A stretch of DNA of 64,000 bases. It comes from an uncultured Nitrospiraceae bacterium. Its GTDB lineage: Bacteria; Nitrospirota; Thermodesulfovibrionia; Thermodesulfovibrionales; Dissulfurispiraceae. Under the pieces are notes generated by a model. It saw nothing but the letters and a program-made list of their open reading frames with translations. It was not told the origin of the DNA and did no database searches. Of this stretch, positions 1-64,000 are shown piece by piece (positions within the stretch are counted from its first letter, which is position 1; the number at the start of each line of letters is the position of its first letter). The DNA lies in NCBI GenBank assembly GCA_903822005.1, contig CAIJNL010000025.1, forward strand, positions 62,001 to 126,000, read 5' to 3'. Made by a program: the position numbers and the translations under genes.

Positions 1-2
1 GC

Positions 3-1271
3 AGTATTCCCGATGCGGTGCTTACCATAGACCAGGACATGCGGATTATACAGAGGAACAGGGCGATGTCCGAGTTCTGCTGTATCAGCGACAAGCTCGT
101 CCCCGGCAAATCTCTTATGGGCCTGTCCGGGTCATGCGAGAGGTCATGCTTCCACATCCTGTTCAAGACCTTGCAGACAAAGGAGCCTGTTATAGAATAT
201 CGCCTGGAATGCACGACAAGCAAACCGAGCAAGGTATTTATTATTAACTCGTCTCCGCTTCGGGACCATGAACGCAGGTCCATGGGAGCGGTGCTTGTAA
301 TAAGAGATATAACCCGGCTGGCCAACCTCGAAAAGCAGGTATCGAGTCCGGCAGGGTACAAAAATATCATCGGTAAGAGCAGGGTAATGCAGGAGATATA
401 CCGTGTCCTGGACCTGCTGGCCGATGTCGAAACAACCGTGCTTGTCACGGGAGAGTCGGGCACGGGCAAGGAGCTTATAGCGGACGCGCTCCACTATGGG
501 GGATCGAGGGCCAAGGGGCCGCTTGTAAAGGTCAATTGCGCTGCCCTGGCTGATAATCTTCTTGAAAGTGAACTTTTCGGGCATGTGCGCGGCGCTTTCA
601 CGGGTGCTGTTAAAGACAAGATAGGGCGGTTCGAGGCTGCTGAGGGCGGCACGCTGTTCCTTGATGAAATAGGAGATATCCCTCTCAGCACCCAGCTCAA
701 GCTCTTGCGTGTGCTCGAGCGGAAGGAGTATGAGCGGGTAGGTGATTCGAAAACATTGAAGGCGGATGTGCGTGTTATTACTGCGACCAATGTCGATCTG
801 CAGAAAAAAATCCGGCAGGGTCAGTTCCGCGAAGACGTCTATTACAGGCTGAAGGTGATGACAATCCAGCTGCCGCCGCTCCGTGAGCGCACTGAAGACA
901 TACCTGGTTTATGCCAGCATTATGTCAGCCAGTTGAATGTGGAGCATGAAAAGAACATAAGCCGCGTTTCGGACGAGGTGATGAGGATCTTCATGGAATA
1001 CCAGTGGCCGGGAAACATCCGGGAGCTGCGCCATGCGCTTGAGCATGCCTTCATCCTCTGCCCATCAAGCGAGATCTGCCCTGAACATCTGCCAAGGGAG
1101 TTTACCAAATCGGGTCCCGACCTTGCAGACGACAGGACCCCTCACAAGACGAAGGTCGACATGGATGCGATAATGGATGCGCTTAACCGTACCGGCGGCA
1201 ACAAGGCAAAGGCCGCACGCGACCTCGGGATCGACCGCAGGACGCTCTATCGCAATCTCGAGAGGAAATAG
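3..1271 (+). CDS. PAS-domain sigma-54-dependent transcriptional activator (5' end outside window)
   Basis: Enhancer-binding protein that would open sigma-54 promoters by ATP hydrolysis. The reading frame is open to the window edge, and the residues before the first possible start (SIPDAV at the edge) read as the beginning of a PAS fold, so the true N-terminus lies upstream. Counting from the GTG at position 18: a PAS domain to about residue 105, with four Cys (21, 22, 40, 44) that might sense redox or a ligand; an AAA+ domain with Walker A GESGTGKE (145-152), the sigma-54 contact loop GAFTGA (192-197) and Walker [11 protein letters not shown] (211-220); and a C-terminal Fis-type helix-turn-helix ([18 protein letters not shown]). 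There is no receiver domain, so signal input is probably through PAS. The sdh and malic enzyme promoters downstream are of the sigma-54 type, making this a candidate regulator of them (inference). Confidence 0.93.
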
Positions 1272-1296
1272 CTTTTAAATGGAGCGGAAGGTTTTC

Positions 1297-2580
1297 ATGC
1301 CGCCTGGACATTCTCTTGTCGAGAAATTGATAATATATGCCGCCCGGAGAATAAACGCCAGGTGCCTGAATTTCGCCCCGTCTTCTTCCCTGTCGGTCCC
1401 GCGCAGTGCTGACAACGGCCCGATGATGCTTTACATGCATGTGCCGTTTTGCGAGGAGCTCTGTCCTTATTGTTCCTTCAACCGGGTCAAACTTGAAGAA
1501 GGCCTTGCGAGGGCCTATTTCAGGGCCCTGAGAAAAGAGATATTGATGTACAGGGACCTCGGCTATAAATTCGGGGCGGTATATGTCGGCGGAGGAACGC
1601 CGACGGTCCTTATGGATGAACTCTGTTCTTCACTGCGCCTTATAAAAGAGACGTACGATATAGAAGAGATCTCGGTCGAGACTAACCCCAACCACCTTAC
1701 AAAAGAGAACCTCAGGATTTTAAAGGACCTCGGCATCAACCGTCTGTCCGTGGGCGTGCAGACTTTTGACGACGGACTGCTTAAATCTCTCAACCGGTTT
1801 CATAAATACGGCAGCGGGGCCGAGATCGCGGAGCGGCTCAGAATGACACAGGGAATATTCCATACCCTGAATGTTGACATGATATCCAATTTCCCGGGAC
1901 AGACCATCGGCATGCTCGAAAAGGACGTCTCAACCATCGTGGAACTCGGGGTCGACCAGGTCACCTACTATCCTCTTATGGCTTCATCAACGACACAGGA
2001 GACCATGAAAAAAGAGTTTGGCCGGGCCGAGGGCGGCAGGGACAGGGATTATTATCTGACGGTTGTCAAATCGCTCGCGCCGCATTACAAGGCCACAACT
2101 GCCTGGTGCTTCTCGAAGGATGAGTCGATGATAGATGAGTATGCGGTACATTATGATGAGTACGCCGGTCTTGGAAGCGGGGCAATAGGGCACCTGGGCG
2201 GCAGCGCGTACGCCAATACATTCGACATAGAGGAATATATCGGAAAGGTGAACAAGGGGATGATGCCTGTTGCGGCAAAAAAGGATTATCCCCTGAAGGA
2301 CAGGGTCCGCTACGATTTCTTAATGAAACTTTTCGGGTTGAGTCTCAATGTGACGGCACTTAAGGCAAAACATGGCGCTGATGCTTATCGCTGTCTCTGG
2401 CCCGAGATTCTTTTTTTCAGGCTCGTAAAAGGTCTGAAAAAAAAGGGAGACATTCTTGCCCTTACGGAGCGCGGGCAGTACTACTGGTTCATTATGATGC
2501 GGGAGTTTTTTGTATCGGTCAATAACTTCAGGGATTATTGCAGGGACAAGATTTATGCCGAAGGGGCCCAGAAAAAATAA
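1297..2580 (+). CDS. HemN/HemW-like radical SAM protein
   Basis: Radical SAM enzyme of the coproporphyrinogen III oxidase-like family. The cluster motif CEELCPYC (CxxxCxxC) follows MYMHVPF, with GGGTPT and VETNP further on as in the HemN/HemW family, and a HemN_C-like winged region at the C-terminus. The ATG at 1297 is chosen because GGAGCGGAAGG lies just upstream; an ATG at 1279 has no ribosome-binding site. The gene starts about 25 bp after the sigma-54 activator and probably shares its transcript. True HemN, HemW-type heme chaperone and other HemN-like activities cannot be told apart here. The extra N-terminal stretch before the cluster motif (about 45 residues) is longer than in HemW. Confidence 0.85.
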   Translation: MPPGHSLVEKLIIYAARRINARCLNFAPSSSLSVPRSADNGPMMLYMHVPFCEELCPYCSFNRVKLEEGLARAYFRALRKEILMYRDLGYKFGAVYVGGGTPTVLMDELCSSLRLIKETYDIEEISVETNPNHLTKENLRILKDLGINRLSVGVQTFDDGLLKSLNRFHKYGSGAEIAERLRMTQGIFHTLNVDMISNFPGQTIGMLEKDVSTIVELGVDQVTYYPLMASSTTQETMKKEFGRAEGGRDRDYYLTVVKSLAPHYKATTAWCFSKDESMIDEYAVHYDEYAGLGSGAIGHLGGSAYANTFDIEEYIGKVNKGMMPVAAKKDYPLKDRVRYDFLMKLFGLSLNVTALKAKHGADAYRCLWPEILFFRLVKGLKKKGDILALTERGQYYWFIMMREFFVSVNNFRDYCRDKIYAEGAQKK

Positions 2581-2666
2581 GGGAAAGCAGCGATAGCAGT
2601 GCCGCAGACTCGATGAGCCTGTTTTCTCCAGATCGACAATAAACCGAAAAAATTACTTCTTCACAT

Positions 2667-2690
2667 ATGTGGCGTCATGTGGCGCCACAT
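2667..2690. promoter_or_regulatory. Composite upstream activator-type site before sdhC
   Basis: A direct half-site ATGTGGC at 2667 is followed exactly 10 bp later by the perfect 14-bp palindrome ATGTGGCGCCACAT (2677-2690); two overlapping CACATATGTG palindromes flank it. The same arrangement recurs before the malic enzyme gene at 12054-12077. The palindrome centre is about 134 bp upstream of the -24 GG of the sdhC promoter, a usual distance for a sigma-54 enhancer. Apart from this site and the promoter, the 2581-3008 gap shows nothing recognisable. Confidence 0.7.
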
Positions 2691-2816
2691 ATGTGTGTAT
2701 TATTGACATGATGTCACAAGTCACAGCGAGCTATCAGAGTATTCCGGCCACGGTATCTCACGGAAGTGATTGAATCCATACCATTAATGTCGCCTCACAG
2801 CTACATTAATGCGGAA

Positions 2817-2832
2817 TGGCATGCTTATTGCC
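2817..2832 (+). promoter_or_regulatory. Sigma-54 (-24/-12) promoter of the sdh/frd operon
   Basis: TGGCATGCTTATTGCC matches the sigma-54 consensus (TGGCAY-N-TTGC), with GG and GC separated by exactly 10 bp. It lies 177 bp upstream of the sdhC start. A nearly identical element (TGGCATATTTATTGCC) precedes the malic enzyme gene. Confidence 0.78.
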
Positions 2833-3008
2833 ATTACTAAGCTGCAAACTGGTGCGTGCATTGTCACTTATTTGCATGGATTTTTACTGCATCGGATGAC
2901 GGGAATTTTAAATTATTCTGAATTGGCGCTGTTTTATTGACGCCAAGGGGAGAGAAGGCCGCTTACTGTAAACGCAAAAAGATTCATATGAAAAGGGGAG
3001 GTTAGGCT

Positions 3009-3677
3009 ATGGGATTTTTGAGTAGCACGGTCGGCAGAAAGATTTTGATGGCTATTACCGGTTTTTTGCTTCTGACATTCCTTTGTATTCATCTTCTCGG
3101 CAATTCTTTTATCTACCTGGGCTGGATCAATGCCTACGGTGAGCGTCTGCACAGCATGCCGCCAGTTGTCTGGGCAGCAAGGATCGGGATGGTAATCCTG
3201 CTCGCGGTGCATATCTTTTTTGGAATCAAGCTTACTCTCGAAAACAATGCAGCCAGGCCGCAGGCGTACGCCGTAAAAAAGAACGTCCGCGCAACATTCG
3301 CGGGCAGGACCATGATCTGGACAGGACTACTTATCGCAGCTTTTCTGATTTACCATCTGCTGCACTTTACACTGAGGATGACCAACCCCGAGATATCATC
3401 CGGTATCGATGCGATGGGGAGGCTCGATGTTTTTAAAATGATCGTGCTCAGCTTTAAAAATATTCTCATATCAGGCGCCTATATTGCGGCACTGATCGCT
3501 GTAGGACTGCACATCTTCCATGGCATCCAGAGTGTTGTGCAAACCATCGGACTGAACAGCGACAAGACATTGCCTTGTGTTGAGAGTACCGGAAGGGGAA
3601 TCGCCTTTATCCTGTTTTTGGGGTATGCGTCGATCCCGCTCGTGATCATCTTCGGCTTATTGAATTTTAAAGGTTAG
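3009..3677 (+). CDS. sdhC: Succinate dehydrogenase/fumarate reductase cytochrome b subunit (B-type)
   Basis: Membrane anchor that carries two hemes b and passes electrons between the quinone pool and the flavoprotein/iron-sulfur subunits. The 222-residue protein has five hydrophobic segments and His residues in the expected helices (CIHLLG, AVHIFFG, YHLLHF, GLHIFHG), typical of the single-polypeptide diheme B-type found in Wolinella, Bacillus and Geobacter. A strong AGGGGAGG precedes the ATG. It is the first gene of a C-A-B operon; the next gene starts 12 bp downstream. Whether the complex works as succinate dehydrogenase or fumarate reductase cannot be told from sequence; in Geobacter one such enzyme does both. 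Confidence 0.93.
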   Translation: MGFLSSTVGRKILMAITGFLLLTFLCIHLLGNSFIYLGWINAYGERLHSMPPVVWAARIGMVILLAVHIFFGIKLTLENNAARPQAYAVKKNVRATFAGRTMIWTGLLIAAFLIYHLLHFTLRMTNPEISSGIDAMGRLDVFKMIVLSFKNILISGAYIAALIAVGLHIFHGIQSVVQTIGLNSDKTLPCVESTGRGIAFILFLGYASIPLVIIFGLLNFKG

Positions 3678-3689
3678 GGGGGATAAATC

Positions 3690-5603
3690 GTGATACTTGA
3701 CGGAAAATGTCCATCAGGACCGCTTGCTGAAAAGTGGGACAAGCATCGCCAGGACATGAAACTGGTGAATCCCAACAATAAGCGGAAATACAAGATCATT
3801 GTAGTCGGGACCGGTCTGGCCGGCGCGTCTGCAGCGGCAACCCTTGGAGAGCTTGGCTATAATGTAGAGGCCTTCTGCTACCAGGACAGCGCCCGGCGCG
3901 CGCACAGCATAGCGGCACAGGGCGGTATCAACGCGGCAAAGAATTATCCGAATGACAGCGACAGCATATACCGCCTTTTTTATGACACGATCAAGGGCGG
4001 AGACTTCAGGGCCCGTGAGGCAAATGTCTACCGTCTCGCTCAGGTTAGCAACAACATCATTGATCAATGCGTGGCCCAGGGTGTTCCGTTTGCCAGGGAT
4101 TATGCAGGCTATCTGGATAACCGGTCATTCGGCGGCGCCCAGGTTTCCCGTACCTTCTACGCCAGGGGACAGACAGGCCAGCAGCTCCTGCTCGGCGCCT
4201 ACGCCACTTTTTCGCGACAGGTGAAAGCGGGGACGGTCAAGCTTCATTCCCGCACAGAGATGCTCGACCTGGTAGTTGTTGACGGAGAGGCCAAGGGCAT
4301 AACAGTACGAGACATGGTGACAGGAAAGATCAGTTCCTATGCCGCTGATGCGGTATGCCTCTGTACCGGCGGATATGTCAATGTATATTTTCTTTCGACA
4401 AACGCCCAGGGATGCAGCGTAACAGCGAACTACCGCGCATACAAGAAGGGCGCATTCTTCGCTAACCCCTGCTATACACAGATCCATCCCACCTGCATAC
4501 CTGTAACAGGCGAGCATCAGTCCAAGCTAACGCTTATGTCAGAGTCTCTCAGGAACGACGGCAGGGTATGGGTCCCAAAGAAGAAGGGTGACAAACGTCC
4601 TCCGCATGAAATACCCGAAGATGAGAGGGACTATTACCTTGAGCGCAAGTATCCGAGTTACGGTAACCTGGCGCCGCGCGACATATCTTCCCGTGCCGCA
4701 AAAGAGGCGTGCGATGACGGCCGCGGAGTGGGTCCCAGCGGATTTGGCGTATACCTTGACTTCGCTGATTCCATCAAGCGGCTTGGCGAAAACACTATTC
4801 GCGAGCGCTACGGCAACCTGTTCGAAATGTACGAGCGGATAACGGATGAAAACGGTTACAAACAGCCGATGCGCATCTATCCCGCACTTCATTACGCGAT
4901 GGGCGGCCTTTGGGTGGATTATAACCTTTCGAGCAATATACCCGGTCTCTATGTGCTGGGCGAGGCAAACTTTTCGGACCACGGGGCCAACCGCCTTGGT
5001 GCCAGCGCGCTGATGCAGGGCCTCGCTGACGGTTACTTCGTAATACCCTATACCATTGCGGACTATCTGGCGAAGTCAAAGCCGGGCATCGTCAAGGTCG
5101 ACCATCCCGAATTCAAAAAGTCCCAGGAAGATGTTTCCGCGTTGACCACTAAACTGCTCTCCATTAACGGCAAAAGGTCTCCAAAAGAATTCTGGCGCGA
5201 CCTCGGCAAGATCATGTGGGAGAATGTCGGTATGGCGCGCAGCGAACAGAGCCTTAAGAAAGCTATCCAGCTCATCCCTGAACTGAGGGAAGAGTTCTGG
5301 AAGAATGTCAAAGTAGTGGGTTCGGGTGATACGCTGAACCAGGAACTCGAAAAGGCGGGGCGTATTGCGGACTTCCTCGAATTCGGAGAGCTCCTGGCCC
5401 GCGACGCGCTGGACCGGAATGAATCATGCGGCGGACATTTCCGCGTCGAATACCAGACAGGGGAAGGCGAAGCAAAACGTAATGACAAGGATTATTGTTA
5501 TGTAGCAGCCTGGCAATTCAAAGGCACCGACAAAGAACCTGAATTACACAAAGAACCGCTGACATTCGAAACTCTGCAGCTGGCGGAAAGGAGTTATAAA
5601 TAA
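3690..5603 (+). CDS. sdhA: Succinate dehydrogenase/fumarate reductase flavoprotein subunit
   Basis: Catalytic subunit interconverting succinate and fumarate. Visible features: the dinucleotide-binding [15 protein letters not shown] near residues 37-50, the covalent-FAD His (H72 in [11 protein letters not shown]), the substrate-site segment QIHPTCIP, and the C-terminal FAD motif [10 protein letters not shown]...[13 protein letters not shown]. At 637 residues it matches B-type FrdA/SdhA. It starts at GTG, preceded by AGGGGGG. It is translationally coupled to sdhB: its stop TAA overlaps the next ATG (TAATG). Confidence 0.95.
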
Positions 5604-6343
5604 TGGACCTGAAACTTTACGTATGGCGCCAGAAAGGCCCTGACAGCCCCGGAAAACTTGAACAATTCACAGCAAAGAACATAAGTCCCGACATGTCATT
5701 CCTCGAGATGCTTGACGAGGTGAATGAAGAGCTGGTAAAGGAAGGAAAAGAGACCATAGCATTTGACCATGACTGCCGTGAAGGAATCTGCGGCACCTGC
5801 TCTCAGGTCATTAACGGCATTCCGCACGGAGGACAGGACAAGACGACCGTCTGCCAGCTCCATATGCGGAAATTCAAGGATGGAGACTCGATCTATATCG
5901 AGCCCTGGAGGGCAAAGGCCTTTCCGCTCGTGAAGGACTTGATCGTAGACCGCAGCGCGCTCGACCGGATCATCCAGGCGGGCGGTTACGTATCGAATCA
6001 TACCGGCGGTTCCCCGGACGGCAACGCGATACTGATACCCAAGCCGGATGCCGAGGTTTCAATGGACGCTGCCGAATGTATTGGATGCGGAGGTTGTGTT
6101 GCCGCCTGCCCGAATGGGTCAGCTATGCTCTTTACTGCCGCGAAAGTGACCCAGCTTGCGATGCTTCCGCAGGGCAAGGTAGAGGCAGCCCAGCGCGTAT
6201 GCGTGATGACCGAGCAGATGCTGAAGGAGGGCTTCGGCAACTGCAGTAACCATTACGAGTGCCAGGATGCCTGTCCGAAGGGAATCAAGGTTTCGTTTAT
6301 TGCGAAGCTGAACAGGGAGTTTATAAAGGCAAGCGTAAAATGA
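5603..6343 (+). CDS. sdhB: Succinate dehydrogenase/fumarate reductase iron-sulfur subunit
   Basis: Electron-transfer subunit with three clusters: the [2Fe-2S] motif CREGICGTC (C58, C63, C66) with C84; a ferredoxin-like [11 protein letters not shown] near 159-169 for [4Fe-4S]; and a second Cys set ending [15 protein letters not shown] for [3Fe-4S]/[4Fe-4S]. Its 246 residues are normal for the family. The ATG overlaps the sdhA stop by one base, so the two are co-translated. It is the last gene of the operon; a long-loop hairpin with a T-run follows. Confidence 0.95.
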
Positions 6344-6432
6344 TTCTGTATCCATTGGCTCTTTGATTTTCCCGGATTTTGAGTGGTAGCAAGTAGTTAT
6401 ATAGCTGGTAGTATTTGTTGATCCAAGTAGAT

Positions 6433-6498
6433 AAGGGCTTCGATAGAGGTTTGGCAATTGTTAAGACCCCTAAAGCCGCCGTCTTCGAAGCCCTTTTT
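6433..6498 (+). terminator. Putative long-loop terminator after sdhB
   Basis: Arms AAGGGCTTCGA (6433-6443) and TCGAAGCCCTT (6485-6495) are perfectly complementary and followed by a T-run. The 41-nt loop is unusually long, so the element might also be a leader structure for the following transporter gene. Confidence 0.5.
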
Positions 6499-6598
6499 GC
6501 GGCAATTTTATTATCCTCATCAGGCTTTTCAGCGGGCATGATCTGAAAGATTTTCAGCTAAGCTCGACAATGGCAGCAAAAATATAGGGGAGGCATTC

Positions 6599-7906
6599 AT
6601 GGCAAAGGCAGAAAAGAAAAAAGGTTTTTTCAGCTCGCTTCTTTTTAAGGTAACAGTCGGTATTGTTATTGGTCTTATCATAGGATTTGCCTGGCCGTCT
6701 TTTGCGACGCAGTTGAGGCCGCTCGGAATCGGTTTCATCAAGATGATCAGGTGCCTGATCGCCCCGATCATCTTTGGTACGGTCGTGGTGGGCATCGCCA
6801 AGATGGGTGACATGAAGAAGGTCGGCAAGGTTGGCCTCTTTGCGCTCGTTTACTTTGAACTTGTAACGACCGTCGCGCTTATTCTCGGTCTTGTCGTGGT
6901 GAATTTTGTTCAGCCCGGCAGCGGCATTAACGCAGACCCCGCGGCCCTCGATATTGGCCAGATCGCCAAATTCACGGCAGGCGCCAAGAACCTGAGCACG
7001 GTTGATTTCTTCATGAACGTGATACCAGTTACCGTGGTGGACGCCTTCGCGACAGGCGAAATCCTGCAGGTCCTCTTCTTCTCAATCCTCTTCGGAGTGG
7101 CCCTTGCGGCTATGGGAGAGAAGGGTAAGGCAGTGGTGCATATCATTGATGAATTCACGCACGGTTTCTTCAAGTGCATCCATTACATTATGCAGCTGGC
7201 CCCGATCGGAGCTGGCGGCGCCATTGCTTTCGCCGTTGCTAAATTCGGATCAGGTACGCTGGCCGGTCTCGTATATCTGCTGGCGTGCGTATGGGGTACT
7301 GCCATCTTCTTTGTTATCACGGTGCTTGGTTCCATATGCTGGATAGCCGGATTCAACTTCTTCAAGCTCTTCAGATATATCCTGGAAGAGTTCCTGATCG
7401 TCTGCGGAACGTCCTCTTCGGAAACAGTGCTGCCGCGTCTGATCACCAAGATGGAGAATCTTGGCGTTCAGCCTGCTGTTGTGGGCCTTGTTATTCCCAC
7501 TGGTTACAGTTTCAACCTGGACGGCACAAGCATTTACCTGACCATGGCAGCTGTATTTATAGCCCAGGCGTTCAATGTCGACCTGTCCATGGGCGAGCAG
7601 ATTCAGATCCTGCTTATCCTGCTGCTTACTTCAAAGGGAGCTGCAGCTGTTGCGGGCGGAGGGTTCATATGTCTGGCTGCGACCCTTTCGTCGCTTGGGA
7701 CGCTGCCGGTTGCGGGACTGGTGCTTCTGCTGGGCGTTGACTGGTTTATGGCCACCTGCAGGGCTCTGACTAACATGATAGGCAACGCGGTAGCTTGCGT
7801 AGTTGTTGGACAATGGGTAGGCTCGGTTGACAGACAGCGCATGTACGGGATACTTGACAGGAAAATAGCCATACCTGACGCGGACGCGCCGACAACGAAA
7901 GCATAG
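6599..7906 (+). CDS. Dicarboxylate/amino acid:cation symporter (DAACS family, DctA/GltP-like)
   Basis: Inner-membrane Na+ or H+ symporter for C4-dicarboxylates or acidic amino acids. It has about eight hydrophobic segments plus re-entrant loops; the serine-rich hairpin GTSSSETVLPRL and the later PTGYSFNLDGTSIYL segment are family signatures for substrate and cation binding. The 435 residues are the usual length. A GGGGAGG ribosome-binding site precedes the ATG. Position between fumarate reductase and a second dicarboxylate-type carrier suggests fumarate, malate, succinate or aspartate as substrate (inference). It is followed by a very strong terminator and appears monocistronic. Confidence 0.9.
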   Translation: MAKAEKKKGFFSSLLFKVTVGIVIGLIIGFAWPSFATQLRPLGIGFIKMIRCLIAPIIFGTVVVGIAKMGDMKKVGKVGLFALVYFELVTTVALILGLVVVNFVQPGSGINADPAALDIGQIAKFTAGAKNLSTVDFFMNVIPVTVVDAFATGEILQVLFFSILFGVALAAMGEKGKAVVHIIDEFTHGFFKCIHYIMQLAPIGAGGAIAFAVAKFGSGTLAGLVYLLACVWGTAIFFVITVLGSICWIAGFNFFKLFRYILEEFLIVCGTSSSETVLPRLITKMENLGVQPAVVGLVIPTGYSFNLDGTSIYLTMAAVFIAQAFNVDLSMGEQIQILLILLLTSKGAAAVAGGGFICLAATLSSLGTLPVAGLVLLLGVDWFMATCRALTNMIGNAVACVVVGQWVGSVDRQRMYGILDRKIAIPDADAPTTKA

Positions 7907-7930
7907 CTTAAAAAGCTGATTCGATTTGAG

Positions 7931-7985
7931 AGACGTGGGCTGTACCCTGCGATTCCGCAGGGTACAGCCCACGTCTGCTTTTTAA
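7931..7985 (+). terminator. Strong intrinsic terminator
   Basis: Perfect 21-bp arms (7931-7951 and 7956-7976) close an ATTC loop, followed by GCTTTTT. It ends the DAACS symporter transcript. The rest of the 7907-8264 gap holds a set of inverted repeats (separate entry). Confidence 0.9.
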
Positions 7986-8164
7986 GGTTTGGCACTGGCT
8001 TTTTTAATGAGAGTTCTGTAAAATGGAGTCAAATAATAAAAAAGGGGGGGGCGAACAACATATAAAGCTAAAAATCGATTTTTGCAGGGCTGGACTCATA
8101 GGGATAATCAATCCTTGGAGTTTGTGGAGACTCAGACGCAGTCAAATAGTTTTATTAATCCTTC

Positions 8165-8234
8165 TTAAGCAGCGCTTAATTTTACCTTCATTGTTAATGA
8201 AGGCAACAGAGATTGCTCATTGCCTGAAGGCAAT
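8165..8234 (+). promoter_or_regulatory. Three consecutive inverted repeats upstream of the DASS symporter gene
   Basis: Within 70 bp lie TTAAGC-AGC-GCTTAA (8165-8179), CCTTCATT-GTT-AATGAAGG (8185-8203) and ATTGCC-TGAA-GGCAAT (8219-8234), the last ending 16 bp before the GGGGAGG ribosome-binding site. They could be operators or leader hairpins. No known riboswitch core was recognised. Confidence 0.45.
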
Positions 8235-8264
8235 GCCAATCAGCAAAAGTGGGGAGGAACGCGG

Positions 8265-9845
8265 ATGGCCGACGCAAAGATCGAAGAACAAAAGAAACTC
8301 GATAAAATCGAAAACACGCAGAAGTTGACCGAAGCCGAAGAAAAGTTTGAGAGGCGCAGAAAAACAATAGGCTTTTTCCTTGGACCTGCACTTGGTTTAT
8401 TGATTTATCTCCTGCCCATAGAAGGGTTAAAACCGCAGGCGCAGATGCTTCTGGCTGTCATCGCCTTTACAGCAACATGGTGGATATGCGAGCCGATCCC
8501 CATACCTGCAACATCCCTTCTTGGCCCCACGCTGTGTATCGTATTGGGCGTTGAGTCTGCCGCCAAAGTATTTGCGCCATTCGCAAATCCGCTGATCTAC
8601 CTTTTCCTGGGAAGTTTCATACTCGCAACAGCCATGATGACCCACGGCCTTGACAAGCGTGTCGCGTACAGCATGCTTTCACTTAAATGGGTCGGATCGA
8701 ACCCGGCACGCATTCTCTTTGCGCTCGGTTTTGTTACAGCAAATATATCAGGCTGGGTCAGCAACACGGCCACCACAGCCATGATGTATCCGATTGCCCT
8801 CGGACTTCTTGCGGCGATAGTCGAAATGTACAGAGTCCAGGGCAAAGAGATCGATGTATCCAGATACAAATACGCCACGGGACTAATGCTGATGGCAGCC
8901 TATGCATCCTCGGTAGGCGGCGTTCTAACGCCTGTCGGCACCCCGCCGAACATCATCGTCATGGGTTTTCTAGAGCAGTTGGCCCACATAAAAGTAACAT
9001 TTTTCCAGTGGATGGTCTGGGGCTCGGTAGCAATGGCCGCTTATTTCATTGTCATGTATATCGTCCTATGGAGGATGTTCCCCGCTGACGTAAAGGTCAT
9101 CGAGGGGGCAGATAAACTCATAAGGGCAAAACGCGACGAACTCGGCAAATGGACGAGGGGTGAGGTAAATGCGGTCATCGCCTTTGCTGTTGCCGTGACC
9201 CTCTGGGTGCTGCCCGGCCCGCTTGCCATGATCTACGGAGAAAAGGACCCCCTGTTGGTGACTTACGGCAAATACTTTAATGAAGCCACTGTTGCCATGA
9301 TCGCCGGCCTGCTGCTCTTCCTCCTGCCCACAGACTGGGCCAAGAGGCAGTTTACAATTACCTGGAAAGAAGCACAGAAGGGCATTGACTGGGGCACCCT
9401 GGTTCTCTTTGGCGGTGGACTTTCGATCGGCGCCATGATGTATACCACAGGGCTTGCCGCATGGGTTGGCAGTAGCGTAGTGTCCCTTACCGGCGCCAAG
9501 TCCCTGATGTCCCTGACCATAGTCTTTGCCGTGATGTCGCTGCTGATGTCGGAGTTGACTTCTCATACCGCATCTACCAACATGTGCGCACCTCTCGGCA
9601 TTACGGCCGCAGTATCAATCGGAGTTGACCCGGTGCCAGTTGCGGTGGCCATTGCATTGGCCTCTTCACTCGGGTTCATGCTGCCTGTCTCAACGCCGCC
9701 CAACGCAATCGTTTTTGCCAGCGGACTGATTCCTATTACAACAATGATGAGGTCAGGTTTCCTGATTGACCTGCTCGGAATGATTTTCATCACCATTCCG
9801 CTAGTTGTCTATTTTGTCCCATGGGTGCTGGCGATAATGAAGTGA
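8265..9845 (+). CDS. Divalent anion:Na+ symporter (DASS/SLC13 family)
   Basis: Inner-membrane sodium-coupled carrier of di- or tricarboxylates (or sulfate in some relatives). Features: a charged N-terminal extension (about 45 residues rich in Lys and Glu), then some twelve membrane segments; two Ser-Asn/His-Thr type motifs (WVSNTATT and TSHTASTN), each followed by a signature PPN loop (PVGTPPNIIV and PVSTPPNAIV), which form the Na+/substrate sites. The ATG at 8265 follows GGGGAGG; an upstream in-frame ATG at 8220 lies inside an inverted repeat and has no ribosome-binding site. With sdhCAB and malic enzyme nearby, C4-dicarboxylate uptake is likely. Confidence 0.9.
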   Translation: MADAKIEEQKKLDKIENTQKLTEAEEKFERRRKTIGFFLGPALGLLIYLLPIEGLKPQAQMLLAVIAFTATWWICEPIPIPATSLLGPTLCIVLGVESAAKVFAPFANPLIYLFLGSFILATAMMTHGLDKRVAYSMLSLKWVGSNPARILFALGFVTANISGWVSNTATTAMMYPIALGLLAAIVEMYRVQGKEIDVSRYKYATGLMLMAAYASSVGGVLTPVGTPPNIIVMGFLEQLAHIKVTFFQWMVWGSVAMAAYFIVMYIVLWRMFPADVKVIEGADKLIRAKRDELGKWTRGEVNAVIAFAVAVTLWVLPGPLAMIYGEKDPLLVTYGKYFNEATVAMIAGLLLFLLPTDWAKRQFTITWKEAQKGIDWGTLVLFGGGLSIGAMMYTTGLAAWVGSSVVSLTGAKSLMSLTIVFAVMSLLMSELTSHTASTNMCAPLGITAAVSIGVDPVPVAVAIALASSLGFMLPVSTPPNAIVFASGLIPITTMMRSGFLIDLLGMIFITIPLVVYFVPWVLAIMK

Positions 9846-9872
9846 CCTCTTTCTCTTGATGGATTGAAAAAC

Positions 9873-9904
9873 TGCAGGTGTCCCGCTGACAGCGGGGCGC
9901 CTGC
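9873..9904 (+). terminator. Hairpin after the DASS gene, without T-run
   Basis: GCAGG...TCCCGCT-GAC-AGCGGGG...CCTGC forms a stable stem with a small internal loop, but AATGAAAAA rather than a T-run follows. It may end or protect the transcript. Confidence 0.45.
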
Positions 9905-10006
9905 AATGAAAAACGCGTCAGGTAATATTAGGATATCTCATCGGCGGCTTGCGGCATTTTGGGAATGGATTAGTCTCTGACAATTATTATTTTAAGGAGA
10001 AGAACT

Positions 10007-11251
10007 GTGGAATCTTCTGTGTCCGTAGAGATGGCTAAGCATCTTCTGTTCTCATTCGGTATAATTCTGGCCATTGGCACTGTTTGCGGCTTCCTGTCTC
10101 AAAAGATAAAGGTACCTGATGTCGCGATATTCCTTTTAGTCGGCATGCTGGCCGGCCCGGCTGTAACCGGGATTGTTAATATACAGGCTGAATCTTCCCT
10201 CAACCAGATCATCATCCTTTTCGGTGCCTGCTATATCCTCTTTGACGGCGGGGCCTCGATCAAACTAAAGGTCTTGAAAGAGGTCTGGATCACACTTACG
10301 GCGCTTGCCACAGTAGGCGTCCTGATCATGACGGCCATTACGGGCATAACTGCCTATTATGTGATGGGAATACCTTTTATAGTAGCGATGCTGATGGGTG
10401 CAACCATAGCCTCGACAGATCCCGCTACCATCGTACCCATCTTTCGCCAGGTGAAGATCAAAGACAGGGTTTCGCAGACAGTAATAAGCGAGTCGGCATT
10501 TAATGATGCGACGGGAGCAATCGTCACATTTGCGGTACTGGCAATCGCGATGGGCACGGGTGAGGTCTCGATAAGCGGATCTCTTTTCGATCTCCTTAAG
10601 CAGTCGGCAATAGGGATTATGACGGGTATTGTTCTGGGTTATCTTGCCGCCCTGCTGATTGCGCATGAGAAATATAACTTCCTCGCCGAATACGCACCCG
10701 TGATAACCCTCATGGCGGTCATCGGCGCCTATCTTGGGGCTGACGGCCTTGAGGCGAGTGGTTTCATGGCCGTATTTGTATTCGGCATAATGCTTGGAAA
10801 CAAGGAGTCCTTCGGTTTCAGGATGACCCACAAAGATAATGAAAAGCTCGAAGAATATGTGATTACCACCGCGCTGGTCATGAGGATGTTCATCTTCATC
10901 CTGCTTGGCTCCCAGGTAGACTTCGGACTTATGAATAAATACCTGTTTGGCGGCGTAATAGTTGTCACCGTATTTATGCTGGTAGCCAGACCCTTCATGG
11001 TCTTTTGCTGCGCTCTTCCGGACAAGCGTTCAAAATGGTCCATGAATGAGATGCTTTTCATGTGCTGGACAAGGGAAACAGGTGTCATTCCGGCAGCACT
11101 CGCCGGCCTGCTTATTGGCGTCAAAGCGCCGGGGGCGCAGATCATAGCTTCCGTTACTTTTATAGCCATTCTGATGACGATCCTGATACAGGCTACCACA
11201 ACAAAATGGCTTGCGCGAAAGCTGGGATTGCTGGAAGAGGGGCAGGCATGA
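10007..11251 (+). CDS. Cation/proton antiporter (CPA1/NhaP-like)
   Basis: Membrane antiporter exchanging Na+ or K+ for H+. About twelve hydrophobic segments; the family core is visible as ASTDPATIVPIF and SESAFNDATGAIV (the Asn-Asp pair of CPA1 exchangers). The GTG start at 10007 has AAGGAG 7 bp upstream. At 414 residues it consists of the transport domain only, with no C-terminal regulatory (RCK/TrkA) domain. It may recycle Na+ brought in by the two neighbouring Na+-coupled carboxylate carriers (inference). The next small membrane protein gene begins 1 bp after the stop. Confidence 0.88.
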   Translation: MESSVSVEMAKHLLFSFGIILAIGTVCGFLSQKIKVPDVAIFLLVGMLAGPAVTGIVNIQAESSLNQIIILFGACYILFDGGASIKLKVLKEVWITLTALATVGVLIMTAITGITAYYVMGIPFIVAMLMGATIASTDPATIVPIFRQVKIKDRVSQTVISESAFNDATGAIVTFAVLAIAMGTGEVSISGSLFDLLKQSAIGIMTGIVLGYLAALLIAHEKYNFLAEYAPVITLMAVIGAYLGADGLEASGFMAVFVFGIMLGNKESFGFRMTHKDNEKLEEYVITTALVMRMFIFILLGSQVDFGLMNKYLFGGVIVVTVFMLVARPFMVFCCALPDKRSKWSMNEMLFMCWTRETGVIPAALAGLLIGVKAPGAQIIASVTFIAILMTILIQATTTKWLARKLGLLEEGQA

Positions 11252-11252
11252 A

Positions 11253-11510
11253 ATGCAGGGAGACATATTCGTGAGGGCGCTTATCTGGGCCATAATAATA
11301 ACGCTTGTCTGTGCCTACTTTTTCTTCTCAAATATCGACAGGCTGCCTGAATACGGCTCTGACCTGGCAAATGCATGGCCGTTTATTTCCATTGTAGTCG
11401 GCTTGTTGATTCTTTTCCGGAGAAAAGGACGTCCAAAACATGATTTCTTCTTCAATAATACAAAGATCCAGAAACAGCTAGAAGAATTAAACAGGCAAAA
11501 GCCCAAGTAG
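11253..11510 (+). CDS. Small two-helix membrane protein of unknown function
   Basis: An 85-residue protein with two hydrophobic segments (about 9-25 and 41-55) and a basic, Lys/Gln-rich cytoplasmic tail. The ATG at 11253 directly follows the antiporter stop, so co-translation is likely; longer in-frame starts lie inside the antiporter gene. No family recognised. It might be an accessory subunit of the antiporter (inference from coupling only). Confidence 0.65.
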   Translation: MQGDIFVRALIWAIIITLVCAYFFFSNIDRLPEYGSDLANAWPFISIVVGLLILFRRKGRPKHDFFFNNTKIQKQLEELNRQKPK

Positions 11511-11512
11511 CC

Positions 11513-11911
11513 ATGGGACACAAAATGAACATTGACAGTCTCGATCATCTGGTGCTTACAGTCAGGGATATCGATACGACCTGTTCTTTTTATCAGAAGG
11601 CCCTGGGCATGAAGATTGTAGAATTTGGACACGGCAGGAAGGCGTTGTCTTTTGGCTTGCAGAAAATCAACCTTCACCAGGCGGGCAGAGAATTCGAGCC
11701 GAAGGCATTGGCCCCTACTCCGGGCTCAGGCGATTTATGCTTTGTCACCTCAGTCAACATGGATGATGTAATAGAGCATCTGAATTCCTGCGGTATAGAG
11801 ATCATCGCAGGTCCTGTAAAACGGACAGGGGCGATAGGTCCTCTTATTTCGGTATATATTCGCGATCCCGACCTGAATTTGATTGAGGTATCGAATTATG
11901 AGGATGCATAA
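11513..11911 (+). CDS. VOC-family (glyoxalase/dioxygenase fold) protein
   Basis: Single-module vicinal oxygen chelate protein of 132 residues. It opens with IDSLDHLVLTVRDIDTTCSFYQKALGM, a typical VOC start, and shows candidate metal ligands His (DHLV), His (NLHQ) and Glu (NLIEVSNY). It could be a lactoylglutathione-lyase-like or epimerase-like enzyme; the substrate cannot be deduced. An alternative start at 11525 gives the more usual N-terminus. It follows the small membrane protein by 2 bp, and is probably the last gene of the antiporter operon. Confidence 0.85.
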   Translation: MGHKMNIDSLDHLVLTVRDIDTTCSFYQKALGMKIVEFGHGRKALSFGLQKINLHQAGREFEPKALAPTPGSGDLCFVTSVNMDDVIEHLNSCGIEIIAGPVKRTGAIGPLISVYIRDPDLNLIEVSNYEDA

Positions 11912-12053
11912 AGGATTCGTCCCAATATCATTTGCCACCGGGAACCAAAACTGCACCGGATATTAAAAATATGCCTGTATTTCAAAGTATTAAACAGCAA
12001 AAATGCTGCCGGCCAAATTTTCCGAACTGAGTTGTCTCTTTAATCCTGTGCTC

Positions 12054-12077
12054 ATGTGGCATAATGTGGCGCCACAT
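12054..12077. promoter_or_regulatory. Composite upstream activator-type site before malic enzyme
   Basis: ATGTGGC at 12054 is followed exactly 10 bp later by the 14-bp palindrome ATGTGGCGCCACAT (12064-12077), the same arrangement as at 2667-2690. The palindrome centre is about 133 bp upstream of the -24 GG at 12203. Apart from this and the promoter, the 11912-12288 gap holds nothing recognisable. Confidence 0.72.
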
Positions 12078-12201
12078 AATTGTGCCAAACTTGTAATATG
12101 TCACAGAACTCATTGATATGTATCTGTCCGGGACATAACAAGTTTGGCTGTTTATATTGAAATCTAACGCAAAATTCGGGCTAATCGGGATCACCGGGGA
12201 A

Positions 12202-12217
12202 TGGCATATTTATTGCC
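12202..12217 (+). promoter_or_regulatory. Sigma-54 promoter of the malic enzyme gene
   Basis: TGGCATATTTATTGCC has GG and GC exactly 10 bp apart as sigma-54 requires, and differs from the sdhC promoter only within the spacer. It lies 72 bp upstream of the ATG. Confidence 0.8.
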
Positions 12218-12288
12218 AGTAATATAAAGATAGATTTCTGCTATTAGCAGATATTGATAACGCATATAATCCACCAGGAGGAAACGCA

Positions 12289-13614
12289 ATGGCACCGCTT
12301 TTCACAAAAGAAGAAGCATTGGCGTATCATAACTCCCATCCGATTGGCAAGATGGAGACAATCCCGATCAAACCGGCCATGACCCAGAAGCATCTGTCTA
12401 TGGCCTATTCGCCCGGTGTGGCCCACGCCTGCCTGGCAATCGCAGCAAATCCCGAAGATGTTTACAAGTACACGAACAAGGGAAACCTGGTCGCAATTGT
12501 TTCGAATGGCTCCGCTATTCTCGGCATAGGCAATCTTGGCGGTGCAGCTGCCAAGCCGGTTATGGAGGGCAAGTGCCTTCTTTTTAAGACGTTTGCTGAT
12601 ATCAATGGACACGATATCTGTCTCAACACCAAAGACCCCGACGTTATCATCCAGGTCTGCAAGGCCCTCGAACCCACCTACGGCGGAATCAACCTTGAAG
12701 ACATCAAGGCCCCGGAATGTTTCTATATTGAAGAGACCCTGAAGAAAGAGATGAATATCCCGGTATTCCATGATGACCAGCACGGCACCGCAATCATCAC
12801 TGGCGGCGGTTTTATCAACGCCCTTGAGATCACCGGCAAGAAGGCTGAAAACGTGAAGCTGGTAGTTTCCGGCGCCGGCGCAGCCGCCATCGCCACCTGC
12901 AAGTTTTACATGCTGCTCGGTCTCCAGAAAGAGAACATCTCGATGTTCGACACCAAGGGCCATATTCATACAGGCCGTACAGACCTTAATGAGCAGAAAA
13001 AGTTCTTTGCACAGAAGAAGGCGTTTGCCAATATGGCTGAAGCATTCGTGGGCGCTGACATGTTCCTCGGCCTCTCCGACAAGGGTCTCGTAAACAAGGA
13101 CATGGTAAAGAGCATGGGCAAGAACCCCATAATCTTTGCGATGGCCAACCCTGATCCCGAAATTACTTATGCAGATGCCAAGGAAGCCCGTCCGGATTGC
13201 ATCATGGGAACCGGCCGTTCCGACTTCCCGAACCAGATCAACAACGTCTCCGGCTTCCCGTATATTTTCCGCGGCGCCTTCGACGTGCGCGCTACCAAGA
13301 TCAATGACGAGATGAAGATGGCTGCTGCCAAGGGAATAGCCGCACTGGCGAAAGAGCCTGTGCCGCAGGCCCTGCTTGATAGATATAACCTGAAGTCAGT
13401 GACATTTGGCATCGATTATGTGGTCCCGCTCGCAATGGACCCGAGGCTGCTTACCTGGGAAGCCCCTGCTGTTGCACAGGCAGCTATGGATACCGGCGTG
13501 GCCAAGATCAAGCTGGATATCGCCCAGTACAAGAAAGACCTGGTGGCGAGAATGGAAGCATCGCAGAAACGGGTTGCCGAATTCGGAAAAACATATAACA
13601 ATCCTTTTGCATAA
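12289..13614 (+). CDS. Malic enzyme (oxaloacetate-decarboxylating malate dehydrogenase)
   Basis: Converts malate to pyruvate and CO2 with reduction of NAD(P)+. Features: the N-terminal malic domain with [15 protein letters not shown] and [15 protein letters not shown]; the metal-binding HDDQHGTAI; and the NAD(P) fold with [13 protein letters not shown] followed by an Asp-ending strand (MFDTKG), which favours NAD+ over NADP+. The 441 residues fit the short bacterial type without the phosphotransacetylase extension. AGGAGG precedes the ATG. It is monocistronic, behind a sigma-54 promoter with an upstream element shared with sdhCAB, so malate/fumarate metabolism is probably co-induced. Confidence 0.93.
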
Positions 13615-13631
13615 AAGCAATGTCTGATCAG

Positions 13632-13665
13632 CAATCCTCCGGCGCCGCAAGGCGCCGGAGGATTG
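13632..13665 (+). terminator. Perfect GC-rich hairpin after malic enzyme
   Basis: Fifteen-bp perfect arms (13632-13646 and 13651-13665) around a GCAA tetraloop, 17 bp past the stop. There is no T-run, so it may act as a stabilising 3' structure or a less canonical terminator. Confidence 0.6.
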
Positions 13666-13839
13666 TCCCAGACCTGATCTGGATTAACGGAAAAATTGAA
13701 GAGATATTTTTTTTGTCCGGGTCGCAGCAGCAATCTCATGTCCCGGATAATTTCTGGCAGGCGACCATTTCCTATCTTGATAACAGTGCTGTAGTTGTAA
13801 CTACTGTAGAGCCGAGTTGAGAAAAAGGAGTCTGAAAGC

Positions 13840-14181
13840 ATGGATCTCGAGACTGTCGTCAAAGCCCTTAGCCTGAAGATAAGGTCCGGAGAGGACAAGC
13901 TCAGGACCCCGATACTCGGCGGATATACCGGAGATTTATTGAGTGATGTCATGGCGAACAGCAGGGAAGGTGACATCTGGATCACCCGGCAGGTACATCA
14001 GAACATTATTGCCGTTGCCAGTCTCAAAGAACTTGCCGGCATCATAATCGTCCAGGGCTGCGAGCCCGCGAAGGACACCCTTGAAAAAGGTGAAAGAGAG
14101 GGTGTACCGATAATGGTATCAGACCTCTCTGCTTTTGAGGTCTCGGGCAGGATCAACGACCTGATGAAAAAAATTAACTAA
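13840..14181 (+). CDS. DRTGG-domain protein
   Basis: A 113-residue single-domain protein resembling the DRTGG fold found between CBS domains and in phosphotransacetylases. The repeating alpha/beta pattern (GDIWITRQVHQNIIAVASL, IIVQGC, VPIMVSDLSAFEVSGRI) supports this. It opens an operon-like run with PHP, GHKL ATPase and [FeFe] hydrogenase genes, and a second DRTGG gene sits at 21583. AAAGGAG precedes the ATG. The domain is thought to bind a ligand, possibly a nucleotide; its role beside hydrogenases is not known to me. An inverted repeat GTAGTT-GT-AACTAC upstream (13791-13804) may be an operator. Confidence 0.8.
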   Translation: MDLETVVKALSLKIRSGEDKLRTPILGGYTGDLLSDVMANSREGDIWITRQVHQNIIAVASLKELAGIIIVQGCEPAKDTLEKGEREGVPIMVSDLSAFEVSGRINDLMKKIN

Positions 14182-14245
14182 AGGCAAGCAAAAGAAGAAA
14201 AGACCATGAACAGTGATCGTTTCTTTGTATGGATACAGAATTGAT

Positions 14246-14983
14246 ATGCTCAGGGCCTTTCGCTGCGACCTTCATCTGCACACATGCCTTTCGCCCTGCG
14301 CGGATCCGGACATGAGTCCCCGGGCGATAGTTGAGAAATCTATTGCCGAAAATATTGACATCATCGCGGTCTGTGATCACAACGCCTCGGAAAATGCAAA
14401 ATTTGTGGTAAGGTCGGCCCAGGGGAAACCCCTTATCGTCCTTCCCGGGATGGAGGTAACGAGCAGGGAAGAAGTCCATATACTGGCACTTTTTGATACT
14501 ATTGAGTCCCTGTGGGAAATCCAGGGAATTATTTATGATCATCTGGCCGGTACTAATCGGGAGGAGTTTTTTGGCTACCAGGCCATTGTAAACGATCTCG
14601 ATGAGGTTGAGGGATTTAACGACAGATTTCTTCTTGGGGCAACCGGTCTGTCGCTGCACGAAATAGTCGATTGCATTCACAGGTATGGCGGGCTTGCGAT
14701 TGCCTCACATATTGACCGGGAAGGGTTCAGCGTCCTGACCCAGCTCGGTTTTCTGGACCCGGACATTCCTTTTGATGCGCTCGAAATTACATATCATACC
14801 GGGACGAGGGAAGGCCGTATGAAATATCCCGAGCTGTCCCCGTATCCGTTTATCGAATCGTCAGATGCGCATTATATAGAGGATATCGGAAAGGGGACGA
14901 CTACCATGTTCCTCGAGCGGGGAACAATTGATGAAATAAAGATGGCCTTTGAGCGCCGGGGCGGCAGATATATCCGGGAATGA
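14246..14983 (+). CDS. PHP-domain metal-dependent phosphoesterase
   Basis: Polymerase-and-histidinol-phosphatase fold. Metal-ligand motifs in order: DLHLHTCLSPC, AVCDHN, PGMEVTS...VHILALFD, ASHID and SSDAHY. Related proteins hydrolyse phosphomonoesters or nucleotides; the substrate here is unknown. The ATG at 14246 gives the usual short N-terminus before the first motif; a GTG at 14213 is possible and neither has a good ribosome-binding site. It lies between a DRTGG gene and a GHKL ATPase gene, and the set may control hydrogenase activity or expression (inference). Confidence 0.85.
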   Translation: MLRAFRCDLHLHTCLSPCADPDMSPRAIVEKSIAENIDIIAVCDHNASENAKFVVRSAQGKPLIVLPGMEVTSREEVHILALFDTIESLWEIQGIIYDHLAGTNREEFFGYQAIVNDLDEVEGFNDRFLLGATGLSLHEIVDCIHRYGGLAIASHIDREGFSVLTQLGFLDPDIPFDALEITYHTGTREGRMKYPELSPYPFIESSDAHYIEDIGKGTTTMFLERGTIDEIKMAFERRGGRYIRE

Positions 14984-14986
14984 TCA

Positions 14987-15535
14987 ATGATCGAGCTTTC
15001 CCTTCATGTCCTGGATATTGCGGAAAACTCCACGCGGGCCGGCGCCAAAAACGTTTATATAACGATTGAGGAAGACAGTGCCGGAGACATCCTGTTACTC
15101 GAAATAAGCGATGACGGGGCCGGCATGAAAGAGGACATGCTCAATAAAGTCACTGATCCGTTTTTCACAACCAAGACGGTACGTAACGTTGGGTTAGGGC
15201 TTCCGATGCTAGCCCAGGCCGCGGAAAAAACAGGCGGCAGATTTAGTTTCGGGTCAAAGGAGGGTGAAGGGTCGAGGGTAGCGGCCGAGTTCAGGCTGGG
15301 CCACATTGACCGGCAGCCCCTGGGTGATATGGCAAGCACCCTGGTAACGCTGATCGCCGGAAATACGGATGTCGATTTCATATACCGTCACAGGCACAAT
15401 GAAAAGGAGTATATCCTGGATACGAGAGATGTCAGGATAGAGATTGAGGATGTGCCGATTAATGCGCTGGCCGTGCTGAGTCTCATCAGGGAATTTATAC
15501 AGGACGGACTGAGAGAAATAAATTCGGAAGCATAA
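14987..15535 (+). CDS. GHKL-family ATP-binding protein (histidine-kinase-like, no H-box)
   Basis: A 182-residue protein with only the HATPase_c part of a histidine kinase: N-box DIAENSTRAGAKNV, G1 ISDDGAGM, F-box-like DPFFTTK, G2 VGLGLPML. No sensor, no phospho-acceptor His and no membrane segment. A C-terminal extension of about 80 residues of unknown role follows. It starts 3 bp after the PHP gene and 29 bp before the NuoE-like gene, so it belongs to the hydrogenase transcript. It may be an anti-sigma-type Ser/Thr kinase or a partner of the second GHKL protein at 21954. Confidence 0.82.
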   Translation: MIELSLHVLDIAENSTRAGAKNVYITIEEDSAGDILLLEISDDGAGMKEDMLNKVTDPFFTTKTVRNVGLGLPMLAQAAEKTGGRFSFGSKEGEGSRVAAEFRLGHIDRQPLGDMASTLVTLIAGNTDVDFIYRHRHNEKEYILDTRDVRIEIEDVPINALAVLSLIREFIQDGLREINSEA

Positions 15536-15564
15536 TTTTCCATTTTATGAGGAGGACATAGCGG

Positions 15565-16071
15565 ATGAAGGCAAAAGCGAGAAATGCCGACATAGACATT
15601 TCAAAGGAATTTACACCCGAACAGCTGAAAAAGGTCGACAAAATCATTGAGAAGTTTAAAGACAGACCGGGGGCATTGATTCCTGTCCTGGAGGAGGCGC
15701 AGATGGTGCTTGAATTTCTGCCAATGCCCATCCTGAAAATTATTGCGGGCGGCCTCAACCTGCCTCTCAGCCAGGTATACGGAGTGGTGACGTTCTATTC
15801 ATTCTTTACGATGACTCCGCGCGGCAAGTATACCGTCCGCGTCTGTCTGGGAACTGCCTGTTATGTCCGCGGCGGCAAGGCCATCTATGACAACATCAAA
15901 AAGGAACTCAACGTGGAAGAGGGAGAAACGACCGACGACCGGATGTTTACCCTTGAAACAGTACGATGCATAGGCGCCTGCGGGCTGGGACCTGTGATCT
16001 TTGTCAACGATAATGTTCATGGCAGGCTGAAACCGGCAAAGATCAAGGATGTGCTGAGCAAGTATAACTAA
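15565..16071 (+). CDS. hydC: NuoE/HydC-like [2Fe-2S] subunit of the [FeFe] hydrogenase
   Basis: Thioredoxin-fold [2Fe-2S] subunit that relays electrons beside the flavin subunit. Cluster ligands are in CLGTACYVRG (Cx4C) and CIGACG (Cx3C), the normal NuoE pattern; the helical N-terminal domain is present, giving 168 residues as expected for HydC/NuoE. A perfect AGGAGG precedes the ATG. It is first of the structural genes (hydC, 2Fe-2S protein, hydB-fusion, hydA). Confidence 0.9.
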   Translation: MKAKARNADIDISKEFTPEQLKKVDKIIEKFKDRPGALIPVLEEAQMVLEFLPMPILKIIAGGLNLPLSQVYGVVTFYSFFTMTPRGKYTVRVCLGTACYVRGGKAIYDNIKKELNVEEGETTDDRMFTLETVRCIGACGLGPVIFVNDNVHGRLKPAKIKDVLSKYN

Positions 16072-16093
16072 CGGGAAGGATGAGGGAACGGAC

Positions 16094-16462
16094 ATGCCAA
16101 AAATATCGGTAGCGGATCTGAAGAAGATAAAGGAAAGAGTCAGAGAAGACAACTCGTTGAGAGAGGGCAGCCAGAGAGTGAAGATTACCGTCCATATGGG
16201 GACCTGCGGTGTTGCCGCCGGCGCAAGGACTGTAATGGACTCGCTGATGGGCGAGATTACAGAGGCAAAGGTGACAGATGTCGTGGTCACAACTTCAGGG
16301 TGTGCAGGGATGTGCAGCAAAGAGCCCATGGTCACAATTGAAATGCTTGGGCAGGAACCGGTCCTGTACGGAAAGATGGATGCAAACATGATGCGCCAGG
16401 TCTTCAAGAGGCATGTGCTTCTTGGAGAGGTCCAGTCTTCGTTTGCAATTGCCAAAGGCTGA
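16094..16462 (+). CDS. (2Fe-2S) ferredoxin-like thioredoxin-fold protein
   Basis: A 122-residue protein of the thioredoxin-like ferredoxin family that commonly accompanies multimeric [FeFe] hydrogenases. The second ligand pair CAGMC is present, but in the first motif GTCGVAAGA only one Cys remains of the usual two, so the cluster would need another ligand or be absent. It lies 22 bp after hydC and 81 bp before the hydB-fusion gene. It might pass electrons to or from the complex or act as an assembly or regulatory subunit; the latter is inference. Confidence 0.82.
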   Translation: MPKISVADLKKIKERVREDNSLREGSQRVKITVHMGTCGVAAGARTVMDSLMGEITEAKVTDVVVTTSGCAGMCSKEPMVTIEMLGQEPVLYGKMDANMMRQVFKRHVLLGEVQSSFAIAKG

Positions 16463-16543
16463 GGACATGTTTATTGCAAGTGGTTGGGTGCATGTTATAT
16501 TTCCGACTTTAAACGTAATTATATGAAGGAGGACATTATATAA

Positions 16544-19500
16544 ATGAAAGCGTTTCGTTCGCATTTTCTGATCTGCGGAGGGACCGGATGCCACGCGTCC
16601 GGGGCCGTAAAGGTGAAGCAGCTGCTGCAGGAAGAGATTGATAAAATCGGCTTTTCAGACCAGGTGAAACTCGTCGAAACCGGCTGCAACGGTTTTTGCG
16701 CCATGGGCCCGATCATGGTTGTTTATCCGGAAGGCGTCATTTATATGTCGATTAAACCGGAAGACGTGCCTGAGCTGGTCCATGAACATCTGGTCAAGGG
16801 AAGAGTGCTGGAGCGTCTCCTGTACAAGGAGCCGATGACGGAGCAGCGTATCCCCACCATGGACGAAATCCCCTTTTTCGCACTCCAGAAGCTGATCGTA
16901 CTGAAAAACAGGGGCAAGATCGATCCCGAGAACATTGACGAGGCCATTGCGAGAGACGGTTATGCCGGAATGGCAAAAGCGCTCACGGAGATGAAGCCGG
17001 ATGAGATCGTAAAAGAGATCATTGATTCAGGGCTGCGCGGGAGAGGCGGCGGCGGTTTCCCGACCGGCCTCAAATGGAAATTCTGCGCCCAGACGCCAGG
17101 CGATGTGAAATACATCCTCTGCAACGCGGATGAGGGCGATCCCGGCGCGTTTATGGACAGGAGCGTTCTTGAGGGCGACCCTCACGCTGTTATCGAAGGT
17201 ATGGTCATCGCGGCCAAGGCCATCGGCGCGCACCAGGGTTATATTTACTGCCGCGCCGAGTATCCACTGGCCATACACCGCATGCAGATAGCGCTGGACC
17301 AGGCAAAGGAGTACGGGCTTTTGGGAAAGGACATCCTGGGCACGGGCTTTGACCTGGAGATAGAAATATACCAGGGCGCAGGAGCTTTCGTCTGCGGTGA
17401 AGAGACCGCCCTGATGACATCCATCGAAGGCAAGCGTGGCATGCCGCGGCCAAGGCCGCCGTTCCCCGCAGTGTCCGGACTTTGGGGCAAGCCATCGGTC
17501 CTTAACAATGTTGAGACCTTTGCGAGCGTCGGCCAGATTATCGCAAATGGCGCCTCCTGGTACAATGCCATAGGGACAGAGAAGAGCAAGGGGACCAAGG
17601 TGTTCGCCCTGACCGGCGATGTTAACAACGTCGGTCTTGTTGAAGTCCCCATGGGGACCACCCTCGGCCAGATCGTCTATGACATCGGCGGCGGCATCCC
17701 TAACGGAAAGAAGTTCAAGGCGGCGCAGCTCGGCGGGCCTTCCGGTGGAATGATCCCGATTGATTACCTCAATACACCCGTCGATTTTGAAAAGGTCGTA
17801 GAGCTTGGGGCCATAATGGGGTCCGGCGGTCTTATCGTCCTTAACGAGGACAAGTGCGCAGTGGACATAGCCCGCTTCTTCATGGACTTCTGCCAGGAAG
17901 AGTCCTGCGGCAAGTGTACCCCATGCCGTGAAGGGACAAAGCGAATGCTCGAAATTCTGACCAATATCACCCAGGGCAAGGGCAGGGAAGGGGACATTGA
18001 ACTCCTCGAGGAGATGGCTGTTGTGATCAAGAACTCCTCGCTCTGCGGCCTTGGCCAGACAGCCCCGAATCCGGTGCTCAGCACGATCAGGTACTTCAGG
18101 GACGAATACGAAGCGCACATAAGGGACAAGAGGTGCAAGGCCGTCGTATGTTCGCCGCTCTTCAAGTCTCCCTGCCAGCATACATGTCCGGTCGAAATGG
18201 ATGTCCCGGCTTATATTGCGCTCATCCGCGCCGAGCGCTTTGCCGATGCCTACAAGATCATGATAAAGACAAATCCTTTCCCTTCTGTTTGCGGCCGCGT
18301 ATGCGATCACAAGTGCCAGTCAAAGTGCCGCAGGGCAGGCCTGGACGAACCGCTTGCAGTCAAATTCCTCAAGAGATTCATTACCGACAACGCGCCCCGT
18401 CCCCAGACAGTACCGGCGCCTGTTACAAGGAAAGAAAAAATCGCTGTTGTCGGCGGCGGCCCGGCAGGGCTTACGGCAGCACGTGACCTCGCGCTGAGAG
18501 GTTACAAGACAACGGTATTCGAAGAACTGTCTGAAGCAGGCGGGATGCTCCGCTGGGGAATCCCTGCTTACAGGCTCCCGCGGAATATCCTGGCGGGCGA
18601 GATTCAGGACAACGTTGCGGCCCTGGGCGTAGAGATCAAGTGCAACACCCGCGTGGGCAAAGATATCTCCTTTGAAAAAGTAGACAAGGAGTTTGATTAC
18701 ATCTACCTGGCGGTCGGCGCTCACAAGAGTCAGCCGATGGGCATTCAGGGCGAAGACCTGAAGGGCGTATTCGGCAGTGTGGAATTCCTGAGGGATTTCT
18801 GTACTGACGAAGAAGCGTGGCTGTCAGGCAAGAAGATACTCGGCACCAGGGTGGCGGTTGTCGGCGGCGGCAATTCAGCCATTGATGCCGCGCGTGTTGC
18901 GCAGCGCCTTGGCGCGGACGTGACAATCCTTTACCGCCGCGAGCGGAAGGACATGCCGGCCGAGGAAGAGGAAATCCTTGCTGCGGAAGAAGAAGGGGTC
19001 AGGATAGAGTATCTGGTCGCCCCTACCAGGATTACCGACAAGAATGGAAAAGTAAACGGGATTGCGTGCGAGAGGATGAAATTCGGCGAGTTTGACAGGA
19101 GCGGGAGAAAGAAACCGGTTGTAATCCCGGGATCTGAATTCACGCTGAATGTGGACACCGTAATTTCAGCCATAGGCCAGGCGCCGGATATGACCTTTAT
19201 CCCGAAGGACAGCGGCCTCGATATCAGCAAATGGTCCACGTTTGTTCTGGGAAAGGGCAGCAAGTCGCAGACGACCAATCCGAAGTATTTCGCGGGCGGC
19301 GACGCCCTGACCGGCCCTGACACTGTCATCGGGGCTATTGCCTCGGGGCATCTGGCGGCGAAAGATATAGACAGTCATATCAGGGAGATCAACGGCGAGC
19401 CTGCATACGTCGAGCCGGCCGCTGAAAAGATCGATATACCGTTTATCATCGATGAGGAATCCGAAGAGGAACCGCAGGCGAAGATGCCGGAGCTGCATGC

Positions 19501-19606
19501 AAAGGACAGGAAGCGCAGCTTCAGGGAAGTCGAACTTGGTTATAAAAAGAAGGCGGCTGTCATGGAAGCATGCCGCTGCCTGCGCTGCGATGCCGAGGTT
19601 TCCTGA
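16544..19606 (+). CDS. hydB: HydB/NuoF-like flavin subunit fused to a GltD/NfnB-like NAD(P)H oxidoreductase
   Basis: A 1020-residue fusion. Domains in order: thioredoxin-like [2Fe-2S] (C11, C16, C48, C52); NuoF core with the FMN/NADH loop GRGGGGFPTG (166-175), SLBB, and the [4Fe-4S] set C455, C458, C461, C501; then, where HydB normally has a two-cluster ferredoxin tail, a GltD-type module with N-terminal iron-sulfur cysteines (C544, C548, C583, C587, C591, C595), FAD site VVGGGPAGLTAA near 635 and a second nucleotide site VVGGGNSAIDAARV with the downstream YRRERKDMPA typical of NADPH-binding GltD/NfnB. It ends with a Cys-rich CRCLRCD. This predicts a complex able to exchange electrons among H2/ferredoxin, NAD(H) and NADP(H) (inference). 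AAGGAGGA precedes the ATG. Confidence 0.9.
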   Translation: MKAFRSHFLICGGTGCHASGAVKVKQLLQEEIDKIGFSDQVKLVETGCNGFCAMGPIMVVYPEGVIYMSIKPEDVPELVHEHLVKGRVLERLLYKEPMTEQRIPTMDEIPFFALQKLIVLKNRGKIDPENIDEAIARDGYAGMAKALTEMKPDEIVKEIIDSGLRGRGGGGFPTGLKWKFCAQTPGDVKYILCNADEGDPGAFMDRSVLEGDPHAVIEGMVIAAKAIGAHQGYIYCRAEYPLAIHRMQIALDQAKEYGLLGKDILGTGFDLEIEIYQGAGAFVCGEETALMTSIEGKRGMPRPRPPFPAVSGLWGKPSVLNNVETFASVGQIIANGASWYNAIGTEKSKGTKVFALTGDVNNVGLVEVPMGTTLGQIVYDIGGGIPNGKKFKAAQLGGPSGGMIPIDYLNTPVDFEKVVELGAIMGSGGLIVLNEDKCAVDIARFFMDFCQEESCGKCTPCREGTKRMLEILTNITQGKGREGDIELLEEMAVVIKNSSLCGLGQTAPNPVLSTIRYFRDEYEAHIRDKRCKAVVCSPLFKSPCQHTCPVEMDVPAYIALIRAERFADAYKIMIKTNPFPSVCGRVCDHKCQSKCRRAGLDEPLAVKFLKRFITDNAPRPQTVPAPVTRKEKIAVVGGGPAGLTAARDLALRGYKTTVFEELSEAGGMLRWGIPAYRLPRNILAGEIQDNVAALGVEIKCNTRVGKDISFEKVDKEFDYIYLAVGAHKSQPMGIQGEDLKGVFGSVEFLRDFCTDEEAWLSGKKILGTRVAVVGGGNSAIDAARVAQRLGADVTILYRRERKDMPAEEEEILAAEEEGVRIEYLVAPTRITDKNGKVNGIACERMKFGEFDRSGRKKPVVIPGSEFTLNVDTVISAIGQAPDMTFIPKDSGLDISKWSTFVLGKGSKSQTTNPKYFAGGDALTGPDTVIGAIASGHLAAKDIDSHIREINGEPAYVEPAAEKIDIPFIIDEESEEEPQAKMPELHAKDRKRSFREVELGYKKKAAVMEACRCLRCDAEVS

Positions 19607-19648
19607 TGAAGCGCTATAGAAAAGTACCAGAACAGAATGGAGGTATGT

Positions 19649-21448
19649 ATGTCTCTAGTTAATCTGACAATTGACAATATTAAAGTGGCAGTAGAACCCG
19701 GCACTACCATACTGGAGGCCGCCAGGAAGGTGGGGATCACGATTCCCACCCTCTGCGCATCGACCGAATTAGGCCATACGCCGGGCGCATGCCGCGTCTG
19801 TCTTGTCGAGGTTCAGGGGCAGCGGGGCCTGACCGCATCATGCGTTTTCCCTGTCTGGGAGGGCATGGTGGTCCGGACGACGACAGAAGCGGTGCGGAAT
19901 GCGCGGAGGATGGTGGTCGAACTTCTTCTCTCGAACCATCCGGCTGAATGCAACTACTGCATCCGGAACGCCAATTGCGAGCTCCAGAAAGTAGCGGAGT
20001 ACACAGGCGTAAGAGAGCTGCGGTTCGCAATTCCTACTATGTCGAAGGAAGATGCCATCGATGAATCCAGCCCGTCCGTTGTTCGGGACACCAGAAAATG
20101 CATCAACTGTCACCGCTGCGTTACCGTATGCGCCCAGGTCCAGACAGTTAGTGTTTTAACACCATCTTTCCGTGGAAGCAGCACGACGGTTGCGCCCCCG
20201 TTTGATCTTCCGCTGATGGAAACAAACTGCACGGGCTGCGGTCAGTGCATCAATGTATGTCCCGTCGGCGCACTTTACGAAAAAGACGATATCGACAAGG
20301 TCTGGAAGGCCCTCCAGGACCCCACGAAACATGTGGTTGTGCAGGCAGCGCCCGCAGTCCGCGTCCAGTTAGGAGAGGAATTCGGAATGCCGGTAGGGTC
20401 CCTTGTGACCGGCAAGCTGATAGCAGCGCTCCGGAAGCTCGGGTTCCACAAGGTCTTCGACACGAACTTTACAGCTGACCTTACCATCATTGAAGAAGGC
20501 AACGAACTTTTGAAGCGCGTCAAGGAAGGCGGCACCCTGCCGATGATCACCTCCTGCTCTCCGGGATGGATAAAATTCTGCGAGCACTTTTATCCTGACC
20601 TGATTCCGCACCTCTCTACCTGCAAATCGCCACAGATGATGTTCGGGGCACTCGCAAAGACCTACTACGCGGAAATATCGGGCATCGATCCCAAGGACAT
20701 AGTATCTGTCTCGATCATGCCCTGCACAGCAAAGAAATTTGAGGCCCAGAGGCCCGAGATGTGCAGCAGCGGTTTCCGCGACGTGGATTATGTTCTTACA
20801 ACACGGGAACTGGGACGGATGATCAAGCAGGCGGGCATTGAATTTGTCGGTCTTGCCGATGAGGAGTATGATGCTCCAATGGGCGAGTATACTGGTGCAG
20901 CCACTATCTTCGGGACCACCGGCGGCGTCATGGAGGCGGCCCTCAGGACCGTCTACGCTGTTGTAACAGGCGAAAACCTGGGTGACCTGAATGTGACCCC
21001 TGTCCGCGGCCTTGAAGGCGTCAAGGCAGCCACACTCACGGTGGGCGACCTCGGGCCGGTATCGGTGGCAGTGGCGCATGGGCTGGCCAATGCGCGTACG
21101 GTTCTGGACCAGATACGTGAAGGAAAATCACCATATGCGTTTATAGAAGTCATGTGCTGCGCAGGCGGCTGCATCGGCGGCGGCGGCGCACCCCATCCGA
21201 CAACGAATGATGTCAGAAAACGCCGGGCGGCCGGCCTCTACAAGGACGACGGCACTGTGCAGAAATACCGCCAGTCCCATGAGAGCCCGTCCGTAAAGAA
21301 ACTATATGAAGTCTTTTTGAAGGAGCCGCTGGGACATAAGTCGCACAAGCTCCTGCATACTCATTATGTGAACAGGGGCACCGAGCTGCCCCATAAGGAA
21401 AAAGGACCGGCTGTCTGCAAACCTGCTAAAAAGGGTGCAGGCCATTAA
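19649..21448 (+). CDS. hydA: [FeFe] hydrogenase catalytic subunit, multimeric (HydA-type)
   Basis: Catalytic subunit for reversible H2 oxidation. From the ATG at 19649 (GGAGG just upstream): plant-type [2Fe-2S] domain (C36, C48, C51, C65), His-ligated cluster HPAECNYC...NC (97-110), two [4Fe-4S] motifs CINCHRCVTVC and CTGCGQCINVC, then the H-cluster motifs L1 TSCSPGW (301-307), L2 MPCTAKKFE (357-365) and L3 EVMCCAGGCIGGGGAP (500-515). A small-subunit-like tail follows. The domain order and the neighbouring NuoE/NuoF-type genes mark it as an electron-bifurcating-type group A enzyme. Ser replaces the second Cys of the more familiar TSCCPxW; I believe this variant occurs in other multimeric enzymes. 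Confidence 0.95.
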   Translation: MSLVNLTIDNIKVAVEPGTTILEAARKVGITIPTLCASTELGHTPGACRVCLVEVQGQRGLTASCVFPVWEGMVVRTTTEAVRNARRMVVELLLSNHPAECNYCIRNANCELQKVAEYTGVRELRFAIPTMSKEDAIDESSPSVVRDTRKCINCHRCVTVCAQVQTVSVLTPSFRGSSTTVAPPFDLPLMETNCTGCGQCINVCPVGALYEKDDIDKVWKALQDPTKHVVVQAAPAVRVQLGEEFGMPVGSLVTGKLIAALRKLGFHKVFDTNFTADLTIIEEGNELLKRVKEGGTLPMITSCSPGWIKFCEHFYPDLIPHLSTCKSPQMMFGALAKTYYAEISGIDPKDIVSVSIMPCTAKKFEAQRPEMCSSGFRDVDYVLTTRELGRMIKQAGIEFVGLADEEYDAPMGEYTGAATIFGTTGGVMEAALRTVYAVVTGENLGDLNVTPVRGLEGVKAATLTVGDLGPVSVAVAHGLANARTVLDQIREGKSPYAFIEVMCCAGGCIGGGGAPHPTTNDVRKRRAAGLYKDDGTVQKYRQSHESPSVKKLYEVFLKEPLGHKSHKLLHTHYVNRGTELPHKEKGPAVCKPAKKGAGH

Positions 21449-21468
21449 AAGGCAGGATCATTGAACCG

Positions 21469-21511
21469 GGGTGCGGATGACACTGTCCTGCGGGGCAGCC
21501 CATCTGCACCC
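21469..21511 (+). terminator. Weak hairpin after hydA
   Basis: GGGTGCGGATG (21469-21479) can pair with CATCTGCACCC (21501-21511) with one mismatch. No T-run follows, so read-through into the next DRTGG gene is likely; it may be a processing or attenuation site. Confidence 0.35.
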
Positions 21512-21582
21512 TGTTGATTATCCTGAAGCGCGTTATCCATACTTGGTAGTGGTCGGACGTAACGCCCGAAAGGAGAGATTAC

Positions 21583-21945
21583 ATGTACCTGCGTGAGATA
21601 AAAGAGATCCTTGATGCAGAAGTCATAGTCGGACAAGACCGGCTGGATGTGGATGTTACGTGCGCGGGCGTAGCTGACCTTATCAGCGATGTGCTTGCCT
21701 ATGTGACACCTGGATGTCTTTTGATCACGGGGCTTACAAATCCGCAGGTTGTGCGGACCGCTGACGTTCTCGACATTTCCGCCATTATCCTGGGACGCGG
21801 TAAAAAGTTTTCGAGTGAGACGGTCAGATTGGCAGAGGAACTTAACATACCGGTCCTGGCGACCGATTATATTCTTTTTGAGATAGTGGGACGTTTATAT
21901 GCAAAAGGTATCAGGGGCTGCATAGAAAAGGTCGGAAGTAAATAA
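21583..21945 (+). CDS. Second DRTGG-domain protein
   Basis: A 120-residue protein of the same fold as the product of 13840-14181 (GVADLISDVLAYVTPGCLLITGLTNPQVVRTA, ...IPVLATDYILFEIVGRLY). It resembles the first copy in layout but not closely in sequence, so the two are probably not a recent duplication. AAAGGAGAG precedes the ATG. Together the two copies bracket the hydrogenase genes; a heteromeric sensor or adaptor is possible (inference). Confidence 0.78.
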   Translation: MYLREIKEILDAEVIVGQDRLDVDVTCAGVADLISDVLAYVTPGCLLITGLTNPQVVRTADVLDISAIILGRGKKFSSETVRLAEELNIPVLATDYILFEIVGRLYAKGIRGCIEKVGSK

Positions 21946-21953
21946 TCATTACC

Positions 21954-22400
21954 GTGGCTGACAAACTTTTATACGAAGCTGCTTTTATGGTCATCGGCGA
22001 CGATTTCGACCATGCCGGAGAGGCATCAAGAAATATCAAGACCATCCTGAAACAGATAAACCTTCCGAATGATGTCATAAGGAAAGCGGCCCTCATATCC
22101 TACGAATCCGAGATCAATATAGTCTCTTACGCGAGGAAAGGAATAATTCGTCTCACTATTCTGCCTGATCATATCCTGATCGAGGCTGTTGATGAAGGCC
22201 AGGGAATTCCTGATCTCGAACTTGCCATGCAGCCCGGATGGTCGACAGCGAGCCAGAAAGTAAGGGAAATGGGGTTCGGCGCAGGGATGGGACTCTGTAA
22301 TATCAAAAGTTTTTCGGACATCTTCCACATCTCGTCCGAAGTAGACAAAGGAACGCACCTGAAAGCGAGTATCAAATTAAAAGGAAATACAGATGATTAA
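21954..22400 (+). CDS. RsbW/anti-sigma-like GHKL ATP-binding protein
   Basis: A 148-residue stand-alone ATPase domain like bacterial anti-sigma-factor kinases: N-box ESEINIVSYARKG, G1 AVDEGQGIPD, G2 GFGAGMGLCNIKSF. GTG start 8 bp after the DRTGG stop. Such proteins phosphorylate an anti-sigma antagonist or bind a sigma factor; no STAS-domain partner or sigma factor is encoded in the window. The gene overlaps the following PAS gene by 8 bp. Confidence 0.82.
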   Translation: MADKLLYEAAFMVIGDDFDHAGEASRNIKTILKQINLPNDVIRKAALISYESEINIVSYARKGIIRLTILPDHILIEAVDEGQGIPDLELAMQPGWSTASQKVREMGFGAGMGLCNIKSFSDIFHISSEVDKGTHLKASIKLKGNTDD

Positions 22401-23322
22401 CCCATCAAAGAAGACATCCTCAGACAAGGCGTCGGCAGGCAATGGGCCGGAAGCCCCTGAGGCATTCCAGCAGCCGGGAAAGCAATATCTTGTTACACGG
22501 CTGCTGATGACGGCTGCAGTCATGCTCGTCGGGATGTCTGTCTATCAATTTCTGGAATCCCTCATATTTCCTGATCTTACGGCCTGGGAATCGGGCGTCA
22601 TAACGGTCCTTTTCGGCACAAGCGTCGCCACCATTGCGGCCTATTTTGTTATCCGCAGGATGTCTGCCCTGCTTGAAAGAATCCAGATGAAGAGTATGAT
22701 GCGGCAAAAATCCGAAGAGAAGCTTTCAAAGGTTTTTCTCGCAAATCCGGACTGGGTCATCATCAGCAGGCTGTCTGACGGCCGTTATATCGATGTGAAT
22801 GAGGCATTCCTCCGCATGACCGGATACAGCAGGGACGAGGTCATCGGCCATTCATCCCTCGACCTGCATATCTGGATCGACCCGGAAGAGAGAAAAGAAA
22901 TTGTCCGCCTCCTTCAGGAAGAGGGCCGGGTAAGCAACCATGAAGTCCGGTTCGGCATGAAATCCGGGAGAGTCAGGTCCATGCTCTGGTCGGCGGAAAG
23001 GATCGAGCTGAACGGCGAGGCATGCATGATCGCTGTCTGCAAGGACATAACAGACCTTATAAAGGCGTCTGAAGAGCGCAAGAGACTTATTGATCAGCTC
23101 GAAAGGGCCCTCTCAAAAGTAATGCAGCTGAGCGGTTTTTTGCCGATTTGCACTACCTGTAAAAAAGTCCGGGACAGCCGCGACCACTGGAAGCCTGTCG
23201 AATCTTATCTGCATAATCATTCCGAAGCCAAGTTCATCAACAGCATCTGCCCTGATTGCGCCAAAGAGGTCTACTCAAAAATTTATCCAGGGAAGGAAGA
23301 TCAAGGCAAGGAAGGGGTCTGA
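22393..23322 (+). CDS. Membrane PAS protein with C-terminal four-Cys motif
   Basis: A 309-residue protein: variable N-terminus, two membrane segments (about 37-55 and 68-88), one PAS domain with PAC (roughly 110-225), a short coiled coil, and a C-terminal block with CTTC...CPDC that looks like a zinc ribbon. There is no kinase, cyclase or HTH output. The Cys block is a recurring C-terminal feature of PAS proteins in delta-type bacteria, to my knowledge without an assigned function; I would guess metal binding or protein contact. The start overlaps the preceding anti-sigma-like gene, suggesting a shared signalling function with the hydrogenase cluster. Confidence 0.78.
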   Translation: MINPSKKTSSDKASAGNGPEAPEAFQQPGKQYLVTRLLMTAAVMLVGMSVYQFLESLIFPDLTAWESGVITVLFGTSVATIAAYFVIRRMSALLERIQMKSMMRQKSEEKLSKVFLANPDWVIISRLSDGRYIDVNEAFLRMTGYSRDEVIGHSSLDLHIWIDPEERKEIVRLLQEEGRVSNHEVRFGMKSGRVRSMLWSAERIELNGEACMIAVCKDITDLIKASEERKRLIDQLERALSKVMQLSGFLPICTTCKKVRDSRDHWKPVESYLHNHSEAKFINSICPDCAKEVYSKIYPGKEDQGKEGV

Positions 23323-23460
23323 AATATGATGAAACTCATGAGTGGATACACGCTCTTTCCCTCACGAGGTTGGTCTTATCCCTTGCAATTGCATTCAAAT
23401 ACAACTATGCTGTGATAGTTACAAGAGTATAAATTATGGTTTCATGAATGGGGACAATAG

Positions 23461-24579
23461 ATGTTGATCCAGGAAGACTATTTCAAGAACATTTTCAACA
23501 CAGTTCGCGAAGGTATTATCATACTGGATGAAAACATGAGAGTTTTGTCGGCCAATCGTAGTTTTTTCAATATTTTCAAAGTAGATGCCGCAAATACTAT
23601 CGGCTCTTTTTTATACGATCTTGGAAATGGGCAATGGAACATTCCGTACCTTCGAGTGCTGCTTGAGGATATTCTTCCGAAGAACGACACAGTTGATGAC
23701 TACGAAATTGAACATAATTTTGAGAGCATCGGACAGAAAACCATGCTCCTTAACGCCTGCAAAATCAGAGAAAAGAAGAACGACCAGCCGATAATCCTTC
23801 TCGCCATTGAGGACATTACCGATCGTAAGCTGACTGAGGAGAAAGTCAAGAACCTGAATGCTATGCTGGAACGCAACAACGCTCAACTTGCCGAAGCAAA
23901 CAAAGACCTGGAAGCATTCAGCGATTCAGTCTCCCACGATCTTCGCGCTCCGCTCAGGCATATGTCGGGTTTTGTTGAACTGCTGCAAAAAAAATTAAAA
24001 GATCATTCGGATGAAAAAGCCTGCAGCTACGCGGATTTAATATCCGGGGCCTCAAAAAAAATGGGTATGCTTATCGACGATCTGCTGGCTTTCTCGCACA
24101 TCGGGCGTAAGGAGATCCAGAAGAGAAAGGTAAATTTGAATGTCCTGGTTAGCGGAGTGGTCCGGGAAATTCAGGACGAACTGAAGGGGCGGAAGATTAG
24201 ATGGGATATTGCTGAGCTGCCTGACGTACTTGGTGACAAGTCGCTGCTAAGACTTGTGATTGTCAATCTCGTCTCAAATGCAGTCAAGTTCACAAGTACT
24301 CGTCCCCAGGCTGAAATCAGGATCGGATGCAAAGATGAGGGAGATAAATTCACCTGCTTCTTTGCGGACAATGGAGTGGGGTTTGACATGCAATATGTGG
24401 ATAAACTCTTTGGCGTTTTCCAGCGACTCCACACACAGGATGAATTTGAAGGTACGGGCATCGGCCTTGCAAATGTACAGCGTATCATCGTCCGCCATGG
24501 CGGACGAGTTTGGGCCGAAGGTGTTGTTGGGCAGGGTGCCACGTTTTATTTTACTCTTCCAAAGATAAAGCAAGCATAG
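23461..24579 (+). CDS. Cytoplasmic PAS sensor histidine kinase
   Basis: A 372-residue kinase with no membrane segment. PAS/PAC domain (about 1-125), coiled coil, HisKA dimerisation domain with phospho-acceptor His in SVSHDLRAPLRHM (about residue 159), and HATPase with NLVSNAVKF, FADNGVGFD and GTGIGLANV. No response regulator is adjacent, so it is an orphan. It is separated from the PAS protein upstream by 138 bp, which contain a short inverted repeat (AACTAT/ATAGTT) and no clear terminator. Confidence 0.88.
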   Translation: MLIQEDYFKNIFNTVREGIIILDENMRVLSANRSFFNIFKVDAANTIGSFLYDLGNGQWNIPYLRVLLEDILPKNDTVDDYEIEHNFESIGQKTMLLNACKIREKKNDQPIILLAIEDITDRKLTEEKVKNLNAMLERNNAQLAEANKDLEAFSDSVSHDLRAPLRHMSGFVELLQKKLKDHSDEKACSYADLISGASKKMGMLIDDLLAFSHIGRKEIQKRKVNLNVLVSGVVREIQDELKGRKIRWDIAELPDVLGDKSLLRLVIVNLVSNAVKFTSTRPQAEIRIGCKDEGDKFTCFFADNGVGFDMQYVDKLFGVFQRLHTQDEFEGTGIGLANVQRIIVRHGGRVWAEGVVGQGATFYFTLPKIKQA

Positions 24580-24734
24580 GCATGCCGGAACTTACGCATG
24601 TTTTCAACTGAAGCTGCCTTGATTTCAATAACTACAAAAGCTAAATTGTGACTCTGACCCCGTATCGTTCCAGGACAAAATTTATGTATGAGTTGCTGTT
24701 AACCCAAAGCGTGACTATACTGGTAGGATAAAAT

Positions 24735-26384
24735 ATGTACATGTCACGGAAAAATATTATCGTCTCGGGAATTTCCGCTCTTTTTGTCATAATGGTCTTT
24801 TTGTTCGCTTACAGGATAGCGTCTGAAAGAAACCTGGGCTCTCCTCCTCATTATGACGCACTAAGACCGGTTATCGAAAAGAGGATAACCGGATGGAGCG
24901 CCCCATCAAACAAAATTGTGAGTGGAGAACGGATATACTCTGCCGTTCTGGTAGAAAGTTTCTATAAGGGAAGAAACTATCAGCCTGCATGGAGCCGGAA
25001 CGGACATCTTGTAAATGCGGAAACACTCATAAATGCAGTCGGGGACGCTTATGGCGAGGGGCTGTCGCCCGATTATTACCATCTGGAACTAATAAGATCT
25101 CTTGTGGGCAAGGCGGGTAAAGGACCAGTTCCCGGCCCCATACAACTGGCCGATCTTGACATCCTCCTTACGGACGCCTTTCTTACTTTGGGTTGCCACC
25201 TGTCCGCCGGGTGCGTGAACCCGGTGACTATTGAAACCGAATGGTTTGCAAAGAGTCTCAGCGTTGACGTTTCTTCTGTTCTTGAAAAGGCACTCGAGAA
25301 AAAACAGATACGGGAAGGCCTGATGGGGCTGCGCCCGCAAAAAGACATCTACAGCAGACTCAGGCTGGCCCTTGCGCGGTACAGGGAACTTTTGTCAAAA
25401 GGCGAGTGGCAGCTGGTTTCAGCCGGACCCGGACTGAAAAAAGGTTCACAGTCCGAAAGAGTTGTGGAATTGAGAAAGAGACTTGCCGCTTCAGGTGATC
25501 TGCCGCCGGCTGAGGCAAAGGGCGGGGACCTTTTTGATGATAAAGTCGAGCAGTCGGTAATGGTCTTCCAGAAACGGCATGGTCTTAAAATCGACGGCGC
25601 TGTCAGCCGCGACACGCTCGATGCCCTCAATGTCCCGCTGCAGCAGCGGATACGTCAAATGGAATTGAACATGGAACGCCTGCGCTGGATATTCGGCAAT
25701 ATTGAGGAGCGGTATATTGCCGTCAACATCGCAAACTTCCAGCTGGATGTCATTGAAAATGACAAGTCGGTCCTCTCGATGAAAGTGGTCGTAGGGAAGC
25801 CCTACCTGCGTACTCCCATTTTTACAGCCAGGATGACCTATCTTGTTATCAATCCCTCCTGGAATATTCCTGCCAGTATTGTGCAGAAAGAGATACTGGG
25901 GAAGATAGAGAAAGATCCCGATTATCTTGCCAAACAGCACATTAAGGTCGTGAGCGGGCCGGAGGTGAACGGAAAGGCGTCTCGGGACAGGTTTCGCCAG
26001 GAGCCCGGTCATCTGAACGCCCTCGGGACTTTTAAGTTTATGTTTCCAAATGAATATGATGTTTACCTCCATGACACACCGGCCAAGCGTCTGTTCTCTG
26101 AGAGTGTGCGTGACTTCAGCCACGGATGCAGCCGCATTGAAAAGCCGCTCGAACTCGCGGAGTATCTGTTGCGCGATGACCCGCGCTGGTCGCGGAGCGA
26201 ATTGCTGGCAGCGGTAGGGAAGGGCACTGAGCAGACCGTCATGATACCGCGTCCGCTGAATGTACACTTCCTCTATCTTACGGCATGGGTTGATGAAAGC
26301 GGCACGGTCCAGTTCAGGAATGACATCTACGGAAGAGACAAGAAACTTGAGGAGGCCCTGCGCCGGAAGCCCTCTCTTCGATAA
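24735..26384 (+). CDS. L,D-transpeptidase with peptidoglycan-binding domain (YcbB/LdtD-like)
   Basis: Periplasmic cross-linking enzyme that forms 3-3 bonds in peptidoglycan. Order: an N-terminal membrane anchor/signal (about 8-25), a long helical N-domain, a PG_binding_1 domain (LKKGSQSERVVELRKRLAASG..., about 235-295), and the YkuD catalytic domain with VINPSWNIP and the active-site SHGCSRIE (Cys near 464). Length (549) is near that of E. coli YcbB. The next gene encodes a YcbK-like peptidase, the same neighbour as in enterobacteria, which supports the assignment. Start could be 24735 or the ATG at 24741. Confidence 0.92.
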   Translation: MYMSRKNIIVSGISALFVIMVFLFAYRIASERNLGSPPHYDALRPVIEKRITGWSAPSNKIVSGERIYSAVLVESFYKGRNYQPAWSRNGHLVNAETLINAVGDAYGEGLSPDYYHLELIRSLVGKAGKGPVPGPIQLADLDILLTDAFLTLGCHLSAGCVNPVTIETEWFAKSLSVDVSSVLEKALEKKQIREGLMGLRPQKDIYSRLRLALARYRELLSKGEWQLVSAGPGLKKGSQSERVVELRKRLAASGDLPPAEAKGGDLFDDKVEQSVMVFQKRHGLKIDGAVSRDTLDALNVPLQQRIRQMELNMERLRWIFGNIEERYIAVNIANFQLDVIENDKSVLSMKVVVGKPYLRTPIFTARMTYLVINPSWNIPASIVQKEILGKIEKDPDYLAKQHIKVVSGPEVNGKASRDRFRQEPGHLNALGTFKFMFPNEYDVYLHDTPAKRLFSESVRDFSHGCSRIEKPLELAEYLLRDDPRWSRSELLAAVGKGTEQTVMIPRPLNVHFLYLTAWVDESGTVQFRNDIYGRDKKLEEALRRKPSLR

Positions 26385-26568
26385 GCACCGTTAAGTTCAT
26401 CTGCAGCGTGCAGGCCGCATCCTTCCGCTTCCGTTCAATATTGAAATAATTGCTATATTTATTCCGGATAAGTTATAACAAACATATAGTTATTGTACCT
26501 CTGAGACCAAAGTATAAACTAAGAAAGACCAATCATGCAGCATCTTTTTTGCGCAGGAGAATTGACTT

Positions 26569-27153
26569 GTGAAAGAGACCAAGAATTCGGGACCCATACC
26601 AATGCATCATATGACAAGCCGCAGGGAATTTCTCCTGGCAGGCCTTGTAACGACTGTCGGGTGCCTTTTCCCTTATAAAGCAGACGCAGCATTTTCAAAG
26701 CTCTTTTCCGATGAAAGAAAACTCTCCTTTTTTAATACTCATACCGGTGAGAACATAAAGGCCGTTTATTGCGAGCAGGGCGCATACGTGCCCCAGGCAT
26801 TGACCAATATCAACTACATATTGCGTGATTTCCGCACCGGAGATGTGAAGGAGATCGATACGGGCCTGTTAGACCTCCTTTTTACTCTTCAGCAGAGACT
26901 GAAAAGCACGGCGCCCTTCCATGTTATTTCGGGCTATCGTTCACCGAAAACCAACGCGCTTTTGAGAAATGCGAGCAAAGGCGTGGCCGGACAGAGTCTT
27001 CACCTGCAGGGCAAGGCCATCGATATACGTTTGCCCGGCTATGATCTGAAGACTTTGCAGCGCGCTGCTATCGACCTTCAGAGTGGAGGCGTGGGTTATT
27101 ATCCTGGCCCCGATTTTGTCCATGTGGACGTGGGAAGAGTTCGCTACTGGTAG
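26569..27153 (+). CDS. DUF882/YcbK-like M15A-type peptidoglycan peptidase
   Basis: A 194-residue exported protein. A twin-arginine-type signal (SRREFLLAGLVTTVGCLF) lies near residues 15-35. The catalytic domain carries the family motifs: VISGYRSPKTN, SLHLQGKAIDIRL with Zn-ligand His and Asp, and VHVDVGRVRYW with the last His. Family members are thought to trim peptidoglycan peptides. GTG start with CAGGAG upstream; ATG at 26602 is an alternative. It follows the L,D-transpeptidase gene after 184 bp that include an AT-rich promoter-like stretch. Confidence 0.88.
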   Translation: MKETKNSGPIPMHHMTSRREFLLAGLVTTVGCLFPYKADAAFSKLFSDERKLSFFNTHTGENIKAVYCEQGAYVPQALTNINYILRDFRTGDVKEIDTGLLDLLFTLQQRLKSTAPFHVISGYRSPKTNALLRNASKGVAGQSLHLQGKAIDIRLPGYDLKTLQRAAIDLQSGGVGYYPGPDFVHVDVGRVRYW

Positions 27154-27219
27154 TCTGTGCAGCGCCTGTCTGTGAGGACCTGATGACAGTTGTTAACCCC
27201 TGCCAATCAACAAACAAAA

Positions 27220-27417
27220 CTATTTTCTTTTGCCCATCACCTGAATTGCCAACGGGATAGTGCTGATTGCTCCAATAATAAACAATGTCCATCCTACAGC
27301 TTTTCTCTGATCATCCTTGAGTTTATCCGCCAATAACAAACCTATTCCTGCTCCAAGCAATCCGCGTGTGCCGGCTATTAGCGCGATTTCAGGCAGCGTC
27401 AATTCCACTTTCTTCAT
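27220..27417 (-). CDS. Small two-helix membrane protein, unknown
   Basis: A 65-residue protein with two glycine-rich hydrophobic segments (about 10-30 and 41-58) separated by a charged loop (DKLKDDQRK), ending in GKRK. The ATG at 27417 has GGAGGG upstream on the minus strand, which supports a real gene; longer in-frame starts do not. No family recognised, though small Gly-rich two-helix proteins of this kind are common stress-type membrane proteins. Confidence 0.65.
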   Translation of the reverse strand: MKKVELTLPEIALIAGTRGLLGAGIGLLLADKLKDDQRKAVGWTLFIIGAISTIPLAIQVMGKRK

Positions 27418-27581
27418 GGTACCCTCCTTCGATAATATATATTGTATCAAGCCGCAGGCAGGTAACCTAGGGGGAGTTGCAGGTTCAGGACATTTGGGGA
27501 ATTCAAAATATTTACTTAACATATAATGCGGCGTACATTGAGCTCTCATTACTGCAAATTAAATTCAAAGGTTAGTGCGAA

Positions 27582-27932
27582 ATGATCGAGTACATATTAT
27601 CACAGACAGATGCTATTATGAAGACAGCCCGGGAGACCTATGGAGTAGATCCCATAGTATTCTTCGCTATTTATATCATTTGCACGCCCTTTTTCTATTA
27701 TTCACTGCTTAGAACTATCTCGGCTATAGGCAAGAAAGTCATGAAGGAAGTCATGCTGTGGAGCACAATATTTCTATTGGCAGCCATTGCTCCATTTATT
27801 TACGTTATTTTCTTCGGGCGTAACATTCCCTGGTGGGTATATGGGATTATTGTTATAATAATTATCCAGAGCGTCTATTTCCTGTTCACGCGGATAAAAA
27901 GAAATCAAAATATTGCCGGATTCCGGCCGTAG
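27582..27932 (+). CDS. Small three-helix membrane protein, unknown
   Basis: A 116-residue protein with three hydrophobic segments (about 25-45, 58-76 and 84-102) and basic ends. No family recognised. Weak ribosome-binding site (AAAGG) before the ATG. It stands alone between a minus-strand small membrane protein and another small membrane protein. Confidence 0.6.
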   Translation: MIEYILSQTDAIMKTARETYGVDPIVFFAIYIICTPFFYYSLLRTISAIGKKVMKEVMLWSTIFLLAAIAPFIYVIFFGRNIPWWVYGIIVIIIIQSVYFLFTRIKRNQNIAGFRP

Positions 27933-28059
27933 CCTCTGTCTCTCCTTTGTGATCAATTCAGATTTCTTCGTCAGGCAGAAACGTCCTGATTTTGAGGTTT
28001 CCGCAACCAAGGGTACAATTAAATCAATAATATTAGTCCATGGAAAGGCGGTGAAAGAG

Positions 28060-28221
28060 ATGAACGTGAATATTACAAAGAATATCGGAATGCTTTTGCT
28101 CGGAATCTGGCTCATCCTGATTGGCCTGATGAGTCTGATCGGAGGCGGACCCATAACAATACGTACTTTGCTGGATGTACTCGCTATTGGTGCAGGCGCC
28201 TTTATACTGCTTGGCAAGTAA
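28060..28221 (+). CDS. Very small hydrophobic protein, unknown
   Basis: A 53-residue protein that is almost entirely two hydrophobic helices (GMLLLGIWLILIGLMSLIG and the C-terminal third). GTG at 28051 with AAAGG upstream is an alternative start. It precedes the GAF kinase gene by 27 bp and may share its promoter. The amphipathic spacing and length resemble small bacterial membrane proteins often missed by annotation. Confidence 0.55.
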   Translation: MNVNITKNIGMLLLGIWLILIGLMSLIGGGPITIRTLLDVLAIGAGAFILLGK

Positions 28222-28248
28222 GCTATTAGTGTCATAGGTGAGCGCCTG

Positions 28249-29505
28249 GTGAAATATAATAATCAAAGACCTGACCCTGCATCGGTTGTCAGTTTTGAGA
28301 TGGGCAGCGTCATGCTGAATGACGCGTTGACGCTCGACCAGAGGCTGCAGGAACTGATACCTCTGCTTGCAGGCTTTACCAATGCCGCCAAGTGTTCCAT
28401 CATGCTTATTAACAGCGGCGACATGACCATAGAGGTGAGGGCAGCCACAGACCCGGCCATCATAGGCCTCAAGAGGCAGCTTTCGGACGTTACGATTTCT
28501 ACTAGGGCCCTCATAGACAACGGGCCCTTTCTTTCCAATGCCCGGAAAAGAGAGTTTTTCGAACCGCTCGAAACTTCCCGTTACCAGTCCGGAGATTCCC
28601 TGAGCATTCCGGTGAAGTTTCTTGACAGGAAGATAGGCGTCATAAATTTCACCAACTTTGCAGGCTTGTCCGCGATTGACGGCGAAAAGATAGCGGGCAT
28701 TATGGTCCTGATAAATCATCTGGCCGCATATCTTTATGCCGCCATCAGCAGGGAGCAACTCGAGACCAAGATGCATAAGCTGGAGGAGGCAAACCGGCAG
28801 CTGGTCCAGCTGGCTGAACTGAAGACCAGTCTTACAGGATTCATAGTGCATGACCTGAAGGGGCCTATCAGCACAATCATGGCCAATCTCGACATGCTGA
28901 GCTATGAGTCCCTTGCGCCAAATCAGGCCGAATATGTAGGCCTTGCCACTGAGGATATCTTTAAGCTCCAAAGCATGGTGATGGACATACTGGACGTCCT
29001 GAAACTGGAAGAAGGCACCATCAGCATCTTCCGCGACGACGTTGACATCAGGGCACTGATAGAAAGGGAAGTGGACGCATTCAGGAACGTGCTTGCGCGC
29101 AGGCAGGTATCCGTGGAGATAGACGCGGTTTCAGAGACCTGCTATATAGACGAAAACCTCATCAGCCGTATTATCGTCAATATGCTGCGCAATGCCCTTG
29201 AGCATTCACCCGAGGGCGGACTGATATCCATTACTGCACACTATGACCCTGCCGCAAAAGAGATGGTTGTCGGCATTTCAGACCAGGGCAAAGGCATACC
29301 CGACGCGATAAAGGAGAAGATCTTCGAAAAGTATTATCGCGCGTCGGACGATGCAAAGACCATAAAGACCGGCAGCGGCATGGGGCTTACCTTCTGCAAA
29401 CTCGTTGTAGAGGCGCATGGCGGGGTCATCAAAGTCGAAGATACGGAGACCGGCGGGGCGAGGTTTGTATTCAATCTCCCGCAGACCCTGACAGGGGAAG
29501 TCTGA
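28249..29505 (+). CDS. GAF-domain sensor histidine kinase
   Basis: A 418-residue cytoplasmic kinase. GAF domain (about 20-165), coiled coil, HisKA with phospho-acceptor His in FIVHDLKGPISTIMAN (near 201), and HATPase with NMLRNALEHS, ISDQGKGIPD and GSGMGLTF. GTG start. The response-regulator gene begins 1 bp after its stop, so the two are a cognate pair. The ligand of the GAF domain is unknown. Confidence 0.9.
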   Translation: MKYNNQRPDPASVVSFEMGSVMLNDALTLDQRLQELIPLLAGFTNAAKCSIMLINSGDMTIEVRAATDPAIIGLKRQLSDVTISTRALIDNGPFLSNARKREFFEPLETSRYQSGDSLSIPVKFLDRKIGVINFTNFAGLSAIDGEKIAGIMVLINHLAAYLYAAISREQLETKMHKLEEANRQLVQLAELKTSLTGFIVHDLKGPISTIMANLDMLSYESLAPNQAEYVGLATEDIFKLQSMVMDILDVLKLEEGTISIFRDDVDIRALIEREVDAFRNVLARRQVSVEIDAVSETCYIDENLISRIIVNMLRNALEHSPEGGLISITAHYDPAAKEMVVGISDQGKGIPDAIKEKIFEKYYRASDDAKTIKTGSGMGLTFCKLVVEAHGGVIKVEDTETGGARFVFNLPQTLTGEV

Positions 29506-29506
29506 G

Positions 29507-30688
29507 ATGAGCATAGATATTCATTATCTCAACAGTTTTGTGCTGGTGGTAGACGATGAGCCCTCGATGCGCCGGACCATCGGCAACATGCTGTCGCGCA
29601 TGGGATTCAAAAACATCCTCAACGCGGAAAACGGCAGCGCGGCCTTCTCACTTCTCCAGGTTTCCAAAGTAGACCTTGTCATATCCGATATCAATATGCC
29701 CGAGATGACCGGCACCGAGCTGTACAGGATAATCAGGGCGGACAAGAAACATAAGGACATAAGTTTTGTGTTTGTGACCGCCGAGGTGCGCAGAAACGTG
29801 GTGGCCCGCACTGCTGAAGAAGGGGGCTGCACCTACATCATCAAACCGTTTGTAATGTCTACCCTCGAGGCCAAGATAATGGAGGTGCTCAGGAAGAGGT
29901 TCCAGCCCACTCCGTTTGAGACCCATCTGAAGAATTTCAGGCAGCATATGGAAACTCTCGATATCCTGAAAGCAGAGGAAGAGATCGATAAGGCTTTTGA
30001 AATGGAGCCTGGGTCGCCGACACTCTTTTTCCACAGGGGACAGATAGCCATTCACAAGGGAGCGACCGACAAGGCGATGCACTATTTCCAGGACGCCATA
30101 GACAGAAAGCCCCTTTTTGTGAAGGCCTATGATGCCATGGCCAAGCTGTACGAAGACCAGGGAGACATTGACGCCGCAGTCAAGTATTACGAGACCGCCA
30201 ACAGGATAAGCTCGTCAAATGCCGACAGGCTGGTGACATTGAGCAAACTGTACATAAAGAAAAACGAGCCTGAAAAGGCCGCGGCACTGCTCAAGGGCGC
30301 GGCAAGCAGCATAACTCAGGATGTTGCCATAGCGGGACATCTGGAGGGAGAACTTTACCTTGCCAACGGAGAGAATGAGAAGGCGCTCCAGGTGCTGCTT
30401 GTGGCCCATAAGAAAAGCCCGTCAGACTGCTCGATCATGAAGAGCCTGGCCGAAGCTTACAGGAAGAACAGCAAACCTGAAGAGGCTATTGGCATGTATC
30501 AGGAGATATTGTTCATACTGCCGCATAATGCCGACATCTACCATTTCATAGGAAAGACCTATCTCGAGATGGGAGACAAGACAGCTGCCATCAGTTCCAT
30601 TACCAGGGCATGGGAGATCAACCCTTCATCCAGAGAGATCACGCGTGATCTGAGGGCCCTTGCAGAGAAACAAAAGCTCAATCTTTAA
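29507..30688 (+). CDS. Response regulator with TPR-repeat output
   Basis: A 393-residue protein: receiver domain (about 10-128) with acidic pair D16/D17, phospho-acceptor D61 (ISDINMPEMTG), a Thr in FVTAE and Lys in IIKPF; then about six tetratricopeptide repeats to the C-terminus. No DNA-binding or enzymatic output domain, so phosphorylation probably controls protein-protein contacts. Directly downstream of, and coupled to, its GAF kinase partner. Confidence 0.9.
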   Translation: MSIDIHYLNSFVLVVDDEPSMRRTIGNMLSRMGFKNILNAENGSAAFSLLQVSKVDLVISDINMPEMTGTELYRIIRADKKHKDISFVFVTAEVRRNVVARTAEEGGCTYIIKPFVMSTLEAKIMEVLRKRFQPTPFETHLKNFRQHMETLDILKAEEEIDKAFEMEPGSPTLFFHRGQIAIHKGATDKAMHYFQDAIDRKPLFVKAYDAMAKLYEDQGDIDAAVKYYETANRISSSNADRLVTLSKLYIKKNEPEKAAALLKGAASSITQDVAIAGHLEGELYLANGENEKALQVLLVAHKKSPSDCSIMKSLAEAYRKNSKPEEAIGMYQEILFILPHNADIYHFIGKTYLEMGDKTAAISSITRAWEINPSSREITRDLRALAEKQKLNL

Positions 30689-30833
30689 CACACATTTTGC
30701 CGTTTGCAACGCGAAGCTGCCGCTTGTTCCATACCCCGAATTATTTAAATACAGATAGCGCCTGACAATGCCTGACCCCTTTTCATACCGTTGAAAAATT
30801 GACTTTCCGGAGGTTATCCATTAATTTACATAT

Positions 30834-31811
30834 ATGCTTTCCTATATAGCCAGACGTCTTGTACTGATGATTCCCCTGATCTTCGGCATCACCCTCATCA
30901 GCTTCCTGGTGATACATCTTGCGCCAGGCGGCCCTGTAGAAGTCGAGACGGAGATGTCCATGAAGTCATCGGCCCAGGCATTGGAGAACCTGAAAAAACT
31001 TTATGGTCTGGACAAGCCGCTCCATGAACAGTACATCGACTGGCTCCAGAGGTTTGTCAAACTCGATTTCGGCACTTCTTTTACGGACGGCAAGAAGGTG
31101 CTCGGCAAGATCACCGAGAGAATACCCATAACTCTTACCATAAATTTACTTTCACTCCTGTTCATTTTTTGCATAGCCGTGCCTATAGGCGTGCTGTCGG
31201 CCACGCGGCAATATTCCCTGTTCGACAGGTTCACGACCATCTTTGTCTTTGTCGGCTTCTCGACCCCTCATTTCTGGCTCGCCCTGTTGTGCCAGATACT
31301 TTTTGGCATGACCCTGGGCTGGCTGCCTATTTCGGGCTTCCAGAGCATCGACGTAACCGGTATGGGTTTTCTCGAAAGGGTATGGGACTGGACTGTGCAT
31401 CTGATCCTGCCTGTCGGAATAGGCGCCTTTGCGGGCATGGCCGGACTGAGCCGCTACAGCCGGTCGAGCATGCTTGAAGTCATACGGCAGGATTACATAA
31501 GGACGGCGCGAGCCAAAGGGCTGAGAGAATCACAGGTTATCATTCGTCATGCCCTGAGGAACGCGCTCATGCCAATAGTCACTATTATCGGCCTGGCGGT
31601 GCCGGGGCTTATCGGCGGATCTGTTATTATGGAGACCATTTTTTCGATCCCGGGCATGGGGCAGCTTTTTTATCAGTCGACCATGTCAAGGGATTACCCG
31701 ACAATTATGGGAGTGCTTGTTATCGGCGCCGTACTCACGCTCATCGGCAACTTCCTGGCGGATATTTCCTATGCCATGGTCGATCCGCGGATAAGGATAA
31801 GCAAGGAATAA
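30834..31811 (+). CDS. Oligo/dipeptide-type ABC transporter permease (DppB/OppB family)
   Basis: Inner-membrane permease of 325 residues. N-terminal TM plus periplasmic domain ([19 protein letters not shown]), then five more TMs; the ATPase-contact EAA loop is [20 protein letters not shown], and [24 protein letters not shown] is a typical DppB start. The partner permease starts 3 bp downstream. No substrate-binding protein or ATPase gene is present on either side, which is unusual for this family. Substrate could be peptides, nickel or others. Confidence 0.92.
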
Positions 31812-31814
31812 GAC

Positions 31815-32657
31815 ATGATAAGTATTATATGGAAACGCGTTAAAAACAACCGCACGGCGGTCATTGGACTGTCCGTTATTTTGGCGATTGGAGTGCTTGC
31901 TGTCGGCGCCCCGTTGTTCGCGCCGTATGACTCTTCTGCGATAGATGTGGACAACACCCTTGCCGCGCCGACCTGGTCCCATCCACTCGGCACAGACGAG
32001 CTCGGCAGGGACATCCTTTCGCGGATGATCTGGGGCGGCCGTGTTTCGCTCAAGGTCGGGTTTGTGGCGGTCGGCATCGCAATATCCATCGGAATATTCA
32101 TCGGCGCTCTCGCCGGATTTTACGGGGGCATAATCGATTCTCTGCTGATGAGGTTTGTCGATATGATGCTCTGCTTCCCGACTTTTTTCCTGATTCTCGC
32201 GGTGATAGCAATCGTCGAGCCGAGCATAACCACGATCATGATTGTCATCGGGCTGACCAGCTGGATGGACGTTTCTCGTCTGGTGAGGGCTGAAATACTT
32301 ACACTCAAGGAAAGAGATTTTGTGCTTGCTGCAAGGGCCATCGGCGCCCGTGATTTCAGGGTCATCTTCAGGCATATTCTCCCCAATGCGCTTTCGCCTG
32401 TTTTTGTATCGGCCACCTTTGGGGTTGCTGGAGCTATCCTTACAGAGTCGGGTCTCTCTTTTCTGGGCCTTGGTGTTCAGCCGCCTGATCCAAGCTGGGG
32501 CAATATCCTTTATTCAGGCAAGGACTATATCCTGACGGCCTGGTGGCTCTCGGTCTTTCCGGGACTGGCCATACTCATCTCCGTGCTCTGCTATAACCTT
32601 GTCGGGGAAGGGCTTCGCGATGCACTTGATCCGCGGCTCTGGCGATCGGAGAAGTAG
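31815..32657 (+). CDS. Oligo/dipeptide-type ABC transporter permease (DppC/OppC family)
   Basis: Partner permease of 280 residues with six TMs. The N-terminal cytoplasmic/TM1 segment, the HPLGTDELGRDILSRMIWGGRVSL motif region and the EAA loop (AARAIGARDFRVIFRHILPNAL) are characteristic. It follows dppB-like by 3 bp and precedes glnE by 3 bp, so the three genes are probably one transcript. Confidence 0.92.
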   Translation: MISIIWKRVKNNRTAVIGLSVILAIGVLAVGAPLFAPYDSSAIDVDNTLAAPTWSHPLGTDELGRDILSRMIWGGRVSLKVGFVAVGIAISIGIFIGALAGFYGGIIDSLLMRFVDMMLCFPTFFLILAVIAIVEPSITTIMIVIGLTSWMDVSRLVRAEILTLKERDFVLAARAIGARDFRVIFRHILPNALSPVFVSATFGVAGAILTESGLSFLGLGVQPPDPSWGNILYSGKDYILTAWWLSVFPGLAILISVLCYNLVGEGLRDALDPRLWRSEK

Positions 32658-32660
32658 CGC

Positions 32661-35465
32661 GTGACAGATTTATCAGAACTTCCGGACCCCGAGCGGGCCC
32701 GGAATAATTTAGAATCCTTTCTGTCGGACCATCCGGCGTTCAGGGGCCGGGTCGAGAAATATCATGACCTGGTGGCCACGTTGTTTTCATACAGCCAGTT
32801 TCTGGCCAATTATTGCAGCAACAATCCCGCGGCCCTCTTTGATGCTATCGGCAGCCTCGCAAAGACGGTCGAGAGGGAGGCACTGGCCGAAGAGCTCAGG
32901 GAAGCCTTTGCATCGTGCGGATCAATCAATGAGGGCATGCGTCTTGTCCGCCGCTTCCGCAAGGAAAAGCAGATCGCCATCACCCTCAAGGACATAATGC
33001 ACATGGCGACCCTCCAGGACATAATGCTGGAGATGAGCAACGTCGCCGACGCCGTACTGGCGGAGTCTCTCGTCTTTGTCTCGTCATACCTCGACCAGCG
33101 TTACGGAAAGCCTGAGAAAAACGCGCTGTCGGTCATAGCACTCGGGAAGCTCGGGGCGCAGGAGCTTAATTACAGCTCTGATGTGGACCTTATCTTCGTA
33201 TATCGCACGGACGGAGAGACCACAGGTGCGGAATCGATAGCGGGTGTGATGATAAACCGGGTGTCGGCTGCCGAGTATTATGTGAAGCTGGTCGAGGAAT
33301 TTACAAGGTTTATATCGAGGGACACCGAAGACGGCTTCGCGTTCAGGGTGGACCTGAGGCTCAGGCCGGAAGGGCAGCGAGGCAGCCTTGCGCTCTCGCT
33401 CAGGGGATACGAAGACTATTACGAGGCATGGGGGCAGTTATGGGAAAAAGCGGCGCTCCTGAGGGCCAGGCATATTGCGGGTGATGAGACACTGAGCGAT
33501 GAATTCATCGCTTCCGTTACCCCGTTTATTTACCGGAAGTATCTTGACCTTGACACTATAGATGAGATCAAGCGTATGAAATCTCAGGTTGAACATCTTA
33601 AGAGCGGCACCTTCAGCAGGGACATAAAGCGCGGATACGGTGGAATAAGGGAGATCGAATTTTTCATCCAGATCTTCCAGCTCATGTACGGCGGCAAAGA
33701 ACCCATACTGCGCGACCGGAGCACAATCAAGGCACTGCATCGCCTCGTGCAGAAGGGCCTTGTGGGTTATGAAGACATGCGCAATCTTTCCGACAACTAT
33801 ATCTTTCTCAGAAATCTTGAACACAGGATTCAGCAGCTCAACGATCTGCAGACACACAGCCTGCCTGCCGGCGAAAAGGAACTCGATATACTCGGCAGGA
33901 AGATGGGCTTTGCTGACGGTCAGCTCTTCCTCGCAGAACTCGGCGATCGGCGGAACAAGGTAAGGGCCATTTATGACTCGCTCTTCCAGGGCCAGGACAG
34001 CGGCTCCGGAGAGAATGGCGATACGGACGAAGGAATATTGAGCAGCATCTTCTGGGACGTCGAGATGCCTATCAAGCAGCCGCTCGAGGATGAACTTTCG
34101 AGAAGAAAAGTGCGCGATATAGGCAAGGCCATCCACTATCTTATGCAGATCCGGAACAGTACATATCAGTTCCAGACCATCAGGGGGCGCAGGCTTCTGG
34201 GCGATATCCTGCCGAGGTTTGTCGAGAAGGCCCTCAGCGGCGACAACCCGGATGCGGCACTGTTTCAACTGGTCGGTTTTTCGCGGCTGCTCGCTGTGAG
34301 CGAGTCGTATCTGGAGCCGATTGTTCAAAGGCCCGAACTGATAGACAGCTTCACGTTTGTATTCTCCCATAGTGAATACCTCTCAAAGGTGCTTATGGGC
34401 AACCCCGAATATATGGCGTCACTCGTTGAGGCCGCTGTCAGGAAGAGGAGCCTGGACGAATCACGCAGGGAGATCGAACTGCTGACAGAACGAAAGGGCA
34501 CGCCTGCGGCGATAAGGATATTCAAAAGGCTCGAAGAGATCAGGCTGGGCATACTGATGCTGAATGGCGAGATAGATGTGACCGATTTGATGAGGGGCAT
34601 AAGCACTGTGGCCGAAGCAGTGCTGTGCTCGCTCGTTTCGAACCAGCAGACAGCATTGGGCATAGCGGCCTTCGGCAAGCTCGGGGGCAGGGAGATCATC
34701 TTCAATTCCGACCTCGATATAGTGTTCGTGACGCTGAATGATCCGGACGTCAGGGACATAAAGGACGCCGAAAATCTGCTTAAGATGCTCATGTCTTATA
34801 CAAAAGACGGCGTAGCGTACAAGGTGGACACAAGGCTCAGGCCCGACGGGAACAAAGGGACACTGGTAAGCTCCATCAGGGGGATTTCGGAATATTATCT
34901 GAAAAACGCGCAGCCGTGGGAACTGCAGGCGTTGCTGAAGGCGCGGCCTGTCAGCGGAGACAGGGAAACCATACATGCCTTCCTGAATATGAGGCAGGCG
35001 ACCCTTGCGACCAGGGGCTGCGAGATCACGATCAAAGACATAAGGAACATGCGCGAGAGGATACTTAGGGAGCTCTCAAGGGACTCTGCGTCGTCAGGTG
35101 TGCATGACATCAAGCTTGGCATCGGGGGGCTGGAAGAACTTGAATTCGCGGTGCAGTATCTTCAGCTAAGACACTGCGCAAAGGTGCCCAGGGTCGCTTC
35201 CACCAATACCATGGATGCGATTGACCGGCTGGGCGAAGCAGGTATCATTCCTGATTCAGACGCGGAGGTTCTGCACAATATTTATCTCTTTTACCGGACC
35301 ATAGAGACAACGCTCAAACTGCGCAATGAAACCACCCTGAAAGAAGGAAGCGATACGGTCCGGAGCGTTGCGGTCCTGACAGGTCTTTCCGAAGACAAGC
35401 TGGTAAAGCAGATCAGCAGGGACAGGAAAAAGGTCAAGGCCTTTATAGACAGCCTTGCTGACTGA
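32661..35465 (+). CDS. glnE: Glutamine synthetase adenylyltransferase/deadenylylase
   Basis: Bifunctional nitrogen-control enzyme that adds and removes AMP on glutamine synthetase. The two nucleotidyltransferase domains are both intact: N-terminal SSDVDLIF (172-179) and C-terminal NSDLDIVFV (about 683-691), with helical linker and GlnD-regulatory domains between. Its 934 residues are close to the 946 of E. coli GlnE. GTG start with GGAGAAG upstream. Placement behind peptide/nickel-type permease genes is unusual; control of glutamine synthetase by nitrogen status would fit a peptide-uptake link (inference). Confidence 0.95.
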   Translation: MTDLSELPDPERARNNLESFLSDHPAFRGRVEKYHDLVATLFSYSQFLANYCSNNPAALFDAIGSLAKTVEREALAEELREAFASCGSINEGMRLVRRFRKEKQIAITLKDIMHMATLQDIMLEMSNVADAVLAESLVFVSSYLDQRYGKPEKNALSVIALGKLGAQELNYSSDVDLIFVYRTDGETTGAESIAGVMINRVSAAEYYVKLVEEFTRFISRDTEDGFAFRVDLRLRPEGQRGSLALSLRGYEDYYEAWGQLWEKAALLRARHIAGDETLSDEFIASVTPFIYRKYLDLDTIDEIKRMKSQVEHLKSGTFSRDIKRGYGGIREIEFFIQIFQLMYGGKEPILRDRSTIKALHRLVQKGLVGYEDMRNLSDNYIFLRNLEHRIQQLNDLQTHSLPAGEKELDILGRKMGFADGQLFLAELGDRRNKVRAIYDSLFQGQDSGSGENGDTDEGILSSIFWDVEMPIKQPLEDELSRRKVRDIGKAIHYLMQIRNSTYQFQTIRGRRLLGDILPRFVEKALSGDNPDAALFQLVGFSRLLAVSESYLEPIVQRPELIDSFTFVFSHSEYLSKVLMGNPEYMASLVEAAVRKRSLDESRREIELLTERKGTPAAIRIFKRLEEIRLGILMLNGEIDVTDLMRGISTVAEAVLCSLVSNQQTALGIAAFGKLGGREIIFNSDLDIVFVTLNDPDVRDIKDAENLLKMLMSYTKDGVAYKVDTRLRPDGNKGTLVSSIRGISEYYLKNAQPWELQALLKARPVSGDRETIHAFLNMRQATLATRGCEITIKDIRNMRERILRELSRDSASSGVHDIKLGIGGLEELEFAVQYLQLRHCAKVPRVASTNTMDAIDRLGEAGIIPDSDAEVLHNIYLFYRTIETTLKLRNETTLKEGSDTVRSVAVLTGLSEDKLVKQISRDRKKVKAFIDSLAD

Positions 35466-35485
35466 GCCGGCCCGGCCGGGAATCG

Positions 35486-35518
35486 AAAAAATGCCGGACG
35501 GCAAGAGAGCCATCCGGC
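35486..35518 (-). terminator. Intrinsic terminator of the minus-strand DUF4337-like gene
   Basis: Stem 35493-35502 / 35509-35518 with one mismatch; on the minus strand it is followed by six T (complement of AAAAAA at 35486-35491). It sits between the convergent glnE and the DUF4337-like gene and may also stop glnE read-through. Confidence 0.65.
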
Positions 35519-35535
35519 TTCCAGAAAAATCCCGG

Positions 35536-36102
35536 TTAAAAGAACAGCAGATAGGCGTTTGAAAAATAGACCACCCAGCCGCTTACTGTAGCCAGGCCTG
35601 CATACCACAGAGGTTTCTTTTTAGTTATGGCGGCAACGGACGACAGCACTATGGCTATCTGGAGGAAGATCAGACTCATGCTGAGGTTGCCCGACATCAG
35701 CTGAGACAGGTCCTTCTTTTTTGCCAGTCCCCTGGCTTCGGCCATGATCTCGGCCTTTTCGGTGTCATAGCGCTTTATATTTTTGTCATAATCCGCGATC
35801 GTCTTTTTGTATTTTTCCATCAGCGACCCCGATATCTTGCCATGCAGCCCTGCCAGCTCGAGTTCGAGCTTTGCCTTCTGCATTTCGTATGTATGGCCTT
35901 TTATGCTTTTTGCCTGATAAAAGGCCCATTGGTCCGTTTCATGCCCCTGGGCCAGTATCGCCCTCGTAGAATACTTGCCCATGAACATGGTCGTTACCGC
36001 CGCGAAAACAGCGAGAAACGCGGTAGTCAGCGCCAGCCATGTTATCCATGTCTCTTTCTTTTCGGGTTCTTTTTTTTCAGCAACTTTTTTTTCTTCGGAC
36101 AT
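35536..36102 (-). CDS. DUF4337-like membrane protein
   Basis: A 188-residue protein: acidic/basic N-terminus (MSEEKKVAEKKEPEKKE), one TM (about 20-40), a central helical, Lys/Glu-rich coiled region (about 45-125), and two C-terminal TMs. This layout matches the DUF4337 family of bacterial membrane proteins with unknown function. The ATG at 36102 is preceded by AGGAG at a slightly long spacing; a GTG at 36111 is possible. Confidence 0.75.
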   Translation of the reverse strand: MSEEKKVAEKKEPEKKETWITWLALTTAFLAVFAAVTTMFMGKYSTRAILAQGHETDQWAFYQAKSIKGHTYEMQKAKLELELAGLHGKISGSLMEKYKKTIADYDKNIKRYDTEKAEIMAEARGLAKKKDLSQLMSGNLSMSLIFLQIAIVLSSVAAITKKKPLWYAGLATVSGWVVYFSNAYLLFF

Positions 36103-36569
36103 ATAATTCACAAGCTCCTGTTTATCAAGATTGAAACCGGGCAGCCCTGCCCGATGCCCCGCATCCCGGTTGAGGCCGCAAATGCCGCATAATCGGCAAT
36201 AGCACTCTCTTCCGATTTTTGAGTTCAATGATTATAAAGTGGCGTGAGGGCTCAAGTCAATAATTGTCAATTAATGGGGCATTTGCGTTAGGCAGAGGCG
36301 AATAAAACTGACCCCGTGTTTTCAAACACTAAAGGCGAAGGACGAGACCAGACAGCAGGAATGATTTATTTAACTGCAATATAAGGCATTAAATTCAATG
36401 TTATATATTCATTTTCTTGCGCGATAAAAGGCCTGTTTGCGGTCATATGGAGCCATCCGGGGATTGAATGACTTAATGTCGATTGGGATTTTTTGATAGC
36501 TGACAGTATAAGGTTATACTTTATTTAATACTGAATGAGCTTATGATAAATGAACAGGGAGGGTATGTC
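36103..36569. other. Intergenic region between divergent genes
   Basis: Promoter region for the DUF4337-like (minus) and CBS (plus) genes. It contains one copy of a short CTGACCCCGT word (36308-36317) that also occurs at 24654 and, with one change, at 30772. No RNA gene or further ORF is supported. Confidence 0.4.
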
Positions 36570-37019
36570 ATGAAGATTGTCAGGGACATTTTAGGCAAGA
36601 AAGAGCAGAAGGAAATTTGGTCGGTCAGACCCGAGTCAACCGTATTCGATGCCCTTATGCTTCTCAAGCAGAAAGAGATTGGCGCATTGATGGTCATGGA
36701 CGGGAAGGGCAAGGTCGTCGGAATTTTCTCCGAGAGAGACTATGCCCGCAAGATTATCCTTAAAGGAAAGGCTTCGAAGGATACTGCGGTGGAAGAGATA
36801 ATGACGCCGGCGAATAAAATGTATACGGTAAAACCTGATACTCCAATAGATCACTGCATGGCGCTAATCACTGAGAGACATATCAGGCATATACCAGTTT
36901 TTGACAAAGACAAATTTGTGGGAATTGTATCTATCGGCGATGTTATGAAATCCGTTATTGCCGACAGGGAAGACATCATAGAACATTTAAACAACTACAT
37001 TGCAGGGACATATATGTAA
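36570..37019 (+). CDS. CBS-domain-pair protein
   Basis: A 149-residue protein consisting of two CBS domains (about 5-65 and 72-130) that together bind an adenine nucleotide. Typical motifs: GALMVMDGKGKVVGIFSERDYAR and HIPVFDKDKFVGIVSIGDVMK. The ATG at 36570 follows GGGAGGG. Monocistronic, with a terminator 60 bp downstream. Its target is unknown. Confidence 0.9.
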   Translation: MKIVRDILGKKEQKEIWSVRPESTVFDALMLLKQKEIGALMVMDGKGKVVGIFSERDYARKIILKGKASKDTAVEEIMTPANKMYTVKPDTPIDHCMALITERHIRHIPVFDKDKFVGIVSIGDVMKSVIADREDIIEHLNNYIAGTYM

Positions 37020-37080
37020 TATTTGACAAACGGGAATAACCTGCGGAAGTTAAAAAAAATATCTGATGGCGCCCCATAAT

Positions 37081-37111
37081 GCTGATTGCCGAGCAGGCAA
37101 TCGGCATTTTT
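37081..37111 (+). terminator. Intrinsic terminator after the CBS gene
   Basis: GCTGATTGCC-GAGCA-GGCAATCGGC (37081-37105) forms a 10-bp stem with one wobble pair, followed by ATTTTT. Confidence 0.75.
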
Positions 37112-37209
37112 AAATTCAGATTTTCCCGCCCGGGCGAACTTCAGTGATTTAATGTAAAATATATTCAGTAATAATCAAATCCGGGATAAATTGCAGAGAG
37201 AGGTGTTTC

Positions 37210-39894
37210 ATGAAGCGGACTGCTCGTGTCGCTTTTGCGCTGATAGGTCTGGCCGCGTTTCTTTTCCTATACGCAGGCATGTCGGTTCCCGGTACAGCAT
37301 GGGCAGCAGAAGAAACAAAGAAGATCTTCATCCTCAACTCATATCACCAGGGCTATCCATTTTCCGACAATGAAATGCGCGGAATTTCCGAGGCCTTCAG
37401 TAAATCCGGCATCAAAATCGAGAAATATATTCTCTATATGGACGTCAAGCGGATAACTCCCACTCCACGGCACATCAGGCAATTGAAGGAACTGATTGCG
37501 CTTGGGTACAAAGGAATGCGCTTCGATGCCTTGATCGCAACAGACAATGACGCTCTGGAGTTCATGCGAAAGTACCGCGATGAACTCTTTCCCGGAGTGC
37601 CGTTAGTCTTTGCCGGCATCAATGACCTGGACGTAAGGATGCTTGATGGACGAAAAGATATAACCGGGACTGTCGAGAGCGCAGACTATGCCGGCACCAT
37701 TAAAGTTGCCCTGAAACTGCTTCCTGCAACGAAGAACATAATTATAGTGACAGACAACACGACAACAGGTGTTGCAGTGCGGTCAGAAATTCAAAGAATC
37801 AGCGAAGGGTTCCCTCAAAGCCTTGGGTTCTCATATCTGTCACTTGGCGATATGACCATTGACGGACTTGCCCAAAAGCTTTCGGAGCTGGGCACTGACA
37901 GCATTGTGCTTTTGCTTCATCATTCGGTTGATAAAATTGGCACTGATATCACTGTGGATGAGGGAGCGTCACTCCTTGCAAAAAGCTCATCTGCGCCGTC
38001 TTTTGTGGTGAATGACAGCCGGATAGGCTTCGGTGCACTGGGGGGGCTTCTGATAAGCGGCTACCATCAGGGAGAAACAGCTGCCCAGATGGTCGTGAAA
38101 ATTCTGAGCGGTACTGATATCGGCACAATCCCGGCGCTCAGGGAGAGCCCGAACAAATACATGTTTGATTATAGAGCGATGCAGCGTTTCGGCATTTCTG
38201 ATAGCGCACTTCCCCAAGGGAGCATTGTTATCAATAAACCGGTTCCAATCCTGGACAGATACAGGAATGAGCTTTTGTTCATACTCGGCGTTTTCATCGT
38301 CTTGTCCGGGATTCTTGTTTTCCTGCTGATTGAAATCAGGAGACGCAGGAAAATCGAGAAGACCCTGAGGGAGAGCACTGAATTGCTTTCCCTGTTCATG
38401 AAGCACTCACCCGTTTACACTTATATCAAGGACGTGAGTCCCACAAAAAGCTGTGTGCTTATGGCAAGTGAAAACTTTGCGGATATGATCGGTATCCCGG
38501 GCTCCGCCATGGTCGGCAAGGCCATGGAAGAACTGTTCCCGGCAGAATTCGCTGCAAAAATTACAGCCGACGACTGGTCGGTCGCTTCCGGCGGCAAGGT
38601 TCTTGGCCTGGATGAGGAATTGAACGGCCGCTACTATACCACCGTCAAGTTTCCGATTGTCTACGGAGATAAAAATCTGCTGGCCGGATATACCATTGAC
38701 ATTACCGACCGTATGAGAGCGGACCAGGATAGAGCACAACTTGAAGCCGAATTACTTCAGGCGCAGAAGATGCAGGCCATCGGCCAGCTTGCGGGAGGCA
38801 TAGCGCACGATTTCAATAATATCCTTGCTGCCATCTCAAGCATTGGATATCTTTTGGAGCTGCAATTAAAAGGGAATGACACAGGGAAACAGTATGTATC
38901 AGACCTGATGCAGGCGGTTGAGCGCGCTGCGGCCCTGACCCAAAGTCTTCTGATCTTCAGCCGAAAACAGCATAGCAATCCTCAGCCTATGGACCTCAAC
39001 TCAGCCATCCAGAAGGCAGAAAAGATATTGGCCAGAACGATCAGTGAAGATATACAGCTTGTCCTGCTCCTGACCGGGCAGAACACGACAGTGCATGCGG
39101 ACAGTAACCAGATAGTCCAGATTCTGATGAATCTTGCCACGAATGCCAGGGATGCTATGCCGCGGGGCGGAGATTTGACAATCAGTACGGAACGTGTATT
39201 CCTGGACGAAGACTTCATGAAAATGCATGACTATGGCAGCTGCGGCGAATATGTGTTAATGAATGTCAGAGACACCGGAGTGGGCATGGATGCGGCAACG
39301 CTGCAGAGGGCCTTCGAACCTTTTTTCACGACCAAGGAAGTGGGAAAAGGCACTGGACTCGGCCTTTCCATGGTGTACGGTATAGTTAAACAACATAACG
39401 GATATATCGATTTATTCAGCAAGATGGGCGAGGAAACTTCTGTCAGGATTTATCTGCCGGCAGTTGAAGCCATGGTTGAACACAGGGAAAGCCGGGACTA
39501 CTTCGAGCCTGAGGTGGCCACAGAGACCATACTGCTGGTTGAAGATGACAGCAATTTGAGACGGGCGATGACCCTAATGCTGCAAAGATTCGGGCATGCG
39601 GTCATAGAAGCACATGATGGAGACGACGCCATCATTAAATTCCTTGCGCACAAGGCTGAGATCCAGCTGGTGCTGATGGATGTCATCATGCCGCGCAAGA
39701 GCGGCGGAGACGCGTATCAGGAGCTCAAGGCCATACAGCCGGACCTGAAAATCATACTCATGAGCGGGTATGCCGGAGATTTCCTGTCAGGCAAGATTAG
39801 CATTGGAGAAGACGTGCATTTCATCCCGAAACCGGTTTCGCCAAAAGAACTTTTTGAAAAAATCAGGACTGTTTTGAATGGAGGGGACGCATAG
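37210..39894 (+). CDS. Hybrid histidine kinase with ABC-type substrate-binding sensor and receiver
   Basis: A large sensor of 894 residues: signal/TM1 (about 7-28), an extracytoplasmic domain of about 320 residues like the ABC substrate-binding (TrpX/ABC_sub_bind) family (FILNSYHQGYPFSDNEMRGI...), TM2 (about 355-378), PAS domain (about 390-510), HisKA with GGIAHDFNNILAAI (phospho-acceptor His near 538), HATPase (NLATNARDAM, GKGTGLGLSM), and a C-terminal receiver with Asp in LVLMDVIMPRKSGG. The final receiver implies a phosphorelay with an outside partner. The ligand is probably a small molecule; unknown here. Confidence 0.9.
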   Translation: MKRTARVAFALIGLAAFLFLYAGMSVPGTAWAAEETKKIFILNSYHQGYPFSDNEMRGISEAFSKSGIKIEKYILYMDVKRITPTPRHIRQLKELIALGYKGMRFDALIATDNDALEFMRKYRDELFPGVPLVFAGINDLDVRMLDGRKDITGTVESADYAGTIKVALKLLPATKNIIIVTDNTTTGVAVRSEIQRISEGFPQSLGFSYLSLGDMTIDGLAQKLSELGTDSIVLLLHHSVDKIGTDITVDEGASLLAKSSSAPSFVVNDSRIGFGALGGLLISGYHQGETAAQMVVKILSGTDIGTIPALRESPNKYMFDYRAMQRFGISDSALPQGSIVINKPVPILDRYRNELLFILGVFIVLSGILVFLLIEIRRRRKIEKTLRESTELLSLFMKHSPVYTYIKDVSPTKSCVLMASENFADMIGIPGSAMVGKAMEELFPAEFAAKITADDWSVASGGKVLGLDEELNGRYYTTVKFPIVYGDKNLLAGYTIDITDRMRADQDRAQLEAELLQAQKMQAIGQLAGGIAHDFNNILAAISSIGYLLELQLKGNDTGKQYVSDLMQAVERAAALTQSLLIFSRKQHSNPQPMDLNSAIQKAEKILARTISEDIQLVLLLTGQNTTVHADSNQIVQILMNLATNARDAMPRGGDLTISTERVFLDEDFMKMHDYGSCGEYVLMNVRDTGVGMDAATLQRAFEPFFTTKEVGKGTGLGLSMVYGIVKQHNGYIDLFSKMGEETSVRIYLPAVEAMVEHRESRDYFEPEVATETILLVEDDSNLRRAMTLMLQRFGHAVIEAHDGDDAIIKFLAHKAEIQLVLMDVIMPRKSGGDAYQELKAIQPDLKIILMSGYAGDFLSGKISIGEDVHFIPKPVSPKELFEKIRTVLNGGDA

Positions 39895-39920
39895 ACACCC
39901 GTCACTTTTTCATACTGCAC

Positions 39921-39949
39921 GGGGTAAAGTCCAGCTGCGACTTTACCCC
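39921..39949. terminator. Perfect hairpin between convergent genes
   Basis: GGGGTAAAGTC (39921-39931) and GACTTTACCCC (39939-39949) are perfectly complementary. It could serve both the hybrid kinase (plus) and the hydrolase (minus); T-runs are weak on both sides. Confidence 0.55.
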
Positions 39950-40019
39950 ATTACAAACTCTGTGATCAACCGTTCTGCAATCAAGCCGATTCTGCTTGAT
40001 TTTTTTCTGCCGTACAGAC

Positions 40020-40967
40020 TTACGGTGCTTTAAAGAATCCGGCTACTTCATGCTGGAACAGTTGATGCCCTTTTTGCAGATGCATCATATGGCCCGCATT
40101 AGGGATGACAACATAGCTCTTGTATCTGTTAGGCAGCTGCTGAAAGAAAGGAAGCAGTCCGTCAAGATCAGCTACATCATCGTACTCGCCATGGATTATC
40201 ATTGTCGGAACAGGCATGAGCCTGGGATTGATCATCGGCATGATGGTGACCATGTCAAGCTGAGGGCCCGTCGGAGATCTCTTTTCGACCTGCACCGCAG
40301 CGCCGGCAAAGGCATCAACCACCGCCTGGTCATTGGCCTCAGCAGGCGTCATGGAAAAGAAACGGGGCTTCCATGCAGCTTCGGGAATGGTGATGTAAGC
40401 ATTCTTGCGAAAGAAATCTACTCTCGGACGTCTCTTTGAGATATCCGGACTGTTCAGATGCATCTGTGCATAACTGATATATTTCTCAACTTTGTCAGGA
40501 TAAGCCATTACAAACATGCCGCCGTACTGGGTGCCCCAGGACCATCCGAGAAGGTTCACTTTCGGCACATTCCTCAGCTTCCTGATGTAATCGACTACGG
40601 CATTCAGGTCATCGCTGGCTTCTTTTGTCGTCATGAGGCCCTCGGGATGGGTAGAGCGGCCGAAGCCCCGCGTGTCCAAAGCAAATACATCAAAGCCTTC
40701 TTTTGCCAAAAAGTCCATGAGGCTATAGGACGGTTTGCCAGCCACCTGAAGGTCGAAGCTCTCTTTACCGGCTGTTGCCGAGCCATGGGCCAGAATGATG
40801 ACGGGTTTGGCAGCAGGGCTTTTCGCATATTTTTCCCAGACAAACAGTTTGATGCCGTTGTATTCTACCCAGTGCTCCCTGCCGGTGATTTCCTGGGCTG
40901 CTGCGGGAATGACGGCTGCGAGAATGAAGAAGATTACTGCCAGGCTTAACATTGTTCTCAGTCTCAT
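40020..40967 (-). CDS. Exported alpha/beta hydrolase
   Basis: A 315-residue secreted hydrolase: signal peptide (about 1-24, ending in AAAQE), alpha/beta core with the oxyanion region ILAHGSATAGKE, nucleophile elbow LLGWSWGTQYGG, an acid in HGEYDD and the catalytic His in NAGHMMHLQ. A strong AAAGGAGG precedes the ATG. It lies 62 bp downstream of the Ldh-family gene on the same strand. The substrate is unknown: perhaps an ester or lactone feeding the acid catabolised by neighbouring genes (inference). Confidence 0.88.
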   Translation of the reverse strand: MRLRTMLSLAVIFFILAAVIPAAAQEITGREHWVEYNGIKLFVWEKYAKSPAAKPVIILAHGSATAGKESFDLQVAGKPSYSLMDFLAKEGFDVFALDTRGFGRSTHPEGLMTTKEASDDLNAVVDYIRKLRNVPKVNLLGWSWGTQYGGMFVMAYPDKVEKYISYAQMHLNSPDISKRRPRVDFFRKNAYITIPEAAWKPRFFSMTPAEANDQAVVDAFAGAAVQVEKRSPTGPQLDMVTIMPMINPRLMPVPTMIIHGEYDDVADLDGLLPFFQQLPNRYKSYVVIPNAGHMMHLQKGHQLFQHEVAGFFKAP

Positions 40968-41029
40968 TTGCTCCTCCTTTATTTGGTGAGGTTGGTGGAT
41001 GTTTGGCGTTGCACTGCGTCAAGGCGCCA

Positions 41030-42067
41030 TCACGACAGCGGAGAGATGCCGAATTCTTGAGCAGCCTTGTTTAAGTTATGCAGTACGGGCGAGCTGACCG
41101 GTATGCCGTTGGCAAGGCGTTCCCTGGCAGTCTCCTCTTCAATTTCGCCGGGCAGAAAAATCTTTTCGAAACCTTCGCCAAGCTTTGCGCCTGTCACCAT
41201 GCTGATCAGGTCAGCCATCCTGCTGTAAAAATCCGCTTCGCCAAAGAGGTCGATCTCGATCGCCCAGATAAAAGCACCGACGCCCGCGGTGTCGGTATTA
41301 TTCCCCAGCATGGTCTTTATGTTTTTACCGTAGTTCGCGCCTGACAGGACTCCGCAGAAGATGTCCGAGAAGAGGGCGAGGCCGGAGCCTTTGGGCCCGC
41401 CCAGGGGAAGCATAGAGCCCTGGAGCGCCGCTTTGGAATCAGTGGTATTCCGACCGTCTTTATCCAGTGCCCACCCTGCGGGAATCGTCTCTCCCTTTTC
41501 GGAGGCGAGCATGATCTTTCCTTTGGCCACAACTGAAGTAGCCATGTCAATTACTATGGTCTTTCCATCCGGAGCAGGAGCGCTGAAGCAAATGGGATTG
41601 GTGCCGAGGATTGGTTCACTTCCTCCCCAGGGGGGCATGTTCGGTGCAGAGTTTGTCGTGACAAAACTCATCAGGCCTCTGCCGGCCAGTATTCTGGCAT
41701 AGTAGGCGCATGTTCCGATATGGTTTGTATTGTTGATGCCTGCAGCGCCGACACCGTGCAATCCGGCATTGCTGATAACTTCCTGCACGGCCATTAATGC
41801 GGTCGGCTGCCCCCATCCATTGTTGCCGTTAACAAGGGAAACGGCTTTTTTCCGCCACTCGACAATGGGTTTGTTCGCTGCCTGTAGCATGCCCCTCTTC
41901 GCCGCTTTCAGATAAAGAGGTATCCTGAGTGCCCCGTGCGTGTCGAGGCCCCGCAGATCGGCATCGATAAGCGCGTCGGCCGTAATGCCCGCTTCTTCTT
42001 CCGGAGTGTTTACGGTCCGCAGAAGATCATAATAGAAAGTCCTTAATGCAGCTGCTGCAATTCTCAT
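41030..42067 (-). CDS. Ldh-family (malate/sulfolactate/ureidoglycolate-type) NAD(P)H dehydrogenase
   Basis: A 345-residue NAD(P)-dependent 2-hydroxyacid dehydrogenase of the family that includes L-malate, L-lactate, ureidoglycolate, 2,3-diketo-L-gulonate and (R)-sulfolactate enzymes. Motifs: DTHGALRIP, INNTNHIGTCAYYA, PPWGG..LGTNPI, MATSVVAKGKI and PLGGPKGSGLAL. GGGG precedes the ATG. It is divergent from a GntR gene and shares its AT-rich operator region, so it is very probably regulated by that protein. It would oxidise the hydroxyacid catabolised by the neighbouring operon. Confidence 0.9.
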   Translation of the reverse strand: MRIAAAALRTFYYDLLRTVNTPEEEAGITADALIDADLRGLDTHGALRIPLYLKAAKRGMLQAANKPIVEWRKKAVSLVNGNNGWGQPTALMAVQEVISNAGLHGVGAAGINNTNHIGTCAYYARILAGRGLMSFVTTNSAPNMPPWGGSEPILGTNPICFSAPAPDGKTIVIDMATSVVAKGKIMLASEKGETIPAGWALDKDGRNTTDSKAALQGSMLPLGGPKGSGLALFSDIFCGVLSGANYGKNIKTMLGNNTDTAGVGAFIWAIEIDLFGEADFYSRMADLISMVTGAKLGEGFEKIFLPGEIEEETARERLANGIPVSSPVLHNLNKAAQEFGISPLS

Positions 42068-42084
42068 GAAAAACCCCGTTCAAA

Positions 42085-42111
42085 ATAGTATATAATATAT
42101 AATATTTGACA
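42085..42111. promoter_or_regulatory. AT-rich operator-like site between Ldh-family gene and GntR gene
   Basis: A repeated AT run (TATAATATATAATATT) containing the nonamer ATAATATAT (42092-42100). The same nonamer or its complement occurs at 43109-43130, 55071-55079 (one mismatch) and three times at 55958-56018. It lies 18-25 bp from the Ldh start, at the likely -10 of that gene. Best guess is a GntR operator. Confidence 0.6.
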
Positions 42112-42236
42112 TTGTATAAGTAATGCATCTGTTATTTCAACAGGGGCTGACAAAGATGATTGTGCTGTTGCATCGTAAAGATCCATTTGACAGCTTAGGT
42201 CGTATTAAAATAAATAATTTACAGAGGTAACAGCAT

Positions 42237-42896
42237 ATGGCATTCATTTCCATGACAAAATCAGAGGCAATCTACCGCGAATTGAAAAAAGTGATCCTCA
42301 ACGGAACGCTGAAGCCGGGTACCAGGCTGCTGATACAGCAAATTGCCCGGCAATACGGAGTAAGTGATATTCCGGTGCGCGAAGCGTTAAAGGAATTGAC
42401 CGCTGAAGGATTTGTAGAAACCAAACCTCATGTAGGGTCGAGAGTTGCCAGCATGTCTCTAAAAGATATAGAAGAGATGCTGATTATGCGGGAGTGCCTG
42501 GAACCGTTTGCGGCTGAACTCGCTGCGTTGAATGCGGACGAAAAGATCATAGAGAAGCTCGAGCGTTATACCCTCGACATGAAAAAGGCCTTTGATGCCA
42601 AAGATATGGTCGCGTACAGGGACCTTAACAGGGCTTTTCATAAGCTGTTCGTCGAGGCCAGCGGAAACCAGATGATGACAAAGACGATACTCGAGCTGAT
42701 GGATTCCGAGAAAAGAATGCGGATGATCTTTCATCTTTTCCCTGAAATACTCGAATTGTCAAATAAAGAGCATGGCATGATGGTGCGTTATATGAAGGAA
42801 CGAAACGGAAAGGCGCTGGCAAAAGTGCTATATGAGCACAAAAAGAGGGCATTTGACAAGCTCCGCAAGTATCTTCAACAGCATCTTGAATCATGA
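42237..42896 (+). CDS. GntR-family regulator, FadR/FCD subfamily
   Basis: A 219-residue regulator: winged HTH (KPGTRLLIQQIARQYGVSDIPVREALKEL, about 20-65) and an all-helical FCD ligand-binding domain (about 85-210) with metal-site His (FHKLFVEASGN and later KEHGMMVRY). FCD regulators bind carboxylates and usually repress; here the target may be the adjacent catabolic genes, including the divergent Ldh gene. ATG start with AGAGG. Confidence 0.92.
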   Translation: MAFISMTKSEAIYRELKKVILNGTLKPGTRLLIQQIARQYGVSDIPVREALKELTAEGFVETKPHVGSRVASMSLKDIEEMLIMRECLEPFAAELAALNADEKIIEKLERYTLDMKKAFDAKDMVAYRDLNRAFHKLFVEASGNQMMTKTILELMDSEKRMRMIFHLFPEILELSNKEHGMMVRYMKERNGKALAKVLYEHKKRAFDKLRKYLQQHLES

Positions 42897-43097
42897 AGCT
42901 GCTATAGGACCCCGCAATTAACCGAAGGGGCCCGGATTTAAGAAATCTCGGGTCAATAGTTTCATGACAGAGCGGTTGAAATTACGCGAGCATAAGCCGG
43001 CTCAGGGGGCGTAGCATTCCCCGATGTCCCATTCCAAGCCCCATCCAAAAGCAATCAACGCAGAAAAATCAGGACAATTTAACGTTATATAATAAGG

Positions 43098-43130
43098 TTG
43101 ACAAGAAACATATATTATATATAATATATG
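43098..43130 (+). promoter_or_regulatory. Sigma-70-type promoter with overlapping 22-bp palindrome upstream of the MmgE/PrpD operon
   Basis: TTGACA (43098-43103) and TATAAT (43120-43125) are separated by 16 bp, a near-consensus promoter. A perfect 22-bp palindrome made of ATATATTAT and ATAATATAT half-sites (43109-43130) covers the -10. It is the best-formed member of the operator-like family seen at four promoters of this island. The rest of the 42897-43252 gap shows nothing recognisable. Confidence 0.7.
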
Positions 43131-43252
43131 CCTGAGTTTGCGGAGACATAGTGGTATCCATTTGCTGCGATATATTCCCCGGCAGCAGAAAGTATTCAGG
43201 CGCTTTTTTAAGAATAAGGACACTTACTTCTTCAGAAAAGGGGTGGCTTAAC

Positions 43253-44605
43253 TTGAGCGGAGAAAATTCAACAAATAATCTTCAGTCTGGAGTCGCGGCA
43301 TTCGTATCAAAACTGCAGTATGAAGACCTGCCTTCAAATGTCATTGAAGATGCAAAGTACAGGGTTTTAGACTGGATCGGAAGCGCGCTGGCCGGTGTCA
43401 GCTACAAACCGTCCAGGATTATTACCGCAATGGCCCGGTCAGCTGGAGGGGCGTCCCAATCTACTGTTATTAGAGGTTCTGTAAAGGTGCCGGTCCCCGT
43501 GGCCGCATTTGCCAACGGGCTTATCGGGCATGTGGCCGAATTTGATGACGGACACAGGCTCGCCATCGGCCACCCGGGAGCAGTGACCGCACCCGTTGCG
43601 CTTGCTGTTGCCGAGGGCCATAAAAGAAGCGGAAAAGAGTTGCTGGCGGCGCTCGTTGCCGGGTACGAGGTGTTTATCAGGCTGGGCATTGCCGTTAATC
43701 CGTCCCATTACAGGATATGGCATACAACCAGCACCTGCGGTACTTTTGCCGCCGCTGCAACTGCCTCATCCCTGCTGAAACTGGACTATACAAAGACGCT
43801 TATGGCCATAGGGACATCAGGGACAATGGCTTCGGGGTTTCTTGCAAAGACGATCGGTACCAATGCCAAGCCGCTGAATGCCGCCCATGCGTGCCAAAGC
43901 GGTGTTCAGGCGGCACTGCTTGCAATGGAAGGCTTTACAGGGCCGGACGATATCCTGACGGGTGAAAAAGGTTTTATTCAGGCAACATCTACGGACTGCA
44001 ACACGCAGCTTCTTGAAGAGATAAGCAGCGGCAAATTTCTCTCTAACACTGCTTTCTACAAGGTCTATGCGTCCTGCGGGCATACCAATTCTCCGCTTGA
44101 CGCAATATTCATGATCATGCAGGAAAACGAAATACCGGTGGAATCGATCAGGAGGGTACAGATTGCGACCTATCGCACCGCTGTTGAACTCTGCGGAAGG
44201 TTCAGGAATAGTGACGAGGAGGAGGCAAAGTTTTCCCTGCCGTATTGTATTGCAGTCGCGCTCCTGTATAAAAAAATGACGCTGGAAGAGTTTACTGCCG
44301 ACAAACTCAAAAGCCCGGTAGTAAAGGAGCTTGCGGGAAAGGTGACTGTTGTAGAGGACCCGGAAGCCACCAAGGTGTTTCCGGCACGATGGGCAGCAAT
44401 AAAAGTGGAACTTGATAACGGTACGGTGATTGAGAAAAAGGTGACTGCCTCGAGCGACGCCCCTGACTATTCTGCTCTCGAAGAGAAGTTCATTTCGCTG
44501 GCAATGACAAGCGTTGATTACGAGACTGCAGTCGAAATACGGTCTTTGACCATGGATATGGACAAAGTGGATGACATAAAAAAGCTTATGGGTCTTTTGG
44601 GATAA
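43253..44605 (+). CDS. MmgE/PrpD-family protein
   Basis: A 450-residue protein of the family that holds 2-methylcitrate dehydratase, cis-aconitate decarboxylase and iminodisuccinate epimerase. Family marks: VAEFDDGHRLAIGHPGAVTAPVALA in the large domain and a C-terminal small domain with VEDPEATKVFPARWAAIKVEL. The TTG at 43253 is chosen because AAAGGGGTGG lies upstream and the length fits the family; a GTG at 43151 with GGAGA is an alternative adding 34 residues. The lyase gene follows after 24 bp. Likely substrate: a hydroxy- or imino-di/tricarboxylate. Confidence 0.85.
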   Translation: MSGENSTNNLQSGVAAFVSKLQYEDLPSNVIEDAKYRVLDWIGSALAGVSYKPSRIITAMARSAGGASQSTVIRGSVKVPVPVAAFANGLIGHVAEFDDGHRLAIGHPGAVTAPVALAVAEGHKRSGKELLAALVAGYEVFIRLGIAVNPSHYRIWHTTSTCGTFAAAATASSLLKLDYTKTLMAIGTSGTMASGFLAKTIGTNAKPLNAAHACQSGVQAALLAMEGFTGPDDILTGEKGFIQATSTDCNTQLLEEISSGKFLSNTAFYKVYASCGHTNSPLDAIFMIMQENEIPVESIRRVQIATYRTAVELCGRFRNSDEEEAKFSLPYCIAVALLYKKMTLEEFTADKLKSPVVKELAGKVTVVEDPEATKVFPARWAAIKVELDNGTVIEKKVTASSDAPDYSALEEKFISLAMTSVDYETAVEIRSLTMDMDKVDDIKKLMGLLG

Positions 44606-44629
44606 AAAAACAAGAGGAGGACTAATCTG

Positions 44630-46000
44630 ATGGCTTGCAGCAAGATTGAATCGGTTTTATACAGGGACTTTTTCAGTACGGCAAAGATGAGGGAAATATG
44701 GGATGATTGTTCGATTATCCAGTATTGGCTGGATACCGAGGCCGCGCTGGCAGAGAGCCAGGCCGAAATGGGCATTATACCGGTCGAAATCGCCAAAGAG
44801 ATTGTGAAGAAGGCGAAAGTGGAGAACCTGGATCTTGACGCAATAAGGGACGAAGTCAACAGGATCGGCCACTCCCTGGTGCCGACTCTTAGGGAATTCC
44901 AGAAGAAGTGCGACGGGAAAGCAGGCGAATATATCCATCTCGGCGCCACCACTCAGGACATAATTGATATGGGTTTTATATTGGCCGCGAAGAAGGCGTT
45001 CGATGTGGTTTATGAGGACCTGTATGAAGTCGAAGAGCTGCTGGTCAATCTGGCGGAAGAACACAAAAATACGATCATGGCCGGCAGAACTCATGGCCAG
45101 CAGGCACTGCCGATCACTTTCGGATATAAGGCGGCCGTATGGGCGAGCGAGATCCACAGGCATCTGGAGCGGATGGAAGAATGCAAAAAGAGAGATTTTG
45201 TGGGGCAGCTGAGCGGCGCTGTCGGTACGCTGGCCAGTTTCGGAGATCGCGCACTCGAACTTCAGGAAAGAGTGATGAGCAAGCTCGACCTCATGGTGCC
45301 CGACATATCATGGCATGCGAGCCGGGACAGGATTGTCTCCATCGTGAGCGTGCTGGCCATGATCACAGGATCATTGGGCAAAATCGGCAATGAGATCGTC
45401 TCACTCCAGAAGACCGAATGCTCCGAACTTGCGGAGCCGTGGGCCGACGGAGTGGTCGGCAGCAGCACAATGCCGCATAAGAGAAATCCGGGGGCCACGG
45501 AAGGGATGGTTACACTGTCCAAGTTTGTAAAAGGCAGCCTCGTGACAATACATGAAGCCCTTTTCCAGGAGCATGAGCGTGACGGCGCTTTCTGGAAGAT
45601 AGAGTGGGTGGCTTTACCGGAAGCGTTTATATATACCGGCGCTACGCTGGCAAAGGCCAAAAAAGTGCTGAAGGGGTTGGTCGTAAACAAGAAGAAGATG
45701 GAGCAGAACCTCGACATACTCAAGGGATTATTACTGTCAGAAGCAGCGATGCTCCACCTCGGCGAAAAACTGGGCAAACAGACCGCTCACGAGGTGGTCT
45801 ACGAAATTTCGATGAAGGCGTTCAAGGATGACGCCTCTTTCAAACAGTATCTGCTGGATGATCCGAGGGTAAGCAAATATTTCACTGCCGGAGACCTGGA
45901 CAAGATCCTGGACCCGCATGCATATACCGGTTTCAGCAGGCAGCTGGCTGAACGGGTTGTAACGAATATCCGGAAGGCCCGCGTGGAAAAAGGTCAGTAG
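44630..46000 (+). CDS. Fumarase/aspartase-superfamily lyase (adenylosuccinate lyase/CMLE-like)
   Basis: A 456-residue lyase that would cleave C-N or C-O bonds beta to a carboxylate and release fumarate or a related alkene. Motifs: GATTQD (105-110), the catalytic His in GRTHGQ (152-157) and the catalytic-Ser loop GSSTMPHKRNP (277-287). It is closest by eye to PurB and PcaB-type members, but genomic context argues against purine synthesis. Its strict pairing with an MmgE/PrpD gene and a DcuC carrier points to a C4-dicarboxylate adduct as substrate (inference). AGAGGAGGA precedes the ATG. Confidence 0.9.
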   Translation: MACSKIESVLYRDFFSTAKMREIWDDCSIIQYWLDTEAALAESQAEMGIIPVEIAKEIVKKAKVENLDLDAIRDEVNRIGHSLVPTLREFQKKCDGKAGEYIHLGATTQDIIDMGFILAAKKAFDVVYEDLYEVEELLVNLAEEHKNTIMAGRTHGQQALPITFGYKAAVWASEIHRHLERMEECKKRDFVGQLSGAVGTLASFGDRALELQERVMSKLDLMVPDISWHASRDRIVSIVSVLAMITGSLGKIGNEIVSLQKTECSELAEPWADGVVGSSTMPHKRNPGATEGMVTLSKFVKGSLVTIHEALFQEHERDGAFWKIEWVALPEAFIYTGATLAKAKKVLKGLVVNKKKMEQNLDILKGLLLSEAAMLHLGEKLGKQTAHEVVYEISMKAFKDDASFKQYLLDDPRVSKYFTAGDLDKILDPHAYTGFSRQLAERVVTNIRKARVEKGQ

Positions 46001-46034
46001 AAAAAATATACGGCTGACGGGGGGGGAGAGAATA

Positions 46035-47423
46035 ATGCTTGGACTTATTTTAACTACACTTGTGATAGTCTGGATCATCTATATGCTCGCACACAAGTAT
46101 AAACCGCAGGGGGTATTATTTGCAGCAGGCATTGTCCTCATGCTCTGCACCGTCGGCTTCGGATTAGGGCCGATTTTGACCGCAAAACAGTCGACCGGCT
46201 TTGTATTTTTTGACATATTCGAGGCCATAAAGAGATTGTTCAGCGACAGGCTGGCAGGCCTGGGCCTGACAATCATGTCTATTGGCGGATATGTAAGGTA
46301 TATGGAGCATTGCGGCGCAAACCAGGCCCTGGTCGAAGTTTCGACCAAACCGCTGAAACTGCTGAGATCGCCGCTTGCCGTGCTTATGCTTGCATACCTG
46401 ATCGGCCAGATACTGAACATCTTTGTGCCGAGCCATGCAGGGCTGGCGTTGTTGCTGATGTTGACCATGTATCCAATTCTTCGACAGGCGGGGATCAGCA
46501 AACTTACGGCCTGTGCAATCATCGCGACCGCCAAATTTACAGACATTGGTCCCGTTTCTTCCAATGCAGTTTTGGCTGCGCATTCCGCAGGACTCGACCC
46601 GACCATTTATTTCATACAATATCAGTTTCCGGTCATATGGCCGGCTGTACTTGCGGTGGGTGTAACACACTATTTTCTCCAGCCCTGGTGGGACAAACGA
46701 GAGGCGCGCGCAGGCATAGCGGGAGCAGCTATTCAGGAGGCAACTCCGGAAAATATCCCTGAAGGCACTGTTAAGGAAAAGGCGCCGATGGTCTACGCTA
46801 TCCTACCGACCCTGCCGCTGATACTGGTGGTGACGTTCTGCCCGCTGTTTGTCACTTCGATCAGGGTCGACGTCATAACCGCGATGCTTATTTGTACTGT
46901 GGTCACGATGCTTTTTGAATTTGCGAATTACCGGAAAATCCGTCCGGTGCTCGAGAACATTATGACCTATTTCGAAGGCATGGGGAAAACCTTTGCACTG
47001 GTGGTTTCCCTTGTTATATGCGCTGAAACCTTTGCGCTGGGACTTATGAAGATCGGGACCGTGGATACCCTGATTACCCTGGCCCAGGACGCCGGCCTGG
47101 GGTTGGTGCCAATGGTTTTCGTTATCAGCGCGATTATGATTGTTAGCGCGTTCCTTATGGGTTCAGGCAATGCCGCGTTCTTCGCTTTTGCGAGCATAGC
47201 CCCCAAGGTATCGGCACATCTGAAGGTGGAACCGGTAATGATCCTTCTGCCCATGGAATTGACTTCCGGTATGGGCCGCTGCATGTCGCCCATAGCGGCC
47301 GCTATTGTCGCCATTGCTACCATCGCGGGAGTATCGCCTTTTCAGGTCGTGAAGAGGTGTGTCATACCGGTCTTTGTTGCCATTGTTGTAAATATGGCGG
47401 CCACATACATAATCTTTTTGTAG
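46035..47423 (+). CDS. C4-dicarboxylate transporter, DcuC-like (copy 1)
   Basis: A 462-residue inner-membrane carrier with about twelve hydrophobic segments. Signatures shared with the second copy at 50822: MLAHKYKPQGVL, RLAGLGLTIMSIGGYVRYME, FVPSHAGLALLLMLTMYPIL, TAKFTDIGPVSSNA. DcuC-type carriers exchange or export C4-dicarboxylates in anaerobes. GGGGGGAG precedes the ATG. It lies between the lyase and the aconitase homologue, so it may import the substrate or exchange it for succinate or fumarate. Confidence 0.85.
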   Translation: MLGLILTTLVIVWIIYMLAHKYKPQGVLFAAGIVLMLCTVGFGLGPILTAKQSTGFVFFDIFEAIKRLFSDRLAGLGLTIMSIGGYVRYMEHCGANQALVEVSTKPLKLLRSPLAVLMLAYLIGQILNIFVPSHAGLALLLMLTMYPILRQAGISKLTACAIIATAKFTDIGPVSSNAVLAAHSAGLDPTIYFIQYQFPVIWPAVLAVGVTHYFLQPWWDKREARAGIAGAAIQEATPENIPEGTVKEKAPMVYAILPTLPLILVVTFCPLFVTSIRVDVITAMLICTVVTMLFEFANYRKIRPVLENIMTYFEGMGKTFALVVSLVICAETFALGLMKIGTVDTLITLAQDAGLGLVPMVFVISAIMIVSAFLMGSGNAAFFAFASIAPKVSAHLKVEPVMILLPMELTSGMGRCMSPIAAAIVAIATIAGVSPFQVVKRCVIPVFVAIVVNMAATYIIFL

Positions 47424-47490
47424 CACTGCAATTGTTCGTTAAGAAGAGATTTGTTGCTCTGCCTGGGAGCATGACCCGGAGGGAATATAA

Positions 47491-49389
47491 ATGGGCGCCG
47501 ATTTGCTGGATAAAATTGTAAAGTCGCATCTCGCCGGCGGAGAGATAAAGGCGGGCTGCGAAGTTGGCATTTCCATAGACCAGACTCTGACCCAGGATGC
47601 CCTTGGCACCATGGCCTACCTTCAGTTTGAGGCAATGGGCGTTCCCAGGGTAAAGACCAAGATGTCAATATCCTATGCCGACCATCTCATGCTGCAGCAG
47701 GGTTTTGAGAATGCGGACGATCACCGCTACCTCCAGACAGTCGCGGCAAAATACGGAATATATTTTTCGAGGCCCGGAAACGGCATCTGCCACCAGGTCC
47801 ATCTCGAGCGGTTCAGCCGTCCGGGCTGGACGCTTATCGGAGGCGACAGCCATACACCTACCTGCGGAGCTGTCGGCATGCTTGCCATAGGCGTCGGCGG
47901 GCTTGATGTGGCCGAGGCTATGGCCGGCAATAATTTTTATTTCAGTTATCCGCGGGTTGTCCGGATAAACCTTAACGGGCGGCTGAAGCCATGGTCAACA
48001 GCAAAGGACGTCATCCTTGAGGTGCTGAAAAAAATTACGACCAAAGGCAATGTCGGCAAGATGATCGAATATGGCGGTTCTGGCATATCCGCGCTATCGG
48101 TTCCGGAACGCGCCACTATCACCAACATGGGGGCCGAGCTCGGAGTCACTACCTCAATATTTCCGAGTGATGAAGTGACCCGGCAGTTTTTGGAGGCTCA
48201 GGGCCGCTCCGGTGACTGGGTCGAGCTAAAGCCGGACCCGGATGCCATATACGACGAAGTGCTTGATTTTGATCTTGGCGCCATAGAGCCGAATGTGGCA
48301 ATGCCTCATTCGCCCGATAATGTCTGCAGGGTGAAAGAGGCGGCCGGAATAAAGGTTGATCAGGTATTGGTCGGCAGCTGCACAAACTCCTCATTCCGTG
48401 ATCTGATGATAGTGGCCGCGATGCTGAAAGGCAAAAGAGTGCATCCTGATGTCAGTTTTGGAGTTGCCGCGGGTACGAGGCAGGTATTAAGAATGATCAG
48501 TGCAAACGGGGCCCTCACGGACATTATTGATTCCGGGGCGCGCATACTTGAGACCGCCTGCGGTTTTTGTGTAGGCTACGGTCAGTCGCCACAGACGGGC
48601 GCGATTTCGGTTCGCACCAACAACCGCAATTACAAAGGCAGGAGCGGAACAAAAGATGCCAACGTCTACCTGGTCAGCCCGGAAACAGCGGTTGCGACCG
48701 CCATCGCGGGCAGGCTTACGGATCCGCGCGATATGGGGATTAAATATCCTTATATAGCACCGCCGGAGGTTTTCTTTTCAGACAATGATGAAATGATTAT
48801 CAGGCCTGGAAATAACGACGTAAAGGTAGTTCGCGGTCCTAACATCGGAGACCCGGTTTCCAAACCGCCAATGCCCGAAGATTTGAGGGTCAGGGTCGCC
48901 ATAAAGGTGGGTGATAAGATCACAACGGACCATATACTCCCGTCCGGACCGGTGGGCCATTATAGATCAAATGTTCCGAAATCGAGCGAATTTCTGTTTC
49001 GAGATGTAGACCCCCGCTTTATTCAGCGTTGCGCCGAAAATAAAGCCGGCAATGCGGGATCAGCCATTATCGGGGGACTCAGTTACGGGCAGGGGTCTTC
49101 GCGGGAGCATGCGGCCCTATGTCCGATGTATCTCGGAGTGCGCATGGTAATCGCTAAAAGCATTGAGCGCATTCATATGACAAATCTTGTGAACTTCGGC
49201 ATCCTGCCGCTGGTCTTTGTAAATGAAAGCGATTATGACAGGCTCGAAAATGGTGATGAACTGCTTATAACCGGAACGGGCCAGGCGCTTAGGCAGACTG
49301 CCATACATGTGAAAAATATTACCCAAAATTATGAGTTTGGCGTATCTCACAGCCTTACACCCAGGCAGGTCGGAAACCTGCTCAGTTAA
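47491..49389 (+). CDS. Aconitase-superfamily hydro-lyase (single-chain)
   Basis: A 632-residue [4Fe-4S] dehydratase with large domain and C-terminal swivel domain in one chain. Motifs: DSHTPTCGAVGMLAIGVGG, cluster Cys in GSCTNSS and the CxxC of CGFCVG, and swivel YGQGSSREHAA. The CxxC loop reads CGFC where CGPC is usual, a mark that this may be a paralogue rather than the housekeeping aconitase. Candidates: aconitase, isopropylmalate- or 2,3-dimethylmalate-type isomerase/dehydratase. Placement inside a hydroxyacid operon favours a dedicated role (inference). Confidence 0.88.
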   Translation: MGADLLDKIVKSHLAGGEIKAGCEVGISIDQTLTQDALGTMAYLQFEAMGVPRVKTKMSISYADHLMLQQGFENADDHRYLQTVAAKYGIYFSRPGNGICHQVHLERFSRPGWTLIGGDSHTPTCGAVGMLAIGVGGLDVAEAMAGNNFYFSYPRVVRINLNGRLKPWSTAKDVILEVLKKITTKGNVGKMIEYGGSGISALSVPERATITNMGAELGVTTSIFPSDEVTRQFLEAQGRSGDWVELKPDPDAIYDEVLDFDLGAIEPNVAMPHSPDNVCRVKEAAGIKVDQVLVGSCTNSSFRDLMIVAAMLKGKRVHPDVSFGVAAGTRQVLRMISANGALTDIIDSGARILETACGFCVGYGQSPQTGAISVRTNNRNYKGRSGTKDANVYLVSPETAVATAIAGRLTDPRDMGIKYPYIAPPEVFFSDNDEMIIRPGNNDVKVVRGPNIGDPVSKPPMPEDLRVRVAIKVGDKITTDHILPSGPVGHYRSNVPKSSEFLFRDVDPRFIQRCAENKAGNAGSAIIGGLSYGQGSSREHAALCPMYLGVRMVIAKSIERIHMTNLVNFGILPLVFVNESDYDRLENGDELLITGTGQALRQTAIHVKNITQNYEFGVSHSLTPRQVGNLLS

Positions 49390-49514
49390 CACGGCGAGTT
49401 AGAGAGAGAGAAAGGTGCCTTTTGGGATCTGCAGCTACTGTGAAAATATTGGTAAACGCGGGCAGTATGACACCCTGCGTTCAAAAAAAAAAGAAATAAA
49501 ATGAGGTCATCACA

Positions 49515-50825
49515 TTGGAACAGATAAACGGCAAAGGCGGCATGAAGATTGTTTCTTTCCCTTATGGAGAGAAATACGTCGACCTTGAAATTTCGAAGGA
49601 AGCGGATGTGCTGATGCCTGAACTGGTTACGGGTGTGCCGGATGAACTGGAAGAGATTCGCAGAGCTCTGTCGCAGCCGACAGGCAGTGTCCGTCTTAAT
49701 ATGCTCGCCAGGGGTAAAATAAGCGTTGCTATAGTTATTAATGATATAACCCGGCCGTCGCCGACCGAAATCATGCTTACGGCGATACTCGAAGAACTCG
49801 CGGCAGCCGGAGTCAGCGAAGAGCAGGTTACGGTACTCATCGCTAACGGCAATCACGAGCTCGCAACCGGCGAAGAATTGAAAAAGATGCTCGGCATATG
49901 GAATTCCAGGCTGAAAATTATCAATCACGACTGCAAGGACGAGAGCTCGCTGATGTATTTAGGCAGTACCGGACGCGGATTGCCGGTATACGTAAACAGG
50001 CATTACATGGAAGCCTCTTTGCGGATACTTACAGGAGTCATTACGCCCCATCAGTCTGCAGGGTTCGGCGGCGGCAGAAAATCCGTCGTACCAGGCATTG
50101 CGGGCATGCAGACCATAAAAAAGCTCCACTCGTTTCCGATAAGGCCTGACGGGCCGGTGCTCGGAATCATCAAAGGCAACCGGTTCCATGAGGAAGTCGT
50201 CACAGCAGCCCGGATGGCAGGGGCAGATTTTATTGTCAACGTGATAAAAAATTACAGCGGTGAAATCGTCGAAGCTGTGGCAGGTGAACTCGACATGGCC
50301 CACCTGCATGGGGTCGCAGTCTGCGAAAAATCATGGGTGCGAAAAGTCGGAAAGGCCTACGATGTCGTATTTGTGAGTGCCGGGCGTTATCCAAAGGACG
50401 TTGATCTGCATCAGTCGCAAAAAGGCCTGGTGGTCGCGGAACAGGTAACCAGGCCGGGCGGGACGATCGTGCTGATTGCGGAGTGCCGGAATGGAACAGG
50501 CAAGTTCGGGAAGGTGTTAAGGGAAGCAGAGAGCGTTGAAGAAGTAATTCAGGACTTTCTTGCGACAGGCTCTTCGGAGGACAACAAAGGCAAGGCCTAC
50601 CTGTTCGCGAGATGCTGCCAAAAGCATAAGGTGTTTGTTGTAACCGAAGGTATCGACCGGAAAGAGATTGAAGAAATGTTCATGACGGGTTTCACATCAA
50701 TCTCCGAAGCGGCAAATAGCGCGCTGGCCCAATACTCTAATCCTTCTGTCCTGTGTATACCGTATGCCGCCGAATGCATCCCGGTCCTGGAAGTTAAATC
50801 GGCTTGTGGGAGGGTTAAAAAATGA
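49515..50825 (+). CDS. LarA-family nickel-dependent hydroxyacid racemase homologue (copy 1)
   Basis: A 436-residue homologue of lactate racemase LarA, which uses the nickel-pincer cofactor. Catalytic positions of L. plantarum LarA (D72, R75, H108, H174, K184, H200) have counterparts D77, R80, H114, H179, K189 (GGGRKSVVPG) and H205, so the site appears complete. It would invert a 2-hydroxyacid. The TTG at 49515 has GAGG upstream; ATG at 49542 is an alternative giving the more typical N-terminus. Cofactor-synthesis genes larB, larC and larE are not in the window. Overlaps the next DcuC gene by 4 bp. Confidence 0.88.
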   Translation: MEQINGKGGMKIVSFPYGEKYVDLEISKEADVLMPELVTGVPDELEEIRRALSQPTGSVRLNMLARGKISVAIVINDITRPSPTEIMLTAILEELAAAGVSEEQVTVLIANGNHELATGEELKKMLGIWNSRLKIINHDCKDESSLMYLGSTGRGLPVYVNRHYMEASLRILTGVITPHQSAGFGGGRKSVVPGIAGMQTIKKLHSFPIRPDGPVLGIIKGNRFHEEVVTAARMAGADFIVNVIKNYSGEIVEAVAGELDMAHLHGVAVCEKSWVRKVGKAYDVVFVSAGRYPKDVDLHQSQKGLVVAEQVTRPGGTIVLIAECRNGTGKFGKVLREAESVEEVIQDFLATGSSEDNKGKAYLFARCCQKHKVFVVTEGIDRKEIEEMFMTGFTSISEAANSALAQYSNPSVLCIPYAAECIPVLEVKSACGRVKK

Positions 50826-52186
50826 CAGGACTCATACTGTCTTCAATTGTCATAGTCTGGGTCGCCTATATGCTGGCAAAAAAGTTCAAGCCGCAGGGCG
50901 TATTGCTGACAGCCGGAGTCCTTCTGATGATCTTTGCGGTCGTGTTCGATATCGGAAGGATCCTGCCTGCGAAGCAGTCGACAGGTTTTATCGGCTTTGA
51001 CATATTTGCAGCCCTGAAAGGGCTGATGAGCGACAGGCTGGCAGGGCTGGGTCTTACCATAATGTCTATCGGCGGATTTGTAAGGTATATGGAAAAATGC
51101 GGGGCAAACAGGGCCCTGGTAGAAGTTTCGACATATCCGCTCAAATTCATGAAATCACCGATGCTTGTGCTGATGATGGGATATACTGTCGGCCATATGG
51201 TGGATATATTCGTTCCGAGTCATGCGGGCCTGAGCCTGCTCCTGATGCTGACCTTATATCCGATCCTGGTTAAGGCAGGGATCAACAAGCTTACAGCGGT
51301 CACCATCATAGCCACCGCAAAATTTACCGACATCGGCCCCATTTCATCAAACGCCATCCTGGCGGCACATACTGCGGGCCTCGATCCGGTCGTTTATTTC
51401 CTTAAATGGCAGATGCCGGTTGTCATAGCCCCAATATTTATAGTAGGTATAGCTCACTATTTCATCCAGCCCTGGTGGGAGAGACGGGAAGCGCTCGCGG
51501 GCATTCAGGATGTTGGCACGGATAAAGAACCTGCCGGAGAAAGGCCTCCGCTCATTTATGCCATCCTGCCGACCCTGCCGCTGGTACTGGTGATTGTATT
51601 CTGTCCATTGGTAGTTACTTCGATCAAGATGGATGTTATTTCGGCAATGCTTATATGCACTATGGTGTCCATGCTCTTTGAAATTGTCCGTCTCAGGGAC
51701 CTGCGCCTCGTAATGGACAACATCATGACCTTCTTTGAGGGTATGGGAACGCAGTTCGTAGTCGTGGTATCGCTTGTCATTTGCGCCGAGACCTTTGGCA
51801 TGGGTCTTGTAAAGATCGGCGCGGTCGATACCCTTATCCAGGGAGCGCAGTCGGCCGGGTTCGGGCTGAAGGCCATGGTTTTTATAATCAGCATAATAAT
51901 GGTTGCCTCTTCGTTCCTAATGGGTTCGGGCAATGCCTCATTCTTTGCCTTTGCGAGTCTTGCCCCGAACATAGCCGCATCCCTGAAGGTTGAGTCAGTG
52001 CTGATATTGCTGCCAATGGAAATCACATCCGGTTTTGGCCGCTGCATGTCTCCGATAACCCCGGCCATTGTTGCCATAGCGGGCATAGCAGGTGTGTCGC
52101 CTTTCCAGGTCGCCAAGCGCTGCGCGATACCGGTGGCACTCGGGCTGATTGCCAATATGATCTCGACCTATGTCATATTTTTATAA
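50822..52186 (+). CDS. C4-dicarboxylate transporter, DcuC-like (copy 2)
   Basis: A 454-residue carrier that is clearly paralogous to the one at 46035 (same SIGGFVRYMEKCGANRALVEVS, PSHAGLSLLLMLTLYPIL and TAKFTDIGPISSNA segments; much of the nucleotide sequence is alignable by eye). It overlaps the LarA-1 stop (ATGA) and is translationally coupled to it. Two carriers in one operon suggest different substrates or uptake versus exchange. Confidence 0.86.
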   Translation: MTGLILSSIVIVWVAYMLAKKFKPQGVLLTAGVLLMIFAVVFDIGRILPAKQSTGFIGFDIFAALKGLMSDRLAGLGLTIMSIGGFVRYMEKCGANRALVEVSTYPLKFMKSPMLVLMMGYTVGHMVDIFVPSHAGLSLLLMLTLYPILVKAGINKLTAVTIIATAKFTDIGPISSNAILAAHTAGLDPVVYFLKWQMPVVIAPIFIVGIAHYFIQPWWERREALAGIQDVGTDKEPAGERPPLIYAILPTLPLVLVIVFCPLVVTSIKMDVISAMLICTMVSMLFEIVRLRDLRLVMDNIMTFFEGMGTQFVVVVSLVICAETFGMGLVKIGAVDTLIQGAQSAGFGLKAMVFIISIIMVASSFLMGSGNASFFAFASLAPNIAASLKVESVLILLPMEITSGFGRCMSPITPAIVAIAGIAGVSPFQVAKRCAIPVALGLIANMISTYVIFL

Positions 52187-52268
52187 TGCGCAGGATTGCA
52201 GGCGGAGCGGACCAAAAGCATCAGTATGATGAGAAGAGTCAGGAAAGCAAAAAGAAAGGAATAAAAAA

Positions 52269-53537
52269 ATGATATCCGTAAACATTCCATATGGGAAAAG
52301 TCACATCAAAATCCAGATACCCGGGAAGCGCCTTGCCGGGATACTGGAATCGCGGGCACATCAATACAAGCCTGAGGCGGGTGAGGAAGAACTTGTACGT
52401 AAGTCACTCGAAAATCCTATAGGGTCGCGCACGCTGAGTGAACTCGCAAAAGGACGTAACAAGGTCGTGATAATAACTAGCGACCATACGCGGCCGGTGC
52501 CGACTAAAATTATTGCCCCGCAACTGCTGGCCGAGATACGCAAAGGCAATCCCGGGGCGGACATCACCTTTCTGGTCGCTACCGGGTTTCACCGCGCAAC
52601 TACGGAAGCGGAATTGCTGAATAAATTCGGGCCCGGGATGCGGAAGAACGAAAAGATAGTTGTCCATAACTGCTGGGCACCGAATTCTATGATCAATGCA
52701 GGTAAACTTCCGTCGGGTGGAGATCTGATAATCAACAAACTCGCGATGGAAGCCGACCTTCTCATTGCGGAAGGCTTTATAGAGCCCCATCTCTTTGCGG
52801 GGTTTTCGGGTGGACGGAAAAGCGTGCTGCCCGGCATTGTGAGCGAAGTGACCGTGCTGGCGAACCACTGTGCCGAGTTCATCGCCCATGACAAGGCAAG
52901 GGCCGGAATCCTGAAAGGCAATCCCATGCATGAGGACATGGTGTATGCCGCCAAACAGGCCAAACTGGCATTCATTGCGAATGTGATAATCGATTCAGAC
53001 AAAAAGATTATCAAAGCAGTGGCCGGAGACCCCGAACAGGCCCATCTGGAGGGCTGCCGTTTTGCCGGAGAACTCGCGGCTGTCGAAGCGAAGCCTGCGG
53101 ACATAGTCATTACCTCCAACGGCGGCTACCCGCTCGACCAGAATGTCTACCAGCACGTAAAAGCCCTGACCTCAGCCGAGTCTACCTGCAGGGAAGGCGG
53201 GGTAATCATCGCGTGCGCGGCCTGCAACGACGGGCATGGCAGCGAAGATCTCTACCACTGGCTCTGCGGAGGGGCAAAAGAGGCGATGGACAAAATAATG
53301 AAGATCGACAGGGATGCGACCATTCCGGACCAGTGGGCAACGCAGATCATGGCGCGCGTCCAGCTGAAACATACGGTCATATTTGTGACCGATCAGTGCG
53401 ACCACAAGATAATCACCGACATGGGTTTTAAGGCCGCATGCACATTTGAGGAAGCAATGGCAGCTGCCGAGGCAATAGTCGGTGCAGAATCAGGCATTAC
53501 CGTGATTCCGGACGGAGTAGCTGTAATAGTGAACTGA
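52269..53537 (+). CDS. LarA-family nickel-dependent hydroxyacid racemase homologue (copy 2)
   Basis: A 422-residue LarA homologue with catalytic numbering identical to L. plantarum LarA: D72 and R75 (SDHTRP), H108, H174, K184 (SGGRKSVLPG) and H200. Substrate-side residues differ from copy 1, so the two probably act on different hydroxyacids. Preceded by AAAAGGAA, 82 bp after DcuC-2. The LarA superfamily includes racemases of lactate, malate, phenyllactate and others plus gluconate epimerases, so the substrate cannot be assigned. Confidence 0.9.
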   Translation: MISVNIPYGKSHIKIQIPGKRLAGILESRAHQYKPEAGEEELVRKSLENPIGSRTLSELAKGRNKVVIITSDHTRPVPTKIIAPQLLAEIRKGNPGADITFLVATGFHRATTEAELLNKFGPGMRKNEKIVVHNCWAPNSMINAGKLPSGGDLIINKLAMEADLLIAEGFIEPHLFAGFSGGRKSVLPGIVSEVTVLANHCAEFIAHDKARAGILKGNPMHEDMVYAAKQAKLAFIANVIIDSDKKIIKAVAGDPEQAHLEGCRFAGELAAVEAKPADIVITSNGGYPLDQNVYQHVKALTSAESTCREGGVIIACAACNDGHGSEDLYHWLCGGAKEAMDKIMKIDRDATIPDQWATQIMARVQLKHTVIFVTDQCDHKIITDMGFKAACTFEEAMAAAEAIVGAESGITVIPDGVAVIVN

Positions 53538-53567
53538 TTATTACAAAGGAAGAAAGGGAGAAAAAAC

Positions 53568-53867
53568 ATGGCAATAGACGCAATAGTCCTGAATGAAGCC
53601 GACAATGTTGCTACAGCGGTACAGGACCTTAAGGCAGGGCAGGAGGCATCTGTGCGGCTTAACCGCCTTCTCAACACGATAGGCATAAAAGAAGACATCC
53701 CGTACGGGCACAAGTTTGCAGTGAAGCCCGTCCGCAGCGGGGACGATATTCTGAAGTATGGAGAGGTCATTGGACGTGCGACAGCAGATATAGCAGTCGG
53801 TTGCCATGCCCATGTGCAGAACATCGAAAGCATGCGCGGTCGTGGCGACCTCGGGAAGGGGGCATAA
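53568..53867 (+). CDS. UxaA/SuyA-type small subunit (SAF domain)
   Basis: A 99-residue SAF-domain protein equivalent to the N-terminal part of altronate/galactarate dehydratases. The segment VGCHAHVQNIESMRGRGDLG is the typical end of that domain, with metal-candidate His. It is separately encoded, as in the SuyA subunit of (2R)-sulfolactate sulfo-lyase, rather than fused as in UxaA. AAAGGAAGAAAGGGAG precedes the ATG. Only 2 bp separate it from the large subunit. Confidence 0.85.
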   Translation: MAIDAIVLNEADNVATAVQDLKAGQEASVRLNRLLNTIGIKEDIPYGHKFAVKPVRSGDDILKYGEVIGRATADIAVGCHAHVQNIESMRGRGDLGKGA

Positions 53868-53869
53868 AT

Positions 53870-55030
53870 ATGGAATTCATGGGATATCGCCGCTCGGACG
53901 GCACAGTGGGTACACGCAATTATGTGGGAGTTTTGTCAGCAGTTGTATGCGTAAACGAAGTAGTCGAAGGCATTGTCCGCCAGGTGCAGGGCACGGCCCG
54001 TTTCACGCACCATCAAGGCTGCTGCCAGACCCCGCTGGATATCGGACTGGTCAACAAGGCGCTGAAAGGCCTGGGCTGCAATCCTAATCTGCATTCAGTG
54101 CTGCTCATCAGCCTCGGCTGCGAGAGCACCAATCTTGAAGAAGTAATAGCTGCGATACGCGCCAGCGGCAAAAGGGTGGAGCATCTCGCTGTACAGGAAA
54201 CCGGCGGATCGGCGCGTACTATCGCGCAAGGGGTACTGCTCGCGCAGGAAATGGTTGGCGAGGCGTCCCGCCGGCAGAGAGAACCCTTTCCGATAAGCAA
54301 TCTGGTAATGGGCATGAAATGCGGCAGCTCTGATACGACCTCTGGCCTGGTGCCGAACCCGGCCATCGGGGTCACTTCTGACCTGCTGGTTGCCGCGGGC
54401 GGAGTCTCCATCCTGGGCGAAGTGACCGAATTCATCGGGGCTGAACATATACTGATACGTCATGCTGCAAACGAGACGGTGGCGCAGGGCATTCTCAAGC
54501 TGGTGGAACGCATGGAAAAAAGGGCCATGGCAGTCGGGGAAGACATTCGCGGCGGGCAGCCGACCGGAGGCAACATCAAGGGCGGGCTTACCACTATCGA
54601 GGAAAAATCGCTCGGGGCAATCGCGAAAGCCGGCACAGCGCCTATCCAGGCTGTTTATGAATACGGCGAGCGCCCGACTGTAAAGGGGCTGGTAGTTATG
54701 GATTCTCCTGGCCGCGAGCCCGAGATCCTGACCGGACTTGCCGCCGCAGGCGCGAATGTCATAGTGTTCGCAACCGGACGCGGCGCGCCTCAGGGTTTTC
54801 CGTTTGTGCCTGTGCTCAAGATTACGGGCAGCCGCACTGCGGCCGAGAAGATGAGCGACCACATCGATATGGACTTAAGCGCGGTCATAGACGGCGGGGA
54901 CACAATTCCTGACGCTGGACAGCGGATACTCGAAGAACTTGTCCGCGTCGCTTCCGGGGCAATGACCAAGGCTGAAATATCGGGCTATGTAAATTCAATG
55001 GATATCTATATGCTGGGGCCCGTCATTTAA
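53870..55030 (+). CDS. UxaA/SuyB-type large (C-terminal) subunit
   Basis: A 386-residue catalytic subunit of the altronate-hydrolase/galactarate-dehydratase C-terminal family. Marks: MGYRRSDGTVGTRNYVGVL, LGCESTNLEE, MGMKCGSSDTTSG (iron/substrate loop) and GGNIKGGLTTIEEKSLGA. Members eliminate water, or sulfite in SuyAB, from hydroxyacids. ATG at 53870 after GGGAAGGGGG, 2 bp past the small subunit. This is the last catabolic gene before the second GntR regulator. Candidates: tartrate-, malate- or hexarate-like dehydratase or sulfolactate sulfo-lyase. Confidence 0.87.
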   Translation: MEFMGYRRSDGTVGTRNYVGVLSAVVCVNEVVEGIVRQVQGTARFTHHQGCCQTPLDIGLVNKALKGLGCNPNLHSVLLISLGCESTNLEEVIAAIRASGKRVEHLAVQETGGSARTIAQGVLLAQEMVGEASRRQREPFPISNLVMGMKCGSSDTTSGLVPNPAIGVTSDLLVAAGGVSILGEVTEFIGAEHILIRHAANETVAQGILKLVERMEKRAMAVGEDIRGGQPTGGNIKGGLTTIEEKSLGAIAKAGTAPIQAVYEYGERPTVKGLVVMDSPGREPEILTGLAAAGANVIVFATGRGAPQGFPFVPVLKITGSRTAAEKMSDHIDMDLSAVIDGGDTIPDAGQRILEELVRVASGAMTKAEISGYVNSMDIYMLGPVI

Positions 55031-55065
55031 GAGATGCCCCCGGTTGAAAACATATTCAGGTTCAT

Positions 55066-55080
55066 ACTATATAATATAGA
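55066..55080 (+). promoter_or_regulatory. Operator-like -10 region of the second GntR gene
   Basis: ACTATATAATATAGA carries a near-palindrome (CTATAT-A-ATATAG) with the nonamer ATAATATAG at 55071-55079, one base from the ATAATATAT family. It contains TATAAT (55070-55075), only 7 bp before the ATG of the GntR gene. Confidence 0.55.
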
Positions 55081-55082
55081 GT

Positions 55083-55772
55083 ATGAAAAAGCTGAAAAAA
55101 GACCCAAAACCGGGCAAAAACCCGACTATGAGCAAGAAGCAGCTTGCTTATGAGTATATACGTTCGAAGATCCAGGATGAGACCTATGTGCCGGGTTCGC
55201 GTATAGTAATCGACCGGATCGCGCGGGAACTGAAATTAAGCATCATCCCTGTGCGGGAAGCCATACAGCAGCTTGAAGCGGACGGATATATACAGGTCAT
55301 ACCTTACAGCGGGGCCGTTGTCCAGCTGATGAACGAGTATGATTTTCAGGAAACCATCGGGGTGCTTGCTGTTCTGGACGGCGCAGCCACCGCATTTGCG
55401 GCCGGGAAAATGACGCAGCAGGACATTGCCAGGCTCGAGAGCATAAACGAAGCCATGAGGGAGGCCCTTTATAACTTTAAATTCGAGCAGGTCGGCGAGC
55501 TGAACAGGAAATTTCATGAAGTAATATATAAAAAATGCGGCAACTCGTATCTGCATGACAGATTGAAACTTACCTGGCAGAGGCTTTCGCAGATCCGCAA
55601 ATCCGTTTTTTCCCTTGTTCCCCAGCGCGCGAAAGATGCGATCAGGGAGCATGAAGAGCTTATTAAACTGCTTAAAGAATCGGCTTCTCCGGCGAAGCTG
55701 GAGAAGTTTATCCGTCAGCACAAGATGAACATGCTGACTGCCTTTCTGAACCGTAAAGAGGCGCGGCGATGA
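55083..55772 (+). CDS. Second GntR-family regulator, FCD subfamily
   Basis: A 229-residue regulator with a basic N-terminal tail (KKLKKDPKPGKNP), winged HTH (VPGSRIVIDRIARELKLSIIPVREAIQQLEADG) and FCD ligand domain with an expected His (LNRKFHEVIYKKCGN). Different from the GntR at 42237 in sequence, so not a recent duplicate. No ribosome-binding site precedes the ATG; TATAAT ends 7 bp upstream, so transcription may begin at or next to the start codon (leaderless). An ATG at 55128 also lacks a ribosome-binding site. Confidence 0.88.
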   Translation: MKKLKKDPKPGKNPTMSKKQLAYEYIRSKIQDETYVPGSRIVIDRIARELKLSIIPVREAIQQLEADGYIQVIPYSGAVVQLMNEYDFQETIGVLAVLDGAATAFAAGKMTQQDIARLESINEAMREALYNFKFEQVGELNRKFHEVIYKKCGNSYLHDRLKLTWQRLSQIRKSVFSLVPQRAKDAIREHEELIKLLKESASPAKLEKFIRQHKMNMLTAFLNRKEARR

Positions 55773-55815
55773 ACTGACAAGGTTCGGCAGCGTTCCATTT
55801 ATTGCTATTTTCCGG

Positions 55816-55850
55816 AATCCCGGGTGGACAGATCTCTCCCGGGATTTTTT
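55816..55850 (+). terminator. Intrinsic terminator of the catabolic operon/GntR-2
   Basis: AATCCCGGG (55816-55824) and CCCGGGATT (55838-55846) form a perfect 9-bp stem followed by a T-run. Confidence 0.85.
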
Positions 55851-55957
55851 ATGCGACTGTTTGCGGCAGGAGACCGGTGCCTCCGGAATAGTGCATGTTC
55901 CATATGGTGGTGGGGACGCTGCCCGACAAGAAAAATAACTTGCAAAACAGCCTGGAG

Positions 55958-56018
55958 ATAATATATATTCTTAGGGATAAATAATATATGATTTTAAGAT
56001 AAAAGATATATTATTTAT
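55958..56018 (+). promoter_or_regulatory. Triple operator-like AT-rich region upstream of the MFS gene
   Basis: ATAATATAT occurs at 55958-55966 and 55981-55989, and its complement ATATATTAT at 56006-56014. The last two sit in a perfect 13-bp inverted repeat (55977-55989 and 56006-56018) with a 16-nt spacer. A possible promoter TTGCAA-N18-TATATT (55940-55969) overlaps. The rest of the 55773-56154 gap contains only the GntR-2 terminator. Confidence 0.6.
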
Positions 56019-56154
56019 GAACTATGATGATATCTTTTTTGCAGAAAGGAGAGAAAGTTGGCCCTGTTTCAGGATTGCCCGCAGGCAGTTTCAGACGAAA
56101 TTATTTCAAAGGATCATTTTAGCGAGAAAATAAGCATTACCGGGGGGGAAGGTC

Positions 56155-57453
56155 ATGTCAGCACAGGTTGAGGTTAGTCAGGCTGTGAATGTAAACGAGA
56201 AACCGACAAAGCAGCGCCTTGTAATTATAGCGGTACTGGTTGTCGGCATAATGGTCGCCTATCTGGACCGTGTGAACGTATCGGTCCTGGGCGCCAATGA
56301 TCAGTTTTTGATGTACATGGGGATCAAGGGACAGCCGGTACAGATCGGCATGATGATGTCTCTTTTTCTGGCGGCCTACGGACTCGCAAATATTACGCTG
56401 AGCCCGCTGGGTGATTATCTGGGACCGCGCAAGGCGATGTGTATCTGCATTGTTTTGTGGACCATTTCTCTTTTTGTCGGAGGCTTTGCAACCAGTTTCA
56501 CCATATTTCTTATTGCCCGCATTATTCTCGGTGTAGGCGAGGGTTTTTATTATCCGATGCAGAGCCTCTTTGTCAAAAACTGGATCCCGCCACAGGAACG
56601 CGGCAGGGCAAACGCCACTTGGGTGATCGGGCAGTCACTGGCGCCCGCCATAGCCATGCCCCTGTTTGCTTATGTAATCGGCAACTTTGGCTGGCAGGTC
56701 AGCTTTTATTTGTGTATAGCAATAGGATTCATTCCGCTTTATCTGCTCTGGTACCACACTACAGACAAACCGTCCGAAAGCAAAAAAATCAATGCCCTTG
56801 AACTCAAGCATATTGAAGACGGCATGGCAAGAGAGAGGAAGAGCGGGGAAACTGCCGAAAAGCAGACCCTTTTGCAGAGGATCAAACCCTTTGCGACGAA
56901 TTATCAGTACTGGCTTCTCGCGCTCTGGTACATGTGCCTGCAGTTCATCTTCTGGGGCCTGATATCATGGCTGCCCGCTTATCTTAAATCAGCGCGCGGT
57001 TTTACCTGGACCGAAATGGGCTGGATGGCGTCCCTGCCGTTTATAATGACGGTAATCACAAAAGCAGTGAACGGCTGGCTCAACGACAAGATCGGCCGGA
57101 GCGCTCCGCTTCTCAGCGTGACCATGCTTTTCAGCGCCGTCTGCGTATATTTTGCCGCTACTGTCAGCGGCAGATACGAATCGGCCATTCTGTTGTCATT
57201 AGCCTTTGGTTTTACCTCGATGTCAACATCTTCAGCCTGGACCCTGCTGCAGGGCCTGGTGCCGGGGAGGTCGCTGTCGACCGCTGCCGGGACCATGAAC
57301 GGGCTAGCGACCGGTTTTTCCTCGTTGTCGCCGGTCATAATCGGCGCTGTTATAGGTTTGACGAGTGATTACGAAAGCGGTCTGCTCTGCCTGGTGGGAG
57401 TGGGTCTGCTCGCATCGGCCACAGCAGGCATTTTGACACTGAAAAAACATTAA
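56155..57453 (+). CDS. MFS transporter, anion:cation symporter (ACS) type
   Basis: A 432-residue, 12-TM carrier of the ACS branch that includes hexuronate, galactonate and glucarate permeases. Motifs: YLDRVNVSV in TM1, PLGDYLGPRKA (loop 2-3), ARIILGVGEGFYYP in TM4. It probably imports the sugar acid used by the enolase-superfamily enzyme encoded 60 bp downstream. GGGGGGGAAGG precedes the ATG; an AT-rich operator cluster lies upstream. Confidence 0.9.
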   Translation: MSAQVEVSQAVNVNEKPTKQRLVIIAVLVVGIMVAYLDRVNVSVLGANDQFLMYMGIKGQPVQIGMMMSLFLAAYGLANITLSPLGDYLGPRKAMCICIVLWTISLFVGGFATSFTIFLIARIILGVGEGFYYPMQSLFVKNWIPPQERGRANATWVIGQSLAPAIAMPLFAYVIGNFGWQVSFYLCIAIGFIPLYLLWYHTTDKPSESKKINALELKHIEDGMARERKSGETAEKQTLLQRIKPFATNYQYWLLALWYMCLQFIFWGLISWLPAYLKSARGFTWTEMGWMASLPFIMTVITKAVNGWLNDKIGRSAPLLSVTMLFSAVCVYFAATVSGRYESAILLSLAFGFTSMSTSSAWTLLQGLVPGRSLSTAAGTMNGLATGFSSLSPVIIGAVIGLTSDYESGLLCLVGVGLLASATAGILTLKKH

Positions 57454-57512
57454 CGAATTACAGACTTTTTTAAAAAATTAAAGCGTAAGGAAATAACAGG
57501 AGGTAGCAATCG

Positions 57513-58703
57513 ATGAAAATTACGAGTGTAGACATTATTGATGTAGCCAATGATTTTTCGTCGGCAACGAGCAAGTGGCGTCCGGTAGTTGTCAGGATCA
57601 ACACGGACGAGGGGATAACCGGGTTTGGCGAAGTGGGGCTTGCATATGGAGTCGGGGCCTCTGCAGGTTTCGGCATGGCCAAGGACCTTGCGAAGATCAT
57701 CATCGGGATGGACCCGATGAAAAACGAGGCGATCTGGGACAAGATGCAGAAGAAGACCTTTTGGGGCCAGGGAGGCGGGACAATCTTTTCTGCGGGCATG
57801 AGCGGCATCGACATCGCTCTCTGGGACATCAAGGGCAAGGCGCTCAACACCCCGATCTATCAGCTGCTGGGCGGAAAGACGCGCGACAAGATCAGGGCCT
57901 ACGCGAGCCAGATCCAGTTCGGCTGGGGAGATGGCAGCGACAAAGCGATGCTGATCGAGCCGAAGCAGTATGCCGAAGCAGCGCTGATAGCTGTTTCCGA
58001 AGGATATGATTCGCTGAAAGTAGACGCGATTGCGATGGATGAAAAAGGCAACTGGAATCAGCGCAATCTTAACGGCGTGCTTTCGGACAGGACACTCAGA
58101 CTCGGCTACAACAGGCTTAAAGCCATAAGGGATGCTGTCGGTCCAGATGTGGACATAATCGCAGAGATGCATTCATTTACAGATACAACCGCGGCCATCC
58201 AGTTCGGCAGGATGATTGAAGAGCTTGGCATCTACTATTATGAAGAGCCTGTAATGCCGCTGAATCCCAAACAGATGAAGAAAGTGGCAGACAACGTAAG
58301 AATTCCGATTGCTGCAGGCGAAAGGATTTATACCAGGTGGGGTTACAGGCCGTTCTTTGAAGACGGGTCAATCGACGTAATACAGCCTGATATATGCACC
58401 TGCGGCGGCCTTACCGAGGTCAAGAAGATCTGCGACATGGCCCATGTCTATGACGTTACCGTGCAGATACATGTCTGCGGCGGACCAATCTCGACAGCAG
58501 CGGCACTGCAGGTCGAGGCGGCAATACCTAATTTTTTGATCCACGAGCTTCACAGGTACGCCCTGCTTCTGCCGAATACTAAGAGCTGCAAGTACAACTA
58601 TCTGCCGTCCAAGGGCGTTTATGAAGTGCCGGATCTGCCGGGACTCGGGCAGGAACTGACAGAGGAGACGATCAAGGCTTCTATAATAGAAACAGTTAAG
58701 TAA
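57513..58703 (+). CDS. Enolase-superfamily acid-sugar dehydratase (mandelate racemase/DgoD-like)
   Basis: A 396-residue TIM-barrel enzyme. Metal ligands E218 (in AEMHS), E244 (YYEEP) and E270 (AAGER); candidate catalysts H220, two residues after the first ligand as in galactonate dehydratase, and the D293-H320 dyad (QPDICTCGG, QIHVCGGP); E345 (IHELH) completes the site. The first metal ligand is Glu where DgoD has Asp. The carrier gene upstream points to a sugar-acid dehydratase (inference). AGGAGG precedes the ATG. Confidence 0.9.
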   Translation: MKITSVDIIDVANDFSSATSKWRPVVVRINTDEGITGFGEVGLAYGVGASAGFGMAKDLAKIIIGMDPMKNEAIWDKMQKKTFWGQGGGTIFSAGMSGIDIALWDIKGKALNTPIYQLLGGKTRDKIRAYASQIQFGWGDGSDKAMLIEPKQYAEAALIAVSEGYDSLKVDAIAMDEKGNWNQRNLNGVLSDRTLRLGYNRLKAIRDAVGPDVDIIAEMHSFTDTTAAIQFGRMIEELGIYYYEEPVMPLNPKQMKKVADNVRIPIAAGERIYTRWGYRPFFEDGSIDVIQPDICTCGGLTEVKKICDMAHVYDVTVQIHVCGGPISTAAALQVEAAIPNFLIHELHRYALLLPNTKSCKYNYLPSKGVYEVPDLPGLGQELTEETIKASIIETVK

Positions 58704-58716
58704 GGCATCCTGAGAT

Positions 58717-58755
58717 ATCTCCCCGGCAAGTGTAATAGACATTTGTCGGGGAGAT
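58717..58755 (+). terminator. Hairpin after the dehydratase gene
   Basis: ATCTCCCCGGCAA (58717-58729) pairs with TTGTCGGGGAGAT (58743-58755) with one wobble. Only a short T-containing tail follows. Confidence 0.6.
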
Positions 58756-59030
58756 TATTGTGCAGTCCCGAAATTATGTCTGTCATCATCAGGCCCTAAG
58801 AGAGTTTGGTTGAAGAGGATAATAATTTGAGGGATATGCGGAGATTGTCTCAAGGCCGAATACCTTGCAGGTAATTTCCAATATTTCGCTTCATCATAGC
58901 ATATAGCTTTAAATAAAACAATACAAAAGAAGCCATAATTTTAATGGCGCGGATGATATTTCACTTGGCATTTTATGATATTACGGGGTAAAAACTTGCG
59001 AGGTATTTCAGGGCTGTTTGAATTGATCTG
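58756..59030. other. Non-coding stretch before the toxin/antitoxin pair
   Basis: AT-richer sequence with no supported ORF, RNA or repeat. It marks the change from the catabolic island to mixed accessory genes. Confidence 0.4.
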
Positions 59031-59369
59031 CTACGCGCCTATTATCTCATTCAGTCCGTCGACAACCTGGTCTATTTCCTCAGGAGTAACTCTTCCGATT
59101 ATTGTCCCGATTCTCTCGACAGAAAGTGTCCTAATCTGACTTATCTTTACCCATGACTGTTTAGGCAATTTTGAGGTTCTTAATTCAAGGGTAAGAGGAA
59201 ATCCAGCTCTCTGGGGCTGACTGGTAAGAGCAACGGCAATAACCGTCCCCGAGCGTTCATTGAAAATATCCTGACTTAAAATCAAAACAGGACGTAAGCC
59301 CTCCTGCTCACGGCCTCTCACCGGGTTCAAATCAGCCCATCTAATGTCGCCCCTTAGTATTCGGGCCAT
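59031..59369 (-). CDS. MazF/PemK-family toxin (endoribonuclease)
   Basis: A 112-residue type II toxin. MARILRGDIRWADLNPVRGREQEGLRPVLIL is the standard MazF/PemK beginning, with the RPVLIL strand and later VIAVALTSQ and SWVKISQIRTLSVERI typical of the RNA-cutting fold. It would cleave mRNA when not bound by the antitoxin. It overlaps the antitoxin gene by 16 bp and is translated after it, the usual order. Confidence 0.92.
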   Translation of the reverse strand: MARILRGDIRWADLNPVRGREQEGLRPVLILSQDIFNERSGTVIAVALTSQPQRAGFPLTLELRTSKLPKQSWVKISQIRTLSVERIGTIIGRVTPEEIDQVVDGLNEIIGA

Positions 59370-59596
59370 TGGCTCAGGTCCTCAGTTAATCCTTCATCCG
59401 CAATTGTTTTTTCAAAGGCCGGATCAAGCTTCGCGCATTCCTTAGCCAGACGGGTGCGTTTTATCCTTGAAAGTTTTTCCTTCACAGCCTCCTGAATAGC
59501 CTGGCTGCGATTCTGAAAAATATGTTTACTGACGTATGTGTCCAACTGAGCAATGTATTGCTCATCCAATGTAATAGCAATTTTTGTTTTGCCCAT
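59354..59596 (-). CDS. Ribbon-helix-helix antitoxin partner of MazF
   Basis: An 80-residue protein starting MGKTKIAITLDEQYIAQLDTYV, a ribbon-helix-helix DNA-binding segment (about 4-45), with an acidic C-terminal tail (EKTIADEGLTEDLSQWPEY) that would wrap the toxin. GGAGG precedes the ATG at 59596. Expected to repress the pair's promoter. Confidence 0.9.
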   Translation of the reverse strand: MGKTKIAITLDEQYIAQLDTYVSKHIFQNRSQAIQEAVKEKLSRIKRTRLAKECAKLDPAFEKTIADEGLTEDLSQWPEY

Positions 59597-59668
59597 ATAA
59601 GCACCTCCGGTATTACTTTATATCATACCGCCGGTTTTATTTTTTGTCAATTGTTTCAGGAGATCATT

Positions 59669-59749
59669 ATGGCAAAGCCTTATGTTGACACAGACCTTTG
59701 TATTGGATGTGACGCCTGTGCTTCCACATGTTGTGTCTCACACCATTAA
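59669..59749 (+). pseudogene. Truncated 4Fe-4S ferredoxin remnant
   Basis: The reading frame keeps a good CAGGAG ribosome-binding site and ATG, then MAKPYVDTDLCIGCDACAS, the start of a ferredoxin first-cluster motif, but after the third or fourth Cys it reads CVSHH and stops at 26 residues. Probably a decayed gene left behind by a local rearrangement next to the toxin/antitoxin pair. Confidence 0.6.
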
Positions 59750-59990
59750 TATTTAACTCCCATTCGAGTCTGTCTAATTCTGCTTTATACTGAACCATCA
59801 TCTGAACTCATTTTTTAAGTATATCATAATGCTCGCAGGAATAGAATAAAAGGCATAATTTTCGGGGCCTAGAATCTTCTCGGGTTGGCAATACCCGTCT
59901 AATATCGTGGATATACCAAGTTGGCATGTCACGGTAATTTTGTCCAAGAAGGGAATTATTTCGCATAAAGAGGCTGGTTTTCGTAAAGTA

Positions 59991-60743
59991 TCAGGCTTGA
60001 CGTTTCTGTCCTTGAGTCAGCACAAAGGCCCCGGCCAGTACAACCGCAAGCGCGATCAGCGACGGGAGTACTACTAATGACGGCTGCCAATGATGCAGCA
60101 TGCCGCTGAACACTGCCGAGCAGCAATAGACCGCGCAGGCGAGGAACTGGAGGATGATGGTACCCTGGTTCCACCTGACCGGCGCATCAGGAACGCGTTG
60201 TTCATCATCGCAGCTGTTTGTACGAACAACAAGGCCTGTAATAAATGTGGTCAATGTGGTGGTAATGACAATTGTCGGAATTCCGGGCAGCTTCAAATGC
60301 TGCACAGCCGTGGCCTGAATGCCCATCGCGGCCGAGGCGAGCAGGATGAGCAGATACAAAACAAGTCCCTGGTGCTGCCCGTCGTGAGAAAAATGCCATG
60401 CTGCAGTAAGACCTGCCAGCACTGCCAGTTCGATGCATAAGGCTGTGATCAGGGCGGTCGTCCAGCCAGGCATCGTGCGTTTGCGCTCTACTATGAATGC
60501 CCCGGCTACTACACCCGCGCAGAAACCTGCCAGTGCCAGCACCGACCGCTGGGCAGCTGCAGCATTTCCTTCGCCGAGCGAGAGACCTAGCAGAACGATG
60601 TTGCCCGTCATATTTGCCGTAAAAACATGTCCAAGCCCCATGTAACTGATTGCATCCACACTGCCGGCCACCCAGACCAGAAATATGACAATAGTGGATT
60701 CCAGGCGGTTGCGCGTCTGCACCCCGTAAATGAATTCTGCCAT
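59991..60743 (-). CDS. YoaK/DUF1275-family membrane protein
   Basis: A 250-residue inner-membrane protein with about six to seven hydrophobic segments. Family marks: GSVDAISYMGLGHVFTANMTGNIVLLGL near the N-terminus and GIQATAVQHLKLPGIPTIVITTTLTTFITGL. The ATG at 60743 is chosen for the AGGGAGAGGG just upstream. Function unknown; a transport role is assumed for the family. Confidence 0.88.
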   Translation of the reverse strand: MAEFIYGVQTRNRLESTIVIFLVWVAGSVDAISYMGLGHVFTANMTGNIVLLGLSLGEGNAAAAQRSVLALAGFCAGVVAGAFIVERKRTMPGWTTALITALCIELAVLAGLTAAWHFSHDGQHQGLVLYLLILLASAAMGIQATAVQHLKLPGIPTIVITTTLTTFITGLVVRTNSCDDEQRVPDAPVRWNQGTIILQFLACAVYCCSAVFSGMLHHWQPSLVVLPSLIALAVVLAGAFVLTQGQKRQA

Positions 60744-61027
60744 AAACCCTCTCCCTGCCTTGCCGCGGTTCTGCCGGAGACCCTGCATAGACGGTCGTAC
60801 TTATCAAGATTATATCAGTATTCAGGCGTGAGTGTAAGGTGAAGTTTCCTGCTCGCCTAATGTAACAATTCTTTGGTCCCGACCAGGGAAATCTACAGAC
60901 CTTTCCCGCTTTTTTATGCTTGGTCATGTCACTAATTAATAATATGATGTAATTAGAACCGCATCAGGCGTTCTTGAGTGAAATAGCCCGGGATGCCAAT
61001 TTCGGGGAAAAAAGAGAGGAGCAGAAT

Positions 61028-61513
61028 ATGTACGGCAAGATACTTGTTCCACTGGATGGATCGGACCTGGCAGCACAGATACTACCGCAGGTCGAAGAAC
61101 TGGCAAAAGCCTTCAAATCCGAAATCACGCTTATTACGGTCGGATTCCTGATAACCCTGTACAGTACTACCGCCGAGTTTTCTTACAAGAGTGTTGAAGA
61201 CCTGGAGGCTTCGTTGAAAAAGGATGCAGAAAACAGGCTCGAAAGATATGCCGCCAAATTGAAAGCCAAGGGTTTGAAGGTCAGCCAGGTCTATGTCAAA
61301 GGCGTTCCGGCCCACGAGATCATCAACTATGCCGACGAGAACAAATACGATCTTATCGCCATGGCAACGCATGGAAGAGGCGAGGTCGCATGGGTGCTTG
61401 GGAGCGTGGCAGAGAAAGTGGTTTCCCATGCAACTGTCCCTGTTCTGCTGATGAGGGTTCTGGACCTCAAACAGCCGGTTGTGAAGAAGGCTGATTATAT
61501 CGGTCCGGACTAG
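61028..61513 (+). CDS. Universal stress protein (UspA family)
   Basis: A 161-residue Usp domain. MYGKILVPLDGSDLAAQ opens the fold; the ATP-binding signature MATHGRGEVAWVLGSVAEKVV is complete, so it probably binds ATP. The ATG at 61028 has GAGGAG upstream. It ends near a hairpin shared with the convergent MFS gene. Confidence 0.92.
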   Translation: MYGKILVPLDGSDLAAQILPQVEELAKAFKSEITLITVGFLITLYSTTAEFSYKSVEDLEASLKKDAENRLERYAAKLKAKGLKVSQVYVKGVPAHEIINYADENKYDLIAMATHGRGEVAWVLGSVAEKVVSHATVPVLLMRVLDLKQPVVKKADYIGPD

Positions 61514-61530
61514 TCCGACAGATATTAAAC

Positions 61531-61575
61531 AAAGACTGGGATCTGACTCGGCTTACAGGGGTCATCCCGGTCTTT
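61531..61575. terminator. Hairpin between convergent usp and MFS genes
   Basis: AAAGACTGGGAT (61531-61542) pairs with ATCCCGGTCTTT (61564-61575) with one wobble. The right arm lies within the last codons of the MFS gene. T-runs are poor. Confidence 0.4.
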
Positions 61576-62839
61576 CCTTTGGAATGAAGAAAAAGGTCAA
61601 CCCTGCCCCTGTCATCAATATGCCTGCAATTATATACAGAGATGCGGACGGATCGGATGAAATATGCCTTGCCCATATTTGTACATTAGGCCCGATATAA
61701 CCACCCAGATTTCCGACTGAATTCACAAGCCCAATGCCTGCCGCCGCAGCTGTCCCTGCCAGAAACGCCGAGGGGATCGGCCAGAACAGTGGGATAGAAC
61801 CGATGACCCCGATTGTGGCAACGGAGAGGAAGATAATGGCCAGTACCGGGTTTGAAGCAAAGACAGCGCTGAGCACCAGGCCCACTGCGCCCGCTGTCAT
61901 GTTAAATACATAATGCAGACGCCTCTCTCCGGTTTTGTCCGAATGGCGGCTCAGGATGACCATTCCTATTACGGCCGCAGCATACGGTATTGCCGTAACC
62001 ATGCCGACCCCGAAGTAATCCCTGATGCCGAATGCATTAACTATTGTCGGCAGCCAGAAGGTAATGCCGTAAAGGCCGATTACAAGCGTAAAATAGACAG
62101 CGCATAAAATCCATACCCTCCCACTCTTAAACGCGTCAATAAGTTTATGCCCTGGCTTTTGCCTGTCTTCAGCATAAAGGTTGTTTGATAGCAGGGCTTT
62201 TTCTTCCACATTCAGCCACCGTGCATCTTCAATGCCGCTGTCCAGGCAATAAAAGACCAGGAAACCTACGATCACCGAAGGGATGCCCTCAAGCAGGAAT
62301 AACCACTGCCAGCCCGCAACACCCATGGCGCCTGACAGGCTGTCCATAATCCAGCCTGATATCGGATTTCCGATCACACCTGCCACCGCAATCGCCGACA
62401 CAAACCATGCGGTCCTTGTGGACCTGCGGGATAATGGGTACCAAAGTGTGAGATAAAAAATGATGCCGGGGAAGAATCCGGCTTCAGCCACCCCGAGTAG
62501 AAAGCGAATGATATAGAGGGACCATTTATCATTGACAAACATCATGCAAGAGGAGATTATGCCCCAGGATATCATGATCCTCGCAATCCACATGCGCGCC
62601 CCGTATTTTTTCAGGAGCAGGTTGCTGGGCACTTCAAAAAAGAAATAGCCGATAAAAAAGATCCCCGCGCCGGCCGCGAAAGCCGCATCGCTAAGGGAGA
62701 GATCAGCGCTCATCTGCAGCTTTGCAAAGCCGACGTTCACCCTGTCAAGGTAAGCCAGTATGTAGCAGAGAAAAAGGAAAGGGATTATTCGCAGGTCAAC
62801 CTTGCGGTATGTCCTTGCCTCGAAGCTCTCATTTTTCAT
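61562..62839 (-). CDS. MFS transporter, ACS family
   Basis: A 425-residue, 12-TM carrier. FEARTYRKVDLRIIPFLFLCYILAYLDRVNVG is a canonical N-terminus of the anion:cation symporter branch that carries organic acids such as tartrate, phthalate and hexarates. Further family segments: EVPSNLLLKKYGARMWIARIMISWG and LLGVAEAGFFPGIIFYLTLWYP. It stands alone. Different from the carrier at 56155 in sequence, so not a duplicate. Confidence 0.92.
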   Translation of the reverse strand: MKNESFEARTYRKVDLRIIPFLFLCYILAYLDRVNVGFAKLQMSADLSLSDAAFAAGAGIFFIGYFFFEVPSNLLLKKYGARMWIARIMISWGIISSCMMFVNDKWSLYIIRFLLGVAEAGFFPGIIFYLTLWYPLSRRSTRTAWFVSAIAVAGVIGNPISGWIMDSLSGAMGVAGWQWLFLLEGIPSVIVGFLVFYCLDSGIEDARWLNVEEKALLSNNLYAEDRQKPGHKLIDAFKSGRVWILCAVYFTLVIGLYGITFWLPTIVNAFGIRDYFGVGMVTAIPYAAAVIGMVILSRHSDKTGERRLHYVFNMTAGAVGLVLSAVFASNPVLAIIFLSVATIGVIGSIPLFWPIPSAFLAGTAAAAGIGLVNSVGNLGGYIGPNVQIWARHISSDPSASLYIIAGILMTGAGLTFFFIPKERPG

Positions 62840-63266
62840 CCATTAAATATACCAGATTGAGACAGGTCAGATGAACATCATCACGGATGTTACCAAAGAA
62901 AACGGGTGTTGTGTAGGTTTTTGTCTTACAAGGTTAATATGTTTTCTGTTAGTTGCATGCATAGAGGTAGCCGAATTTCGCAAAACGCAGGCCAGTCCTT
63001 GCATACTTTAAATCCGCATTCTCTGCCGTTTAAAATGCTTCTTTTTTAGGCAGACCGGAGAATATCAATGCTGCCAGCCACGCGGTGACAAATCCTAACA
63101 TGTTGTTGACATCGGGCGGTGAATAATCGCGGATCAAGAGAATAATTTCGGCGACGAAAGGGCGTCGAAGCCCCCATAATTAAGCAGAAATTAATGGCAC
63201 GGGGCTGCCTTATATTGTTATGGCTGTTCATAACAGTTATAATAGAAACAAAAAAAGGAGCAATTA
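62840..63266. other. Long non-coding stretch
   Basis: No ORF with a ribosome-binding site, no tRNA-like fold and no strong hairpin was found. It separates the minus-strand MFS gene from the plus-strand nuclease gene and presumably holds both promoters. Confidence 0.4.
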
Positions 63267-64000
63267 GTGATACGCCATACCTTTTCCCTGCTTAACGGAA
63301 TCGGCGAAAAACTGGAACGCAACCTGTGGGAAAGGGGCATTCTGACTTGGGACGATTTTATTAAAACGCCTGAAATAGAAGGAATAAGCCCTGAGAGAAA
63401 GAGCGCGTATGACGGCCTTCTTACGCATGCCTCCATAGAGCTTGGCGTCGGTAATGCCGAATATTTTGCCAGGATGCTCAAACGCAGCGAGCACTGGCGT
63501 CTTTTTGGGGTCTTTGGTTCTGAAGCAATAGGCATGGACATTGAGACCAACGGTCTTGTGCCGGGCGCAGGAGGCTACGCTACGGTAGTCGGACTGCATA
63601 ATGGACGCGAGAGCCGCTGTTTTGTGAGGGGCGATAATTTAACAGTTGAGGACCTTAACCGCGAACTGGCCGGCTATAAATGCCTTATAACGTTTTATGG
63701 AGCGGCATTCGATGTGCCCTTTCTGCTCAGGACCATGCCGGGCGTGAAATTCAACATACCCCATTTCGACCTCTGCTTTGCGGGCCGGCGGGTGCAGATG
63801 GAGGGGGGTCTCAAAAAAATCGAGGCCCAGCTGGGCATAACCCGCCACGAAAGCGTACAGGGCATGAACGGATATGATGCAGTCAAGCTTTGGGAGCAGG
63901 CCCGCAGGGGCAGCACTGAGGCAATGGACCGTCTCCTGACTTACAACATGGAAGACACCCGGCACCTGCTTACTATCGCTTCTGTGATATATGACAAGAT
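63267..64000 (+). CDS. RNase H-fold 3'-5' exonuclease-like protein (YprB type; 3' end outside window)
   Basis: Reading frame open to the window end (244 codons visible). GTG start with AAAAAAGGAG. The first 85 residues are helical and include an HhH-like NGIGEKLERNLWERGI; then a DEDD-type nuclease fold: GMDIETNG (DxE), FYGAAFDVPFL (second Asp), FDLCF, and YNMEDTRHL (last Asp, Y-type). Such YprB/RNase_H_2 proteins are predicted exonucleases; the role is unknown. Confidence 0.85.
   Translation, partial: MIRHTFSLLNGIGEKLERNLWERGILTWDDFIKTPEIEGISPERKSAYDGLLTHASIELGVGNAEYFARMLKRSEHWRLFGVFGSEAIGMDIETNGLVPGAGGYATVVGLHNGRESRCFVRGDNLTVEDLNRELAGYKCLITFYGAAFDVPFLLRTMPGVKFNIPHFDLCFAGRRVQMEGGLKKIEAQLGITRHESVQGMNGYDAVKLWEQARRGSTEAMDRLLTYNMEDTRHLLTIASVIYDK

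Follow-up and report, generated by a model that had tools for sequence, protein, structure and literature searches.

Two predicted LarA-family racemases around a DcuC carrier: one of lactate-racemase type and one related to malate racemase, with an unusual predicted substrate pocket

What could two LarA-like racemases encoded on either side of a dicarboxylate carrier be doing, and where would their nickel-pincer cofactor (NPN) come from when no gene for its synthesis is nearby? The two genes, here called LarA-1 and LarA-2, lie in the window, i.e. the whole 64-kb stretch of DNA that was analysed, among the following features:

43098..43125, + strand: promoter-like site TTGACA-16-TATAAT ahead of the cluster (12/12 consensus positions, consensus match alone)
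43151..44605, + strand: MmgE/PrpD-family gene of the IDS-epimerase / BsIRG1 type (Pfam PF03972/PF19305; start codon uncertain)
44630..46000, + strand: lyase of the fumarase/argininosuccinate-lyase superfamily, ASL-like (PF00206/PF10397)
46035..47423, + strand: DcuC-type dicarboxylate carrier 1 (NF037994 415 bits, cut-off 100)
47491..49389, + strand: aconitase-family hydratase (NF005558 873 bits, cut-off 612)
49515..50825, + strand: LarA-1, putative LarA-family racemase, malate-racemase-like, with an atypical pocket (TTG start; ATG alternative 49542)
50822..52186, + strand: DcuC-type dicarboxylate carrier 2 (NF037994 414 bits; 4-base overlap with LarA-1)
52269..53537, + strand: LarA-2, putative LarA-family racemase of the lactate-racemase type (NF033504 616 bits, cut-off 460)
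53568..53867, + strand: SAF-domain small subunit of a UxaA-type dehydratase (PF08666; 78% to a Sporomusa termitida plasmid gene)
53870..55030, + strand: large subunit of a UxaA/GarD-type dehydratase (PF20629/PF04295; 89% to an S. termitida plasmid gene)
55083..55772, + strand: GntR regulator (60% to the GntR gene adjoining the S. termitida SAF-UxaA pair)
57513..58703, + strand: mandelate-racemase/muconate-lactonizing enzyme, enolase superfamily (PF13378/PF02746; 84% to an S. termitida plasmid gene)

The DcuC gene between the two LarA genes, described in an earlier sequence-only reading of this DNA, was confirmed, and a second DcuC gene, absent from that reading, lies upstream of LarA-1; the two carriers are 67% identical. 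LarA-1 may start at TTG 49515, which has a GAGG motif just upstream, or at ATG 49542. LarA-2 is followed by SAF, UxaA, GntR, MFS and enolase-superfamily genes. A search of the 64-kb window against Rfam gave no match. The idea that the aconitase gene of the window is the only one in the genome was rejected, as there are several aconitase-family genes, including a paralog (71-75% identical) on contig C14, the contig that also carries larB.

The first genes of the cluster look like a separate module. The nearest PDB relatives of the MmgE/PrpD protein are 7BRA and 2HP0/2HP3, and the ASL-like lyase has 3C8T, CMLE and Tad1 as PDB relatives. The true start of the PrpD-like gene is probably downstream of 43151, because the promoter-like site (43098-43125) sits just ahead of it. 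Since the same trio of MmgE/PrpD, fumarase-superfamily lyase and DcuC genes (43151-47423) recurs in E. coli (L082) and in a Proteus record (L076), we regard it as a module of its own, by its looks an iminodisuccinate-type epimerase/lyase system that would probably yield fumarate. In E. coli, fumC and metC accompany the trio, and aerobactin genes lie next to it.

Both LarA reading frames are open and full length, and both proteins contain the two Pfam domains of the family (Lar_N 2e-62 and LarA_C 2e-20 in LarA-1, 1e-68 and 9e-62 in LarA-2). Their residues were aligned with those of L. plantarum LarA (6C1W), the lactate racemase 2YJG, Mar2 (6D6Z) and the broad-spectrum LarA 9EID. The alignment bears out the earlier statements that LarA-2 has D72, R75, H108, H174, K184 and H200 at exactly the numbers of L. 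plantarum LarA, and that LarA-1 has all the catalytic counterparts (D68, R71, H105, H170, K180 and H196, numbered from ATG 49542); Q295 and K298 are kept in both proteins alike. The best E-values against solved LarA structures are 1e-155 for LarA-2 (2YJG) and 9e-75 for LarA-1 (Mar2), and chance likeness is therefore excluded. Judged by sequence, both proteins are intact and belong to the known family of nickel-pincer (LarA) racemases.

As to the cofactor, the genome is reported to be 100% complete (3.23 Mb, 48 contigs, the window being on C25), and each of the three synthesis genes was found in it with a score above its curated cut-off: larC, complete and with its LarC1 and LarC2 domains in a single chain, on C9 (485 bits), larB on C14 (270 bits against a cut-off of 175) and larE on C5 (317 bits against 150). 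These are three different contigs, none of them that of the window. The earlier reading was thus right that no larB, larC or larE lies near the LarA pair; it had also named their absence from the whole genome as the finding that would count against it, and since all three are present and intact, this objection falls away. The simple reading is that NPN is supplied in trans by the unlinked larB, larC and larE. The complete cofactor and catalytic residues, together with the full larB/C/E set, support the prediction that both LarA proteins bind NPN. The larE gene overlaps the gene of an LdhH/TfrB-like iron-sulfur protein by 8 bases (L060:5921-7928).

It could be argued that LarA-1, LarA-2 or both are catalytically dead or lack the cofactor, as the residue next to the first catalytic histidine is E109 in LarA-1 but R in the solved LarA enzymes. 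However, all catalytic and NPN-contact residues are intact in both proteins and the cofactor genes are complete, and we consider such a loss of function very unlikely.

The substrate of LarA-2 is the easier one to approach from its relatives. The protein scores 616 bits on the NCBI lactate-racemase equivalog NF033504, over the cut-off of 460, and is 55-56% identical to solved lactate racemases. The published rule for lactate racemases is F,F,W,E/Q at positions 175/176/358/359; characterised members carry T or C at the last of these (PMC11770544). LarA-2 has L,F,W,A and so departs from the usual lactate-racemase residues at the first position (L for F) and the last (A for E/Q). Compared with L. 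plantarum LarA (5HUQ/6C1W) and 2YJG, it keeps the residue numbers up to H200 and W358, but differs by L175, A359 and the unlinked larB/C/E genes. By its score and identity LarA-2 is assigned to the lactate-racemase type.

LarA-1 scores below the cut-off of every substrate-specific model: the best is the LarAH6 malate racemase (401 bits, NF052593 cut-off 500), and the score on the LarAH5 malate racemase model is 352 bits (NF052595 cut-off 462). Substrate specificity of LarA proteins is read from positions 175, 176, 358 and 359, of which the last two are H/Q-K in malate racemases and W-E/Q in lactate racemases (PMC11770544), and K359 has been tied to the second carboxylate of malate in published comparisons (PMC11770544; PMC7583248). 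LarA-1 has Q,S,G,K at these positions (L. plantarum numbering), that is, it agrees with the malate racemases in K at 359 (its own K351) and departs from them with G in place of H/Q at 358 (its own G350). It is 35% identical to Mar2 (LarAH6, 6D6Z), with which it has Q297, K359 and all catalytic residues in common, but it differs from the malate racemases Mar2/LarAH6 and LarAH5 by the Q,S after H174, by G358 and by E109, where E replaces R next to the first catalytic histidine. From its residues, we describe LarA-1 as a malate-racemase relative with a predicted unusual substrate pocket.

A nearly identical pocket signature recurs in the genome. A paralog on contig C23, 62% identical to LarA-1, shares most of the signature, having Q,S,S,K at the four positions. 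The signature of the two proteins (E109, Q175, S176, H294, G/S358, K359) lies outside the rules that the literature consulted gives for characterised LarA groups, and in a FastTree tree, which included few characterised enzymes and is weak in its deep order, they group together with support 1.0, apart from the Mar2 clade. LarA-1 may represent a new specificity subgroup. About 50 bases past the C23 paralog comes a DcuC gene, and a gene of the LarA-1 type is thus found directly 5' of a DcuC gene at two places of the genome (C25, C23). A single duplicated segment is an unlikely origin of the two pairings, because a tblastn search with DcuC 2 of the window gave no match above 60 bits in the C23 locus. 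The strongest substrate evidence available here is this twofold, separate pairing with a dicarboxylate carrier, and it agrees with K359. In named genomes, the only loci related to that of LarA-1 were three spirochaete contigs (32-36% identity), and therefore a conserved neighbourhood for LarA-1 was not found; plasmid matches were at most 35% identical.

Taken as a whole, we think it probable that LarA-1 and LarA-2 are working NPN-dependent 2-hydroxyacid racemases or epimerases, LarA-1 for an imported 2-hydroxydicarboxylate and LarA-2 for a short 2-hydroxyacid; their activity, substrates and co-expression are what we infer. Hydride transfer via the nickel-pincer cofactor is the known mechanism of LarA. 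In the proposed scheme, larB, larC and larE would provide NPN to both enzymes from elsewhere in the genome, and C2 of the substrate would be inverted by proton-coupled hydride transfer to the cofactor between the two histidines. The adjoining DcuC would import a 2-hydroxydicarboxylate, malate or a related acid such as tartrate, and LarA-1 would act on it, letting both stereoisomers into the fumarate/malate pool. LarA-2 would most likely act on lactate or another short 2-hydroxyacid, and be tied to a separate acid-sugar block (SAF-UxaA-GntR-MFS-enolase superfamily). According to published work, gene context has often been no guide to LarA substrates (PMC7583248), which counts against the scheme.

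Further observations speak against this scheme: LarA-1 stays below the equivalog cut-offs, it has no H/Q at 358, its branch with the C23 paralog is separate from Mar2, and LarA-2 has unusual residues at 175 and 359. We tentatively entertain, as a possible though not the favoured outcome, that LarA-1 and its C23 paralog form a new subgroup for a hydroxy-di- or tricarboxylate new to nickel-pincer enzymes, e.g. an isocitrate-type acid. The more specific proposal is that LarA-1 epimerizes a bulkier hydroxy-di-/tricarboxylate instead of malate, such as isocitrate/alloisocitrate from the adjoining aconitase. A G or S in place of H/Q at 358 should widen the pocket while K359 is retained, and the aconitase-family gene is immediately upstream of LarA-1; on the other hand, the neighbourhood scanned around the C23 paralog contains a DcuC gene and no aconitase gene, and no isocitrate-active LarA is named in the LarA papers searched for the term. 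We hold this proposal to be unlikely. 2-Methylcitrate and 2-methylisocitrate were rejected as LarA-1 substrates on grounds of general chemistry, as they have no H on the hydroxyl-bearing carbon.

It is instructive to compare the genes after LarA-2 with plasmid pSPTER of S. termitida, on which a cluster of the order MR-TctCBA-LarAH group 22-SAF-UxaA-GntR is found. The SAF, UxaA, GntR and enolase-superfamily genes of pSPTER are 60-89% identical to those of the window (53568-58703), but the plasmid cluster contains a LarA-family gene for a group 22 NPN isomerase and a TctCBA transporter and no LarA-1, DcuC or aconitase. LarA-2 thus appears to be attached to an acid-sugar block with an existence of its own, and the stretch in the window looks composite, because the four kinds of genes occur on pSPTER without LarA-1, DcuC and aconitase.

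This bears on the suggestion of the sequence-only reading that the two enzymes serve two distinct hydroxyacids or an epimer series in one pathway. The first part is supported by the differing specificity residues, and the second is disfavoured by the independence of the LarA-2 block on pSPTER. Successive epimerases acting on the same carbon skeleton would be in keeping with the common strand, the short gaps and a possible single operon behind the strong promoter-like site at 43098, and it is possible that LarA-1 and LarA-2 are on one transcript. Nevertheless, pSPTER carries the post-LarA-2 block with a group 22 LarA and a tricarboxylate transporter and without LarA-1, DcuC and aconitase, and the two pockets are unlike in kind (dicarboxylate in LarA-1, short-chain in LarA-2), and we find one common pathway quite improbable.

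In sulfolactate sulfo-lyase the SAF and UxaA halves are encoded separately. They are separate genes here as well, and one might imagine that LarA-2 works together with a SuyAB-like SAF-UxaA pair on a C3 acid, for instance sulfolactate, by giving the usable enantiomer; for a nearby gene of the Ldh_2 type (41030-42067), the best model is L-sulfolactate dehydrogenase, though at 256 of 500 bits. Yet in S. termitida the same SAF-UxaA pair is accompanied by a different LarA-like gene and an enolase-superfamily enzyme, and a galactarate dehydratase adjoins a group 22 gene in this genome, which makes a role in sulfolactate metabolism highly improbable.

The two genes belong to a larger set. The PF09861 (Lar_N) profile finds ten places in the 3.2-Mb genome (on C25, C34, C2, C37, C23, C14, C10 and C6), nine of them over the cut-off: six class-I genes and three of group 22, one of the latter cut by a contig end. 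The tenth, on C6, is below the cut-off and shares 38% identity with the group 22 gene of S. termitida. The four further class-I LarAs of the genome also have all the catalytic and NPN-contact residues. In a sample of 396 genomes of the phylum, in which up to 7 candidates were scored per genome, a match over the cut-off was present in 29; this genome had at least 7 therein, and the others at most 2 each. A relative of the same genus has two LarA-family genes, and most published species have one LarA (PMC11770544). Several of the ten genes were likely gained by transfer. Genes of the group 22 LarA-like type adjoin a galactarate dehydratase gene on C14 and a SAF-UxaA pair on C10 (L062:5950-8965, L064:1-2133), a pairing of LarA with UxaA that recurs.

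The two genes are new, the LarA superfamily is already known, and the finding is mostly ordinary in kind; the ten Lar_N places in a 3.2-Mb genome are more unusual than the LarA pair itself. Only about one half of the LarA superfamily has been given a predicted function (PMC11770544), and ten Lar_N places, two of which have a shared rule-breaking pocket beside dicarboxylate carriers, are a compact set for substrate assignment. If the substrate of LarA-1 is malate, the enzyme would be an ordinary means of using both enantiomers; if it is another acid, there would be one more nickel-pincer reaction.
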